A DNA stretch of 60,465 nt from assembly GCA_009844405.1 (NCBI GenBank), contig VYBO01000125.1, forward strand, positions 6,530 to 66,994, given 5' to 3'. The notes under the pieces were generated by a model, which was given only the letters and a program-made list of their open reading frames with translations, had not been told where the DNA came from and made no database searches. The position numbers and the translations under genes are program-made. Shown here in pieces: positions 1-60,465 of the stretch. This DNA is from Acidimicrobiaceae bacterium. GTDB lineage: Bacteria > Actinomycetota > Acidimicrobiia > Acidimicrobiales > Aldehydirespiratoraceae. Each line of letters starts with the position of its first letter. Position 1 is the first letter of the stretch.

Positions 1-126
1 AAATCTCGGGATGGTTGTGCGGGCTGAGTCCACAGAATCACCCCCAGAAATCTCGCGGAGAGGCCGCCCGGAAATCTCGGGATGGTTGTGCGGGCTGAGT
101 CCACAGAATCACCCCCAGAAATCTCG
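1..126. repeat. Two identical 55-bp direct repeats
   Basis: Positions 1-55 and 72-126 are identical, separated by a 16-nt spacer. Each copy begins with AAATCTCGGG and ends with CCCCCAGAAATCTCG, so the word AGAAATCTCG occurs at both ends of each unit. The same word occurs as an inverted pair at 22493-22549, so this is a dispersed family. The second copy ends 21 nt before the stop of the acyl-CoA dehydrogenase gene. The array may continue left of the window. No protein is encoded. Confidence 0.9.
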
Positions 127-147
127 GGGGGCTGGTTTGCCGCGGCG

Positions 148-1260
148 TTATCGGGGCTCGCGGGGTAGGCCGAGGATGCGCTCGCCGATGATGTTGCGCA
201 TGATGGAAGACGTACCGCCCTGGATGGTGTAGGCGGGCGCGTAGCAGATAGCGGCGGGCAGAACGTCCCCCACGGTGGCGGCCGCGCCCAGGACCCGGGC
301 CGCGAACTGGGCCACTCGCTGCTCGTGCTCGGTGCAGAACGCCTTGATCCCCGCGCTGTAGTCGGCGGAGCCCTCGCCGAGAGCGCCCCGGTACACCATG
401 AGCCGTCCGAGCCGGTATCCGGTATCGATGGCCGCGATCTCCTGCCGTGTCCGGGGCTCGGTGAGATCGGCATGCTCCAGGGCGAGGTCGTACAACGGCC
501 GGTTGGACACCAGCCGGTCGATGCCGCCCCGCTCGTAGCCGAGCTGGACCATGGTCTGCTTGAACGCCCCGCCCTCGGTGCCGACCAGGTTGCCGGCCGG
601 CACCCGCACGTCGGTGAAGAAGATCTCGCAGAAATGCGAGTTGCCGACCATGTCCCGCACCGGCCGAACCTCGATGCCGTCGAGGCCCATGGGCACGATC
701 AGCTCGCTGAGACCCCGGTGGGGAGGGCCCTCGCTGCCCGTGCGGCAGATCACGTAGCAGTACTCGGCGCTGGCCGCACCGCTGGTCCAGATCTTCTGGC
801 CGTTGACCACATAGTGGGCACCGTCTCGGACCGCGCACGTCTTGAGTGCCGCCAGGTCGGATCCGGCCTCGGGCTCGCTCATCCCGATGCACCAGGATGC
901 GTCCCCCGACAGCATCCCCGGCAGGTACTCGGCCTTCTGAGCATCGTTGCCGTAGGTGTAGATGGACGGGCCCATCTGCCGGTCGGCGAACCAGCTGGCC
1001 GCGATGGGCGCCCCTGCCGTTATCATCTCCTCGGCCATGATGATGCGCTCGATGCCGGGGCGTCCTCCCCCGCCGAACTCGGCCGGCCAGGTCATCCCGA
1101 TGAAGCCCTCGGCCGCCAGCACCCTGGAGAATTCCTTGGAGTGTCCGTTGATCCACGAGTCGCTCCACCGGCCGTAGGCGGCCACGCCCTGCTCGGCCAC
1201 GGCCCGGGCCCGGGCCCGCAGCGCCTCCCACTCGGGGCGCATCGAGAAGTCGAGGCTCAC
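148..1260 (-). CDS. Acyl-CoA dehydrogenase family protein
   Basis: FAD-dependent alpha,beta-dehydrogenation of an unknown acyl-CoA. The 370-residue product has the family's usual length and order: an N-terminal helical domain, the beta domain with GMSEPEAGSDL and NGQKIWTSGA, and a C-terminal helical domain ending in IQGGTSSIMRNIIGERILGL. I start it at the GTG at 1260 (SLDFSMRPEW follows), because the longer frame upstream lies inside the neighbouring gene's 3' end and lacks family similarity. It lies 28 nt downstream of the DmdA-like gene in the same direction, so the two are probably cotranscribed. It is much shorter than DmdC (MMPA-CoA dehydrogenase), so a role in DMSP breakdown is not implied. 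Confidence 0.9.
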   Translation of the reverse strand: MSLDFSMRPEWEALRARARAVAEQGVAAYGRWSDSWINGHSKEFSRVLAAEGFIGMTWPAEFGGGGRPGIERIIMAEEMITAGAPIAASWFADRQMGPSIYTYGNDAQKAEYLPGMLSGDASWCIGMSEPEAGSDLAALKTCAVRDGAHYVVNGQKIWTSGAASAEYCYVICRTGSEGPPHRGLSELIVPMGLDGIEVRPVRDMVGNSHFCEIFFTDVRVPAGNLVGTEGGAFKQTMVQLGYERGGIDRLVSNRPLYDLALEHADLTEPRTRQEIAAIDTGYRLGRLMVYRGALGEGSADYSAGIKAFCTEHEQRVAQFAARVLGAAATVGDVLPAAICYAPAYTIQGGTSSIMRNIIGERILGLPREPR

Positions 1261-1288
1261 GACAGCCTGCAAATCCGGTGGTCGTGGT

Positions 1289-2482
1289 TCAGCTGCCGGA
1301 ACCGCTCCATGCGACGCGGGGCAGTTGCTTCTCCTTGTCCACGAACGGGAGGGTGTCGAGGGTGGCGTCGTGGAGTGTTCCGTTGCGGTCGTGCAGCCGG
1401 ACCGTCTTGCCGTTCCAGTCATCGCCCGGCAGAGGTGCGTCGAATCGCACGTAGCCGATGCCGGCGTCGAGCGTGGGCGACCACGATCCGGCGGTCATGT
1501 GGCCGACTGGGCCGCCATCGAGGTGGACGGCCCTACCGGCTTCCGGGGTGGCGGTGGCACAGACCAGGCCGAACAGCAGCTGGCTGCGGTCGGCGGTCTC
1601 CAATGCGTCCCGCCCGATGAAGTCGTCCTTGTCGAGCTTCACGAACTGCCCGAGACCGGCGCCGTAGGGTGTCGACCCACCCTCGATGTCGGTGCCGTTG
1701 TCGAGGATCCCCGACTCGATGCGCCGGAGGCCCATCGACGACGACGAGCTGAACTCCATCCCGAAGGGCTCCCCGCAGGCGAGCAGTCCGACCCAGAGGG
1801 CGTCGTGGTCGGTGGGCGCCGGGCCGCTGTTGCAGTAGATCTCGATCCCCGCCTCCCCCGTCCATCCGGTGCGGGACACCCACAGCCGCTGGCCGCACAC
1901 GTCGAAGAAGTCGGCGTGGAAGTACTTGAAGTCCTCCGGCAGCCCGCCGCCTATGGCCGCGTCGAGCACCTGGAGCGACTTGGGTCCCTGGATCTGCAGC
2001 ACCCGCGAGCGGGGATCGCGCACCTCGACGTCGAGGCCGATGGCGTGGGCTTCGAGCCAGCTCTGGAACTCGCCGTTGGCCTTGACGTACCAGAACCGGT
2101 CGCCGGCCAGCCGCATCACCACCCCGTCCATCAGGATGGTGCCGTCGGCACGGCAGGCCAGGCCGTAGCGGGCCCGCCCGACCGGGAGAGCCTCGACCCG
2201 GCAGGTGAGGACCTTCTCGAGCAGACGGCCGGCGTCGGGGCCGATGACTTCGAGCGGTTTCTCCGGGACGTCGTACAGCATGACGCCGCGCCGCAGCTTC
2301 CAGTAGTTGGGGACGGGGTCCTCGTCGGCGGTCATCTTCACCGGGTAGAGGCGGTCGCAGTACAGGCAGAAGACCGTCTCATCCGTCACGTAGCGGTGGG
2401 CGAACGGGGACTGCTCGATGCGGAACGCGCTCAACTTGACAGTGCCGAACGACTCGACGTAGTAGTGCTTGTCCCCTGTCAT
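1289..2482 (-). CDS. GcvT/DmdA-family tetrahydrofolate-dependent aminomethyltransferase or demethylase
   Basis: The 397-residue protein has the GcvT fold throughout: substrate/folate-binding segments include LRRGVMLYDVPEKPLEVIGPDA, RSRVLQIQGPKS, and WTGEAGIEIYC. Within that superfamily the RVLQIQGPKS segment and the N-terminal part resemble dimethylsulfoniopropionate demethylase (DmdA) more than glycine-cleavage T-protein. The likely role is transfer of a methyl group from a sulfonium or ammonium compound to THF. No glycine-cleavage H or P genes are near. The start is the ATG at 2482 (TGDKHYYVESFG follows); an open frame continues upstream but has no family similarity. DmdA itself is not proven. 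Confidence 0.75.
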   Translation of the reverse strand: MTGDKHYYVESFGTVKLSAFRIEQSPFAHRYVTDETVFCLYCDRLYPVKMTADEDPVPNYWKLRRGVMLYDVPEKPLEVIGPDAGRLLEKVLTCRVEALPVGRARYGLACRADGTILMDGVVMRLAGDRFWYVKANGEFQSWLEAHAIGLDVEVRDPRSRVLQIQGPKSLQVLDAAIGGGLPEDFKYFHADFFDVCGQRLWVSRTGWTGEAGIEIYCNSGPAPTDHDALWVGLLACGEPFGMEFSSSSSMGLRRIESGILDNGTDIEGGSTPYGAGLGQFVKLDKDDFIGRDALETADRSQLLFGLVCATATPEAGRAVHLDGGPVGHMTAGSWSPTLDAGIGYVRFDAPLPGDDWNGKTVRLHDRNGTLHDATLDTLPFVDKEKQLPRVAWSGSGS

Positions 2483-2639
2483 CGACACCTCGATCGCTCG
2501 GTGGGCCGGCTCAGGGTAGCCACGCAACCGGTCCGCAACGATTGTGGGACGGTCGACACCGCTTCCCCGGACGAGGCCCAGACTCTCGGCACAGCCGTCA
2601 CTGCGTCGGGCCTGGCCGCGGAGGCGCCGGTGAGGATCC

Positions 2640-2762
2640 CGGTCGAGCGCTACTTCTCCGCTGTTCGTGAACCTGGACCTCAACGCCGAGCCGCTGGACC
2701 GCTGGCCGGAGGGCGTCCCCGGCGGCATCGCCTGGGCCAACCTGGACGAGTCCGGTGCGAGG
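2640..2762 (+). pseudogene. Possible coding remnant between dmdA-like gene and furA
   Basis: The 345-bp gap between the divergent genes (2483-2827) is mostly featureless. However, 2667-2762 read on the + strand has almost every third codon base G or C and translates to a protein-like segment (NLDLNAEPLDRWPEGV, then ANLDESG). It has no start codon context, ends abruptly before the furA promoter, and has no recognisable family. It may be the debris of a lost gene. Confidence 0.3.
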
Positions 2763-2790
2763 CATCAATCTCAAGTGGGATCAATCCATG

Positions 2791-2815
2791 TTTGGACTAA
2801 GTCTACAATAAGTGC
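2791..2815 (+). promoter_or_regulatory. Probable furA promoter with Fur-type palindrome
   Basis: The palindrome GACTAAGTC at 2795-2803 (flanked by an imperfect extension, roughly 2791-2809) overlaps a TACAAT -10-like box at 2804-2809, about 18 nt before the furA ATG. The position is like that of autoregulatory FurA operators upstream of furA-katG in actinobacteria. No convincing -35 box is visible, and there is no Shine-Dalgarno before the ATG, so the transcript probably has a very short leader. The assignment rests on position and symmetry only. Confidence 0.5.
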
Positions 2816-2827
2816 TAGAGTGGCTCC

Positions 2828-3268
2828 ATGGCCCAGGACGCCCGGCAGTTGCTGCGAGACCACAACCTCCAGGTGACCGCCCAGCGCATGGCCGTGCTGA
2901 ACGCGGTGTCGGCCCGGCCCCATTCCACCGCCGACGACATAGTCGGCGACGTGCGGGCCAGCATCGGCGCGGTTTCGCGCCAAGCGGTGTTCGACGCGTT
3001 GGGCGTGCTGTCCGAGACGGGCCTGATCCGGCGCATACAGCCGGCCCGGTCGCCGGCCCGCTACGAGGACCGGGTCGACGACAACCACCACCACCTGGTG
3101 TGCCGCCACTGCGGCCGCATGGTGGACGTCGACTGCGCGGCCGGCTACCGGCCGTGCCTGGAGGTCGACGACGACTTCGGCTTCGACATCGACGAGGCCG
3201 AGGTCATCTACTGGGGCTACTGCCCCACCTGCCAGAAAGCGTCCGTCGCCGCCGGCCGGGAAACCTGA
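2828..3268 (+). CDS. furA: FurA-type ferric/peroxide-responsive repressor
   Basis: A 146-residue Fur-superfamily regulator. The N-terminal winged helix (about 1-80, [27 protein letters not shown]) is followed by the metal-binding dimerisation domain with [12 protein letters not shown] and a C-terminal CPTC pair for structural zinc. It lies 39 nt upstream of katG. The furA-katG pairing is typical of actinobacteria, where FurA/CatR represses both genes until oxidised. Co-transcription with katG is inferred. Confidence 0.93.
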
Positions 3269-5530
<2,262 letters not shown>

Positions 5531-5541
5531 CGCCCCCTGCT

Positions 5542-5592
5542 CGTTCTGTGAGCAGATATGCCGCCTGAAGCGGCTTGATTGCGCACAGAACG
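5542..5592 (+). terminator. Nested inverted repeat after katG
   Basis: CGTTCTGTG at 5542-5550 pairs with CACAGAACG at 5584-5592, and a second 5-bp stem (GCCGC 5560-5564, GCGGC 5570-5574, loop CTGAA) sits between them. It begins 12 nt after the katG stop and ends 24 nt before the SDR start codon. There is no U-tract, so it could be a processed or Rho-assisted terminator, or an operator for the SDR gene. Confidence 0.45.
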
Positions 5593-5616
5593 CCCGCACG
5601 CTGCGAAGATACAGCG

Positions 5617-6372
5617 ATGCAGGACGGCAAGATCGCGCTGGTGACCGGCGCCGGCTCCGGCGTGGGCCGGGCGGCGGCGGTGGCCCTGGCCCGGGACGGC
5701 TGGCATGTGGTGGCTGTGGGCAGGAGGGCCGACCCGCTGGCCGAGACCGTCACCGAGTGCGAGCGCGTGGGCGGGGCCGGCTCGGCCGTGACGTCCGACG
5801 TGAGCGACCCGGCCTCGGTCGAGTCCCTCTTCGAGAAGGTGCGCGCCGACCACTCCCGCCTCGACCTGCTGTTCAACAACGCAGGCACCGCCGCGCCGCC
5901 GGTGCCGGTCGACGAGCTCGACCTCGAGCAGTGGCAGCGGGTGGTGGACGTGAACCTCACCGGCTCGTTCCTGTGCGCCCGGCAGGCGTTCGGGCTGATG
6001 AAGACCCAGGACCCTTCCGGGGGCCGGATCATCAACAACGGGTCGGTGTCGGCCCATGTGCCCCGGCTCCACAGCGCGCCGTACACGGCCACCAAGCACG
6101 CCATCACCGGGCTGACCAAGTCGCTCTCGCTCGACGGGCGGCCCTTCGGCATCACCTGCGGCCAGATCGACATCGGCAACGCCTTGACCCCCCTCACCAC
6201 CCGGATGCATGAGGGCGTGCTCCAGTCCGACGGCAGCATCCGGCCGGAGCCGACCATGGATGCGGCCGACGTCGGCCGAGCGGTCGCCTACATGGCCAGT
6301 CTCCCGCCGGACGCCAACGTGCTGACCATGACGGTGATGGCCAACGGCATGCCGTTCATCGGCCGAGGCTGA
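5617..6372 (+). CDS. Short-chain dehydrogenase/reductase
   Basis: A classical SDR of 251 residues. It has the NAD(P)-binding TGAGSGVG near residue 10, NNAG, the catalytic Ser in NGSVSA, and the Y-x-x-x-K pair in YTATKHA. The substrate is not predictable. I start it at ATG 5617 ([11 protein letters not shown] follows), since the extra upstream residues overlap the inverted repeat. It is followed after 22 nt by the erythronate-dehydrogenase-like gene, so both may act in sugar-acid catabolism. Confidence 0.9.
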
Positions 6373-6394
6373 CGATGACGGTCGCCTGGGGCTG

Positions 6395-7354
6395 ATGCTC
6401 GTGCGGGTCCTGATCACTGGCGGCGCGGGCATGCTCGGCCGCAAGCTGACCGGGCGGCTGCTCGATCTGGGCCAGCTGCGGGACGCGAGCATCGACGCCA
6501 TCGACCTGGTCGACCTGGTCGAGTCCCCGATCGAGTCCGAGGGGTGCACCGCGCACGTGGCCGACTTTTCCCGACCGGGCGAGGCCGAAGCGCTGGTCGC
6601 GCTGGAACCTGACGTGGTGTTCCATCTCGCCGCTGTGGTCTCCGCCGAGGCCGAGGCCGACTTCGACAAGGGCATGGCGGTGAACGTCGACGGCACCCGC
6701 CGGCTGTTCGACGCCATCCGGCTCTCCCCCATCACGCCCAGGGTGGTCTACGCCTCGTCGATCGCAGTGTTCGGAGCACCGTTCCCTGATCCCATCCCCG
6801 ACGACTTCCATCCCACCCCGCTCACCTCCTACGGCACCCAGAAGCTGATCGGCGAGGCACTGCTGGCCGACTACTCCCGGCGAGGGTTCTTCGACGGCAT
6901 CGGGATCAGGCTCCCAACGGTCAGCGTCCGCCCCGGCGCGCCCAACGCAGCCGCTTCAAGCTTCTTCTCGGGCATCATCCGCGAACCCGTTGACGGCGTC
7001 GAGGCCAAGTTGCCGGTCAGCCGCGACGTTCGCCATCCCCACGCCAGCCCCCGAGCCGCGGTCGGGTTCCTGGTCCACGCCGCCGAGTTGGACACCAAGC
7101 GGCTCCAAGGCCGCCGCAACGTCACCATGCCGGGCGTGTCGGTCAAGGTCGGCGAACAGATCGAAGCCCTCGAACGGGTGGCCGGCTCCGAAGCGGCGGC
7201 GCTGATCGTCGAGTCACCCGACCCTGCCGTGGCCGAAATTGTCGCCGGATGGCCCCAGCGCTTCGACGCCGCCCGGGCGACCGCCCTCGGTTTCGCGGCC
7301 GACGCCAACTACGACGACATCGTCCGCGCCTACATGGAAGACGATCTGCGCTGA
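6395..7354 (+). CDS. denD: NAD-dependent epimerase/dehydratase family, D-erythronate dehydrogenase-like
   Basis: An extended-SDR protein of 319 residues: Rossmann TGGAGMLG at residues 8-15, a SSIAVFG strand with catalytic Ser, YGTQK active-site Tyr/Lys, and a C-terminal helical tail ending in YDDIVRAYMEDDLR. It resembles D-erythronate dehydrogenase (DenD), which oxidises a four-carbon acid sugar to the 2-oxo acid. No OtnK/OtnC partners are nearby, so the substrate is uncertain. Its last 60 codons are duplicated as a fragment at 11956-12138. Confidence 0.75.
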   Translation: MLVRVLITGGAGMLGRKLTGRLLDLGQLRDASIDAIDLVDLVESPIESEGCTAHVADFSRPGEAEALVALEPDVVFHLAAVVSAEAEADFDKGMAVNVDGTRRLFDAIRLSPITPRVVYASSIAVFGAPFPDPIPDDFHPTPLTSYGTQKLIGEALLADYSRRGFFDGIGIRLPTVSVRPGAPNAAASSFFSGIIREPVDGVEAKLPVSRDVRHPHASPRAAVGFLVHAAELDTKRLQGRRNVTMPGVSVKVGEQIEALERVAGSEAAALIVESPDPAVAEIVAGWPQRFDAARATALGFAADANYDDIVRAYMEDDLR

Positions 7355-7458
7355 CGAGGTGTGAGACCAAGGGAGCTGTCGTCACCACGGTGTCGCCAGT
7401 CCCACAGCACCGGCGGGGTGAACTGACGAGGTGTGAGGCCGAGGGGACTGTCGTCACC
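7351..7458. repeat. Two 36-bp imperfect direct repeats, each with TGACGA/TCGTCA ends
   Basis: Copy 1 is at 7351-7386 and copy 2 at 7423-7458. They differ at only a few positions. Each starts with CTGACGAGGTGTGAG and ends with CTGTCGTCACC, so each is bounded by inverted TGACGA and TCGTCA, able to form a weak hairpin. Copy 1 contains the denD stop codon; copy 2 covers the stop of the small HTH gene on the other strand. They could serve as a bidirectional terminator between convergent genes. Confidence 0.75.
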
Positions 7459-7720
7459 CCTGAGCCCTGGCAGGGTCCGTCTCGACGATCGCGGTGACGG
7501 TCTTGCGGCCAAGTCCGGACGCCTCGGCGATCTGCCGCAACGAGGCGCCAGCCCGGTGGGCGACCCGGATCATGTCGTCGCGGATAGCGATCTCCCGGCC
7601 GGCCCGCTCGGCACAGAGGCCGACCACGGCGAGAGCGGTCCCGACCTCGTAGTCAAGGCCCGACCGGTACTTCTCCATTTTCGCGATTGCGGCGGACACG
7701 TCCGCTTCGGTGTAGCTCAT
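7454..7720 (-). CDS. Small helix-turn-helix protein
   Basis: An 88-residue protein. Residues about 48-82 (IRDDMIRVAHRAGASLRQIA, then EASGLGRKTVTAIV) look like a short HTH of the kind found in small DNA-binding or antitoxin-like proteins; the N-terminal half is helical. It overlaps the preceding 53-codon gene by 4 bp (ATGA at 7717-7720), a translationally coupled pair. The pair may be a toxin-antitoxin-like or autoregulated module. I do not recognise a named family. Confidence 0.6.
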   Translation of the reverse strand: MSYTEADVSAAIAKMEKYRSGLDYEVGTALAVVGLCAERAGREIAIRDDMIRVAHRAGASLRQIAEASGLGRKTVTAIVETDPARAQG

Positions 7721-7878
7721 TGCTCCTCCTGAAGGCCGGCGGCCAGCTTGTCTAGGATGCTGAGGAGGGTCGCGAGGCGCGGCGTCAGTTCGGCGACCGC
7801 CTCGGCAACATTGAGATGCGCGACGACCATCCCCATCAGCTCCAGCGCTTCGATCCGCTCCAGTTCAACACGTACCAT
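7717..7878 (-). CDS. 53-residue helical protein, first gene of small operon
   Basis: It starts at ATG 7878 (VRVELERIEALELMG follows) and ends in an ATGA overlap with the HTH gene. The sequence is predicted helical and leucine/alanine rich, with no domain I recognise. The start codon sits directly against a pair of 21-bp repeats, so the mRNA is probably leaderless or nearly so. Its partner HTH protein may bind those repeats. Confidence 0.5.
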   Translation of the reverse strand: MVRVELERIEALELMGMVVAHLNVAEAVAELTPRLATLLSILDKLAAGLQEEQ

Positions 7879-7922
7879 TGGTCCATAATTTACCACTAAT
7901 GGTCCATATTGCACCACTATGG
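7878..7922. promoter_or_regulatory. Two tandem 21-bp iterons upstream of the small HTH operon
   Basis: 7878-7898 (TTGGTCCATAATTTACCACTA) and 7899-7919 (ATGGTCCATATTGCACCACTA) are head-to-tail copies matching at most positions, and TGG at 7920-7922 begins a third. The 21-bp period is two helical turns, placing the copies on one DNA face. The segment is markedly AT-rich against its surroundings and overlaps the start of the 53-codon gene, as expected for an autoregulatory operator. Confidence 0.6.
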
Positions 7923-7933
7923 CCCGAGAAAGA

Positions 7934-10429
7934 TTAGCTGCGCGGCCGGAGGTGGTCGGGGTCGTAGACCGCTTGGCGGTGGCGGGTTGCCGGGCAGGGG
8001 GTGCCGAAGACGTCGATGGTGAAGCCAGTGTCGGCGGCCGCTCGGCTTCCCTCGACGTAGCCGAGGCAGACCCGGGTGCCGGTCCGGAAACCCGTGCCGG
8101 CGGAGGTGACGTAGCCAGCGGATCGGCCGTCGATGCGGATGGTGGCCGATGGCGGCGGATCGCCGAGCTCGCCCGGCAGCGATCCGATGTCGACGGTCCA
8201 GATCCCGTAGCTCCACTGGGGCTGCCGCTGGGTGGCCTCAAGCGCGGCGGAGCGGCCGATGAACTCTCCCTTGTCGAGGTGGACGAAACGCTCCAGGCCG
8301 GCGTCGAAGGGCGTGTACTCCACCCCGAACTCGGTCTGCCAGCCGTGGTAGCCCTTCTCAATGCGCATCGAGTCGAGGGCGTGCGACCCGAAGTCGCTCA
8401 CCCCCAGGTCCTCGCCGGCCTCCCACAAGGCCTCATAGAGGACGGCAAGGTCGGCGTCGTCCACATGCAGCTCCCACCCCAGCTCGCCGACGAAGCTGAC
8501 CCTCAGCGCGGTGGCCTCGACGCCGGCCACGATGATCTGCCGAGCCGACATCCACGGCGCAGCCGCCCTTGAGAGGTCGTCGTCGCAGAGACACGACAGC
8601 AGCTCGCGGCTGGCCGGACCCATCACCATCAACGTGGCCGCCCGGCTCTCGCCCAGCCGCAGTTCGACGTCCTCACCGGGTCGGAGGTTGCGTCGCAGCC
8701 AGTCGAAGTCCCGTTCGCGGGCCGCGGTCGGCCCGAGCAGCAGGTAGTGGTCCGGGTCCAGGCGTGCGATGGTGGCCTCGCTCCACACGGTCCCGTTGGG
8801 GCGCAGCAGGTAGGCCAGCCTGACCCGCCCCACGTCGGGGAGCAGGGTGCAGAAGACCCGGTCCAGGAAACCAGCCGCCCCCGCGCCGGAGACCTCGAAG
8901 CGGGTGAAGCCGGGATGGTCCATGATGCCGACGCGGTCTCGCACGGCCAAGCACTCGTCCCCTACGGCATCGTGCCACGGCTCGTCGCGATAGCTGGCTT
9001 CCGCGTGGCTGTACCGGGCGGTGGACGAGAACCAGAAGGCCCGCTCCCAGCCGGCGACCTGGCCGAAGTTGGCCCCCTTGGCGGCGAGGGTGTCGTACAG
9101 CGGCGACCGGTTCACCGGGCGGGCTGACTCCCAGATCCGGTGCGGGAACGGCTCGGCGTACTGGTGCTCGTAGAGCTCCCGGACCCGCACGTTGGCGTAG
9201 CTGCGGCGCCCGCGGCCAGCCAACGCCCAGGAGCCGAACCGTCGGGGGTCCCAGGGCCACATGTCCCACTCGGTGTCGCCGCCGGTGATCATCTCAGTCA
9301 ACGCCTTGCCGGCCGCGGCGGCGTGGGTGATGCCGATCTGGATCCCCGCGGCCAGATAGAAGTTGTCGAGCCCGGCGGCGGGACCGACCAGAGGGTTGGC
9401 GTCGGGGCTGTAGGCGATCGGCCCGTTCACGAACCGGGCGATGCCGACCTCGTCGAGCAGCGGTACGTGGGCGGCGGCCCGGTAGGCCACTTCGGCTATG
9501 TCGTCGGTCGAGGCGGCGAACAGGCCCGAATCGAACACGTCGGGTGCGCCCGTCTCCCACGCGGTGCGGCCCTCGTGGCCGTAGCTGCCGAACAGCAAGG
9601 CGTCCTGCTCCTGCCGCAGGTAGAACATGATCTCGGGGTCGCGCACCAGCGGCAGCACACCCCGGTGGACGGCCAGCTCGGCGACCGGCCCGGTGACCAG
9701 GTACTGGTGCTCCAGCACGGCCAACGGAATATCGGCCCCGGCCATGCGACCGACCTCGGCCGCGTAGAACCCGGCGGCGTTGACGACGATCTCGCAGTCG
9801 ATAGCAGCCGGAGCGCCGCCGGCGACCAGATGGACCCGCCAGTCGCTGTCATGCCCCGGCCCCAACTGCTCGATGCCGATCACCCGGCTGTGAGGGAGCA
9901 CCCGGGCCCCGAGCCGCCGGGCCCGGCGGGCCAGACCGTGGGACAGGCCGCTGGGGTCGATGTCACCCTCGTAGGTGTCGAGTAGGCCGGCGATCACGGT
10001 CCCGTCGTCGCGCCAGAACGGATGCATGTCCTCCATCTCGGCCGGCGACACGAGATGGAGGTCGAACCCAAGGCCGGTTGCGATGCCGATGACGTGGTGG
10101 AAATGGTCGATGCGCTCGGCGGTGTGGCCCGGCCAGAACGCCCGGGTGTGACGGTAGGTGATGGGATCGTCGGGATCGGCGGCCAACTCGGAGTAGAGCC
10201 GCCAGGCGTAGTTGCCCGCCCGCTGGCCGAGCCAGCTGTTGGAGAACGTCGGCACGTTGCCGGCCGCGTGCCAGGTCGACCCTGCGGTTAGCTCGTGCTT
10301 CTCGACCAGCACGGCGTCGGTCTGGCCGGCCCGGGCCAGGTGCCACAGGATCGAGCAGCCGACGGCTCCGCCGCCGATGACCACGATGCGGGCCCGGTCG
10401 ATCTCGGATGCCTGGGTCACAGAGGTCAC
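7934..10429 (-). CDS. Dimethylglycine/sarcosine dehydrogenase-like flavoprotein with GcvT domain
   Basis: An 831-residue two-part enzyme that oxidatively demethylates an N-methyl compound and passes the one-carbon unit to THF. The N-terminal FAD domain has VVIGGGAVGCS (about 16-26) and TAGSTWHAAG, where H54 is the covalent FAD attachment residue of the DMGDH/SARDH family. From about residue 440 a GcvT-type folate domain follows, ending in the C-terminal barrel. I start it at GTG 10429, which overlaps the mttB-like stop (GTGA), so the two are coupled. The exact substrate (dimethylglycine, sarcosine, or similar) is unknown. Confidence 0.85.
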   Translation of the reverse strand: MTSVTQASEIDRARIVVIGGGAVGCSILWHLARAGQTDAVLVEKHELTAGSTWHAAGNVPTFSNSWLGQRAGNYAWRLYSELAADPDDPITYRHTRAFWPGHTAERIDHFHHVIGIATGLGFDLHLVSPAEMEDMHPFWRDDGTVIAGLLDTYEGDIDPSGLSHGLARRARRLGARVLPHSRVIGIEQLGPGHDSDWRVHLVAGGAPAAIDCEIVVNAAGFYAAEVGRMAGADIPLAVLEHQYLVTGPVAELAVHRGVLPLVRDPEIMFYLRQEQDALLFGSYGHEGRTAWETGAPDVFDSGLFAASTDDIAEVAYRAAAHVPLLDEVGIARFVNGPIAYSPDANPLVGPAAGLDNFYLAAGIQIGITHAAAAGKALTEMITGGDTEWDMWPWDPRRFGSWALAGRGRRSYANVRVRELYEHQYAEPFPHRIWESARPVNRSPLYDTLAAKGANFGQVAGWERAFWFSSTARYSHAEASYRDEPWHDAVGDECLAVRDRVGIMDHPGFTRFEVSGAGAAGFLDRVFCTLLPDVGRVRLAYLLRPNGTVWSEATIARLDPDHYLLLGPTAARERDFDWLRRNLRPGEDVELRLGESRAATLMVMGPASRELLSCLCDDDLSRAAAPWMSARQIIVAGVEATALRVSFVGELGWELHVDDADLAVLYEALWEAGEDLGVSDFGSHALDSMRIEKGYHGWQTEFGVEYTPFDAGLERFVHLDKGEFIGRSAALEATQRQPQWSYGIWTVDIGSLPGELGDPPPSATIRIDGRSAGYVTSAGTGFRTGTRVCLGYVEGSRAAADTGFTIDVFGTPCPATRHRQAVYDPDHLRPRS

Positions 10430-11925
10430 GGCTGGGGCGACACGAGGATGTCGAACGCGGACCGGATGGACTCCTCCGCGCCGGCGGGCAGGTGGCCGGG
10501 AGGGCCGGCCGACAGGATGTCGTTCACCCGCAGCCGGGCCCGGTCCCAGATCGCGGGCCGGCCCGCGGTCTCCCAGTCGGCCACCGAGGCCCGGTCGCCG
10601 ATCCTGGGGTACACGTACTCGGTGCGCATCAGGTCCAGGGTCTGCGGATGGCCCAGGTAGTGGCCGTCGCCGGTCACCACCGACTCGACCATGGCGAGGT
10701 CGAGGGCGGCCGCGGTGACATCGATCCCCCGGACCGAGCGCAGGATGGCTCCGCACATCTCGTCGTCGATGACCAGCGCCTCGGGCGAGGCGACCATGAT
10801 CGATCCCAGCATCCCGACCGAGAGCTGCACCATGTCCGCTCCCGCCTGGGCGGCCAGCGCCACGGTGTAGCCCTTCTCGTACCCGGACTGGGTGTCGGCC
10901 ACCTTGGCGTCGGTGATGCCGGCCGACACGGCGTTGGGCAGCCCGAGCGCGTCGAGGAGTTGGGCCGCCGCAGCGGAGGCCACCGCGGCCTCCCCTCCCC
11001 CGCCGGTCATGGCTCCGGTGCGCAGGTCCGACACGAACGGCATGAAGGCGTGGATGGCCGGGTGTCCCGGCTTGATGGAGTCGATCAGCACGACGGCGGC
11101 CAGGATCTCGGCCAGTCCCTGGGCCAGGGCCCCGGCGAGCGAGGCCGGGCTGGTGGCTCCGGCCTGCCCGGCGGAGCAGGTCTGCACCACCATGCCCCGC
11201 TCGATGGCGGCCTCGATGATGTCGCATCCCTCATCGCTCAACCGCAGGGGCGGGACGACATGGACTGCGACGGCCATGCAGAACGGTCGCCGGGAGAAGC
11301 CGCCGTCAGGGCCGAGAGCGAGGTCGAACAGGTCGACGACTGCACCGACGTTGTCGGCGGTGGTGAAGCTGACGCCGATCGGCTTGCTGGTGGCGGCCAC
11401 ACAGGCGAAGGCGGTGTTCAGGTCGAGTTCCCGGCCGGTGGGCGCGTCCCGGCCGACCAGGGGGCGCAGTCCGTAGTGGATGTTGGGGCTGGCGTCGACG
11501 ACCCGCATCATCGACCACAGGTCGGCCAGGCTGGAGGGGCGGTACTCCCCGGTGGCCGCGTCGAGAGTCTGGACCGCGGCGCCGCCGGTACCGATGTGCA
11601 CCGCCCCTCCCCCGATGGTCAATCCACGGTCCTCCACGAAGCCGGGCAGATCGACCCGCGACGGCGACCGCTCGACAGCCGCCTCGACCATCGGCCGGGG
11701 AAGCGTGAGCCGCCCGTCGTCCCGCTCAACGGCACCGCCTGCCACCAGCCGGTCGCGGGCGCCGGCCGGCGCGCCCGCCAGCCCCACATCGGCGAGGATG
11801 GCGAGGGCGTGCTCAACGATGGCGTCACAGTCGCGGTCGGACAGCGGCCGGTAGGCGCCTCCCCGCGGCGGAGGAGTGGTCGCTGCCGCCGGCTGTGCGG
11901 CTTGCCGGCTCCGGCGCCTGGCCAT
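10426..11925 (-). CDS. Trimethylamine methyltransferase (MttB) family, non-pyrrolysine type
   Basis: A 499-residue TIM-barrel methyltransferase of the MttB superfamily. Family-like segments include RPLSDRDCDAIVEHALAIL at the N-terminus, TSKPIGVSFTTADN, and DTQSGYEKGYTVALAAQAGA. There is no in-frame TAG, so this is the non-pyrrolysine branch, some of whose members demethylate glycine betaine or other quaternary amines via a corrinoid protein. No corrinoid-binding protein gene is adjacent. It is coupled to the DMGDH-like gene, suggesting successive demethylations of one methylated amine. Confidence 0.85.
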   Translation of the reverse strand: MARRRSRQAAQPAAATTPPPRGGAYRPLSDRDCDAIVEHALAILADVGLAGAPAGARDRLVAGGAVERDDGRLTLPRPMVEAAVERSPSRVDLPGFVEDRGLTIGGGAVHIGTGGAAVQTLDAATGEYRPSSLADLWSMMRVVDASPNIHYGLRPLVGRDAPTGRELDLNTAFACVAATSKPIGVSFTTADNVGAVVDLFDLALGPDGGFSRRPFCMAVAVHVVPPLRLSDEGCDIIEAAIERGMVVQTCSAGQAGATSPASLAGALAQGLAEILAAVVLIDSIKPGHPAIHAFMPFVSDLRTGAMTGGGGEAAVASAAAAQLLDALGLPNAVSAGITDAKVADTQSGYEKGYTVALAAQAGADMVQLSVGMLGSIMVASPEALVIDDEMCGAILRSVRGIDVTAAALDLAMVESVVTGDGHYLGHPQTLDLMRTEYVYPRIGDRASVADWETAGRPAIWDRARLRVNDILSAGPPGHLPAGAEESIRSAFDILVSPQP

Positions 11926-11955
11926 CGGTCTAAGTCTGTCAGCGCAGTCCGGGGC

Positions 11956-12138
11956 GGTCAGCGGGTGGCCGGTCCCGACGCGGCCGCGCTGATCGTTGAA
12001 TCACCCGACGCTGCCGTGGCCGAGATCGTGGCCGGATGGCCCTCCCGCTTCGACACCGCCCGTGCCGCCGCTCTGGGTTTCGCGGCCGGCGCCGCCTACG
12101 ACGACATCATCCAGGCCTACATGGAGGACGACGCATGA
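11956..12138 (+). pseudogene. Truncated second copy of the denD-like C-terminus
   Basis: Sixty codons ending at TGA 12136-12138 encode ALIVESPDAAVAEIVAGWP, ALGFAAGAAYDDI and IQAYMEDDA. They align without gaps to the last 60 codons of the denD-like gene at 6395-7354, with high nucleotide similarity. No start codon or N-terminal domain is present; the fragment begins within 35 nt of the mttB-like start on the other strand. It is in the same orientation as the intact gene, so it makes a direct repeat flanking the 4.6-kb block between. Confidence 0.85.
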
Positions 12139-12193
12139 CTGAGACCGGCGAGTATTCCCCCGCAGGCCAGCGGCGAACGGTGAACCTGTCTGG

Positions 12194-12391
12194 TCAGACC
12201 GGTTTGACGTTCCGAGCTTCATCTCCCTTACGGCCGGGCCCGATGTCGAATTCGACTACCTGCCCTTCCTCAAGGCTCCTGTAGTTGTCGCCGACGATGT
12301 TGGAATAGTGAACGAAAACGTCGTCACCGTCGTCGCGCGAAATGAAGCCGAAGCCCTTTTGGCTGTTGAAAAATTTGACAGTTCCTCGCAC
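12194..12391 (-). CDS. Cold-shock (CspA-family) RNA-binding protein
   Basis: A 65-residue single cold-shock domain. RNP1 is KGFGFI and RNP2 is VFVHY, within the usual order [17 protein letters not shown], then [21 protein letters not shown]. The GTG at 12391 is chosen because a strong Shine-Dalgarno (GAGGAGAGAG) precedes it and the longer frame adds non-family residues. It binds single-stranded nucleic acid and melts mRNA structure. The 207-bp upstream gap (12392-12598) holds no other gene I can support and may be a long leader, as is common for csp genes. Confidence 0.95.
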
Positions 12392-12598
12392 TGATTCTCT
12401 CTCCTCAACCGGACTCCGTGTCCGGCGAACATGTGAGTGTACGTCGGCCGACGCCAAGCCGGCCGCGCGAGGGAGCAGCCGACGGCGCGGCGGAGTATGA
12501 ACTCGTAGGTCCCGTCGCCGAGCCACTTCCGGATGAACAGCGCCGGCTTTCCCAGCATTCCCTTGACGTACCCGCTCCCGTGAGCAGCACTACCTCGC

Positions 12599-13282
12599 TT
12601 ATGGCTGCTCCTTCCGGCCGGAACGTTTCGATGATGATCCGATCAGCGATTCCAATGCGGCGTAGCTGACGACCGGAGCGACAGCCGTCGCCGCTGTCAG
12701 CGACGACGGGTCGAAGGCGCCCCGGTCGACGGCCAGCACGGGCAGGCCGGCCGCTCGCGCCGAGGCGATCCCCGCGGGCGAGTCCTCGACGGCGACCACC
12801 ACATCGCGTGCCAGCGCTGAAGCCGCCTGCCGGAACAGGTCCGGGGCCGGCTTGGGCGATGCCACCTGGTCGGCGCCCACCGTCTCCTGAACCAGCCCGA
12901 CCAGGCCGGTTCGCGCCAGCGCGGCCTCGACGTCGGCGGAGGTGGAGTTGGACGCCACCGCGACGGGGATGCCGCGGGCCCGCAGTTCCCGCAGGGTCTC
13001 GAGCGCGTCGGGGTAGCTGATGAGTTGATCTCGCTTGGCCGCCGCGAACTCCGCCGCAAACCGTGCGCCGAGGTCGTCCAACTCCGACTCCCCCAGCCAC
13101 CTCCCGAAGTAGCTGACGCTTTGCTCGTCCGTGCACCCCGTTATCGCCCGCAGGTCCGCCAGCGTCAACTCGATCCCGTGCTCGCCGGCCAGGACGCGCC
13201 ATACCTTCCATCCGAGTTCCTCGGTGTTGACCAGCACGCCATCGCAGTCGAACACCACGCCACAATCGGCGGCACCGGTCAT
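12599..13282 (-). CDS. HAD-superfamily phosphatase, beta-phosphoglucomutase-like
   Basis: A 227-residue HAD hydrolase. Motif I FDCDGVLVNTEE (nucleophile D12, acid D14), motif II VAVASNSTSA, the Lys in ASPKPAPD, and motif IV VVAVEDSPAG are all present, with a helical cap between I and II. Members dephosphorylate small phosphosugars. ATG 13282 is used because family similarity starts there. It sits downstream of the dihydroxy-acid dehydratase-like gene and may share its sugar-acid pathway. Confidence 0.85.
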   Translation of the reverse strand: MTGAADCGVVFDCDGVLVNTEELGWKVWRVLAGEHGIELTLADLRAITGCTDEQSVSYFGRWLGESELDDLGARFAAEFAAAKRDQLISYPDALETLRELRARGIPVAVASNSTSADVEAALARTGLVGLVQETVGADQVASPKPAPDLFRQAASALARDVVVAVEDSPAGIASARAAGLPVLAVDRGAFDPSSLTAATAVAPVVSYAALESLIGSSSKRSGRKEQP

Positions 13283-13353
13283 CGGGGCCGTCGCCGGCGC
13301 CTGAGGGCCGCTCGCATCACGGTGGGGTACCTCCCAAGACAGCCTCGCCGCGG

Positions 13354-15216
13354 TCAGTGGTTGTGGCGGGGAAGGTCCTTGGTGCGGGAAGTGTCCTGGT
13401 ACTTCAGTGCGGGACGCAGAACCATGCCCTCGTCCATCTGGGTCACCATCGACCGCTGGATCTCCTGCCAGGGGGTGTGCGACTCCGGCACCGGGTAGCC
13501 GCCCGAGGCCTCCAACTCGGCCCGGCGCCGCTCTAGCTCGGCCTCGTCGACGAGCATGTCGGCCCGGCCGCGGCGCAGGTCGATGCGGATCCGGTCGCCG
13601 GTCCGCAGCAGGGCCAGCCCGCCCCCGACCGCGGCCTCGGGCGAGGCGTTGAGGATCGACGGCGAGCCGGAGGTGCCCGACTGGCGGCCGTCGCCGATGC
13701 ACGGCAGCGAGTGCACCCCTCGCACCAGCAGCGCGGCCGGGGGCTGCATGTTGACCGCCTCGGCCGCGCCGGGGTAGCCGACCGGCCCGACGCCGCGCAC
13801 GATGAGCATGCAGTGCTCGTCGATGTCGAGGTCGGGGGCCTCGATGCGGGCCCGGTAGTCCTCGGGGCCGTCGAACACGATGGCCCGGCCCTCGAAGGCG
13901 TCGGGGTCGTCGGGGTCGGACAGGTAGCGCTGCCGGAACTCCTCGGAGATGACGCTGGTCTTCATGATGGCGCTGTCGAACAGGTTGCCCGACAAGTGCA
14001 CGAAGCCCGCGTCCTCCACCAGCGGCTCATCCGCGGTGCGGATCACGTCGGGATCGGCGATCCCCACTCCCCCACAGTTCTCTGCGATGGTGCGGCCGTT
14101 GGCGGTGATCGCGTCGGGATGGGGCAGCAGCCCGCTCCGCATGAGTTCGCCCACCACCGCGGGCACCCCTCCGGCGTGGTGGAAATCCTCCCCCAGGTAC
14201 TCGCCGGCGGGCATTAGGTTCACCAGCAGCGGCACGGCCAGCCCGTGCTTCTGCCAGTCGTCGTTGTCGAGGCCGACGCCCAGGTGGGCGGCGACTGCGT
14301 TGAGGTGGATGGGGGCGTTGCTCGACCCACCGATGGCGGAATTCACGACGATGGCGTTCTCGAAGGCCTCCCGGGTCATGATGTCGGAGGGGCGCAGGTC
14401 CTCCCGCACCATCTCGACGATGCGCACCCCGGTGCGGTATGCCATCTGGCCCCGCTCCCGGCGCGGAGCGGGGATGGCGGCCGAGCCGGGCAGCTGCATC
14501 CCCAGCGCCTCGGTCAGGCTGTTCATGGTGGTGGCGGTGCCCATGGTGGAGCAGTAGCCCACCGACGGCGCGGCCGAGGCCACCAGGTCGATGAAGCCGG
14601 CCTCGTCGATCTCGCCGGCGGCGTAGAGCTCGCGGGCCTTCCAGATGATGGTGCCCGAGCCGGTGCGCCGGCCCTCGTGCCAGCCGCTGAGCATCGGGCC
14701 CACCGACAGTGCGATGGCGGGCAGGTTGACGGTGGCCGCGGCCATCAGGCATGCCGGGGTGGTCTTGTCACAGCCGATGGTGAGCACCACCCCGTCGAGG
14801 GGGTAGCCCTGGAGCACCTCGACGATGCTCAGGTAGGCCAGGTTGCGGTCGAGTGCGGCGTTGGGACGCTTGCCGGTCTCCTGGATGGGGTGCACGCCGA
14901 ACTCGAAGGCGATCCCGCCGGCGGTGCGGATGCCCTCCCGGACCCGTTTGGCCAGCTCCAGGTGGTGCCGGTTGCACGGCGACAGGTCCGAGCCGGTCTG
15001 GGCGATGCCGATCTTGGGCTTGTCCGACTGGAGCTCCTCGCGGGTGAGTCCGTAGTTGGCGTAGCGCTCGAGGTAGACCCCCGACATGAGCGGATCGTCC
15101 ACGATGTCGAACCAGGCCGACGATCGCATCCCGCCCCGCCCGGGCGCCGGGTCGGGACCGGACGCGCCCGACGGGTGAAGCGGGCGAGGTTCCCCGGAGC
15201 CGCTTGCAGAAGCCAT
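13354..15216 (-). CDS. IlvD/Edd-family dehydratase, probably aldonic acid (arabonate/xylonate) dehydratase
   Basis: A roughly 620-residue iron-sulfur dehydratase. The three cluster-binding cysteines are in [22 protein letters not shown], and [14 protein letters not shown]. The C-terminal domain has [17 protein letters not shown] and [21 protein letters not shown], which suit sugar-acid dehydratases rather than branched-chain IlvD. It converts an aldonate to a 2-keto-3-deoxy acid. ATG 15216 is the start I prefer over GTG 15225; family similarity really begins at about residue 30 ([11 protein letters not shown]). Confidence 0.85.
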
Positions 15217-15252
15217 CGCAGCCACGCTACGCGCTCACCGGGTCGTTGGGGC

Positions 15253-16236
15253 TCAGCGGGCGGCCTCGCCGAGCACGCGGTCCAGGATGACGACGAAGCG
15301 GTGGATGTCGGTGAACGAGTTGTACAGGGGCACCGGAGCTGCCCGGATCACGTCGGGGTAGCGCCAGTCGCAGGCGACGCCGGCGTCCTCCAGTCCCTGG
15401 TGCACGGCCCGGCCGTCGACGCCCGGCACCTTGACCCGCAGCGCGAATTGGCATCCCCGCTCATCCAGCGCGTTGGGCGTGATGGTCTCCACCCGGTCGC
15501 CGATCACCTCGCCAAGGAGGAAGTCGAGGTACTCGATCTGCCTCTCCGACTTGGCCCGCAGCGGCTCCATTCCCCCCGCCCGGTCGAAGGTGTCGAGCGA
15601 CGCCCGCAGGGCCGCCATGACAAGGATGGGCGGGTTCGAGAGCTGCCACGATTCGGCGGTGCCGATGGGATCGAACACGGTGCCCATCTCGAAGCGGATG
15701 TCGGGGCGCTGGCCCCACCATCCTAGGAACTTGGGGAGCGAGCGGTCGCCGACATGGCGCTCGTGCACGAAGGCGCCACCGATCCCGCCCGGGCCGCCGT
15801 TGAGGTACTTGTAGCTGCACCAGGCCGCGAAGTCGACTCCCCAGTCGTGCAAGACCAGCGGGATGTTGCCCACGGCATGCGCGAGGTCGAAGCCGACCCG
15901 GGCGCCGACGCCATGGGCCGCGGCCGTGATGTCAGCCATCGGCAGTACCTGGCCGGTGAAGTACTGGACTCCGGGGAGCATCACCAGCGCGAGTTCCGGG
16001 CCGTGCTCGGCGATCAGGGCCAGCAGATCGTCGCGCCGCAACGTCTCCTCGCCTGCCCGGGGCCGCGCCACGACGAGCGACACGGCCGGATCGTGGCCCC
16101 GCTGGCGGATCTGGCTCTCCACCGCGAAGTGGTCACTGGGGAAAGCGTGGTCCTCGATGAGGATCTTGTGCCGCTCGGGCGTGGGGTCGTAGAAGCTCAC
16201 CATCAGCAGGTGCAGGTTGACGGTGAGCGAGTTCAT
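15253..16236 (-). pseudogene. kynU: Kynureninase lacking its N-terminal ~100 residues
   Basis: From NEVVAMNSLTVNLHLL onward it matches kynureninase, including FDLAHAVGN and the PLP lysine in SYKYLNGGPGG. The normal N-terminal third (the active-site-building segment before the MNSLTVNL strand) is absent: upstream sequence in this frame is the interior of the kynA gene in another frame. The only usable start is the ATG at 16236, which overlaps the truncated kynA stop as ATGA. An active enzyme is unlikely, although the remaining 327 codons are intact. Confidence 0.85.
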
Positions 16237-16871
16237 GGCCACGACCTCGTTGGGGCGCCCCCCGACGAGTCGCCCCGGTAGATCTCGACCAGGGTGGCCT
16301 GAACCTGTTCTGAGGGCTCGTGCGGGAGCGTCACGTCGCGGTCGGTCACCGACTCGGGGATGTCGTACCCGCTGCGGCCGAGGCACCGGACGAAGGCGTC
16401 CCAGACTGTCGGTTCCTGCAACCGGAGCTCCAGCCGCCGGCGGGCGTCCGGATCGTGGTCGACGAGGTCGAGAAGGGAGGCGTCGAATTGCCCGAGCAGC
16501 AACTCGAGCTCGCGGAACTGGGCTGACTGGAAGCCGCTGGCGCTCTCCAGGAACGGCCGGAAGGAGGCGAACTCGAGCGGGGTCATGGTCTCGAGCACGT
16601 CGAGCTGGCTGACCAGAGTCTTGAGGATCTTGAGCACCCGCTTCAGCTGGTGGGTTCCCCTGGACGGCTCGTCGGCGTCGAGATGGCGGTAGAGCTCGTC
16701 GAGCTCGTGGAGGACCTGCTTGAACCACAGCTCATAGACTTGGTGGATGACGATGAACAGCGTCTCGTCGTGTTCGGGCTCACCGGTGTCGGGGTCGGTC
16801 GAGCGGCACTGCTGCAACGACAGCAACTGGGGAATTCGCAGGTAGGAGTCGTAGGTGAGTTCGTCACTCAT
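16233..16871 (-). pseudogene. kynA: Tryptophan 2,3-dioxygenase lacking its C-terminus
   Basis: The 212-residue product starts MSDELTYDSYLRIPQLL and carries the distal haem-pocket segment FIVIHQVYELWFKQ, as in bacterial TDO. It stops matching the family after VEIYRGD. The following domain, which holds the proximal haem histidine and the conserved GTGGS loop, is missing, replaced by 11 out-of-frame residues derived from kynU. Bacterial TDOs are usually 270-300 residues. Loss of the haem ligand should inactivate it. The start ATG 16871 follows kmo by 13 bp. Confidence 0.85.
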
Positions 16872-16884
16872 GGGAGCTCTCCCA

Positions 16885-18321
16885 TCACACCGACAGGGCG
16901 TCGGGCCTGGCCAGCGGGTCGGGTTCGGGCAGAGGCTCCAGTCTGGCGACGAGTTCGGCTGCTCGGTCCATGTCGACGTCGGCCAGCGATACCCGCCCGG
17001 CTGTGAGCTCGGCCAGGATCTCACCCTGGCGGGCGGCCCGGGCCGCGGCCTCGGCGTAGGGCATCGTCGAGAACATCACCATGTTGTAGCGCGGGCTCAG
17101 GCGGTCGGGATGGCGGCGCTGTAGCTCCAGGGCCAGTTCACGCCGGATCAGGTAGCCGGGGTCGACCACGCCGGCCCGCATCTCCACGTAGTTGTCGAGC
17201 GCCATGTCGGCGATGGCGTCGGCGTTGGGCTTGCGCTCGGCCTCGAAGGCGGCGAAGGCGGCCGCGGCGTCGTCGGGGCGGTCCCGCAGACGCCGGTCGA
17301 GGGCCCGGGCCGACTCCATGGCCAGGTTCATGCCCTGCCCGTGGAAGGGCACGATGGCGTGGGCGGCGTCACCTAGGAGCACCGCTTGGTCGTCCGCCGA
17401 CCAGCCGCGGCATCGCATGGTGGCCAGCCGGCCGGCGGGGTTCTCGAAGAACTGCTCGACGAGGTCGGGAACCAGGGGCACGAAGTCACCGAACTCCTCC
17501 TTGAAGAACAGCGACACCGCTTCGGGGTCCGACAGCGATGCGAAGCTTCGCTCGCCCTCGTTGGGCGCGAACAGGGTGGCGGTGAAGTCGCCTTCGGGGT
17601 TGGGCAGCGCTATGAGCATGAATTCGCCTCGCGGCCAGATGTGAAGCCCGTGGGGGTCGAGGCGGAACCTGCCCCCGTCGGCCGGAGGGATCTCCAGTTC
17701 CTTGTACCCGTGGTCGAGCCAGTCGACCTCGGCCGCGCCCCCGTCGGCGGCAGTGATCGCCCTGCGGAGCTCCGATCCGGCCCCGTCGGCCGCGAACACG
17801 GTGCCGAACGGGACGGTGCGCATGCTGCCGGGCGTGGCCACGGCGAGTGTGCCCGCGTCGAAGTCGATCGCGCGCACGGAGCTCTCGAAGTCGATGCTCA
17901 CCCGGCCGGTGGCCTCGGCCGCGTCGAGAAGGATGGCGTTCAGGTCGCGTCTCGACACCGAGTGGATCACTTCGTGGGGGCGTGTGCCGTAGGGCTGTAG
18001 GACGGGTTCGGTCGAGTCGCCGGCATGGATCATCCGGCCCCGCATGGGGATCGTGATGGCCTCGACCCGGTCGATCACACCGACTTCCACCAGCGGCACG
18101 ATTCCCCGGGTGGCGAGGGCGAGGTTGATGGACCGGCCCGCACCGATGTCGACGCGTCGAATGTCGGGACGAGACTCGTAAACGGTCACGTCGCACCCCT
18201 GCCGGGCCAGATAGACGGCCATCGACGCGCCGGCCGGTCCCGCTCCGACCACGACGACCGGACCCCGGTCGCCGAGCGCGCTCCCCACGAGTTCGACGGT
18301 AGTGGACACCGGCTGCGCCAT
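16885..18321 (-). CDS. kmo: Kynurenine 3-monooxygenase
   Basis: A 478-residue FAD-dependent hydroxylase converting kynurenine to 3-hydroxykynurenine. It has the N-terminal VVVGAGPAGASMAVYLAR, the KMO-specific GRSINLALATRG, and the second FAD motif VLLGDAAHAIVPFHGQGMN. It is intact and heads the operon kmo-kynA-kynU. With both downstream genes truncated it would have no kynurenine from this operon and no kynureninase. The P450 remnant is divergent, with an 87-bp gap. Confidence 0.93.
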   Translation of the reverse strand: MAQPVSTTVELVGSALGDRGPVVVVGAGPAGASMAVYLARQGCDVTVYESRPDIRRVDIGAGRSINLALATRGIVPLVEVGVIDRVEAITIPMRGRMIHAGDSTEPVLQPYGTRPHEVIHSVSRRDLNAILLDAAEATGRVSIDFESSVRAIDFDAGTLAVATPGSMRTVPFGTVFAADGAGSELRRAITAADGGAAEVDWLDHGYKELEIPPADGGRFRLDPHGLHIWPRGEFMLIALPNPEGDFTATLFAPNEGERSFASLSDPEAVSLFFKEEFGDFVPLVPDLVEQFFENPAGRLATMRCRGWSADDQAVLLGDAAHAIVPFHGQGMNLAMESARALDRRLRDRPDDAAAAFAAFEAERKPNADAIADMALDNYVEMRAGVVDPGYLIRRELALELQRRHPDRLSPRYNMVMFSTMPYAEAAARAARQGEILAELTAGRVSLADVDMDRAAELVARLEPLPEPDPLARPDALSV

Positions 18322-18408
18322 CTAGAGGGGTTGGCGTGAGTCCGGCGAGGTTCTTACTGGCACGTCTAGGGCGCGGCACCGGCGCGGCTCGGGCAGAATG
18401 TGGTCCTG

Positions 18409-19662
18409 ATGGCCGAAACGAACGAGCTGACCCTGCTGGATCCCTACGCCTAGGTCGAGGGGTGTCCCCACGACCGCCTGGCCGAGCTGCGGGAGGCCGG
18501 CACCACCAGCTGGCAGCCGGGGACGTTCGATCCCAGCACGTCGCAGCCGGAGATCCTGGGGGCGTGGTTCGTGCACCGCTACGAGGAGGTCAAGGCGGTG
18601 CTGCGGGATCCGGCGATGTTCTCGTCGCAGCGCCGCACCGCGCTGCTGGTCGATCCCGATCCAGCTCGGGTCGAGGCCATGTCGAACATGTTGATCAACA
18701 TGGACCCGCCCAAGCACAGCCAGTACCGCAGGCTGGTGGCGGCCATCTTCACGCCCCGGCGGCTGGAGGCGCTACGTCCCCGGGTGGAGGCGATCGCCAA
18801 GGGGGTCATCGACAGGATCGCGCCCAACGGCACCGCCGACGGCATCAACGACATCGCGGCCCAGTTGCCGATGCGGGTCATCGCCGATCTGCTGGGCGTT
18901 CCCGAGCGCAGCGAGCAGATCTTCGACATCTCCAACCGGATGGTCGGCGCGGTCGGCGGGGGTCCGGACACGCGGCTCGAGCAGTCGCTGGAGGCTGCCC
19001 TGGAGATCCACTTGCTCGGCCAGGAGATCGCCCGCGAGAAGCGGGGCTCCGACGACGGCACGGTGATGTCGGCCTACGTCAACGGCACCCTCGAGGGTGT
19101 CGAGGGGGACCAGCGGGGCGCCACCGACGAGGAGGCCGGCTGGTTCCTGATGCTGATGTCGGTCGGCGGGAACGAGACGGTGCGGACCGCCACCGCTCAG
19201 GCCATCCGCATCCTGGCGGAGTGGCCGGATCAGCGCGACCTGCTGGTGTCGGACCTGGACCGCCACATCCCGGGCGCGGTGGAGGAGATCCTCCGCTACC
19301 GGGCTCCCCTGCGGAACATTCGCCGCACCGCCAACGCCGGAACCGAGATCGACGGCCGGCCGATCGACGAGGGCGACAAGGTGGTGTGCAGCTTCACCGC
19401 CGCGTTGCGCGACCCCCGGGTGTTCGACGAGCCCGACGTGTTCGACATCACCCGCGAGCAGCCCCGCACCCAGCTCGCGTTCGGCTTCGGCGAGCACTAC
19501 TGCCTGGGCGCCAACCTGGCCCGGCTGCAGCTCCAGGTGATCCTGCGCGAGATCTACAGCCGCATCCCCGACATCCACCCCTCCGGCGAGGTAGTGCACC
19601 AGCCCACAGCCCTGTTCGCCGGCCTGTTGAGCATGCCAGTGGCCTTCACCCCCGAGAACTGA
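18409..19662 (+). pseudogene. Cytochrome P450 with an in-frame TAG at codon 15
   Basis: Reading from ATG 18409, the frame encodes AETNELTLLDPYA, then TAG (18451-18453), then VEGCPHDRLAELREAG and the whole P450 to 19662. Read through, it is 417 residues, normal for bacterial CYPs. The I-helix (VGGNETVRTATAQ), ExxR helix (EEILRYR) and haem loop FGFGEHYCLGANLAR are intact. The only downstream ATG, at 18571, would lose the first 54 residues. The residue expected at the TAG is often Tyr. Pseudogene, sequence error or stop readthrough are all possible. Confidence 0.8.
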
Positions 19663-19677
19663 CCGCCGAGACCCCTG

Positions 19678-19854
19678 GTCCAGCACCTTGTCAGGGTCCA
19701 TCCAGCCCGACGCCGTCGACAGCAGCAGGGCGGCCTCCAACTCGTCGGGGCTGTTGACGCCGGGATCGCGGTACAGCGAGTCCTCCGGCCAGCCCAGCGC
19801 GATCAGCAACTCGGCTCGGCCGACCACCTGCAGTGCCGACAGCTCGGTGTGCAC
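19678..19854 (-). pseudogene. Truncated protein-coding fragment of unknown family
   Basis: On the minus strand from GTG 19854 about 60 codons have near-perfect GC3 coding bias and encode VVGRAELLIALGWPEDSLYR and similar segments. The frame then runs out into the antisense of the P450 gene, and similarity-like character is lost at about 19678. I do not recognise the family. It looks like one end of a gene cut off when the neighbours rearranged. Confidence 0.4.
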
Positions 19855-19883
19855 GGTCGCAGAACCGTGAGTCTCAACACGGC

Positions 19884-19901
19884 GATATCATTCTTGATAT
19901 C
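19884..19901. promoter_or_regulatory. HigA-type operator abutting higB start
   Basis: GATATCA (19884-19890), TTCT, TGATATC (19895-19901) is a perfect 7-bp inverted repeat. It ends one base before the toxin ATG (19902). AT-rich palindromes at this position are bound by the antitoxin's HTH for autorepression. The transcript probably starts at or very near the ATG. Confidence 0.7.
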
Positions 19902-20243
19902 ATGTGGTCGGTCGAGTTGGAACCAGAAGTCGAGCAATGGATCGATTCTCTGCCGGTGAGAGAGTTTGCGAGGGTGCTCGCCGCCGTCGAACGGCTCTCG
20001 GAGCGCGGCAATCAACTGCGGGGACCGGTGTCGCGGTCGCTGGGAGAGGGACTGTTCGAGATGCGCATCGACGTTGGCCGCGCCCAGCGGCGCATCACCT
20101 ACTACTTCGCGGAGCGCCAGCGGATAGTGCTGCTGACCGTCTTCCGCAAACAACGACAAGCCGAGCGGGCCGAGGTACGACGCGCTCGCCAAGCAATGAG
20201 GCGCTGCATCGCTGAAGGACACACCGCCGAGGAGGACGACTGA
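19902..20243 (+). CDS. HigB/RelE-type mRNA interferase toxin
   Basis: A 113-residue protein with the RelE-superfamily pattern: WSVELEPEVEQWIDSLP at the N-terminus, LSRSLGEG-like SRSLGEGLFEMRI, then the core RRITYYFAERQRIVLLTVFRKQ. It is expected to cleave ribosome-bound mRNA. The gene precedes the antitoxin, the order typical of HigBA. The stop overlaps the antitoxin ATG (TGATG). Start ATG 19902 is right after the palindromic operator. Confidence 0.88.
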   Translation: MWSVELEPEVEQWIDSLPVREFARVLAAVERLSERGNQLRGPVSRSLGEGLFEMRIDVGRAQRRITYYFAERQRIVLLTVFRKQRQAERAEVRRARQAMRRCIAEGHTAEEDD

Positions 20244-20548
20244 TGGGTCGCGCAACGATTGAGGAACTACGCAACCGAAGGCTCGTCGCCATGACCAGCG
20301 TCGAGCGCGCTGAATTCGATGAGGCCATCGCCTCGGCTCGGCTGGCCATCGAAGTGGGAGAGAAGGTCCGCGAGGCCCGGGAGTCGGGTGGCCTAAGCCA
20401 ACGCGAACTGGCTGCTCGAATGTCCACTAGCCAAGCGGCGGTAGCCCGTCTCGAGGCCGGCGGCACGAGCGCCACACTCACGACCCTCCACAAGGCCGCT
20501 GCGGCGCTTGGCCTCGAACTCAGCATCGACCTAGCCCCAGCAGGCTGA
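20243..20548 (+). CDS. HigA-type antitoxin with Xre HTH
   Basis: A 101-residue protein. Residues about 50-95 form an Xre HTH (GLSQRELAARMSTSQAAVARLEAGG), preceded by a helical N-terminal segment that would contact the toxin. It overlaps the toxin gene by one nucleotide and should repress the pair by binding the 19884-19901 palindrome. Similar pairs are common stability modules. Confidence 0.88.
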   Translation: MGRATIEELRNRRLVAMTSVERAEFDEAIASARLAIEVGEKVREARESGGLSQRELAARMSTSQAAVARLEAGGTSATLTTLHKAAAALGLELSIDLAPAG

Positions 20549-20748
20549 CCAAGAACCTGCGGTGATCTCGGCGGGCCACCGCTTCGACGCCTGGATGTAG
20601 GCGTCGACCTTAGAGCGAGCGCGGATTGATCGGCAGCCAATCGCGGCGCAGGGTGGTCATTCCCGCTCCTGTTCGCTTCGCTCACGGGCCGCTCGGGCCA
20701 CGGCCCCGCCCCGCATGGGCCGGGTCGCCCGCCTATCCGCGGGGCCTC
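20549..20748 (-). other. 200-bp gap with a possible DUF1801-like remnant
   Basis: The gap between higA and the MOSC gene has no intact gene. On the minus strand 20551-20618 encodes KVDAYIQASKRWPAEITAG, which resembles the beginning of DUF1801/YdeI-like domains. It has no start codon, stop context or continuation. The assignment is a weak pattern match by eye. Confidence 0.25.
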
Positions 20749-21339
20749 TTAGGGTTCACCGCCGGACCAATCGGCGTAGCCCGAGGCTCTGTCGGCCTTG
20801 GTGATCCGGTCGCCCACCCGGATGGTGCCAGGCTTCACGACCCGGGTGTTGACGCCCCGGAGCCTGAGGCTCATGCCGGTCTCGGAGTTGACCCAGCGCA
20901 TCGCGTCGAGGCCGAACCGCTTGACGAACTTCCCGCACCCGGTGTGGGGCACGCCGGTGACCTCGAGCTGTGCCTCACCCACGGCCAGCCGGGTGCCCTC
21001 GGGCAGGTTGTCGTGGCTGAGGTCGAGATCGGCGTAGAGCTGGTCACCGGCCTGCGGCCAGCGGTCGACCGGCCCTGCGATCACGTCCAGGACACGTGAG
21101 TTCATGATGGTCACCTGGGCGAGGATGTCGGCACGACCGTCCGGTGAGCGGGAATTGCCCCTCGGCGCCCAGGTGTCCCCCACCAGACCCGACTCGCGGT
21201 CGAGGACACCCTCGTCGATGAGCTCGCGCTCGCCCACGCCGGGACGGCGGACGATCAGCCGCAGCTCGCCGCCGTCGGACGGCGCGCCGCGGACGTGCTC
21301 CAGGCCGGCATCGAGTTCCTCGGGGGTGCGGTGCGTCAT
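20749..21339 (-). CDS. MOSC-domain protein
   Basis: A 196-residue MOSC (molybdenum cofactor sulfurase C-terminal) protein. The core runs from LVGDTWAPRG to RVGDRITKA; the conserved cysteine is C135 in VPHTGCGKFVKRFG. Relatives bind or transfer sulfur for molybdenum enzymes or handle N-hydroxylated compounds (YiiM-like). ATG 21339 is used because the longer frame upstream overlaps the adenosine deaminase gene. Confidence 0.88.
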   Translation of the reverse strand: MTHRTPEELDAGLEHVRGAPSDGGELRLIVRRPGVGERELIDEGVLDRESGLVGDTWAPRGNSRSPDGRADILAQVTIMNSRVLDVIAGPVDRWPQAGDQLYADLDLSHDNLPEGTRLAVGEAQLEVTGVPHTGCGKFVKRFGLDAMRWVNSETGMSLRLRGVNTRVVKPGTIRVGDRITKADRASGYADWSGGEP

Positions 21340-21356
21340 GGACGCACAGGCTACGG

Positions 21357-22363
21357 CTAAGCGCCGTTGACGGATGCGAACAGGGCGTCGATCTCCGCCG
21401 ACCATTCGGTGCGCCACGAAGCCTTGGTGGCGTCGTCCGTCCAAGAAGCGTCGATCCCGTTGAGGGCCATCTCCTTGAGCGTGTCGAGGCCCAGGCCCAT
21501 CTCGTGGTGCAGGCGCACGTACTCGTTGGCGAGGTCGGACACGAACATGGCGGGGTCGTCGGAGTTGACCATCAGCTTCAGGCCGGCCGCCTCCATCCGC
21601 CTGATGGCGTGGTCCGGCGCGCTCAGGTCGCGCCAGACCGTGGTGTAGCCGGTGGTCGTCGGGCACACCGTGAACGCGATCTGGCTCTCCACGCAGCGGG
21701 CCACCAGGTCGGGATCGTCGACCACGTGGTAGCCGTGGTCGATCCGCTCACAGTACAGCAACTCGATGGCGGCCCGCACATTGTCGGCCGGGCCGACCTC
21801 GCCGGCGTGGGACGTGCGGTGCAGGCCGTGGGCCGAGGCCGCCCGGTACGCGTCGACGTAGTCCTCCGACGGGAACCCGATCTCGTTGAAGTCCAGCCGC
21901 CGCCAATGATCTGCGGGTCGGGATGGGCGGCCACCATCTCCACGAACTCGACCGCCCGAGCCGGGCCCAGCTCCCGGTTGATGGCCGGGATCAGGTTGCT
22001 GTCGAGACCCCGGTCGGCCTTGATGTCGGCCATACCCCCGAGTACGCCAGCGTGCATCGTCGGCTACTCGACACCCATCTCGAAGTGCGACTCGGGGCTG
22101 AAGAACAGCTCCACGTAGCGGGCACCGCTGTCGGCGCAGCGCTGCAGGCACTCGTAGGTCACCCGCCGGAAGTCGGCCTCCCCCCGGATCGACCGGCAAA
22201 CCAGCGAGTAGATGAGCAGGAAGTCGGCCAGGCTGTCGTATTGGTAGAGGTCGCCGACCTCGTCGTGGGGCGGCAGCTCCAGGCTGTGCTTGGCCGCCAG
22301 CGACGCGAACGTGGCCGCGTCCACCGCCCCCTCCAGGTGCAGATGCAGTTCGGCCTTGGGCAT
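21357..22363 (-). pseudogene. Adenosine deaminase-like gene with in-frame TAG and a frameshift
   Basis: The N-terminal piece starts at ATG 22363 with PKAELHLHLEGA (metal-binding HxH) and reads to FEMGVE, then TAG at 22064-22066. The same frame resumes with PTMHAGVLGGMADIKADRG. At about 21905, after PQIIGGG, the reading frame shifts by one base into DFNEIGFPSEDY, HAGEVGP, DHGYHV, and NSDDPAMF to the stop at 21357. All catalytic parts of the amidohydrolase fold exist, but two lesions prevent one uninterrupted protein. A further TAG lies just upstream at about 22381 in a plausible longer start (ATG GAC GTT TAG). Confidence 0.8.
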
Positions 22364-22583
22364 CTGCCGCAGCGCGGTCTAAACGTCCATTGCATGCTCC
22401 CCGCTGCCGGTGGCGACCCTGTCCGGGTCGCTCCTGCGGCCGAGCATACGCGGTGACCCCCGCACGCTTCGGAGCGGAAGCCCGAGCCGCGGCAGAAATC
22501 TCGGTGTGGTATTGCGGAGATGTCACCCATTCTCCTACCGAGATTTCTGGAGCCGGGAGCGCAAGCGTTCGCGGAGGCCCCCA
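22364..22583. other. Intergenic region with an inverted repeat element
   Basis: Between the deaminase remnant and lacI there is no coding region I can support. It carries the 57-bp inverted-repeat element at 22493-22549 described separately; the rest shows no recognisable motif. Confidence 0.5.
22493..22549. repeat. 57-bp element with 13-bp perfect inverted ends
   Basis: CAGAAATCTCGGT at 22493-22505 pairs with ACCGAGATTTCTG at 22537-22549. A second, inner pair (GGAGA 22516-22520, TCTCC 22531-22535) makes a nested hairpin. The terminal word is the same as that in the 55-bp direct repeats at the start of the window. It may be a small non-autonomous mobile element or a REP-like structure. It lies just past the lacI stop and could also end transcription. 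Confidence 0.8.
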
Positions 22584-23612
22584 CTATGGGGCTGGACCGG
22601 TGCTCTGGCGCATCACCAACTCGGGTGTGATGTAGATGTCGTCGGCGCAGACCGGGTCGTCGATCACCTTGAGGAGCTGGGTGACCAGCTCCCGTCCGAG
22701 GGTCTGGGGGGAGTGCCGCAGCGTGGTGAGGGGCGGTGACATGAAGCGGGCGGCGTGGATGTCGTCGAACCCGACGATGCTCAGGTCGCCCGGCACGTCG
22801 AGACCGTGCGAGGCGGCCGCCCGCAGGGCGCCCATGGCGAGCAGGTCGTTGAAGGCGACCAGCGCCGACGGCGGGTCAAGGGTGTCGAGCAGCTGGCTGG
22901 TGGCCTCGGCCGCGGCGTCCTCCCTGAAGCCGCTCGGGATGACGTGAGCCGGCTCGGCCTCGATCCCGTGGTCGGCCAGGGACCGGTGGAACGAAGCGAT
23001 CCGCCGTCCGGCGATGGCATGCTCCAACGGCTCGGCCAGGCAGCCGATCCGACGGTGGCCGAGGGCGACCAGATGGTCGACGGCCGGGCGGAGGCAGTCG
23101 ATCGACTCGTTCACGGCTGGATGGCCGCCTAGCTCGTCGATCCGCCCGAACGTGACGAACGGGACGTTCTCCTCTCGCAGGTACAGGACGCGGGGATCGT
23201 CCCTGGTGGCCCGCAGCACGACGAAACCGTCGACGCGTTGCGCCGCGACCGCCCGCTCGTACGACGCCGTCGGGTCCTCGTGCACCAGGGGCGTCGAGAG
23301 CTGGAGCTCGCAGTCGTTGCGGGCCGCCTCGTCGACCAGCGCCGCGAGGAGCTCTCCGAAGTACGGGTCGGAGAAGCGCTGGCTCCTGGTGGCCAGCACC
23401 AGGCCGATCGAGTTGGTCCGGGTGCCCGGCATCTTGAGCCGTCTGGCCTCGAGGTTCGGTGTGTACCCGATCCGGGCTGCCGCCTCGGTCACCCGGGCCC
23501 GGGTGCGGGCCGACACGTCGTAGCGGCCGTTCAGCGCACGCGAGGTCTGGGTGACCGACAGTCCCGTCTCGTTGGCGACGTCCCGCAGCGTCGGTCGCTT
23601 CCTGGCTCTCAC
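22584..23612 (-). CDS. LacI-family transcriptional regulator
   Basis: A 342-residue repressor. The N-terminal HTH (RPTLRDVANETGLSVTQTSR) and hinge (ALNGRYDVSARTRARVTEAA) precede a periplasmic-binding-type effector domain. I start at GTG 23612, preceded by GGGGGA; upstream in-frame codons lie across the divergent promoter and operator and are not family-like. It almost certainly binds the palindrome at 23716-23735 and controls the sugar-importer operon. The effector is probably the imported glycoside. Confidence 0.92.
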   Translation of the reverse strand: MRARKRPTLRDVANETGLSVTQTSRALNGRYDVSARTRARVTEAAARIGYTPNLEARRLKMPGTRTNSIGLVLATRSQRFSDPYFGELLAALVDEAARNDCELQLSTPLVHEDPTASYERAVAAQRVDGFVVLRATRDDPRVLYLREENVPFVTFGRIDELGGHPAVNESIDCLRPAVDHLVALGHRRIGCLAEPLEHAIAGRRIASFHRSLADHGIEAEPAHVIPSGFREDAAAEATSQLLDTLDPPSALVAFNDLLAMGALRAAASHGLDVPGDLSIVGFDDIHAARFMSPPLTTLRHSPQTLGRELVTQLLKVIDDPVCADDIYITPELVMRQSTGPAP

Positions 23613-23673
23613 GTGGGTTCCCCCGGTCCCGGGATCGGCTCGACGACGCCGGGAGTCCTTCGCCCGAATCCGC

Positions 23674-23702
23674 TTGACAGCAGACTCGGCTCGCACTATG
23701 CT
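23674..23702 (+). promoter_or_regulatory. Sigma-70-type promoter of the ABC-importer operon
   Basis: TTGACA at 23674-23679 and TATGCT at 23697-23702 are separated by exactly 17 nt. The spacing and both boxes are near consensus. The predicted start site, about 23709, lies just before the LacI-type operator, a classic repressible arrangement. The Shine-Dalgarno of the downstream gene (GGAGGAGGGAAGGA) is also strong. Confidence 0.85.
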
Positions 23703-23715
23703 TCCTTCCATTGTA

Positions 23716-23735
23716 TTTCCGAAACGTTTCGGAAA
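23716..23735. promoter_or_regulatory. 20-bp perfect palindrome, LacI operator
   Basis: TTTCCGAAACGTTTCGGAAA is fully symmetric with the central CG typical of LacI-family operators (core CGAAACGTTTCG). It lies 14 bp downstream of the -10 box of the importer promoter, in the intergenic space between lacI and the binding-protein gene. Binding here would block transcription of the operon; autoregulation of lacI is also possible. Confidence 0.9.
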
Positions 23736-23791
23736 GCAAGTGTCCATCACACAGCGCTCATCAACCCTGAGTGCCGGAGGAGGGAAGGAAC

Positions 23792-25255
<1,464 letters not shown>

Positions 25256-25264
25256 TCCCCCAGC

Positions 25265-25304
25265 GTGGCCTCTCGCTCCGGCGTGTGTCGGAGCGAGAGG
25301 CCAC
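25265..25304 (+). terminator. 16-bp perfect hairpin after the binding-protein gene
   Basis: 25265-25280 (GTGGCCTCTCGCTCCG) pairs perfectly with 25289-25304, with an 8-nt loop. It begins 9 nt after the binding-protein stop and ends 41 nt before the permease start. There is no U-run. Such intercistronic hairpins often stabilise the upstream mRNA and lower expression of the permeases, matching the excess of binding protein normally needed. Confidence 0.85.
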
Positions 25305-25345
25305 CCTACGCTCCAAAGGCAAGCAACCGACGGGACCCACCAGCC

Positions 25346-26719
25346 ATGAGAGCCAGAACCTGGCGACGCCACCTGGTCCCATACCTGCTGATCGCTCCGG
25401 CGATCGTGTACCTCGCGCTGTTCTTCGCCTACCCGATGTACGAGGGGCTGGTGCTGGCCATCTACGACGACGACGCCCTGCTGCCGCTGCGCTCCGAGCC
25501 GACGAGCGACGCGGCGGAGGTCGCCGAGATCCCCCAGGGCACCGGGCTGCAGATCCTCGACCGCCAGAGCCGGGCCATGATCGACGACGGGGGCGGCGAT
25601 CTGCTCACCGAGCAGTGGTTCCGCGTCAGCGGCGCCGGCGATACCGGCGCGGCGGTCGACGGGTGGGTGTCCGAGGCCCGGATCCGGGTGCGCGAGGAGG
25701 ACGCCGCGGGCAATCCCCTGGCCGGCACGGTGCGCCCCAGGCTGGGCCAGTCAGCCGATCCTCTGACCGACGTGCACGCCGAACCCAACGACCGCAGCGG
25801 CGTGGTCGGCCGGCTGGAGCAGCGAGCGCCGGTCGCGATCACCGAGGTGGCCCTCCTCGAGGTCTGGTTCCTGGTGCAGCCGGCCGACGACCCCGGCGCG
25901 GCGGCCGGTTGGGCGCCCTCGCGGTACCTGCAGGTGTTCGACGACGGTGAGAGCGGCCGGGTGCATCGGGGCACGGCGGGCGAGTTCACCACCGCGTTCA
26001 TCGAGCGCATGGTCGACGACCGGTTCTTCGGCCCCGCTTTGCGCACCACCCTGCTGATCATGGCGCTGCTGATCCCGCTCCAGTTGGTTCTGGCGCTGGT
26101 CATGGCGTTGGTGATCCACGCCCGCATCCGGTTCAGTTCCGGCTTCCTGTACGTCTTCGCGCTGCCGATCGGGATGAGCGACCTCGCGGTGGGCATCCTG
26201 TTCTTCTCGATCTTCACCGGCAACGGTCTGCTCAACAGCATCCTCGACGGGCTCGGCATCATCGACGGGCCGTTCGCGTTCCTCACGGCCGAGACCACCA
26301 ACTGGATCATCTTCGCCATCGTGCTGGCCGAGCTGTGGCGGGCCACCTCGATCGTCATGGTGATCCTGGTGGCCGGTCTGCAGGCCATCCCCGATGAGAC
26401 GCTGGAGGCCGCCGAGCTGTTCGGGGCCGGCTACTGGCAGCGGGTGCGCCACATCATGCTGCCGCTGCTGAGGCCCAGCATCCAGGTGGCGCTGATCCTG
26501 CGCACGATCCTGGCCTTCCAGGTCTTCGCGGTGGTGATCGCCCTCAGCGGCGGCGACGTGGTCACCGTGCTGGCCAACGAGTCGTTCCGGCAGTACGTCG
26601 ATCTGCGCAACGACAACGTGGCGTCGGCCTATGCCCTGTTCATCCTGCTGTTGTCGATCGCCAGCGCCGTCTTCTATCTCCGGTCCGTCCGCGCCGAGTC
26701 GGAGGTCCGTGCTTCATGA
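25346..26719 (+). CDS. ABC sugar permease (MalF-type) with two SH3b-like modules inserted
   Basis: A 457-residue inner-membrane permease. TM1 is near residues 11-30. Residues about 46-200 form a large extracytoplasmic insertion containing two similar modules, each with an EP(T/N)..S..V/V.. strand, a Trp-Phe pair (QWFRVSG, VWFLVQP) and a GW motif (DGWVSEARI, AGWAPSRYLQV), as in bacterial SH3b domains. Five TM helices follow from about 229, with the EAA loop EAAELFGAGYWQRVRHIMLP. The start is ATG 25346. It overlaps the second permease by 4 bp. Confidence 0.85.
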   Translation: MRARTWRRHLVPYLLIAPAIVYLALFFAYPMYEGLVLAIYDDDALLPLRSEPTSDAAEVAEIPQGTGLQILDRQSRAMIDDGGGDLLTEQWFRVSGAGDTGAAVDGWVSEARIRVREEDAAGNPLAGTVRPRLGQSADPLTDVHAEPNDRSGVVGRLEQRAPVAITEVALLEVWFLVQPADDPGAAAGWAPSRYLQVFDDGESGRVHRGTAGEFTTAFIERMVDDRFFGPALRTTLLIMALLIPLQLVLALVMALVIHARIRFSSGFLYVFALPIGMSDLAVGILFFSIFTGNGLLNSILDGLGIIDGPFAFLTAETTNWIIFAIVLAELWRATSIVMVILVAGLQAIPDETLEAAELFGAGYWQRVRHIMLPLLRPSIQVALILRTILAFQVFAVVIALSGGDVVTVLANESFRQYVDLRNDNVASAYALFILLLSIASAVFYLRSVRAESEVRAS

Positions 26720-27615
26720 GTTCTGCAACCCCCGACGACGCTGCGGCAACGCTTCCGCCGCTCGACTCGCCCGAGGTGGCCGAGATGCACCGGCGGATGC
26801 GCAGGCGCGCCGGCCGTGGGAGGGCGTTCACCTACGTTGCGGCAGTGATGATCGCGGCTTGGATCCTGGTTCCGATCTACTTCGTGTTCTCGATGGCGTT
26901 CACGACCCAGGAGACGGTGCGGTCATACCCGAAGAACGTGCTGCCGTTCATCCCCTTCTCGGCCGACACGATGCAGTTCTTCCTCGAGTCCGAGGGAGTG
27001 CTGCGGGGCCTGTGGAACAGCGTCGTGGTGGCCGTCATCACGCTGGTCCTGTCGACGCTGATCTCCGTGCCGGCGGGCTACGCCATCGCCCGTTACCTGT
27101 TCCGGGGCCGCGACCTGTTCCGGCTGTCGGTGCTGGCCGTGCGGGCCTTCCCGATCGTGGTGCTGTCGATCCCGCTGGCGGTGCTGTTCCTGCGGGCCGG
27201 GGTGTTCGACAGCGTCTACAGCCTGGCCCTGATGCACACGGCGTTGGCCCTGCCAACGTCAATCCTCGTCATATCCAGCGTCTTCGCCAGCGTGCCCTAC
27301 GAGCTGGAGGAGGCCGGACAGGTCTTCGGGGCGACCCCGCTGCAGTCGTTCCGCCACATCATCGTGCCGCTGGTGCTGCCCGGGATCGCGGCCTCGGGCC
27401 TGTTCACGTTCGTGCTGTCGTGGAACGAGGTGTTCGCCGCCGCCGTGCTCACGATCGACAACCGGACGCTGCCGGCCCTGCTGCTGACGTCGCTGGCCAA
27501 CGCGCCCGACGCGTTCCAGTTCGCGGGAAGCTTCTTCTTGATGGTCCCGTCGATCGTCTTCATGTTCTTCATCCGCCGGTACCTGTTCAACATGTGGGGA
27601 CAGGTCAGCAAGTGA
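26716..27615 (+). CDS. ABC sugar permease (MalG-type)
   Basis: A 299-residue permease with six TM segments and the coupling EAA motif (EEAGQVFGATPLQSFRHIIVPLVLPG). It has a long cytoplasmic N-terminus (about 1-35) before TM1 (TYVAAVMIAAWILVPIYFVF). The start ATG overlaps the MalF-type stop as ATGA. It forms the transmembrane heterodimer with the preceding permease. Confidence 0.93.
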   Translation: MSSATPDDAAATLPPLDSPEVAEMHRRMRRRAGRGRAFTYVAAVMIAAWILVPIYFVFSMAFTTQETVRSYPKNVLPFIPFSADTMQFFLESEGVLRGLWNSVVVAVITLVLSTLISVPAGYAIARYLFRGRDLFRLSVLAVRAFPIVVLSIPLAVLFLRAGVFDSVYSLALMHTALALPTSILVISSVFASVPYELEEAGQVFGATPLQSFRHIIVPLVLPGIAASGLFTFVLSWNEVFAAAVLTIDNRTLPALLLTSLANAPDAFQFAGSFFLMVPSIVFMFFIRRYLFNMWGQVSK

Positions 27616-27627
27616 CTGGAGGACGCC

Positions 27628-28722
27628 GTGGCTGAGATCCGGCTAGAGCAAGTCACCAAGCGTTTCGGCGACAAGGTCGCCGTGCACGACACCAGCCTGA
27701 CGATCGCGGACCGCGAGTTCCTGGTTCTGCTGGGGCCGAGCGGCTGCGGCAAGACGACCCTGCTGCGAGCCATCGCCGGACTGGGCATGGCCGACTCCGG
27801 TCGTATAACCATCGGCGGCCGCGATGTGACCTACTTGCCGCCGGGCCAGCGGCAGATCTCGATGGTGTTCCAGAGCTATGCGATATTCCCCCATATGACG
27901 GTGCGCGACAACATCGGCTTCGGCCTGCAGATGAACAAGGTCGACAAGGCCGAGATCAGCCGGCGGGTCGGCAGCGCAGCCGAGCTGCTGCACATCGAGG
28001 ACCTGCTCGACCGCAGGCCGAGCGCGATGAGCGGCGGCCAGCGCCAGCGGGTGGCCGTGGCCCGGGCGCTGGCCATGGAGGCCAAGGTCCTCTTGATGGA
28101 CGAGCCGTTGAGCAACCTCGACGCGCTGCTGCGGCTGGAGATGCGGGCGGAGCTCAAACGGCTGCTGGCCGACGTCGACGCCACCACCGTCTACGTCACC
28201 CACGACCAGATCGAGGCCCTCAGCATGGGCGACCGGGTGGCGGTCATGCGCGACGGGGAGATCCAGCAGTGCGACGCGCCCAACACGGTGTACGAGTCGC
28301 CGTCCAACCGGTTCGTGGGAAGTTTCATCGGCAACCCCCCGATGAACTTCCTGGACGGCGCGATCCTGCGAAGCGACGACGACGTTGTCGTGGCGGTGGG
28401 CCATCACGAGTTCTCGCCCGCGTCGGGGGTCCGGCCGCTGATCCGGGACCTGAGCGGCAACCGGGTCACGCTCGGAATCCGGGCCGAGAACATGGAGACG
28501 CTCACGGCGCCGGGGCCCGACACGGTTCCGGTGAGGGTCGATGTGGTCGAGCCCCTCGGAGCCCAGAACCTCTTGACGGTGCAGGTGGCCGGCCACCGGC
28601 TGAAGGTCTCCACCCATCCGACCCTGCGAGTTGCGGCCGACGACGAGCTCCACATCCGGTTCCCCGCCGATCAGATCAGGTGGATCGATCCCGCCACCGA
28701 CAAGGTGCTCCATACCCGATGA
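27628..28722 (+). CDS. ABC sugar-importer ATPase (MalK/UgpC-type)
   Basis: A 364-residue ATPase. Walker A GPSGCGKTT, Q-loop VFQSYAIFPHMTV, signature MSGGQRQRVAVARAL, Walker B VLLMDEPLSNLD and the H-loop VTHDQIEA are all present. A C-terminal TOBE regulatory domain (about 235-364, with LGIRAENMETL) is typical of CUT1 systems. GTG 27628 follows GGAGGAC. It energises the two permeases. Confidence 0.95.
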   Translation: MAEIRLEQVTKRFGDKVAVHDTSLTIADREFLVLLGPSGCGKTTLLRAIAGLGMADSGRITIGGRDVTYLPPGQRQISMVFQSYAIFPHMTVRDNIGFGLQMNKVDKAEISRRVGSAAELLHIEDLLDRRPSAMSGGQRQRVAVARALAMEAKVLLMDEPLSNLDALLRLEMRAELKRLLADVDATTVYVTHDQIEALSMGDRVAVMRDGEIQQCDAPNTVYESPSNRFVGSFIGNPPMNFLDGAILRSDDDVVVAVGHHEFSPASGVRPLIRDLSGNRVTLGIRAENMETLTAPGPDTVPVRVDVVEPLGAQNLLTVQVAGHRLKVSTHPTLRVAADDELHIRFPADQIRWIDPATDKVLHTR

Positions 28723-29990
28723 GGAGCGGCCCGGACCGCACAGCTGAAGCCAGGTCCATCCTGCGGGACAACGACCGTGGCACCTACACCGTCCCGACCG
28801 CCGGGCTCTACCCGTTCCAGTGGAACTGGGACTCGCTGTTCGCGGCCCTCGGCTGGGCCCAGTTCGACATGGCGAGGGCCTGGACCGAGATCGAGACCCT
28901 CTTCAAGGCGCAGTGGCCGTCGGGAATGGTTCCCCACATCGTGTTCTGGTCCGAGGCGGCCAGCTACTTCCCGGGGCCCGACGTGTGGCGGGCTGGCAGG
29001 GTCTCGCCGCCGAGTTCGGGAATCTCCCAGCCCCCGGTGGCGGCGACAGTCGTGAGGCGGCTGGCCGAGATCGACCGGCTGCCGCCGCGGTCCCTGTACG
29101 AGTCGATCGAGCGCTGGCACCGCTGGTGGCACCGCGCCCGCGACCCGGAGGGCCGCGGGGTGATCGCGGTCTCGCACCCGTGGGAGTCGGGCCGCGACAA
29201 CCTGCCCGACTGGGACCGGTCGCTGTACCGCGTCGCTCCCACACCGAACGGCGGCTACGCCCGGCGCGACCTCGACCATGTCGAGCCGGCCATGCGGCCC
29301 CACAAGACCGACTACGACCGCTACCTGGCTCTCATCGAGCACGGCGTATCGACGGGGTGGGACGACGACGCGGTGGCGCGGCACTGCCCGTTCTGGGTGG
29401 CCGACCCGGGGGTCACCGCCGTGCTGCTGCGGGCCGAGCGCGACCTCGCCTGGCTCGGCGAGTCCCTCGGCGCGGACACCGGCGACGTCCGGCGACGCAT
29501 CGATCGGATCGAGACCGGGTTCGAGCAGTTCTGGAGCGAGGCGGCCGGCACCTACTGCTCGCTCGACCTGCGGACCGGGGAGCATGCCGAGGCGGGAACT
29601 TCGGCGTCGTTCCTCGCCCCCTACGCCGGGATCGACCGCCACGCCGACCGGCTGCTGGAGGAGCTCAACGCGTGGTCGGAGGCGTGCGCCTATCTGGTCC
29701 CGAGCTTCGATCCCCGCCATCGCGACTTCGAGCCGGTGCGCTACTGGCGCGGGCCGGTGTGGTGCATGGTCAATTACATGATCTCGACGGGGCTGGCCGA
29801 GCTGGGGCAGCCGGATTGGGCCGAGCGCCTCAGGGCGGACACCGCCGCGCTGATCACCGCCAGCGGCATTCCCGAGAGCTTCGACCCGATGACCGGAGGA
29901 CCGGTCGGCGGGAGCAACTTCACCTGGACCGCAGCCCTATGGCTCGCCTGGGCCAGCAAGCCACACAACCCCGATAACGACAGTCGGTAG
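28719..29990 (+). CDS. GH63-like hydrolase, probable glucosylglycerate/mannosylglycerate hydrolase
   Basis: A 423-residue (alpha/alpha)6-barrel hydrolase. FQWNWDSLFAALGWAQFD, WPSGMVPHIVFW, QPPVAATVVR, AVSHPWESGRDNLPDWD, and RYWRGPVWCMVNYM match the GH63 mannosylglycerate/glucosylglycerate hydrolase group more than trehalases or glucoamylases. Its ATG overlaps the ATPase stop as ATGA, so it is the last gene of the LacI-controlled operon. I infer that the importer brings in a glycosylglycerate osmolyte that this enzyme splits to hexose and glycerate. No signal peptide is present, so it acts in the cytoplasm. Confidence 0.75.
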   Translation: MRSGPDRTAEARSILRDNDRGTYTVPTAGLYPFQWNWDSLFAALGWAQFDMARAWTEIETLFKAQWPSGMVPHIVFWSEAASYFPGPDVWRAGRVSPPSSGISQPPVAATVVRRLAEIDRLPPRSLYESIERWHRWWHRARDPEGRGVIAVSHPWESGRDNLPDWDRSLYRVAPTPNGGYARRDLDHVEPAMRPHKTDYDRYLALIEHGVSTGWDDDAVARHCPFWVADPGVTAVLLRAERDLAWLGESLGADTGDVRRRIDRIETGFEQFWSEAAGTYCSLDLRTGEHAEAGTSASFLAPYAGIDRHADRLLEELNAWSEACAYLVPSFDPRHRDFEPVRYWRGPVWCMVNYMISTGLAELGQPDWAERLRADTAALITASGIPESFDPMTGGPVGGSNFTWTAALWLAWASKPHNPDNDSR

Positions 29991-30088
29991 CCGCTGGCTG
30001 GTCAGCCGCAACCGACGCCGGCGCTCGAACGCTGAGCACCACGCTCCTGGTCTGTATGCATATGCGCATCGGTGTATATGATGGATGT

Positions 30089-30367
30089 ATGCAGAAACAG
30101 CGGGTGACGGTCACGGTGGATGAGGAACTGCTCCAGGAGGCGAGTACTGCTGTGAGCGAGGGGCGTTCACGCTCGGTCAGCGAGTGGATCGGCGAGGCGA
30201 TGGCTCAGCGTCGTGACCGGGACCAGCGACTGGCCGTGCTGCGCCGTCTGGTGTCCGAGTACGAGGCCGAGCATGGCGTGATCTCCGACGACGAGATCGA
30301 GGAGCAGGCCCAGCGGGACCGGGATGCGGCCGCCTCGCTGAGGATCGCCGCCCGGCGGGCAGGATGA
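30089..30367 (+). CDS. VapB-type antitoxin (ribbon-helix-helix)
   Basis: A 92-residue antitoxin. The N-terminal VTVTVDEELLQEASTAV, then SVSEWIGEAM, resemble RHH antitoxins; the C-terminal tail is acidic and should wrap the toxin. ATG 30089 lies after an AT-rich stretch with alternating GTAT/ATAC-like palindromes at 30054-30088 that could be its operator. It overlaps the PIN toxin by 4 bp (ATGA). Confidence 0.8.
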   Translation: MQKQRVTVTVDEELLQEASTAVSEGRSRSVSEWIGEAMAQRRDRDQRLAVLRRLVSEYEAEHGVISDDEIEEQAQRDRDAAASLRIAARRAG

Positions 30368-30744
30368 GCGACATCTTGGACTCGGGCGCCCTCATTGCGC
30401 TCGAAGCCGATGATCGCCGCATGTGGCGCCGCCTCAAGGCTGCTCTGCAGGCTGAGAGCCCTCCGAGGACCCACGGTGGTGTCGTCGCGCAGGTGTGGCG
30501 GGGCGGAGCCGGCCGCCAGGCGCGCCTCGCCAAGGCGCTGGGAGCCATCGAAGTCGTTCCTCTGGACGAGGGGCTGGGACGGCGCGCCGGGGTCCTGCTG
30601 GCTCGCTGCGGCCTCACGGACGCAATCGACGCGGCGCTGGTCTCCCTGGCCGGCCACGGCGACCAGATCTTCACGTCAGATCCCGACGACATGGCCGCAC
30701 TGGCCGCCGCCAGCAACCGACGAATCGACGTAATCCCGGTCTGA
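30364..30744 (+). CDS. VapC-type PIN-domain toxin
   Basis: A 126-residue PIN nuclease. It starts with ILDSGALIALEADD (first catalytic Asp), has the central acidic residues near VPLDEGLG, and ends with TDAIDAALVSLA and FTSDPDDMAALA, whose Asp residues complete the active site. It should cleave a specific RNA. It is coupled to the upstream RHH antitoxin through the ATGA overlap. Confidence 0.88.
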   Translation: MSDILDSGALIALEADDRRMWRRLKAALQAESPPRTHGGVVAQVWRGGAGRQARLAKALGAIEVVPLDEGLGRRAGVLLARCGLTDAIDAALVSLAGHGDQIFTSDPDDMAALAAASNRRIDVIPV

Positions 30745-30776
30745 AACCCACGATCCGCGCACGGCGGCTCGGTTCC

Positions 30777-31580
30777 CTACTGGAGTTCGTCGGCTACTGG
30801 GAAGACGTTGGTGGTCATGCCGCCGTCGACGATGATGTTCTGGCCGGTGGTGTAGGCGCCGTCGGCGGAGGCCAGGTAGGCGTAGGTGCCGGCGATCTCG
30901 GTGGGTGAGCCGAGGCGGTTCATGGGGACGATCGGCCAGCTCTCCCGGGCGGCCTGCATGGCCTCCTCGCTGCCCAGCAGCGCCAGCGACATTGGGGTGT
31001 CGAGCGGGCCGGGGCTGACGCAGTTCACGGTGATGTTGTGCCCGACCAGCTCGATGGCCATGGTCTTGACGAGGCTGATGATGCCGGCCTTGGACACGCC
31101 GTAGTGGGCGTCGCCGGTCGAGGCGGCCACCCCCGAGATCGACGCGGTGTAGAGGATCGTGCCGCCGTTGCCGGCGGCCACCATGGCCCGGGCCGCGGCC
31201 TGGCCCAGCACGAACGACGCGGTGAGGTTGATGTCCATGATCCGGTACCACTCGTCGAGCTCGAGCTCCAGGAAGTCGTGGATCGAGTCGGCGCCGGCGT
31301 TGCTGACCAGCACGTCGAGGCGGCCGTCGCCCCGCACGGCCTCGTCCACGGCCCGCTGGCAGTCGGGCGGGTTGGCCACGTCGCCGACCACGGTCCGGGG
31401 CTCGGTGCCGATGCCGGCCAGCTCGGCGGCGACGTCGGCGACGTCGGCGATGCGCGAGGCGTCCTGGTCGAACAGCGTGATCCGGGCGGCGCCCTCCTCG
31501 GCGAAGCGGTGGGCGGTGGCCCGCCCGACGCCGCTGGCTCCCCCGCTGATCAGCGCGGACACGCCTTCGAGTCGTTTCAC
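30777..31580 (-). CDS. Short-chain dehydrogenase/reductase
   Basis: A 267-residue SDR with ISGGASGVGRATA for NAD(P) binding, SNAGADS, catalytic Ser in TASISG, and YGVSKAG. C-terminal GQNIIVDGGM is typical. The start is GTG 31580 (KRLEGVSALIS follows); upstream residues are not family-like. The substrate is unknown. Confidence 0.9.
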   Translation of the reverse strand: MKRLEGVSALISGGASGVGRATAHRFAEEGAARITLFDQDASRIADVADVAAELAGIGTEPRTVVGDVANPPDCQRAVDEAVRGDGRLDVLVSNAGADSIHDFLELELDEWYRIMDINLTASFVLGQAAARAMVAAGNGGTILYTASISGVAASTGDAHYGVSKAGIISLVKTMAIELVGHNITVNCVSPGPLDTPMSLALLGSEEAMQAARESWPIVPMNRLGSPTEIAGTYAYLASADGAYTTGQNIIVDGGMTTNVFPVADELQ

Positions 31581-31644
31581 GCTTGGGTCCCTTCCGCAGT
31601 CGGCGGCTTTCGGCATAGTAGGGCGACAGCTCGGGGCGCCCGGA

Positions 31645-32097
31645 CTAGGCGGCCATCCGCATGAGTTGGTCACCGGTCTTGCTGTCGACGTAGGCGTAGC
31701 TCTGCGGTGGGCGGAAGGCTCTTGGCTTCGCCCGCAGATCCTCGAGAGAGACCCGCTGGCTGAACGCTCGCGGCCGGGTCAACTCCAGAGCGGTGCCCAC
31801 GTCGAGGCCCTCGAAGTATTGCAGGAACTCGTAGTAGCGCAAGGCTGATCGTGGGCCGCTCTCGCGCCACAGGACTTCAAGCTCGGCGGATTGCACCCTG
31901 GTGATGATGCATGTTCCGATCAGTGCCCGTACGGGTGTGGTCGCATACAGCAGCGCCCGCGTCGGAACGACGATCTTGGGTACGGTGCGGCGCAGTTCAA
32001 CGGTCTTGACGCCAGCGAGGATGGCTTCCGCGAATCTGGGCTTGAGCGACAGGACAACCATCCGGTCTGGATCGAGGCTTGGCATTTCAGTTGTCAT
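31645..32097 (-). CDS. ASCH-domain protein
   Basis: A 150-residue protein. The beginning LSLKPRFAEAILAGVKTVELRR, then TRALLYATTPVRALIGTC, and VQSAELEVLW form an ASCH fold, a PUA-like RNA- or modified-base-binding barrel. Its start overlaps the end of the upstream GNAT-PIN gene by 11 nt, so the two are coupled. In the defence-rich context it may recognise RNA or a modified nucleotide for the PIN nuclease; that is inference. Confidence 0.78.
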   Translation of the reverse strand: MTTEMPSLDPDRMVVLSLKPRFAEAILAGVKTVELRRTVPKIVVPTRALLYATTPVRALIGTCIITRVQSAELEVLWRESGPRSALRYYEFLQYFEGLDVGTALELTRPRAFSQRVSLEDLRAKPRAFRPPQSYAYVDSKTGDQLMRMAA

Positions 32098-33624
32098 CGC
32101 TCCTCATCCCTTCCTCATAGAACCGACGGGCTGCTTCTTCATCAACCGGCTGGGTTGTTTGAAAGAATCCTGCCTTGTTCATACTGTCGCACAACTCTCG
32201 TGATCGAGCTATGGGGACTGGAGCCGGGAACACCTCCGTCTGGCTGAAGAGAAGCGCGGTTGCAACAAGGCGACCTCCCTTCCCGGAGCGCTTGGCGCTG
32301 TCGAGCATTTGCTGCTCATCAAGCACTCCACGATCTCGGTATTTGCGGTACAGGCGACGGTCGCCGGTCCGCCCTTCGCCACAATCGCCCGGAGATGGTG
32401 AGCCATCTGCCGGACCGCCGTGTATGACCGCTGGCCGGCGGCACTTCGGAGCACCGTGATTGTGACGCGGTCGTCTTGCCGGTACATCGCTCCTAGCGCC
32501 AGGGGCTCGCGCGAGTCCGTCACTAGTTGCTCGATGCGTCCACCGCGGGCGGTGGCGATACTGAGGCGCTGCCTCAGGCTGCTTGGACGCTCACCCACGT
32601 GATCATGGCAAAAGGCAGACAGCTCGGCGTTTGAAGGCATCTCGGAGACAGGGGACACAGACATGCCCGAGGCCGCGATAATCCGCGTCTGAAGGCTGTG
32701 TTCTCCTCCTTGTGCTTGCAGCCCCAGAAGAAAATCGTCTGGTCTGACCAGGCTCACGCCCGTCAGTTGCTCAATCTGGCTCCCGTAGCGGAGCAGATCG
32801 TCATCTCGGGAGATCAGGTAGTCGGCCTCGCTCGCCGCTGCCTGGGCGATAACGCGCAAGTCCTTGTCACCCAGGCGAGCCGTCGAGTGTTTGCCCTGCA
32901 ACGCATGCAACTTCATCTGCCACGCCTCCCGGGAGGGCGTCAGAGTCCGGAAGTCTCCCTGCTCCGACCTGACGTAGTCGTCCGCCGTGTGCTGATCTGA
33001 CAGTTCGGAGCGACTCTGCGGTGTCACCGCCAGTTCTGCCGCTTCCGTGACCCAGTCTGCGGTCAAGGCCAACGATGCCGGGAAGTCGCGCCGCTCCAGG
33101 ACGTCGAGCAGGACGTTGGTGTCGATGGCCACCACCATCCGGACGTCGTCCTGTTCAGGTTCGTCAAATAGGGTTCGAGCAGCGATTGGTCGCCACCACG
33201 TCGCTAGAGGCAACCGATCACGGCCGCGGCCGGGCTTCTCGCCCAGGCGCTGAAACCTCAGGTGTGGCCACATCGTGTGCGCCTCGTAGTCCTTGCGGCA
33301 CGACAGGCGGATTCCCGCTCGGTGTGGATTGCGCTCGACGATCCCCTCTACTAGCTCGCGTGCGATCCCCTGCCCCCGCTCGTTGCGATCAACGCACAGG
33401 TGGGTCAACGAGATGTCGCCCGTCCTAGCCCTCTTCCCGAAGAGCGTGTAGCCCTTGACGAGACCGTCTTCGACGCACGCGAGCACCCTGCCATCAGCGG
33501 CGGCCTGCTTGATCGCTTCATACGGCAAGAAGCCCAGGGTCGAGCTGTTGGCGTTTCCCAACTCGACAACTCGCTCGTACTCCGGCGAGTCCGGACTGAC
33601 TTCCTCAATCATTCTCAGTGACAT
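32087..33624 (-). pseudogene. GNAT-PIN fusion protein with a frameshift near its C-terminus
   Basis: The N-terminal GNAT acetyltransferase (about 1-150; RNERGQGIARELVEGI acetyl-CoA loop) is joined to a PIN domain (about 160-300; VVAIDTNVLLDVLERR, LGDKDLRVIAQAA, and LISRDDDLLRYG). A helical C-terminal region follows. The main frame runs to 32209, but a protein-like tail (GVLDEQQMLDSAKRSGKGGR, VPIARSRELCDSMNKAGFF) is in another frame from about 32330 to the stop at 32087. A one-base slip near 32380 rejoins them, giving about 510 residues. It may be sequence error. The fusion is coupled to the ASCH gene. Confidence 0.7.
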
Positions 33625-33853
33625 CCAATCCTGCCGATCGGTCCGCCCGGTCTCTCTTGGCCATGCTGCGAGTTTCTCACTCCCCTATGACATTCGTTAT
33701 ACCCCGGTACTCCACGATGACTCCGGTGGGTCGCCAAGCGTTGGTTCTCACGTTGGCGGATGCCAGATGCGGCGACGCGACGGAGAAACTGCCGGAAGTA
33801 ACGCCCTCTGCCTGGATCAGTCAGGAGGATCGTGCCGCCGTTGCCGCCAGGGC
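33625..33853. other. Intergenic region between GNAT-PIN and aminotransferase genes
   Basis: This 229-bp gap contains no gene I can support. Sequence is less GC-rich (ATGACATTCGTTATACCCCGG around 33688-33708), consistent with a promoter for the GNAT-PIN gene on the minus strand; no clear boxes are visible. Confidence 0.4.
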
Positions 33854-35022
<1,169 letters not shown>

Positions 35023-35023
<1 letters not shown>

Positions 35024-35709
35024 CAGTCGCCGTCGGTGTCGAACATGCCCGGGCCGGTGCCGGGCGGTTCGATGACCACGTGCTCGTGGGTCAGCCAGAA
35101 CTGGCCGTCGGTGCGGGCGTAGTTGGGGACGTCCTCCCAGGCCTTGGCGGCGAGCGGGTGCTCGTTGGCGCTGGCGTGGTGGTCGCGGCTCGGGTACCAC
35201 AGCTCGATGAACGCATCGACGGTGCGCTCCACCGGCATGCTCACCGTCTCGCGGACCCGCGACACGACGTAGCCGGAGCTGCCCGGGATCGACGAGGAGA
35301 TGGGGGCGTGCACCGTCTTCCAGTAGTCGAAGAACCCCTCGGTGGTGAAGTCCTCCCGCTTGGCGGCCGTCCCGAACAGGTTGAGCCGCGAGTGCTGCCC
35401 CGACACCCTGCGATCAACCGGAGCCAGAAACACGATCTCCTCAACAAGCCAACTCGACACCATCGCGTCCACTGCGCCGGTCAGATGACCAAGAACCGAC
35501 CCCGCATCCGCGCTGTCGGTCCACGCCTGCACCACCGCGATGGTCTCTGGGGGACCCGTGAGCGACTCGTTCAGGCTGCTAACCGTCAAGCCCACCAGAC
35601 CAGCGACGCCGTCGGCCCCCTCGACCAGCCGCCCAACAACTTCGTCACGCTCGCCCGCCGTCACGGCGTGATCAGCGTCGAACAAGATCACATACTTCTG
35701 CACACCCAT
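35023..35709 (-). CDS. EthD-domain protein (duplicated ferredoxin-like fold)
   Basis: A 228-residue protein whose C-terminal half has the EthD pattern: FTTEGFFDYWKTVHAPISSSIPGSSGYV, then AFIELWYPSRDHHASA and DVPNYARTDGQFWLTHEHVV. The N-terminal half is more diverged. EthD-like proteins help degrade small organic compounds. It is coupled to the aminotransferase. Its 264-bp upstream gap (35710-35973) holds no gene, only the two divergent promoters. Confidence 0.78.
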
Positions 35710-35973
35710 CAGTCCTCCCCGGTGAGTCGGACGGCATTACCGACCCTCTCGCCGACAATAGACCGACGTGATGATGAAGGCCCATGCCAACTGTCCGATC
35801 TACCGATCTACCAGCGCGCGAATTGTCGACGGCCCCAAGGAGTCTCCGGGACATCGTGGCTGTAATGACACCAGAGGGAGGAGGTGGCCCGGCCCTGGTT
35901 ACATGGTGCCGATAGCCTTGTGTTGTTGTTCGAGCCGCTCCCCCAACTCGTCACATGAAGGCTAGGTAGCCCG

Positions 35974-38973
35974 ATGACGTCAGAGACGACCACGCGCGAG
36001 TCGGCAGGTGAACTCACCGTGGTCACCAAGCGCAGGGATCTTGCGCTGCCGGGCCGTCCGTTGGACCACATCAGCCAGCCGGTTCTGAATCGGCCCCATG
36101 AGGAACCCTCGCGTCACTGGCAGTTGGCTGAGGACAACACTTCTACCGGCGTGATCATAGAAGGGCGCCGGCTGAGCCAGGCGCTGGTCATTGTGCCGAA
36201 GGAGCGGGGCGCTCAGCTGAGGATGCAGGTGACTCCCGCTGAGCAGAACGAATTGGTGAACCGCATCCGTGACGCGGTGGCGGGATGGAGAAGCGCCAAC
36301 TATCCGTGGGCAACCTCGGCGACGAAACAGCTCTTGCAGCATTGGCGCAGCGAGGCCAACGACCCGCGGCTGTTCTTTGCTCAGGTGGAGGCAGCTGAGA
36401 CGCTCATCTGGCTCACCGAAGCCAATGCCAGCCGGTATCCGGTTCTTGCCGAGGTCCGACGAGACCTGGCGGAGGCCAATCGTGACTACAACAGCGACAT
36501 CGGCCGACTCGCGGTGAGGATGGCCACCGGCTCGGGCAAGACCGCGGTGATGGGCATGGTCATCGCTTGGCACGCCGTCAACGCGGCCGCTTCTCAGCGC
36601 CGCGACGGGCGTTACACGACTTGCTTCTTGGCACTCACACCCGGCCACACCGTGCGCGAGCGGCTCGCGGTGCTGCATCCGGCGCATCGTGAGAACGTCT
36701 ATGACGAGATGCGTCTGGTTCCAGAGAGCAAGCGCAGCGCGCTGGGGGCGGTCAAGGTCCAGGTGTTGAACTTCCAGGCGTTCCAGCGGCGGGACCGGCT
36801 GTCTGCTGCGTCAAGTGACGCCAAGAAGCTGTTGCGGGCCGGGCGCATGACCCAGGAGCTTGAATCCATGTCGGCGGTGATCGACAGAGCACTGCGAGGG
36901 TTCCCCACCGGTCGGGGCGCGCCGAAGGTGTGCGTGCTGAACGACGAGGCTCACCACTGCTATCTGCCTGAAGCGGGTCGGCGCACATCGGAGGATGACG
37001 ACACCGATGACACCAAGGCCGCAGCCATCTGGTTCGGAGCGCTGGAGGGGCTGCGTGACGCAGAGCGGCTCGGGCCGGTCTATGACTTCTCGGCAACGCC
37101 AATCTTCATAGAGGGCACCGACCGCAGGGAGCGAATGTTCCCTTGGGTGGTGTCGGACTTCCCGCTGATGGACAGCATCGAATCTGGGTTGGTCAAGATC
37201 CCGCAGGTGCCGGTGGATGACGACTCCGCGAGCGAGCGGGTCCAGTGGCGCAATCTCTACGCCAATACCACCCCCAAGACGGTCAGACGCGACGCAGTGC
37301 CCGCCGAGTTGAACCGGGCGCTCACTGCGCTCTATCGCAGCTATGAGCAGAAGTTCAACCAGTGGATGCACCCGGATGACCCGGACAAGACAATGCCTAC
37401 GCCGCCGGTGTTCATCGTGGTGGCCAACAAGATCGCCAACGCCACCGCTATTGCGGACCACATCGCGGGATGGGCCGAGAAGCGTTCCGACGGCTCCCTT
37501 GAGCACCACGAGGGAGCCTGTCCGCTGTTTGCCAACTACCGCGCTGACGGCCCGACCGAGCGTGTCCACACGCTGCTGGTGCATTCCCAACTTGAAGGAG
37601 AAGCCAACCTGAGCGCAGCCATCAAGGCGCAGGCCAACCGGTTGAAGCGGCCGGGCGATGACCGCGACGATCGCGACATAGTGCGCGGCGCGCTGAACTC
37701 TGTTGGCAAGTCCGGAGGGCTCGGCGAGCACATTCGTTGCGTGGTGTCAGTGCAGATGCTCACAGAGGGATGGGACACCCGCACCGTCACCCACATCCTT
37801 GGGTACCGGGCGTTCTCCACGCAGTTGTTGTGCGAGCAGGTCACTGGCCGTGCTCTGCGGCGCTCCAACTACGACAACTACGACGACGAGGGCAGACTCG
37901 TCGCAGAGTACGCCGAGGTCATAGGCGTGCCGTTTGATTTCATGCCAGTCAAACGCCCCGAAGACCAACCCGCGCCACCCAAGCCCCGCTACGAGGTTCA
38001 CAGCATCCGCGGACGGCGCGACCATCGCATCGAGTTCCCCAACGTGGACCACTATCTCACCGAACCCGGAGCCGACGGATTCCGCCTGAACCCCGAGCGA
38101 GTCATCAGATGGGTGCCGAAAGGAGCCAAAGAAGCCGAATTGGCCGGGTCGGTTGGCGCTACTAAGACCATCAGCGCAGAAGAGAGCATGCGCCAACAGC
38201 AGGCACGAACCCGTCTGGCTGCTGGGCTTGTGCAGCGTTGGAGCCAGCGCATGACCGACAACGGTGAGGGCTGGCGCGCCCGGCGGCGGCTCTTGTTCCA
38301 TGACGCCATCAGTATCGTCAAGGCTTGGGCCGAACTGGCCAAGGTCACTGAAGTCCACTATGACGGTCTCGGGTCAAGCAACCTGGACCAGGCCGTCAAG
38401 GAGATAGACGACGCGTGCGAGACCACTGGTGGCGCACAAGATCGGCTCGTCGCTGCGTTTGCGCATCCGACACTGCTGGACACTTCCGGCGTCCGATTTG
38501 AGACCAGCCTCTCGGACCGCCACATCACCAAGAAGTCCGAACTGAACATCGCGGCCTGCCACTCGCAGTTTGAAGCAGCCTGCGCTAGAGCGCTGGACAA
38601 GCATCCCGAGGTGATCAGCTGGGCACGAAACTTCCGGCTCGGCTGGACAGTGCCCTACCTGTGGGAAGGCACATGGCACCGCTACGAACCCGACTTCGTG
38701 GCCCGCCTGTTCGCGGGACGCGAGGACGACGATGTGGTGCATCTCATCATCGAGTGCAAGGGCGTACCCGATGACCACAGCGAGCGCAAGAAGCAGTCCA
38801 TCACGAAGCGGTGGATACCAGCGGTGCAGTCATCACCGCAGTTGCCGACGTGGCTGCGGCGATGGTCATTCGTGGAGTTGGACCAACCCGACGGACTGTC
38901 CGCGGACCTCAGCGCCGCCATCAACGCAGCCCGCGCCGAGCACCCGCAGTCCCCTCAGCAAGGAGCAGCGTGA
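35974..38973 (+). CDS. Type III-like restriction helicase/endonuclease subunit
   Basis: A 999-residue SF2 translocase. Walker A is MATGSGKTAV (183-192), DEAH box is in VLNDEAHHCY, motif III in YDFSATPIF and motif VI region in TGRALRRSNYD. The C-terminal nuclease (from about 885) has YEPDFVARL and IIECKG, a PD-(D/E)xK site. It resembles the Res subunit of type III-like restriction systems. Its stop overlaps the methylase ATG (TGATG at 38971-38975). GC content is clearly lower than the surrounding metabolic genes, a sign of transfer. Confidence 0.88.
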   Translation: MTSETTTRESAGELTVVTKRRDLALPGRPLDHISQPVLNRPHEEPSRHWQLAEDNTSTGVIIEGRRLSQALVIVPKERGAQLRMQVTPAEQNELVNRIRDAVAGWRSANYPWATSATKQLLQHWRSEANDPRLFFAQVEAAETLIWLTEANASRYPVLAEVRRDLAEANRDYNSDIGRLAVRMATGSGKTAVMGMVIAWHAVNAAASQRRDGRYTTCFLALTPGHTVRERLAVLHPAHRENVYDEMRLVPESKRSALGAVKVQVLNFQAFQRRDRLSAASSDAKKLLRAGRMTQELESMSAVIDRALRGFPTGRGAPKVCVLNDEAHHCYLPEAGRRTSEDDDTDDTKAAAIWFGALEGLRDAERLGPVYDFSATPIFIEGTDRRERMFPWVVSDFPLMDSIESGLVKIPQVPVDDDSASERVQWRNLYANTTPKTVRRDAVPAELNRALTALYRSYEQKFNQWMHPDDPDKTMPTPPVFIVVANKIANATAIADHIAGWAEKRSDGSLEHHEGACPLFANYRADGPTERVHTLLVHSQLEGEANLSAAIKAQANRLKRPGDDRDDRDIVRGALNSVGKSGGLGEHIRCVVSVQMLTEGWDTRTVTHILGYRAFSTQLLCEQVTGRALRRSNYDNYDDEGRLVAEYAEVIGVPFDFMPVKRPEDQPAPPKPRYEVHSIRGRRDHRIEFPNVDHYLTEPGADGFRLNPERVIRWVPKGAKEAELAGSVGATKTISAEESMRQQQARTRLAAGLVQRWSQRMTDNGEGWRARRRLLFHDAISIVKAWAELAKVTEVHYDGLGSSNLDQAVKEIDDACETTGGAQDRLVAAFAHPTLLDTSGVRFETSLSDRHITKKSELNIAACHSQFEAACARALDKHPEVISWARNFRLGWTVPYLWEGTWHRYEPDFVARLFAGREDDDVVHLIIECKGVPDDHSERKKQSITKRWIPAVQSSPQLPTWLRRWSFVELDQPDGLSADLSAAINAARAEHPQSPQQGAA

Positions 38974-41531
38974 TGGCCCGACGAGCCACCACCAGGACCA
39001 CCGACCAGTACACACACCCGTCGGCCAAGCGCGCCAACCTGCCGACCGAGCAAACCGGCAAGACGATGAGTGACACCGACCGTCGCCCCATCCTCTACCA
39101 GCCCCAGAGCAGAGAGATAGACGACGAACCCATCCTCGCGTGGAACCGACAGCCCGCCAACCAAGACGGCCACGCCGCTCACCCCCTGTACGTGCGCGAG
39201 AAGGTCCACCCCTCGGCCTTTGTCAAGCTTCTTCAAGGCAGCGGAGAGCAGCCCCAACTCTTCAAGGACTTCAACGGCCTGCCCTCACCCGATGCCGCCT
39301 ACGAGTGGTACCAGCACGCCGCCAACTGGTCCAACCGCCTTATCCACGGTGAATCGTCACGAGTGATGGCCTCGCTGCTGGGGCGCGAGAGCATGTCCGG
39401 CAAGGTCCAGATGATCTATTTTGATCCACCCTACGGAGTCGGTTACAGGTCCAACTTCCAGGTGTCTGTGAACAACCGTGAGACACCTGAGAAGGCGGAA
39501 GGGAGACCCCACGACACTCGTACCATACGAGCCTTCCGTGATACCTACGAGCGCAACATTCACTCCTACTTGGACCTCACCCGAGAGAAGCTCATCCTGA
39601 TGCGTGAGCTGCTCGCAGACACAGGGTCGCTGTTCATGCAGATTGGCGACGACAATGTGCTACGTGTGGGATTGCTCTTGGATGAGGTGTTCGGGTCGGA
39701 GAACCGTGTCGCTCTTATCCCCTATGCAACAACAAGCAGTTCATCATCAAGCACATTGCCGAGTGTTGCCGACTTCTTGTTGTGGTACGCAAAGGACAGG
39801 GACCAGTTCAAGTCCAATCCAGTCTTTGAACCGCTCACACGAACCGAGAAGATCCACTACATGCGGTCCTATGCCATGGTTGAGCTGGCCGATGGCACGA
39901 CACGTGACCTCAAGAAGAAGGAAAGACGAGACCCCGACAAGAACCTCCCGCCAGGTTCCCGCATCGTTCAGCGAAGACCGCTTGACTCTCAGGGTACATC
40001 TTCGACAGGCCGTTCTGAGCCCTACCATTGGAATGGCATCGATTGGCCATGCCCACCAGGTCGCCACTGGAGTGTGTCGATGGAGGGTATTGATCGACTG
40101 GCTCACCAGAACCGGCTCATTGCGGTTGATGAAGATTCCACATTGCAATGGAAGCGTTACGAGAATGAGTTGCCGGGAAGGCGTATCAACAACCTTTGGC
40201 ATAGCCAAATGCACGCAACAGACAAACGATATGTTGTTCAGACTGCTGATCAAGTGATCGAGAGATGCATCTTGATGGCCACTGACCCCGGCGACCTTGT
40301 GCTTGACCCGACCTGCGGAGGGGCCACCACCGCTGTCGCGGCGGAGAAGTGGGGACGGCGATGGATTACCTGTGACACCTCGCCCGTGGCGGTGTCAATC
40401 GCCCGTCAACGGCTCTCCACAGCGACCTTCACGTACTGGACACTGGCTGACTCGGCAGACGGCGCGCATCAGGAAGCGGAACTCTCCGGCAAGCCCGAAG
40501 CGCCACCGCCCGAAGGCGGATGGGGCAACGACCCCGCTGAAGGGTTCGTCTACGAACGCGTCCCCCAGGTATCGGCCAGCGTCTTGGCCTACGACTTGGA
40601 CTCTGACCCCATCATGCTGGTGGACCAGCCGCGCAAGAAACGCGCCGTGACTCGGGTGACATCGCCGCTGACGGTGGAGAGCGAGCAGCCCTGGGCGACG
40701 GTCATCCCGCTGGAAGGCTCCGACGACGAGACGGTGATCGCGCACGGTGACTTCTCCGAAGCGGTGGAGGCAGCGCTGATGAACCACACCATCAACGGCG
40801 GACGCGACAACGCCGACATGACCATCCGCGCCCTGGAGCCGTGGCCAAGCGACTCCGAGTTGCTCGCCTGGAAGGCCACCTACACCATCAATGGCGGAGC
40901 AGCCGAGCACACCGCAGCCGTCATGGTCGCTGCTGAGGATGTGACCGTGCCCGGAGAGATGGTCCGCGAGGCAGCCCGAGAGATTACTGATAGCGCCGAG
41001 CGGGCTGATGTGCTGCTAGTAGTCGCTTATGCGTATGCCGCCGATGCCCCGCCGAAGGTGGGCCGCATCACCGTGGCCCGCGCGCAGATGAACCGCGACT
41101 TGATGATTCGTGAACTGTCCGCCGAAACCGGCCACGAGGCCTTCGTCATCATCGGGGAGCCCGACATTCGCATCCTTGATGACTACCCGAACGGCCAGAT
41201 CGCCGTTGAAGTCCAGGGCTACGACACCTTTGACCCGGCCACCGGCAACGCCTCAGAAGGCGGTCCTGACGATGTGGCGTGCTGGATGCTGGACACCGAC
41301 CACGACGGCGAGAGCTTCTACGCCCGACGCATCCACTTCCCCGGAGCCGACGAAGACCGCCAAATCAAGAAGCTCCTGAAGGAACTGGGCAAGAACGCCG
41401 ACGACGTAGAACAAGAAGCCCTCACCGCGATGCGGTCAGCACCATTTGACCCGCCTGAGCGGCGACGTATCGCTGTGAAGATTGTCACGGCCACCGGGAT
41501 GGAGATGACCTCCGTCCGAGATGTCGCCTAG
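38973..41531 (+). CDS. Type III-like site-specific DNA methyltransferase
   Basis: An 852-residue modification enzyme. Motif IV DPPY lies in IYFDPPYGVGYRS (about 150), and the SAM-binding DPTCGGATTAVAAEKW follows near 445, the beta-class order of type III Mod proteins. A long C-terminal region of about 350 residues is probably the target-recognition and subunit-contact part. It is translationally coupled to the Res gene. Confidence 0.88.
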   Translation: MARRATTRTTDQYTHPSAKRANLPTEQTGKTMSDTDRRPILYQPQSREIDDEPILAWNRQPANQDGHAAHPLYVREKVHPSAFVKLLQGSGEQPQLFKDFNGLPSPDAAYEWYQHAANWSNRLIHGESSRVMASLLGRESMSGKVQMIYFDPPYGVGYRSNFQVSVNNRETPEKAEGRPHDTRTIRAFRDTYERNIHSYLDLTREKLILMRELLADTGSLFMQIGDDNVLRVGLLLDEVFGSENRVALIPYATTSSSSSSTLPSVADFLLWYAKDRDQFKSNPVFEPLTRTEKIHYMRSYAMVELADGTTRDLKKKERRDPDKNLPPGSRIVQRRPLDSQGTSSTGRSEPYHWNGIDWPCPPGRHWSVSMEGIDRLAHQNRLIAVDEDSTLQWKRYENELPGRRINNLWHSQMHATDKRYVVQTADQVIERCILMATDPGDLVLDPTCGGATTAVAAEKWGRRWITCDTSPVAVSIARQRLSTATFTYWTLADSADGAHQEAELSGKPEAPPPEGGWGNDPAEGFVYERVPQVSASVLAYDLDSDPIMLVDQPRKKRAVTRVTSPLTVESEQPWATVIPLEGSDDETVIAHGDFSEAVEAALMNHTINGGRDNADMTIRALEPWPSDSELLAWKATYTINGGAAEHTAAVMVAAEDVTVPGEMVREAAREITDSAERADVLLVVAYAYAADAPPKVGRITVARAQMNRDLMIRELSAETGHEAFVIIGEPDIRILDDYPNGQIAVEVQGYDTFDPATGNASEGGPDDVACWMLDTDHDGESFYARRIHFPGADEDRQIKKLLKELGKNADDVEQEALTAMRSAPFDPPERRRIAVKIVTATGMEMTSVRDVA

Positions 41532-41542
41532 GAGAGACAGCG

Positions 41543-42688
41543 ATGAAGGCTCCTGACATGAATAAGAGGACCCTAAACCGGCTTCCTCATGCAGTTCAGG
41601 CGATAATGAATGAGGTAGGGCTCCGAGCGACTCTAGAGGACTTGTTTGACAATCTCCGCGGCGACAACATTCCCTCCGATGAATGCCCTGACCTCCTAGA
41701 ACTGCTGGACTGGACTATCGGTGTGCTTATGGCAGCCACTGGACCGCTGGTTCACCAGACATTCAACAGCCTCAACAGTAACTTCTCTCGCATTGGGCGC
41801 TATATCGCTAACAATGACTGGCACAGCTACACCGGACACATCCCTCAGATTCTCCAAGATCTAGCCACTATCCCGACGACCCACCCCGGATACTCACTGG
41901 AGGCCACGAAGAATGTCACTGCGGCACTACAGAAGGCACGACGCAGCATCGTCGCTTCTGAAGCAAGCGTACGAAAGAAGCAGGAAGAGGCAGAGAACTT
42001 CTTCACTGAATCCGTCGAAAGTCATGAAGAGGCGCTGACTTCTGAGGCAAAGGCAGTATCAACCAGATTCAGGCGCTTGAAGTCAACGGCGACTGGAAGA
42101 CTCGCCAATCTGAAGGCGAAATCTGCTGAAGAACATGAAAGTCTGTCGCTACGGATGACCGAACTGTTTGACAACTTGAAGCATACGGCCACCGATGAGC
42201 ATGCGAATCTGCTGCGACAGATGACAGAACTCCTTGAAGACCTGCAAGAACGATACGGATTCACTGCAACGCAAGTCTTGGGCGGCAATCACGAAGGCGC
42301 GGCTAACGCAGAGCGCAGAATGGCAGAATCGCATAGCAAGCGGTCACGCTGGAGCATGTGGGGAGCCTTGGTCTGGGCAGCGCTGGCACAGGCGGCCCTA
42401 ATACTCGGATGGAGTCCAGACTGGGACCAGTGGTTTGATGCTGCAAGGACCGTCCCGATAGTCGGTAGTCCCGTAGTGATTCTTCTCTTCATTGCCAAGC
42501 GAGAGGGGCGAGTCGCGTCCGAACACCGCGCGAGGCACGAGAGATTGCAGAGCCTCGCGTTGCAGTTCAAGTCATGGGAACCGTACCTGAGCACCCTCAC
42601 CCCGGAGGCACGAGCCAGTCTTGAGGCCGAAGTCACACCCAAGCTATTCCCAGGTGACGATGGAGCCTCGATGCCCTCCGAGGCCTGA
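41543..42688 (+). CDS. Coiled-coil protein with two membrane segments, unknown function
   Basis: A 381-residue protein I cannot assign. Residues about 130-250 are a long charged heptad-like coiled coil (VRKKQEEAENFFTESVES, EHANLLRQMTELLEDLQER). Two hydrophobic stretches follow (WSMWGALVWAALAQAALIL and TVPIVGSPVVILLFIA), then a cytosolic tail. No signal peptide is present. It starts 11 nt after the methylase, preceded by GGAGAGA, so it belongs to that operon. A membrane-anchored sensor or effector accessory to the restriction system is possible. Confidence 0.65.
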   Translation: MKAPDMNKRTLNRLPHAVQAIMNEVGLRATLEDLFDNLRGDNIPSDECPDLLELLDWTIGVLMAATGPLVHQTFNSLNSNFSRIGRYIANNDWHSYTGHIPQILQDLATIPTTHPGYSLEATKNVTAALQKARRSIVASEASVRKKQEEAENFFTESVESHEEALTSEAKAVSTRFRRLKSTATGRLANLKAKSAEEHESLSLRMTELFDNLKHTATDEHANLLRQMTELLEDLQERYGFTATQVLGGNHEGAANAERRMAESHSKRSRWSMWGALVWAALAQAALILGWSPDWDQWFDAARTVPIVGSPVVILLFIAKREGRVASEHRARHERLQSLALQFKSWEPYLSTLTPEARASLEAEVTPKLFPGDDGASMPSEA

Positions 42689-42850
42689 CGAGTACCGACA
42701 TGGCCTTTGACTTGGGCCGGAGCAAGCGTCATGCCAGATAGCCGCCCCAGATTGGGATCTTGGCAGTTCCGGCCTCTTCGGAGTGCATCTCCGCAGACCT
42801 GTGGCGTTGTAGTTCGACATCAACTTGCGGCCCTGCCCTAAGCTAGATCG

Positions 42851-44203
42851 GTGGGTAGTTACGCCACTCTTAGGCTTGGTTCCCTCGCCCTCGGAGCGAC
42901 CAAGGACGACGTCGATCCAGGCTTGATGTGGCTCTTTCGGCCATCCGACAAGCATGTGGAACGTGTAGATAACCGGAATCGATCCCGACTCGCAGAGTAC
43001 CTGGCAGATGAGTATCTCGACGACTACGACGAGGATCATCCCTTCACAGTCGTTCAGTATCGTTGTACACCAAGCGCTGCCCGAGACCGGCTAGAGCTCA
43101 AGGGTTTCACACATCAAGTTGCAGAGACAGCATTCTATTCCGGGCTAAGAGGTACGATCCGCAATCTTGAGCGTCTCACTGACCGGGGACACAAGATATT
43201 CGACGATACACTTGTGTTGCTTCGATCACTCACGATCGACGACTGGTTGAATGCACTCGGTCGGATTGTCAGCGAAAGATTGACTGCAAGCGCTCTTGAC
43301 CAAGTCTTGGAGTCTGATCCGCAGCTACCTCTTCTCAGATATATGCTATCCTCCTCACGAGATTTCTTTGGGTTCCCAGGCTGGGATATGAGACACTTCA
43401 TAAGGCTTGTTGTCGAAAGAGTATCTGACGATGAAGAGCTAGTGTACGACATGAGTGACATAGTTGAAATGGACTATGGAGATGACATCGACGATTTCGT
43501 TGAATACGCTGAGACGCTCATCAACGAAGACTTCCTCCTCGTCCAGAGAGTGATTGTACTAACCGAGGGTGTTACTGATCGCAAATTCTTGAAGCGGTCA
43601 CTAGGTTTGCTATATCCGCACCTAGTGGACTACTTTCACTTCTTCGATTTTAGCCATAGAGTGGGGGGTGGCGCAGGAGAACTCGCTAATCTCGTTCGTG
43701 CTTTCGCCGCGGCAGATGTCAAGCATCGTATTCTAGCGCTATTTGATAACGATACAGCCGCCAGGTCTGCTATCAGTAAGCTCAATCTGGACGCACTGCC
43801 GAAGAATATAGCAGTACGCCACTTTCCTAATCTGGAGCTGGCACAACACTACCCAACGCTGGGACCGTCCGGTGAAACAGCTATGGATGTCAATGGCTTA
43901 GCGGGAAGCCTAGAGTTGTATCTTGGAGAGGACGTTCTAGCTCGGACTGAAGCACAGCTCATGCCAGTGCAGTGGAAGGGCTATGAGCAAAGGATGGAAG
44001 CCTACCAAGGTGAGATACTCGACAAACCGGGCATTCAGGCTGCGTTCGAAGCGAAGCTGAAGGACTGCGAAGAGAATCCTGACCGACTAGATTCATATGA
44101 TTGGAGCGGTATTCGAGCCATTCTTGAAATGATGCGAGGCGCGTTTAATGACGTGGATGGAACGGTTATTCTCAGTGAAATCGAAGCCGAACGCGATCGT
44201 TAA
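42851..44203 (+). CDS. HEPN/Toprim-associated-domain protein
   Basis: A 450-residue protein. The N-terminal GSYATLRLGSLALGATKD, then DVDPGLMWLFRPSDKHV matches the HEPN_Toprim_N domain. The C-terminal half has a Toprim fold: RVIVLTEGVTDRKFLKRSL with catalytic Glu and ILALFDNDTAARSAI with the DxD pair. Toprim domains nick or cleave nucleic acid; such proteins are seen in defence islands. GTG 42851 is the start. Its GC content is among the lowest of the window and it ends facing the CBASS operon. Confidence 0.75.
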   Translation: MGSYATLRLGSLALGATKDDVDPGLMWLFRPSDKHVERVDNRNRSRLAEYLADEYLDDYDEDHPFTVVQYRCTPSAARDRLELKGFTHQVAETAFYSGLRGTIRNLERLTDRGHKIFDDTLVLLRSLTIDDWLNALGRIVSERLTASALDQVLESDPQLPLLRYMLSSSRDFFGFPGWDMRHFIRLVVERVSDDEELVYDMSDIVEMDYGDDIDDFVEYAETLINEDFLLVQRVIVLTEGVTDRKFLKRSLGLLYPHLVDYFHFFDFSHRVGGGAGELANLVRAFAAADVKHRILALFDNDTAARSAISKLNLDALPKNIAVRHFPNLELAQHYPTLGPSGETAMDVNGLAGSLELYLGEDVLARTEAQLMPVQWKGYEQRMEAYQGEILDKPGIQAAFEAKLKDCEENPDRLDSYDWSGIRAILEMMRGAFNDVDGTVILSEIEAERDR

Positions 44204-44258
44204 TGGCTGATGCTACCTCCTGCTTTGGATGCGGCGCGACGGACGGCATCCTAGTGAG

Positions 44259-44279
44259 ACGGGTCTGATATGAGCCCGT
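44259..44279. terminator. Weak hairpin between convergent defence operons
   Basis: ACGGGTC (44259-44265) can pair with GAGCCCGT (44272-44279) with one bulge, between the stop of the HEPN/Toprim gene and that of the E2-E1 gene on the other strand. Its position suits a bidirectional terminator; no U-run is evident. Confidence 0.3.
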
Positions 44280-44308
44280 GTGATCTGGACTCACAAACTG
44301 GTCCCCCC

Positions 44309-45868
44309 TCACGTTGGCAACATCTGGGACAGCCTGCCGACATGATCGAAGGGCGGTTCGCCCGGTAGCGGACGGTAGACGTCGATCATCTCGTCGGGGA
44401 AGAGGAGCCTCCCCGTGAGGGCGTCAACAGCCGCTTGGGCGATCAACGCGGCAGCAGCAAGCACAGATGTCGGTGGAGCATTGTGTACGGGTCCCGAACA
44501 GCCAACCGTTGGATGGACTAGATGGTCCTCCGGGCCTGGAGGGATTAGCACGTACCCGGACGTCTCGACACGATCAAGGATGGGTGTGTCGCCAGGTGTC
44601 CCCTGTCGGCGGACTCGTGCGATCGATCCGCCGCGATACAACGCTCCAGACACCAGCGCCGTGGACTGGGTCTGCGCGCATAGGCAGATTGCCAGCGTCG
44701 AAGCGTCGACACCCGTTGCGTCGACAACCAGGTCAGAGCCGGAGATCGCCTGTGTCAGTTCGTTCGGTGCAAGCGGGCTGGAGGGTGATGCGGAGACCTT
44801 CGTCCAGGGAGCGTGGTCATTGACAAGCACGCCCGTTGCTTCAACCTTTGGCGCTCCGACAAGCGCGTGACCTCCAGCGTGCCGCACGACGTTCTCCGGT
44901 AGGAGCGAGTCGCCGTCAAAGAGGCGGAGATGGGTGACACCGCTTTGCGCCAGCGCAACGGCAACATGCCCGCCAAGTGCTCCGAGTCCAAAGATCGTCA
45001 CAGTCTTGTCAGACAGCAACGTTGAATCAGGGCCCGCACGCAGCATGAGGGACTGACTATCGACTGGGCCCGACTGCAGCGCCAGAGCGGCGGTCTCGTC
45101 GCCTGTTCCCTCTAGAGCGAGCACCAAGAGGTGGCTGACGTTTTCTAGGTTCCATGAGAACAGTATGAGATCAATTGAGCCGCTCGGTTGCAGGCAATCG
45201 CCGTTTCGCCGCGACGCCAACGCCCGCTCAAGACTGCGAGCATGACGACGTGGCAGGGCAGATCGCAACTCGTTGAGATTCCGCGGAGGGACTTCGAGAT
45301 GGCCCACGCGGTACCACATCCCTTGGAGGTCGCCTTGCGCGGAGTGGCTCCCAGGCTGAAGCAACACGCGCCCAGGGGGCTGCAACTGCCCATGAAACAC
45401 CCCCCGAGTCCCCGCTGCACCGACTTGAAGCTCTTCGAGATCTAGGACGGCAACTGCTCGCACCTTGGGCTGAAAGTTCAGATAAGCATCTCGCGCGAGC
45501 CCCACGGGGTCCCAGCCATTCTGCGCTGCATCGCACCACTGAGCTAGCCGGCTGTAGACGCCGTCAAGTGTTACCCACTCTTGCGAGCCGTCACCCTCAT
45601 GCCAGAGGCACACATAGCCGCTGGCGGTTAAGTGATTGGTGTGAAGTCCCTCGGCGAACAAGTATGGAAACACCACAGGCCATCCATCTCGAAACACCAG
45701 ACGCATCTGCCGAGCGTCCGTCAATGGAGCCAAAGCTGGATGGGCGGGTCCCGTCCAGCTTTGCAGTGCCGTTACTGGGTCGGGTTCGAAGCCGGCCGCA
45801 ACCAGTTCAGAGGTGAACGACTCCAATGATGCTTGGTCGTAGGTTTCGATCGGAGCAGGCTCCGTCAT
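44309..45868 (-). CDS. CBASS Cap2-like E2-E1 fusion
   Basis: A 519-residue ubiquitin-conjugation-like protein. The N-terminal E2-like domain carries a candidate catalytic Cys at C87 (SGYVCLWHEG). The C-terminal E1/ThiF domain has the ATP-binding loop IFGLGALGGHVAVALA (292-307), DGDSLLPENVVRH, and a candidate thioester Cys at C458 (HPTVGCSGP). Cap2 proteins conjugate the CD-NTase C-terminus to targets to prime signalling. Its ATG overlaps the CD-NTase stop (ATGA). I see no JAB peptidase (Cap3) gene next to it. Confidence 0.85.
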   Translation of the reverse strand: MTEPAPIETYDQASLESFTSELVAAGFEPDPVTALQSWTGPAHPALAPLTDARQMRLVFRDGWPVVFPYLFAEGLHTNHLTASGYVCLWHEGDGSQEWVTLDGVYSRLAQWCDAAQNGWDPVGLARDAYLNFQPKVRAVAVLDLEELQVGAAGTRGVFHGQLQPPGRVLLQPGSHSAQGDLQGMWYRVGHLEVPPRNLNELRSALPRRHARSLERALASRRNGDCLQPSGSIDLILFSWNLENVSHLLVLALEGTGDETAALALQSGPVDSQSLMLRAGPDSTLLSDKTVTIFGLGALGGHVAVALAQSGVTHLRLFDGDSLLPENVVRHAGGHALVGAPKVEATGVLVNDHAPWTKVSASPSSPLAPNELTQAISGSDLVVDATGVDASTLAICLCAQTQSTALVSGALYRGGSIARVRRQGTPGDTPILDRVETSGYVLIPPGPEDHLVHPTVGCSGPVHNAPPTSVLAAAALIAQAAVDALTGRLLFPDEMIDVYRPLPGEPPFDHVGRLSQMLPT

Positions 45869-46917
45869 CCGAATCCTTGTGCCTCCTTTGGCCGGCCCGC
45901 CGCTACTCCGGCAAGGCCGGCACCGGCCAGGCCAGCAGGAGCCGGACCGGCGCCGCTACAGCCCGGCGGAAGCGGAAATACATCTCCTCGGTCGTTCTTG
46001 CCGAGGATTCGTCGCCACTTCAAAGCTGCATTACACCGGTCCGTGTTCAGAGCCCCCGCGGCTAGCTCCGCCAGTCCATGAAATGTCTCGCTGGCATGTG
46101 CCCATTGTGCGGCGTCGAGCGGTGGGTCGACCGGCGTGCCAAGGCCCGGATCCAGCAGCGGCGCATTCACCGCCGAGGCGAATCGCTGCGCTGCCTCTCG
46201 GAGAGTGGCCGCGAACAGCGGACCCCACTCATTGCCGCCTACACGACCATTGGCCCAGATGTCAAAGACAGCAAACTCGACATAGAGCCCACCTGGTTTC
46301 TGATCCTTGAGGTGTACCTCGCGGGCCTGTCGCATCAGCTTCACCACTGGCTTGTACGCGCCCTGTCCGCCCACAGTGGGGCTGAAGGATGCCGCGTTGA
46401 GCAGACTTGAGAGTTCACCGAACCGCTCAGGGTCAGTCGTGACCCAGCGCGTCTGACCCGGTACCCAAAGATCCCGATCCTTCGTGGGAATGGCCCAGCG
46501 CTCGCCCTGCCGTACGGCCGGTACCACGTCGACTGCAAAGCTGGCGTTGCGGTCGGAAGGGTCGGAGAAGTCGATCTTGATGCTGCGTGCCTGAGGCGTG
46601 GCTCTGCCACCCTGATCAACACTGCCATACTCAGCTACGAGCACGGCCCACACGCCGTTGTACACATCCTGCGGGCTGACGGCAGTATTCAGATTCTCAA
46701 GACGCGCAAACACATCCACGTCCTTGCCCGGGTAGATGGCCGTTTGTCGGCCGTAAGAGCCGATCAGCCGCGTGTTGATACCCCAGGTCTGCAGCAGCAG
46801 ATCTTGGGCTAGCAGCCCTTGTATCTCGGTGTGCGCTTCAATGGCGCGCTGCTTCTTGTGGCCGTTGACTTCAATTCTGGTCAGCGCTTGCCTGAACTGC
46901 TCGTTTAGCGCGGGCAT
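45865..46917 (-). CDS. CBASS CD-NTase (cyclic oligonucleotide synthase)
   Basis: A 350-residue nucleotidyltransferase. The active site is GSYGRQTAIYPGKDVDVF (G53-S54, D66, D68) plus D130 in SFAVDVVPA. It should make a cyclic di- or trinucleotide when phage infection is sensed. The C-terminus is Gly/Ala-rich and ends in Gly, as required for Cap2-mediated conjugation. The start ATG has a strong GGAGGA site and lies 12 bp after the TIR-SAVED stop. Confidence 0.9.
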   Translation of the reverse strand: MPALNEQFRQALTRIEVNGHKKQRAIEAHTEIQGLLAQDLLLQTWGINTRLIGSYGRQTAIYPGKDVDVFARLENLNTAVSPQDVYNGVWAVLVAEYGSVDQGGRATPQARSIKIDFSDPSDRNASFAVDVVPAVRQGERWAIPTKDRDLWVPGQTRWVTTDPERFGELSSLLNAASFSPTVGGQGAYKPVVKLMRQAREVHLKDQKPGGLYVEFAVFDIWANGRVGGNEWGPLFAATLREAAQRFASAVNAPLLDPGLGTPVDPPLDAAQWAHASETFHGLAELAAGALNTDRCNAALKWRRILGKNDRGDVFPLPPGCSGAGPAPAGLAGAGLAGVAAGRPKEAQGFG

Positions 46918-46929
46918 CAGGTCCTCCTC

Positions 46930-48225
46930 TCAGGATTCGGCGGCCGATAGTGGCGCTGTGACTGCGTGGATTGGGGAGCCTCCGGTGCCGGAGCGAAGCA
47001 CGACGCTGGGGACGTATAGGGGACTCGGTTCTGCGTCACCGTCGGGGCTGTTCTCCCACTCGTATAGATGGATCGTGAGCGTGTTGAGTGTCCGACCGAG
47101 AAGGAGCGCGATCGGATAGGGACAGCGCAGCAGCAAGTGAACTTCGGTCGTGTGGTGCGTGCTGGCCAGACTCCGGATGTCGGCAGCGAGTTCCCCCACG
47201 ATGGCGGCGGCCTGATTGGGATCGAGCAAACCGTCGCCGGTATAGCGGAGATGGGCGACTCCCGCGAAGGTCTGGTCGCGGTCCGGGAAGTGCGTGAAAG
47301 CAACGTCGCTCTGCTGTGGTAGGAGGTCGATGTAGACGAGCACGGGTCCATCGTCGAAGTTGTACACGGGGGGTGTGACAGGCACGCACAACCTGTCGCC
47401 CACGGGACTTGGCGCCTGCCCGCTCAACACCCATCTGCCGCCTTGGGTGTCTAGGACTTCGACCGTTCCCATGAGCGTGGTGGGAAGCGCAGCTCCAAGT
47501 GCACACGCCACCGAGAGATGGGCACCGCCACGCACTCGAACGGCTCCGGCCCCTGCAATCGCGACGAGCTGCGGCAAATGACCGAGGAACCGCTGCAGGT
47601 CAAGTAGCCCCCCGCGGTGCGGGCGCCGCTCGCCTTCATCGGGAGGCCGCAGACGCAGCACTAGGTCGCCGTCCATTCCTCCGGCAAACGGTGGCACGCG
47701 GGTCTGGACATCCAGCGTCAGCAGGCGGGAAGACTGTTGGACGTCGGACCGAAGCCTCTCCATACGCTGCCGGCTCATGGAGTGAGCGAGAGCAGCGCGC
47801 TCGTCAGCAGCCGCTACAGGCTTCTGGTTGAGTCGTCCAACCGTACGGGTCGCGAGACGTAGGAGCCGGTCGGGAGCCGAGTAGTCAAGGCTGCCGGTGC
47901 CGTCCCGCCGTTCGATCGTCGAACCGACCGCCAATGTGAACTCGGCGTTGTTCTCCAGCTTGAGCAGGCGCGGCAACTCGATGTCGCGAATCGCTTCGGA
48001 GCTCGCGATATCAGGCGTGACCACCAGCACGGCACCGGAGAGGCCAGAGGACAGCGCCTCCGCGAGTCGACGGTCCGTATCCCCAGGCGGTAGATCCGTC
48101 TGATCATGCCAGACGGGGACACCAGCAGCCCGCAGTGCCCATGCGAGTGCCACCGCAATTTCTCGCCCGTCACTCTGGCGATACGAGATGAAGACAGGCC
48201 CACGCGGATCAATGCGAGTACGCAT
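46930..48225 (-). CDS. TIR-SAVED CBASS effector
   Basis: A 431-residue effector. The TIR domain (about 10-140) has VFISYRQSDG and IASSEAIRDIELPRLL, the region of the NADase glutamate. The SAVED domain (about 190-420) has HLSVACALGAALPTTLMG and EVHLLLRCPYPIALLLGRTL. In characterised TIR-SAVED proteins, binding of cyclic tri-adenylate assembles filaments that degrade NAD+, killing the cell. It is the first gene of the operon TIR-SAVED, CD-NTase, E2-E1. Confidence 0.9.
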   Translation of the reverse strand: MRTRIDPRGPVFISYRQSDGREIAVALAWALRAAGVPVWHDQTDLPPGDTDRRLAEALSSGLSGAVLVVTPDIASSEAIRDIELPRLLKLENNAEFTLAVGSTIERRDGTGSLDYSAPDRLLRLATRTVGRLNQKPVAAADERAALAHSMSRQRMERLRSDVQQSSRLLTLDVQTRVPPFAGGMDGDLVLRLRPPDEGERRPHRGGLLDLQRFLGHLPQLVAIAGAGAVRVRGGAHLSVACALGAALPTTLMGTVEVLDTQGGRWVLSGQAPSPVGDRLCVPVTPPVYNFDDGPVLVYIDLLPQQSDVAFTHFPDRDQTFAGVAHLRYTGDGLLDPNQAAAIVGELAADIRSLASTHHTTEVHLLLRCPYPIALLLGRTLNTLTIHLYEWENSPDGDAEPSPLYVPSVVLRSGTGGSPIHAVTAPLSAAES

Positions 48226-48307
48226 TCTCAGTAGTCTAGTGGCCCAAACATACGTTCGTGCCCTCGAATTGCCCGCACCGCTACATGGTCGAGGGCTTAG
48301 TACTGCC

Positions 48308-49246
48308 CTAGTCAGCTCCGGAGACCCGCTCGCACAGGCTGTCGGCTATAGCGACGATCTCTGCACTCATCGTCAGGCGTTGGCGCCACTGGGTCGGGAT
48401 GGACTCGACTCCGTAGTGGGCGCCGGCGATCTGGCCGAAGATTGCACCTGTGGTGTCGGCGTCCTGGCCGAGGTTGACCACCTTGAGGGCGCCCTCCCTG
48501 AAGTCGTCCGTGTGGAAGAAGGCCCACAGGACCGCCTCCAGCGTGTCCACCACGTAGCCGGTTCCGCGGATCTCGGGGGGTTGCTTGTGCTTGAACGATC
48601 CGGCGGCGATTGTGGCGATCTTCGGGGCGAGCGGGTTTTCGTCCCACAGGCCCTCGACCGGGCTGTAGTGCTCGGACAGCAGCGTCTCCTTGTCGACGCC
48701 TCGCAGCGCGCCCACCAGCAGGCCCGCGAAGTAGCGGCAGGCGTCGACCGCCTCGACGGCGCCGTGGGTGGTGCGGGAGCTGTCCGCGCTGCGGTCGATC
48801 GCCTCCCGGGCGTCGCCGGCGAAGAACATCGGCACCGGCGCCAGCCGCATCAGCGAGCCGTTGCCCGCCGACATCGGGTCGGTCGGCCCCGAGTACGGCT
48901 CGCCGGTCCGCTCGAAGCGCACCAGGGCCTCGCGGGTGGTGCCGCCGATGTCGAAGCAGCGCCCCGTCGACGACAGGTACCCCTCCCTGAACCACCGCAG
49001 GTAGCGCCCCATCTGGTCCACAGGGTCGAACCCGCCCGACTCCAGCAGGCTGGTGGCCAGACACAGCGCCATCGACGTGTCGTCGGTCCACTGGCCCGCC
49101 CGCAACCCGAACGGCCCCCCGCCGACCATGTCGTCGATCGGGTCGAACGAACCCGGCGGGCTGAACTCCAGCGTCGTGCCCAGCGCGTCCCCCGCCGCCA
49201 GCCCCACCAGACAGCCCCGGAAGCGGTCCCTGGCGCTCACTCGCAC
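48308..49246 (-). CDS. ADP-ribosylglycohydrolase (DraG/ARH family)
   Basis: A 312-residue hydrolase removing ADP-ribose from proteins or small molecules. Metal-binding motifs are [10 protein letters not shown] and [20 protein letters not shown]; the beginning [21 protein letters not shown] is typical. GTG 49246 is the start; the extra upstream frame is not family-like. It is 82 bp upstream of the NAD-degrading TIR-SAVED gene, on the same strand, so a link to NAD/ADP-ribose handling is tempting, but it may simply be a neighbour. Confidence 0.93.
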
Positions 49247-49323
49247 GACCCCTAACGTAGACGTGCAGTAGCCATGCGCAATCTCGTTCGGAACGTGTCC
49301 GAATGGCTGGATACTTGGCGGTA

Positions 49324-49719
49324 TCAGGGCGCCTCCACGGCGACGCCTTGTGCGTGGGCCGCGAGCGCGCGGAGATCTTCGGGATCGGCGCTCAGCACTA
49401 TGCCGTCGGGCTCGGCTACGGCGACGACAACTGCGTCCACCGCCGAGATCTCTGAGGCTCGGCCAGTTTGGTCCCGGAGCTTTCCCGCGTTTCTCGCAAT
49501 CTGCTTGGGCAGGTGCTCCTCGATATCGCAGCCCTTGAGGAAGCGGTTCGTCACGGCATCGATCCGCTGACGGCCCGTCAGGCATTCGACCAGAACGACC
49601 GAAGGCACAACCGGTGGCCAGATGCCATGGCGCTTCAACGATTCGATGCGAGCCGCGGAGAGGTGATCTTTGCGGGCGAGTCGGGTTATGGCCCCCGAGT
49701 CGAGAACGACCGTTGTCAT
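49324..49719 (-). CDS. VapC-type PIN-domain toxin
   Basis: A 131-residue PIN nuclease. The first catalytic Asp is in [14 protein letters not shown], the Glu in VVLVECLTG, and the later Asp residues in [12 protein letters not shown] and [12 protein letters not shown]. Its ATG overlaps the stop of its antitoxin by one base (TGATG). It should cleave RNA when freed. Confidence 0.88.
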
Positions 49720-49922
49720 CAGGCGTGGGGTGCCTTCTTGAGGTGGCGCACGATGCGTTCGGCCCAGGCCTCGGCCTCAGCCACCACTTCCGACGGCGGC
49801 TCGCCGATCTCCTCGATCAGTTCGGCCAGATAACGATCCGTCTCGCGCAGAAGCTCACGGCGGCGTTCCGAGTCGGTGCTGCGAGCGCTCCGGCCGCTTC
49901 GAGTCTCGTCAACTGCCGTCAT
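49719..49922 (-). CDS. VapB-type antitoxin
   Basis: A 67-residue antitoxin, rich in Arg and Glu, with no clear fold visible by eye ([21 protein letters not shown], helical C-terminus). It precedes the PIN toxin in an overlapping pair. ATG 49922 is 7 nt after the -10 box TATTAT (49930-49935 on the minus strand), so the message is probably leaderless. A near-palindrome TCATACATGA at the start may be the operator. Confidence 0.7.
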
Positions 49923-50067
49923 ACATGAGATAATACAACATAGATCGAAACCTGCAACCCTTCCGGCGGCGTCGTCCAGCCACTTCGACATGGCCCGCCA
50001 CGCCTTCTCGCTCAACCAGGTCGAGGCAAGGGCCGGGAGGAGCTCCGCAACCGATATGCTGGCATAC

Positions 50068-50292
50068 ATGATACGCACCACTGTCAAGCTCCCGGAAGAG
50101 CTTGACGCCCGCCTGCGCCATGAGGCGCAGCGCCGCGGGATCACCATCTCGGAACTGACCAGGGAAGCCATCGACAGCCACCTCGGCCCCCGCCGCCGGC
50201 TCGGTGCGGCGGCCGCCGGGCGCAGCGGCCGCGCCGACGTGTCCGAGCGCATCGAGGAGATCCTCGCGTCAGAGGTGCCGCTATCGCACTGA
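50068..50292 (+). CDS. CopG/RHH-type antitoxin of the second VapBC pair here
   Basis: A 74-residue ribbon-helix-helix protein (IRTTVKLPEELDARLRHEAQ, GITISELTREAIDSHL) with a basic C-terminal region. I prefer ATG 50068; an alternative ATG at 50056 is better spaced from GGGAGGAGC (50035-50043). Its stop, TGA 50290-50292, overlaps the PIN gene that follows. Confidence 0.78.
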   Translation: MIRTTVKLPEELDARLRHEAQRRGITISELTREAIDSHLGPRRRLGAAAAGRSGRADVSERIEEILASEVPLSH

Positions 50293-50711
50293 TCGTTGAC
50301 ACCGGCCCCCTCTACGCCTACATCGACACCGACGACCGGCATCACACGGCCAGCCTCGATCTCCTGAGGACCCATCCGGGTCCGCTTGTCGTCCCGACTC
50401 TGGTGGTGACCGAGGTTGCCTACCTCGTGAGCACGCGCCTGGGCTCGGAGGCAGAGGTGCGCTTCATCGGCGACCTCGCATCGGGCGACCTTCAAGTCGA
50501 ACCCGTCGCCGCGGGCGACTGGCTGCGAATAGCCGAACTGGTGCACACATACCGCGACCTGCCCCTCGGAACTGTCGATGCCTCAGTGGTGGCCGCATCC
50601 GAGCGGCTCAAGATCACGACCGTTGCCACCACCGACAGACGGGACTTCACAGTCGTACGACCGGACCACTGCGACCACCTGAACATCCTCCCTGAAATCG
50701 GCCCCGGCTAG
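50283..50711 (+). CDS. VapC-type PIN toxin with no standard start codon
   Basis: About 142 residues of PIN domain: IVDTGPLYAYIDTDDRHHTA, VTEVAYLVSTRLGS, LGTVDASVVAASERL, and TTDRRDF, with all four acidic positions. The conserved N-terminus has no in-frame ATG, GTG or TTG upstream. The family start (M-A-L-I-V-D-T-G) aligns with ATC GCA CTG ATC at 50283, so a rare ATC or a CTG at 50289 must be used, or a base is missing. It overlaps the antitoxin stop. The first standard start, GTG 50403, would remove the first catalytic Asp. Confidence 0.75.
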   Translation: MALIVDTGPLYAYIDTDDRHHTASLDLLRTHPGPLVVPTLVVTEVAYLVSTRLGSEAEVRFIGDLASGDLQVEPVAAGDWLRIAELVHTYRDLPLGTVDASVVAASERLKITTVATTDRRDFTVVRPDHCDHLNILPEIGPG

Positions 50712-50720
50712 GACGGAGCG

Positions 50721-50830
50721 GTCGCGGAAGCCTCAGCGTCCGCTAGCGGCGGCGGGGGGTGCGTGGGCTGCGGCGCATCGACACGGCCGTCGCGTCGCGG
50801 AAGCCTCAGCGTCCGCTAGCGGCGGCGGGG
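50721..50830. repeat. 37-bp direct repeat covering the phosphatase 3' end
   Basis: Positions 50721-50757 and 50794-50830 are identical (beginning GTCGCGGAAGCCTCAGCGTC). The second copy covers the stop codon and last codons of the phosphatase gene on the minus strand. The copy distance is 73 bp. It looks like a partial tandem duplication of the gene's end. Confidence 0.85.
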
Positions 50831-51367
50831 CTCGGCCCACCGCCGCACGAAGGCCCGCTGGTGGCGAGTCTGGGGCGACTCGGGGTGCAGCCAGCTCTTC
50901 TCCACGTGCTGCCACCACACTGCGATCTGATCGAGGGCCCCCTGGCCGGTGAGCCCGTGGCGGACCAGCCAGCAGCCGACCACCGTCCCGGTGCGGCCGA
51001 TCCCGCCCCAGCAGTGCACATACACCGTGCGACCCTCACCGAGGGCGCCGTCGACGGCGTCGAGGATGGCCGCCATCTCGGCGGCGTGGCGCGGCACCGA
51101 CATGTCGGTGATCGGATAGCTCTCGCGCCGCACCGACCGGCCCAGAGCCCGCGCCTGCTCGTGCGCGACCTGCTCGTACGGGGCCAGCCCGTCGCGCCGC
51201 TGCGTCAAGTCGATGAAGCAGTCGACACCGGCCTCGATCAGCGCCCGCACCTTGGCCGCCGCCTCCCGCGGGTCCAACGCCCCCGGATACTCCCCCGCCA
51301 AGAACCGCCCCTCCCGAACCCAATAGCTATTCGGAATAGGTCGATCAGGACGGACGACAGCGCTCAT
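50816..51367 (-). CDS. Dual-specificity/tyrosine phosphatase-like protein
   Basis: A 183-residue cysteine phosphatase. The P-loop is VHCWGGIGRTGT with C119 and R125. The general acid is probably the Asp in ESYPITDMSVP. It starts at ATG 51367. The segment encoding CFIDLTQRRDGLA is duplicated as a fragment at 52431-52469. Substrate unknown. Confidence 0.88.
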   Translation of the reverse strand: MSAVVRPDRPIPNSYWVREGRFLAGEYPGALDPREAAAKVRALIEAGVDCFIDLTQRRDGLAPYEQVAHEQARALGRSVRRESYPITDMSVPRHAAEMAAILDAVDGALGEGRTVYVHCWGGIGRTGTVVGCWLVRHGLTGQGALDQIAVWWQHVEKSWLHPESPQTRHQRAFVRRWAEPRRR

Positions 51368-51679
51368 GGGCTAAGCCTCCTAGACCTCCGACCCCGGTGT
51401 CCAGCACATCTCAGAGACACCATGCATGCGTAAGCCCCGGCTCCCGTCCTAGTCGACCCAACAGGATCCTCGGACTGGCCCTCCGGGGCTTGCGACTTCC
51501 TCACAGAACAGCACTGCGAGGCGCTCCCATTATGCATCTCACGAGCTCTTTCGATCACACGGAACGATCAAACGATCTGTTCGGTGTCGCACCTTCGTAG
51601 CATCATGCGTGGCAGCATCAACAACGAGAACAGCACCGCGACCGAGCCGTCCGGTCGGACTGACGAGATTGAGGGCGCA

Positions 51680-52000
51680 ATGACTGGCACAGAGGACCGC
51701 TACGCCGACATCGAGGTCGACGTGTTGGACGACGCGGGCGTCCGCGCCGCCATCGACAACGCCCTCGCCCGGGCAGGATGCACCTGGGAGGAGCTCCAGG
51801 AGCAGGCCAAGGCTGGAAGCTTCTCCAGCGAGATCGCTCGGCGGGCCTGGTTCGTCGTGTCGTCCTTTGAGCCCTCGTCAGTCGTCGTCGACTCGCTGCG
51901 TGCAGAGATAGGGCGCGTAAGAGCCGATGAGGACTTCACGGCTCGGGCGGGGCGGCTCATCGAACGAGACAAGCAGTTGCTGGGTCGTCTGGCCCGGTGA
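51680..52000 (+). CDS. Small helical protein of unknown function
   Basis: A 106-residue protein with good coding bias: ALARAGCTWEELQEQAKAGS, then RRAWFVVSSFEPSS, and RLIERDKQLLGRLAR. ATG 51680 is preceded by GAGGG; an in-frame ATG at 51605 would lengthen it by 25 residues. It lies 16 bp before the VOC gene. I do not recognise a family. Confidence 0.55.
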   Translation: MTGTEDRYADIEVDVLDDAGVRAAIDNALARAGCTWEELQEQAKAGSFSSEIARRAWFVVSSFEPSSVVVDSLRAEIGRVRADEDFTARAGRLIERDKQLLGRLAR

Positions 52001-52016
52001 CGAAAGGCGGACACAC

Positions 52017-52415
52017 ATGCGGATCACATTGACCAACGTCATCGTCGACGACCAGGCCAAGGCCCTCGCCTTCTACACCGAGGTCCTCGGATTCCAGAAG
52101 CATCACGACGTGCCCGTCGGGGACTACTCGTGGCTCACCGTGGTCTCCCCGGAGCAGCCTGACGGGCCGGAGCTGCTCCTTGAACCCGCCGCGCACCCGG
52201 CCGCCAGGACATCGCGCGACGCCCTCACCGCCGACGGGGTCCCATCAGCACAGTTCACCGTCGACGACGTCCACGCCGAGCACGAGCGGCTGAGCGCCGC
52301 CGGCGTCGAGTTCACACTGCCGCCCACCGACGCCGGCACCGTTGTGATGGCCGTCTTCAATGACACCTGCGGAAACCTGATCCAGATCGTCACCCCGGCC
52401 CCAGAACCTGCATGA
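52017..52415 (+). CDS. VOC/glyoxalase-family protein
   Basis: A 132-residue vicinal-oxygen-chelate protein. TNVIVDDQAKALAFYTEVLGF at the start and VFNDTCGNLIQIV at the end are typical of the two beta-alpha-beta-beta-beta repeats. The metal or ligand cannot be told from sequence alone; the first repeat lacks the usual His. ATG 52017. Confidence 0.88.
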   Translation: MRITLTNVIVDDQAKALAFYTEVLGFQKHHDVPVGDYSWLTVVSPEQPDGPELLLEPAAHPAARTSRDALTADGVPSAQFTVDDVHAEHERLSAAGVEFTLPPTDAGTVVMAVFNDTCGNLIQIVTPAPEPA

Positions 52416-52430
52416 GCCCACACAGGCCTT

Positions 52431-52469
52431 GGCCAGCCCGTCGCGCCGCTGCGTCAGGTCGATGAAGCA
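52431..52469 (-). pseudogene. 39-bp fragment of the phosphatase gene
   Basis: It matches 51182-51220 inside the phosphatase gene with one mismatch and encodes CFIDLTQRRDGLA. No other part of the gene is present here. It lies 15 bp after the VOC stop, in the same orientation as the source, forming a direct repeat around 51182-52469. Confidence 0.85.
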
Positions 52470-52514
52470 ACCCGCACGAGGAAGCATCCGCTGGTCAGCA
52501 CCCCGCGCGCGGAC

Positions 52515-52919
52515 TCATGCCGACGCCGCCACCCGTCTCGCGGTCTGCACGCAGCGAGTTGCCCGATCGACTGCTCGGGTCGCGTCGGACAGAGCTACGG
52601 CGTCGGGCTCATACTCGGTCCTCGTCTTGAGCTGAAGCAGTCGGGTGAGGTTCTTCTCGACCTCCGAGCCGTCCTTGCCGGCCTGCCGTAGAAGCGATAG
52701 AGCCTGGCGGTGATCGGGCCCGGAGGCGCGCTGGCCCATGCGCAGGCCGGTTACGACGTCGGCCGCGTTGATGGCGGCGTGAATGGCGAGGCTGGTCGCA
52801 GCGGTCGACTGTTGGGCTTCGAGCGCGGCTCTCGATGCCTCCAGAAACTCCTCGGCCTTGGCCAGGTATGCCCGTGCTTCGGCGGAGTCGACCTTACGCG
52901 TGGGGACCTGCCTGGACAC
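52515..52919 (-). CDS. HEPN-domain partner of the MNT protein
   Basis: A 134-residue all-helical protein (EARAYLAKAEEFLEASRAAL, ATSLAIHAAINAADVV, and LLQLKTRTEYEPD), consistent with the HEPN family that pairs with minimal nucleotidyltransferases. The classical R-x4-6-H RNase motif is not obvious; KTRTEYEPD occupies the expected place. GTG 52919 overlaps the MNT stop (TAGTG). Confidence 0.72.
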   Translation of the reverse strand: MSRQVPTRKVDSAEARAYLAKAEEFLEASRAALEAQQSTAATSLAIHAAINAADVVTGLRMGQRASGPDHRQALSLLRQAGKDGSEVEKNLTRLLQLKTRTEYEPDAVALSDATRAVDRATRCVQTARRVAASA

Positions 52920-53548
52920 TATGACGACCGCGCAGGTGTTCCGCGAAGCTGCTCAATGGTGGCCCCGTACACGGTGACACCGTCGCGAACGACGTCTCGC
53001 CATACAACGGCGCGGCCTCGAAGCCGTTCTCCGATCTCGTGCTCGGCAATCTCGAGCATCTCGACCGGGTTGCCGGTGAGGCGCTCAGCCGTGCTGTGCC
53101 ATTGCTCTAGCGCCCAGCGCCACCCGTCGTCGTCCTCCTCGACAGTCTCGGGCCGCACCACTACCACGTCGATGTCGCTGTCGGCATCGGCAGCGCCGCG
53201 TGCGAACGAACCAAACACAATGACGCTCACCGGTGCCGGATCGAGCGCCGCGGCCGTCCGTCGCAGTTTGTCGATCACCGATTCGCGGGCACGGGCAAGC
53301 AGACTGATCGCCGGAGCCGCCACATGGTCGGGCACGAACCCGAACAAGGCCGATGGTGGCACCTCGCGTCGCGTGACAAGGCCGAGAGCGACCAGTGACG
53401 GCATGATCCGTGACGCCTGAGCGACGCTCACTCCCGACAACCGAGCGATGGTTCGCAGATTCAATTCCATTGTCGTCTCGACCAGCACGGCCAGGATCTT
53501 GCCCTGCGCGCCCGGAATCACCGCTTCGACTGGCTGCTTGAAGTCCAC
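52919..53548 (-). CDS. Minimal nucleotidyltransferase (MNT) with N-terminal winged helix
   Basis: A 209-residue protein. Residues about 1-65 form an HTH (LRTIARLSGVSVAQASRIMP). The nucleotidyltransferase motif GSFARGAADADSDIDVVVV is at about 113-131 (acidic pair D125/D127). In known pairs the MNT antitoxin AMPylates or neutralises the HEPN RNase. The HTH may autoregulate the operon. It is the first gene of the pair. Confidence 0.85.
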   Translation of the reverse strand: MDFKQPVEAVIPGAQGKILAVLVETTMELNLRTIARLSGVSVAQASRIMPSLVALGLVTRREVPPSALFGFVPDHVAAPAISLLARARESVIDKLRRTAAALDPAPVSVIVFGSFARGAADADSDIDVVVVRPETVEEDDDGWRWALEQWHSTAERLTGNPVEMLEIAEHEIGERLRGRAVVWRDVVRDGVTVYGATIEQLRGTPARSS

Positions 53549-53634
53549 GCCCCGACTCTAGCCATTATCACTCACTAATGAAACAACCGTTACATTTTTG
53601 AATGGCAGGTAGCAAGATAGCGGCCCGATCACGG

Positions 53635-55602
53635 CTAGCCCCCCGGCGCGGCGGCGATGCGATCACCGTGCGGGCGGGGGGCTTCGGCGGAGCGGCGGAT
53701 GTCGGAGAGGAACACCTCGACCTCGGCTAGGTCGATGGTGCGGCGCAGCGGCGGGAGGCCCCGGAGGAGGTCCTGGCGGTACCGGGCAGTCGCCAGCCGC
53801 GAGTCGAGCACCGCGACCACGCCCCGGTCCTGCGCGGAGCGGATGAGCCTCCCGGCGCCCTGGGCCAGCAGCGTGGCCGCCCGGGGAACGTCGATCTCGC
53901 GGAACGCGTGCGGCCCGAGCCGCTTGCGACGAGCGACCATCAGCGGCTCGTCGGGCCGCGGGAACGGAATGCGGTCCACGACCACCAGCGACAGCGACCG
54001 GCCAGGCACGTCCACGCCCTGCCACATGGTCATCGTGGCGAACAGGCAACTCTCCTCCTCCGCGGCGAACCGGCCGATCAGCTCGCGATTTGGCAGGTCC
54101 CCCTGGCAGTAGATCCGCAGCCCCGTCGTCTCCCGCACAGCCTCGGCGGCGCCCCTCATGGCCCCATAGCTGGTGAACAGCGCCAGAGTGCGCCCTCCGG
54201 CTGCGACAGCCATCCGGGCGATCTCCTGCTGCACGGCCTCCGCCCATCCAGGGTCCCTGGGGCCGGGCAGATGCTTCGCGCAATAGAGCAGGCCGAGGCT
54301 GCGGTAGTCGAACGGACTGCCCACATCGAGGCTGTCGTGGCCGTCGTCGGGCAGGCCGAGCCTGTCGGCCAGGTTGACGGGGACGGTCGCGCTGGTGAGG
54401 ACCGCCGGAGTGCGCGACCACAGCCGCTCCTCCAGCATCGGGCCGACATCGACGGGTGCGGTCCGCCAGACCGGGTTCCTCCCAGAGTCCTCCACCCAGA
54501 CGGCGTCCTCGTTGTCCGGGTCGGACGCGCGGGCGAGATCGGAGGTGAGGGCGTCGAGGAGCCGTCGGGCCATTCTCCGCCGCGTCTCGTCGCCATCCGC
54601 CTCGCGGACCTCGGCGCCGGCCGCGCCGAGCCGTCCCCGGCACAGGGCGACCGTCTCGATCAGGTCGTCGGGAAGCGATGTCAGGAGCGTGTCGCGGTGG
54701 GGGTCGAGAGCGTCCCGCAGAATGTTGCCGGCCGCCTCCACGCTGTCGGCTGTCGCCGAGCGCCCCACCACGGCCCTCACCGCCCGGGCCGCGTGCCTGA
54801 ACCGGCCTCCGGTGATCGACACCCCGGCGGCTCCGGCTGCGATGTCCTCGAGGGTGTGGGCCTCGTCGAACACGACCGCATCGTGGGGCGGCAGGATCTC
54901 CGCCTCGGTGAAGGTATGCAAGCTGTAGAGGGCGTGGTTCACCACCAGCACGTCGGCCTCAGCAGCCCTGTCGCGGGCCTGCTCGGCGAAGCACTCCGGC
55001 CCCGACGGGCAGTTCGCCGCGCCCGGGCACTCCCGCCCGGACACGCTCACCGCCTCCCAGGCCCGCACCGACGGCTCGAAGTCGAGTCCGGCCCGGTCGC
55101 CGTCGGCGGTCACATCGGCCCAGGCGGCCAACTTGCTGATCTCCTCGCGGATGCGCCCGGCCTCGGCGGCGGAGTCCGCCGCGATCAACTGCTGCTGCCC
55201 GCTGCCGGCCGCCGCGGCCCAGTCGGCGAGCTTCTTGCGGCAGACGTAGTTCGACCTGCCCTTCAGCACGCCGAACTTGAGCGGCATGCCCAGCGCCTCG
55301 GCCAGCAGGGGAAGATCCTTGTCCACGAGCTGGTCCTGGAGGGCCTTGGTGGCGGTGGCCACGACAGCCTTCTTCCCGCCCGCTGCCAGCGGAGCGAGGT
55401 AGGCCATCGACTTGCCGGTGCCGGTGCCGGCCGCCACCACCAGATGCCGGTCCTGGTCCAGAGCGGACGCGACCGCCTCGCACATCTCGAATTGGCCGGC
55501 TCGGCTCTCGCCGCCACCCGGCATCGCCGAGACGACCCCATGAAGCGCCTCGACGGCTTCCAGCGGCAGGTCCACGACCACCGACCGTACCCTCGAAACC
55601 AC
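53635..55602 (-). CDS. dinG: DinG/XPD-family ATP-dependent DNA helicase
   Basis: A roughly 655-residue SF2 helicase. Walker A AAGTGTGKSMAYLA, the DEAH motif in VVFDEAHTLEDIAAG and the C-terminal QGAGRLIRSAQDRG are present. Cysteines in YVCRKK, RECPGAANCPSGPECF form the iron-sulfur cluster. It resolves R-loops or stalled forks. GTG 55602 is my preferred start; a TTG at 55617 adds five residues. Divergent from the AhpD-like gene, with 35 bp between. Confidence 0.9.
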   Translation of the reverse strand: MVSRVRSVVVDLPLEAVEALHGVVSAMPGGGESRAGQFEMCEAVASALDQDRHLVVAAGTGTGKSMAYLAPLAAGGKKAVVATATKALQDQLVDKDLPLLAEALGMPLKFGVLKGRSNYVCRKKLADWAAAAGSGQQQLIAADSAAEAGRIREEISKLAAWADVTADGDRAGLDFEPSVRAWEAVSVSGRECPGAANCPSGPECFAEQARDRAAEADVLVVNHALYSLHTFTEAEILPPHDAVVFDEAHTLEDIAAGAAGVSITGGRFRHAARAVRAVVGRSATADSVEAAGNILRDALDPHRDTLLTSLPDDLIETVALCRGRLGAAGAEVREADGDETRRRMARRLLDALTSDLARASDPDNEDAVWVEDSGRNPVWRTAPVDVGPMLEERLWSRTPAVLTSATVPVNLADRLGLPDDGHDSLDVGSPFDYRSLGLLYCAKHLPGPRDPGWAEAVQQEIARMAVAAGGRTLALFTSYGAMRGAAEAVRETTGLRIYCQGDLPNRELIGRFAAEEESCLFATMTMWQGVDVPGRSLSLVVVDRIPFPRPDEPLMVARRKRLGPHAFREIDVPRAATLLAQGAGRLIRSAQDRGVVAVLDSRLATARYRQDLLRGLPPLRRTIDLAEVEVFLSDIRRSAEAPRPHGDRIAAAPGG

Positions 55603-55637
55603 CTGACGGTTCCGCAAGAGTGTGAGACGCTGGGTCT

Positions 55638-56185
55638 ATGGCGCGCATAGAGATCATTCCCGACGACTCATGGGACGGCGAACTCGGCGATATCCACCCC
55701 CGGGCCGTCGACCCGAGGTACGGCCGGGTCGACAACGTGTTGGCCGTGCACTCGCTGAACCCCCGCGGCATGGCGGCCCACCTGGCCCTGTACGAGTCGG
55801 CCATGGCCGGCACGGCGACGCTGCGCAAGGTCGAGCACGAGCTGATCGCACTGGTCGTGAGCCTCGCCAACGACTGCCACTACTGAGTGGTCCACCACCG
55901 GCGCGGTCTGCGCCGGCTGATCAACGACGACGAACTGGTCGCCGCGGTAGAGCAGGACTGGACGACGACGCCGCTCTCACCGAAGCGGTCGGCCATGCTG
56001 ACCTTCGCGGTCAAGCTCACCAAGGCGCCCGGCGCCATGGAGGACCCCGACGTCGACGCGCTGCGATCAGCCGGGTTCTCTGACCGCGACGTCCTCGACA
56101 TCGTCGAGGTGGTCGGCTACTACGCCTACGCCAACCGAATTGCCGACGGCCTAGGGAAGAAGCCGAGAACTGGATCCCCGACTAG
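55638..56185 (+). CDS. AhpD-like peroxidase-related protein, candidate selenoprotein (CxxU)
   Basis: From ATG 55638 the frame encodes ARIEIIPDDSW, then VEHELIALVVSLANDCHY, followed by TGA (55884-55886), then VVHHRRGLRRLINDDELV through VGYYAYANRIADGLG. In the AhpD/peroxidase-related family the motif is NDCHYCxxHH, so TGA occupies the second redox Cys (residue 83; C80 is the first). A bacterial SECIS-like hairpin follows. After DGLG a one-base slip (GGG at about 56153-56155) would restore the normal end EEAENWIPD and TAG at 56183-56185, giving 182 residues; unslipped, the frame runs to 56558. Thiol-selenol peroxidase activity is inferred. Confidence 0.8.
55884..55916 (+). promoter_or_regulatory. 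Candidate bacterial SECIS element
   Basis: After the in-frame TGA there are 11 nt, then CCGGCGC (55898-55904), loop GGTCT (55905-55909), GCGCCGG (55910-55916): a perfect 7-bp GC stem. The loop is 18 nt from the TGA and begins with G, satisfying the bacterial SECIS rules (loop 16-37 nt from UGA, G in first two loop positions). The apical GGUCU with a following GC is the same as the SelB-binding loop of E. coli fdhF. Translation through it stays in frame. Confidence 0.8.
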
Positions 56186-56539
56186 CCCCACTCCCCTCAG
56201 GGGCCGCGACCGCCCCCGGCGCCAGGCGCCGTCCGGCTCGCCATCAATCCAGAGCGCTGGCACCCACAATCCCAGATTCCGCAATACACTTCCCTACGCT
56301 GCGGAAAGATCAGGTGCACCGAGTCTGCTGCCGCCCCTGCGATCGCGAAAGCAAGGCGGGTTGCTGGCACTCCTGCTCCGCGACGAAGTCCACGGTCCTG
56401 TCGGCGCCGTCGGCCTATCGGTACTCGGATCGCCCGACCGCGACGAACTGGACGCGGCCGCCGCCGTCACCAAGCGCCCGCTGGCCGAGATCAACCTCAG
56501 GACGGCTCGAAGGGCCCGATTCTCGTTGACGCACCGAGC
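56186..56539 (+). other. Gap with a coding-like stretch of unknown origin
   Basis: Between the predicted AhpD end and the next gene, 56350-56558 in the AhpD frame has clear GC3 bias (LLALLLRDEVHGPVGAVG, LDAAAAVTKRPLAEINL) but no own start codon or recognisable family. It could be a remnant of another gene or, without the frame slip, an odd C-terminal extension of the AhpD-like protein. Confidence 0.35.
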
Positions 56540-56571
56540 TAGGAGCCGATACCGCTAGGAGCCGATACCGC
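56540..56571 (+). repeat. 16-bp tandem duplication containing the ribosome-binding site
   Basis: TAGGAGCCGATACCGC occurs twice, at 56540-56555 and 56556-56571, ending one base before the ATG at 56573. Each unit contains GGAG (56542 and 56558). The second sits 11 nt from the start codon. Recent tandem slippage is likely, and it doubles the Shine-Dalgarno. Confidence 0.85.
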
Positions 56572-56572
56572 C

Positions 56573-57457
56573 ATGACCCGCACCTCCCTGTACGTTCCCG
56601 GCGACTCTCCGGAGCGCTTCGACAAGGCCCTGGCCTCGGGGGCCGACACGGTGATCTGCGACCTAGAGGACACCGTGGCCGAGGCGGCCAAGCCGTCCGC
56701 ACGGGAGGCGGTGGCGAACTGGCTGCGGGGCCGGTCCGGCGCGCCGGTGTGGGTGCGGGTCAACAACCGCCCCGACCTTCTCAATGTCGACGCGGCCATG
56801 ATCCGGTCGCTGGTGGCCGACGGCGTCGGCTTGGCCGGGGTGGTCGTGCCCAAGGCCGACCCCGGCGCGTGTGCAACCGACTTCGGCGGTTGCCCGGTGA
56901 TGGCGCTCATCGAGTCGGCCGAGGGCGTGCTCAAGGTGCACAAGGTCGCCTCGGTCCCCGGGGTGGCGCGCCTTGCCATGGGCGAGGCCGACCTGGCCGC
57001 CGACATGGGCATGATGCCGTCGCACGACGGGTTGGAGATGTGGCCGATCCGCACCCGGGTGGTGGTGGCGTCGGTGGGCGCCGGGCTGATCGCGCCGTGC
57101 GGGCCGGTGTTCATGGATCTCGACGACGACGAGGGCCTGGCGGCCACCAGTGAGTCGCTGCGCCGTCTCGGCTTCGGCGGGCGGTCGGTGATCCACCCCA
57201 AGCAGGTGGCCGCGGTGAACGCGGCCTTCACGCCGACGGCGGAGGAGGTCGCCCACGCCGAGGCGGTAATGGCCGAACTGGAGGCGGCCACCGCCGAGGG
57301 ACGGGGAGTGGCCGTGCTGGACGACAAGTTCATCGACACCGCGGTGATCCGTCAAGCCCGCTCGGTACTGGCACGCGTCCCCGACCGCTCCCCACATCCA
57401 GGCGGGGAACTGGCAGCCAACGACGCCCATTCGAGCGCTCGCCGCTGCTCGCTCTAG
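56573..57457 (+). CDS. HpcH/HpaI aldolase / citrate lyase beta-like (CitE-type) protein
   Basis: A 294-residue TIM-barrel protein. RTSLYVPGDSPERFDKALA at the N-terminus, DTVICDLEDTVAE (metal Asp/Glu), ALIESAEGVL and RLAMGEADLAADMG match CitE-like lyases acting on acyl-CoA thioesters such as citramalyl- or malyl-CoA. No citrate lyase alpha/gamma genes are near, so it is not a classical citE. The substrate is unknown. Confidence 0.88.
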   Translation: MTRTSLYVPGDSPERFDKALASGADTVICDLEDTVAEAAKPSAREAVANWLRGRSGAPVWVRVNNRPDLLNVDAAMIRSLVADGVGLAGVVVPKADPGACATDFGGCPVMALIESAEGVLKVHKVASVPGVARLAMGEADLAADMGMMPSHDGLEMWPIRTRVVVASVGAGLIAPCGPVFMDLDDDEGLAATSESLRRLGFGGRSVIHPKQVAAVNAAFTPTAEEVAHAEAVMAELEAATAEGRGVAVLDDKFIDTAVIRQARSVLARVPDRSPHPGGELAANDAHSSARRCSL

Positions 57458-57513
57458 CTGGGACCGTTGCAGCCTGGGCCAGCGACGTGCCCTGGGCTGG
57501 GCTCATCTGTCGG

Positions 57514-57625
57514 GCTGGGGAGATTTGAACTCCCGACCTTCGATCCCCCAACGGGCTTGATGGCACGCTCGGCGGCGGCCATTGCTGCGCTGGGGAGATT
57601 TGAACTCCCGACCTTCGGTCCCCCA
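57514..57625 (-). repeat. Two tRNA T-arm-like repeats 75 bp apart
   Basis: 57514-57550 and 57589-57625 are nearly identical (GCTGGGGAGATTTGAACTCC at the start). On the minus strand each gives GGGAG-TTCAAAT-CTCCC, a 5-bp stem with the typical T-loop. I could not build the acceptor, D or anticodon arms for a full tRNA at either copy, so they are probably tRNA 3'-end fragments as left by tRNA-targeting integration. The neighbouring words GTACCAACGAGTACCAA (57656-57672) and a doubled CCGTTAGAAGAT (57742-57765) add to the att-like character. They lie in the 333-bp gap between the CitE-like gene and bioA. Confidence 0.6.
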
Positions 57626-57790
57626 GTTCCACAAAGGCCGTCTCGGCCAGTACCAACGAGTACCAAAAAAGCCCTTCTGAACTCTTGTTTTGTAAGATCA
57701 GCGTCACAAGCCGTACCTGCGGATAATCCTCCGTAACGGATCGTCCGTTAGAAGATCCGTTAGAAGATTCGGCCCCTGCTGGGCTGGTGC

Positions 57791-59101
57791 CTACTGCTGT
57801 CTTGCGGCCTCGACCATGGACGAGGCGATGGTGCGGATGTTCGACACGCTCGACACGTAGGGCGGCATGGTGTACAGGAGCCGTCCGAACGGCCGCAGCC
57901 ATACGCCCCGCTTGATGAGGGTTTCTTGCGTTCGGGCTATCGGGACGGGCTCGTGCATCTCCAGGACGCCGATCGCTCCGAGAACGCGGACATCTCGAAC
58001 GCCCGGCAGCGACGCAGCCGGCGCCAGTCCTACCGTCAACTCGTCCTCGATCTGCTGCACCTCGCTGCGCCAGTCGCGTGACAGCAGCAGCTTGATGCTC
58101 GCCAGCGAAACCGACGCCGCCAGAGGGTTGGCCATGTACGTCGGGCCGTGCATGAGTGCGCCCGACTCGGCCGCGTTGACGCCCTTTGCAATCTCAGGGG
58201 TGCACAGCACGGCGGCCATGGTGAGGTAGCCACCCGTGAGTGCCTTGCCGACGCACATGATGTCGGGGCTGACACCGGCGTGGTCACAGCCGAACAGCTC
58301 CCCTGAGCGGCCGAACCCCGTGGCGATCTCATCCGCGATCAGAGGAACCTCGTACTCGTGGCAGAGCTGGCGCACCGCCCGCAGGTAGTCCGGCGAGTAG
58401 AACCGCATACCGCCTGCGCCCTGCACGACGGGCTCAATGACGACCGCCGCGATCTCTTCGGAGTGGGTGGCCAGCAGGTCGGCGAACTCGGCGACGTGGC
58501 TATCGTCAAACTTCTCGCCGAAGCGCGGGCTGGGTACGGGAGCGAAGATCTGTTCGGGAAGCATGCCGGTGAACATCGAGTGCATCCCGTTGACGGGATC
58601 GCACACCGACATGCACCCCAGCGTGTCGCCGTGATAGCCGCCCCGCACGGTTAGAAGGCGCGTGCGCTCGGACCGGCCCACACCCCGGGCGTATTGCAGC
58701 GCCATCTTGATCGCAATCTCAACCGACACCGATCCCGAGTCGGCCAGAAAGACGTGCTCCAGCCCTGCCGGCGCGATGTCGACCAGAGTCTCGGCCAGCT
58801 CGACCGCGGGGTGATGGGTGACCCCACCGAACATCACATGGGCCATATCCCCAAGCTGGTTGCGGACGGCTTGGTCAAGAACTGGATGGCGGTATCCGTG
58901 GATGGCTGCCCACCACGAGGACATGCCATCGATGACTTGGGTGCCGTCCGACAGAGTGAGCGCGACTCCTCGCGCGGATTTCACCACAATCGGCTCGACA
59001 GCGGCCGGCATCGGTGCATACGGGTGCCACAGCAGCCGCCGATCCCGAACAAGCAGCGTCTCCCCCGCCGCGCGGTCAGTGCCCGTACGGGTTTCTGTCA
59101 T
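57791..59101 (-). CDS. bioA: Adenosylmethionine-8-amino-7-oxononanoate aminotransferase
   Basis: A 436-residue fold-type I aminotransferase for the DAPA step of biotin synthesis, with SAM as amino donor. Typical features: RDRRLLWHPYAPM and GMSSWWAAIHGYRHP near the N-terminus, GGYHGDTLGCMSV, and the PLP lysine in CVGKALTGGYLT. It is the last gene of the bioB-bsaP-cupin-bioA operon. Confidence 0.95.
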   Translation of the reverse strand: MTETRTGTDRAAGETLLVRDRRLLWHPYAPMPAAVEPIVVKSARGVALTLSDGTQVIDGMSSWWAAIHGYRHPVLDQAVRNQLGDMAHVMFGGVTHHPAVELAETLVDIAPAGLEHVFLADSGSVSVEIAIKMALQYARGVGRSERTRLLTVRGGYHGDTLGCMSVCDPVNGMHSMFTGMLPEQIFAPVPSPRFGEKFDDSHVAEFADLLATHSEEIAAVVIEPVVQGAGGMRFYSPDYLRAVRQLCHEYEVPLIADEIATGFGRSGELFGCDHAGVSPDIMCVGKALTGGYLTMAAVLCTPEIAKGVNAAESGALMHGPTYMANPLAASVSLASIKLLLSRDWRSEVQQIEDELTVGLAPAASLPGVRDVRVLGAIGVLEMHEPVPIARTQETLIKRGVWLRPFGRLLYTMPPYVSSVSNIRTIASSMVEAARQQ

Positions 59102-59166
59102 GCCGACATTGGCGGACGGTCCGGGGCTTGCCAGTGGCGAATAGGCGCACTACTCGGATGCTGCCA

Positions 59167-59460
59167 TCACAGATACTCCACTTCCACGAACACGATCGTC
59201 CGAGGCGACGTGTTGCGAATGGAGTGCTCGATGCCCTCCGGCCGGCTGTAAGGCTCAGATGGCCCCATTTCGAATTGGGTCTCTCCATCCGCCGAACTGA
59301 TGGTCACGGATCCTGCAGTGATCGGCACCACCACATACGGATGGTCATGGCGGTGCCAGCCGGTGGCCGCACCGGGCTCTAGACGATGCCGGGTGACTCG
59401 ATGATCGCCCGATTCGTCGAGCAACTCGTACGAGTATCCCCCGATCTGCTCAGGCGTCAC
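59167..59460 (-). CDS. Small cupin protein in the biotin operon
   Basis: A 97-residue single cupin barrel. The metal motif is GWHRHDHPYVV, with the second half in PEGIEHSIRNTSP. I start it at GTG 59460, which overlaps the bsaP stop (GTGA); the longer upstream frame is inside bsaP. It has no known role in biotin synthesis. Its place between bsaP and bioA suggests a metabolic or stress link. Confidence 0.8.
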   Translation of the reverse strand: MTPEQIGGYSYELLDESGDHRVTRHRLEPGAATGWHRHDHPYVVVPITAGSVTISSADGETQFEMGPSEPYSRPEGIEHSIRNTSPRTIVFVEVEYL

Positions 59461-59630
59461 GACGCTTCCGATGTTCGGCACCGACGACAGGACGTGGTCC
59501 AACCCAACGGCGAGACCTGTACGCGCAGTCGTGCCCCGCAGGTGCCGCAATACTTGGGCGCCTCAAACGAGGCGAGGCATCCAGGACAGGATGACTGGCC
59601 GCAGCCCGCGCACCGCGGCCCCACCGTCAC
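59457..59630 (-). CDS. bsaP: BsaP-type biotin synthase auxiliary protein
   Basis: A 57-residue protein (GTG 59630) with four CxxC pairs: CAGC (7-10), CPGC (15-18), CGTC (28-31), CRRC (48-51). The segment KYCGTCGARLRVQVSPLGW matches the core of actinobacterial BsaP, which supports BioB turnover. It overlaps bioB (GTGA at 59627-59630) and the cupin gene, so all three are translationally coupled. The gene is short and easily missed. Confidence 0.85.
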   Translation of the reverse strand: MTVGPRCAGCGQSSCPGCLASFEAPKYCGTCGARLRVQVSPLGWTTSCRRCRTSEAS

Positions 59631-60465
59631 AGGATCCCTGTCAGTGCCCCGACTGGCATGCCAAGATCCTCAAGCATCTTCAGGTCCTCGTTCGGATGCC
59701 GACCAAGCGTCGTGAGGTAGTTGCCTACGATGAGCGCGTTGATGCCGGCCGTCATCCCTATTGCCTGAAGCTCGCGTAGCGTCACTTCGCGGCCGCCTGC
59801 GTACCGCAGGATGACACCCGGCAGCCCTAGCCGGAACAGGGCGATCCAGCGGATGGCTTCGAGGGGTCGCATCGGACGTCTGAGCATCAGGGGAGTACCA
59901 GGTCGCGGATTGAGGAAATTGAGAGGAACCTCCGTCGGGTCCAGCGACTGCAACTGAACCAACAGCTCGACTCGCTGTTCGATGCTCTCACCCATGCCTA
60001 GGAGCGCGCCGCAGCACAACTCCATTCCGGTCTCGCGGACAAGTTCGCATGTCTGGTAGCGGTCGTCCCAGGTGTGGGTGGTCACGATCGCCGGAAAGAA
60101 CGATTTGGCCGTTTCGAGGTTGTGGTTGTACCGGTGCACGCCCCCAGCAGCGAACCGCTCGGCCTGATTGCGATCCAAGATCCCGGCCGAGACCGCTACG
60201 TTGAGGCCGGTCTCGTGCTGGATCATGGGAACCAGTTCCAGGATCTTGGTCATGATCCGCTCGTTAGGGCCGCGTACGGCGAGCACGATGCAGAACTCCG
60301 ACGCTCCGGTGCCCGCCGTCTCGCGGGCTGCTGCGAGTACCTCATCTGCGTCCAGAAAGGGCGTTGCGGGCATTGCTTCTTCGAATCGCGCTGACTGGGA
60401 GCAGAAATGGGGCGCTTCGCGTTTGAGGTCGGAGTCAGCGAGGTGAGGGTCCGCGGCTGAACGCG
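59627..60465 (-). CDS. bioB: Biotin synthase, 5' end beyond the window
   Basis: The visible ~279 codons match BioB after the cluster loop: FCSQSARFEEA, GASEFCIVLAVRGP, RYNHNLETAKSFF, ELCCGALLGMGES, and PLNFLNPRPGTPL. The reading frame is open to the window edge. Where the radical-SAM CxxxCxxC should be, the frame reads KREAPHFC, so only the third Cys is present. Either the sequence upstream is rearranged or in error, or this copy is defective. The coupling to bsaP fits the actinobacterial type of BioB. Sulfur insertion converts dethiobiotin to biotin. Confidence 0.8.
   Translation of the reverse strand, partial: RSAADPHLADSDLKREAPHFCSQSARFEEAMPATPFLDADEVLAAARETAGTGASEFCIVLAVRGPNERIMTKILELVPMIQHETGLNVAVSAGILDRNQAERFAAGGVHRYNHNLETAKSFFPAIVTTHTWDDRYQTCELVRETGMELCCGALLGMGESIEQRVELLVQLQSLDPTEVPLNFLNPRPGTPLMLRRPMRPLEAIRWIALFRLGLPGVILRYAGGREVTLRELQAIGMTAGINALIVGNYLTTLGRHPNEDLKMLEDLGMPVGALTGIL

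Follow-up and report, generated by a model that had tools for sequence, protein, structure and literature searches.

A predicted CxxU selenoprotein of the AhpD-like family in Acidimicrobiia, with a conserved bacterial SECIS element

An AhpD-like gene in the window (the whole 60,465-nucleotide stretch of DNA, from a marine-type member of Acidimicrobiaceae, that we analysed) very probably encodes a selenocysteine insertion sequence (SECIS)-dependent selenoprotein of the family TIGR01926, a statement that does not extend to its catalytic role. Sequence comparison makes it almost certain that residue 83, encoded by an in-frame TGA, is selenocysteine (Sec). The type itself is not new; CxxU AhpD-like selenoproteins have been described since 2005. 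What is added here is the uniform Sec state of an orthologous clade in Acidimicrobiia, an invariant SECIS loop and a corrected gene end. We compared 198 related genomes, including that of the window, and counted as orthologues genes with at least 60% identity. Named genomes were scanned separately; the 80 orthologues found there come almost entirely from metagenome-assembled genomes of Acidimicrobiia/Acidimicrobiales, and this set overlaps the first.

Reading frame and gene end

The frame opens with ATG at 55638, and translation of the window gives TGA (55884–55886) as codon 83, within the motif NDCHY-U-VVHH (NDCHYUVVHH). This bears out the proposal of an earlier note on this DNA that TGA occupies the position of the second redox cysteine and gives CxxU. 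The redox motif comprises Cys80 (TGC, 55875–55877), His81, Tyr82 and Sec83 (55875–55886, + strand), as read from the translation and from its invariance among orthologues. The coding frame that aligns with orthologues and carries the TIGR01926 and Pfam CMD matches spans residues 1–173 (55638–56156, + strand), counting Sec as residue 83.

The frame had been described as uninterrupted except for the TGA, which is literally true, but the natural C terminus sits in the neighbouring frame. Among aligned orthologues, GLG leads into a short acidic tail that in most has WxPD or WxPE at its end, and the proteins of close relatives end in ...DGLGIE-E-W-PD*. The window reads GLGKKPRTGSPT... where orthologues have GLGIE.E.W.PD*. 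The tail EEAENWIPD* is present in the neighbouring frame, and the window is therefore one base out of step with its orthologues at about 56151–56160 (+ strand). The gene end first assigned, 56185, has to be revised: it closes a TAG (56183–56185, + strand) that matches the stop of the orthologues but does not lie in the frame of the Sec open reading frame (ORF) here, and the span 55638–56185 is 548 nt long, which is not a multiple of 3. Read literally, the open frame from 55638 continues to a TAG at 56556–56558 and encodes 306 residues; the run-on part past the shift (56157–56558, + strand) is absent from all orthologues and is probably not natural. Judged by the alignment, about nine C-terminal residues are replaced through the one-base shift, which is either a true lesion or an assembly error, and the copy in the window may carry minor damage or an assembly fault. 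The shift leaves the first 173 residues, the CxxU motif and the SECIS unaffected.

Family, fold and predicted chemistry

The protein scores 137.2 bits against TIGR01926 (‘peroxidase-related enzyme’), above the cut-off of 81.8, has the active-site CxxC (or CxxU) expected of that family, and matches Pfam CMD with 43.8 bits. Against AhpD proper (TIGR00777) it scores 20.2 bits, below the cut-off of 191.95, and ‘AhpD-like’ is therefore the right name. Two other profiles, NF041238 (AhpD-related (seleno)protein, with CFYUT) and NF041047 (a distant AhpD homologue), describe CxxU selenoproteins of the AhpD/CMD superfamily, as is the window protein; the first matches weakly (35.1 bits, cut-off 175) and the second gives no match at E 0.001. 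By sequence and fold, the closest structures in the Protein Data Bank are the ‘peroxidase-related’ entries 2pfx, 3c1l and 2prr, together with 2oyo and 6k40. All five have family and fold in common with the window protein at 28–35% identity, and 2pfx and 3c1l have CxYC where it has CHYU, that is, Cys for Sec. M. tuberculosis AhpD is a weak fold match. The AlphaFold model is of moderate confidence (pLDDT 80, pTM 0.72).

The codons of a predicted AhpD-type relay lie at 55839–55898 (+ strand) and specify Glu68 (55839–55841), Cys80, Tyr82, Sec83 and His87 (55896–55898), all five of which are invariant among aligned orthologues. The five-residue relay of AhpD (Glu, Cys, His/Tyr, Cys, His) is found at its fixed spacing, with Sec replacing the second Cys. 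In PA0269 of P. aeruginosa, the relay is Glu36/Cys48/Tyr50/Cys51/His55 (PMC3141380), and the arrangement Glu-x11-Cys-x-Tyr(His)-Cys-x3-His of PA0269 and M. tuberculosis AhpD is spaced identically to that of the window protein. The invariance of these residues and their PA0269 spacing suggest that Sec83 is the likely attacking selenolate and Cys80 the resolving thiol.

On the basis of the conserved sequence and a complete set of machinery, we propose that SelB-GTP with Sec-tRNA(UCA) binds the GGUCU hairpin 11 nt past the UGA, and that selenocysteine is inserted at residue 83 in place of termination. The pair Cys80-x-x-Sec83 is predicted to lie at the start of a helix in an all-helical fold. By homology, Sec83 would correspond to the second Cys in the CxxC of AhpD, where its most likely part is that of the attacking selenolate; Cys80 would resolve it as a selenenylsulfide, and Glu68, Tyr82 and His87 would form a proton relay. 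In this reading the enzyme would probably serve peroxide defence, either as a thiol-dependent peroxidase or by reducing disulfides, and we lean towards such a peroxidase or reductase role.

A less probable reading, although one to be taken seriously, is that the Sec protein is no peroxidase and carries out another thiol or selenol step (protein disulfide reduction, electrophile reduction or Bmp8-like reductive dehalogenation), AhpD being merely the name of a fold. The CMD/AhpD fold hosts varied chemistry, with the Bmp8 debrominase a weaker fold match, and the characterised relative PA0269 is merely a weak peroxidase (PMC3141380). The TIGR00777 score lies far under its cut-off, an ornithine-cyclodeaminase/mu-crystallin gene is a close neighbour in 28 of 80 relatives, and the recurrent neighbours include no recognised peroxiredoxin. 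What argues against another chemistry, and for the peroxidase or reductase role, is that the relay residues of AhpD are all retained at the same spacing.

The SECIS hairpin

The core of a bacterial SECIS occupies 55898–55916 (+ strand), with the 5′ arm CCGGCGC at 55898–55904, the apical loop GGUCU at 55905–55909 and the 3′ arm GCGCCGG at 55910–55916; folds, frozen wobble codons and covariation all point to it. The earlier note gave the right figures for the hairpin: a perfect 7-bp GC stem that begins 11 nt after the UGA, and a GGUCU loop 18 nt downstream of the UGA. It was also right that the bacterial SECIS rules are satisfied, on which the published constraints and the folding of the hairpin (−17.8 to −18.7 kcal/mol) agree. 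These constraints are a loop of 3–9 nt, a stem of 4–16 bp, G in the first two loop bases, 16–37 nt between UGA and loop, and a minimum free energy of −7.5 or lower (PMC13188914); the hairpin passes all four published constraints with 5 nt, 7 bp, GG and 18 nt, at −17.8 kcal/mol.

Taken alone, the hairpin is weak evidence in GC-rich DNA and might be chance. The local fold does not differ significantly from dinucleotide shuffles (z = −0.8 to −1.6), and a hairpin of at least 7 bp with G in the first two loop bases follows 9% of the 1466 TGA trinucleotides of the window at legal spacing. A GGTCT loop on a stem of at least 5 bp follows just one of these 1466 at legal spacing, that of the AhpD-like gene. 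Chance is excluded for the combination of TGA and hairpin because the two are conserved across orthologues. Rfam SECIS_1 had no match over the genome, and equally none in every control genome, so that search is uninformative; an Rfam search of the window also returned no match.

The nucleotide sequence of the hairpin is itself constrained. Codons +5 to +9, which lie beneath it (CGG CGC GGT CTG CGC), are frozen at their wobble positions in 30 orthologues with one synonymous exception, whereas the commonest codon averages 64% at the other conserved degenerate positions of the gene, and GGT accounts for just 14.5% of Gly codons in the rest of these orthologue genes. The 7-bp stem is paired in 90% of cells over a set of 50 distinct SECIS sequences, in which a single stem pair varies as G-C, G-U, A-U and C-G. 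The covariation score of the stem is 0.144 compared with 0.105 in shuffles; none of 500 shuffles reaches it, and it beats every slid version.

Selenocysteine machinery and decoding of the UGA

The earlier note had proposed a search of the genome (3.35 Mb, 95% complete) for selA, selB, selD and tRNA-Sec (selC), and had named the absence of selB/selC as grounds for giving up the selenoprotein reading. All were found: a tRNA-Sec (66.9 bits) with anticodon UCA, selA adjoining selB, and selD. Among the 198 genomes, selA is present in all 49 that hold the Sec gene, and the Sec gene in none of the 62 that are selA-negative (Fisher p ~5e-10, a value that ignores phylogenetic relatedness).

The genome has two further TGA-containing selenoprotein genes, selD and fdhA; no member of a SelW-like family was found in it. 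The selD gene, with its in-frame TGA in GAG-U-ACK (L048:1492-2526, on contig C3 of the window's genome, G000), is located upstream, outside the window and some 57 kb away from the AhpD-like gene, and its strongest hairpin has a CCC loop that lacks the customary G. The fdhA-type gene has its TGA in T-U-HAPSV, and its SECIS (L183:1735-1785, contig C26 of the same genome) has the GGUCU loop and 18-nt spacing of the AhpD-like gene. Within the window, no other TGA read-through frame contains a CxxU or UxxC motif. A global reassignment of TGA was also considered and is ruled out, as TGA is an ordinary stop, terminating 16 of the 28 well-supported ORFs of the window.

Decoding of the UGA as a residue other than Sec, such as Cys delivered by a UCA tRNA charged with Cys, or Trp through near-cognate read-through, is very improbable. 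Distant homologues do have Cys at this column, and TGG occurs there in a tandem paralogue from one genus, but the tRNA-Sec is canonical and accompanied by selA, selB and selD, the gene is confined to selA-positive genomes, the SECIS rules are satisfied and TGA is a normal stop elsewhere. Equally improbable is a regulated truncation, in which the UGA would be a selenium-dependent switch that yields a functional 82-residue product when selenium is scarce. In its favour, a UGA in a bacterial selenoprotein gene is a site of competition between termination and Sec insertion. The 82-residue product, however, stops before the second redox residue and, according to the model, is without most of the fold, and no conserved feature indicates a separate role for it.

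Conservation and selection

Orthologues occur in 49 of the 198 genomes, and every one of these genes contains a single TGA and is otherwise free of stop codons. Among the named loci, TGA at the codon and the loop GGTCT are both kept in 80 of 80, and Cys80, Tyr82 and the TGA residue are invariant in 27 orthologues. Each of the ten pairs compared has a dN clearly lower than dS past the TGA, with a ratio of about 0.1–0.3, and by this measure the downstream protein is under purifying selection. An in-frame UGA with coding sequence under selection on both sides is what is expected of a selenoprotein gene. The earlier note had thought a random nonsense mutation unlikely and had stated that close relatives with disordered sequence after the TGA, and no Cys/Sec conservation there, would overturn its reading; the relatives instead keep both TGA and hairpin. 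Despite the additional frame shift near the 3′ end, the probability that the TGA is a true stop followed by a decaying half-gene, whether through nonsense mutation, pseudogene formation or sequencing error, is negligible: with TGA in 49 of 49 orthologues and in all named loci, purifying selection past it, invariant residues on both sides and a frozen loop, such decay is, on comparative grounds, already refuted by conservation.

Cys, Sec and Trp forms across Actinomycetota

Further classes (55–62% identity) and several divergent clades (~34–46%) also have TGA at this column, each followed by a foldable hairpin. Divergent TIGR01926-like Sec clades with different hairpins after the TGA were seen across Actinomycetota (L135-L138, L140, L142, L143, L162 and L174), which points to more AhpD-like selenoproteins in the phylum than the single clade studied. 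Alignment of homologues for Cys/Sec pairs at residue 83, another check that had been suggested, showed that such pairs occur: Cys homologues (TGC or TGT), of NGCLYC and NDCHYC types, align at the same column with ~30–39% identity. In a thinned tree, the clade of the window gene contains 49 Sec rows, 2 Trp rows and no Cys row. The tree of Sec and Cys forms implies at least three label changes, of unsure direction given its long branches and low support.

The Trp rows are paralogues (TGG) that immediately precede the Sec gene; they come from two genomes of a single genus (L160:1256-1675, − strand; L161:1046-1465, + strand). The paralogue is ~44% identical to the window protein and is without CxxC; it is possibly a redox-dead partner subunit. 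Within the clade, Cys revertants were seen neither in Acidimicrobiia nor in neighbouring Actinomycetota classes, although the family has Cys homologues elsewhere. We regard as speculative and rather unlikely the further suggestion that Sec is obligate in the clade; the reaction would then be one for which Cys does not suffice, carried out in one genus possibly by a heteromer with the adjacent Trp paralogue, from which both redox residues have been lost.

Relation to known selenoproteins

As the earlier note had stated, AhpD-like selenoproteins have been reported in bacterial surveys. CxxU forms (COG2128) number 27 sequences in the Sargasso Sea set of 2005 (PMC1088965), ‘AhpD-like 1’ has 299 sequences in the GOS set of 2008 (PMC2398784), and a 2026 review has an entry for TIGR01926 with CxxU and the example MCB9421940.1 (PMC13188914). 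The window protein shares with this published set the TIGR01926 model, the CxxU motif and the bacterial SECIS mechanism; it differs in being placed in named genomes of Acidimicrobiia and other Actinomycetota that have Sec machinery, with an invariant GGUCU loop. In the literature collection searched, selenoproteins in connection with Acidimicrobiia came up in passing mentions only. Across this class of mostly uncultured actinobacteria, standard annotation would report an 82-residue fragment and a spurious second ORF in place of the one gene, and recognition of the gene would put selenium-dependent redox chemistry in Acidimicrobiia. It also supplies a clean natural SECIS: the GGUCU loop is invariant, the spacing is 18 nt, and this loop and spacing recur in the fdhA of the same genome.

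Neighbourhood and other features of the window

Neighbourhood was dropped as a clue to function, as no neighbour is universal to the Sec gene in the 80 loci. The ornithine cyclodeaminase/mu-crystallin gene (PF02423) of 28 loci (within L051-L129) lies ~250 bp downstream of the Sec gene, mostly on the same strand. In the window, no PF02423 gene adjoins the Sec gene, and a gene for an HpcH/HpaI aldolase (56573–57457) comes next.

Beyond it, the − strand carries two exact 28-nt copies of part of tRNA-Pro(GGG), at 57515–57542 and 57590–57617, 75 bp apart. They yield a false ORF with a repeated ‘GRFELPTF’, and an integrated element may have left them as scars of its attachment site. No intact tRNA was found in the window; an intact tRNA-Pro is located on contig C42 (L182). 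Three genes in a row, on the − strand at 57791–60373, are probably a biotin cluster: a class-III aminotransferase (57791–59101) is accompanied by ORFs that we take, from their motifs, to be cupin-like (59167–59550) and BioB-like (59627–60373).
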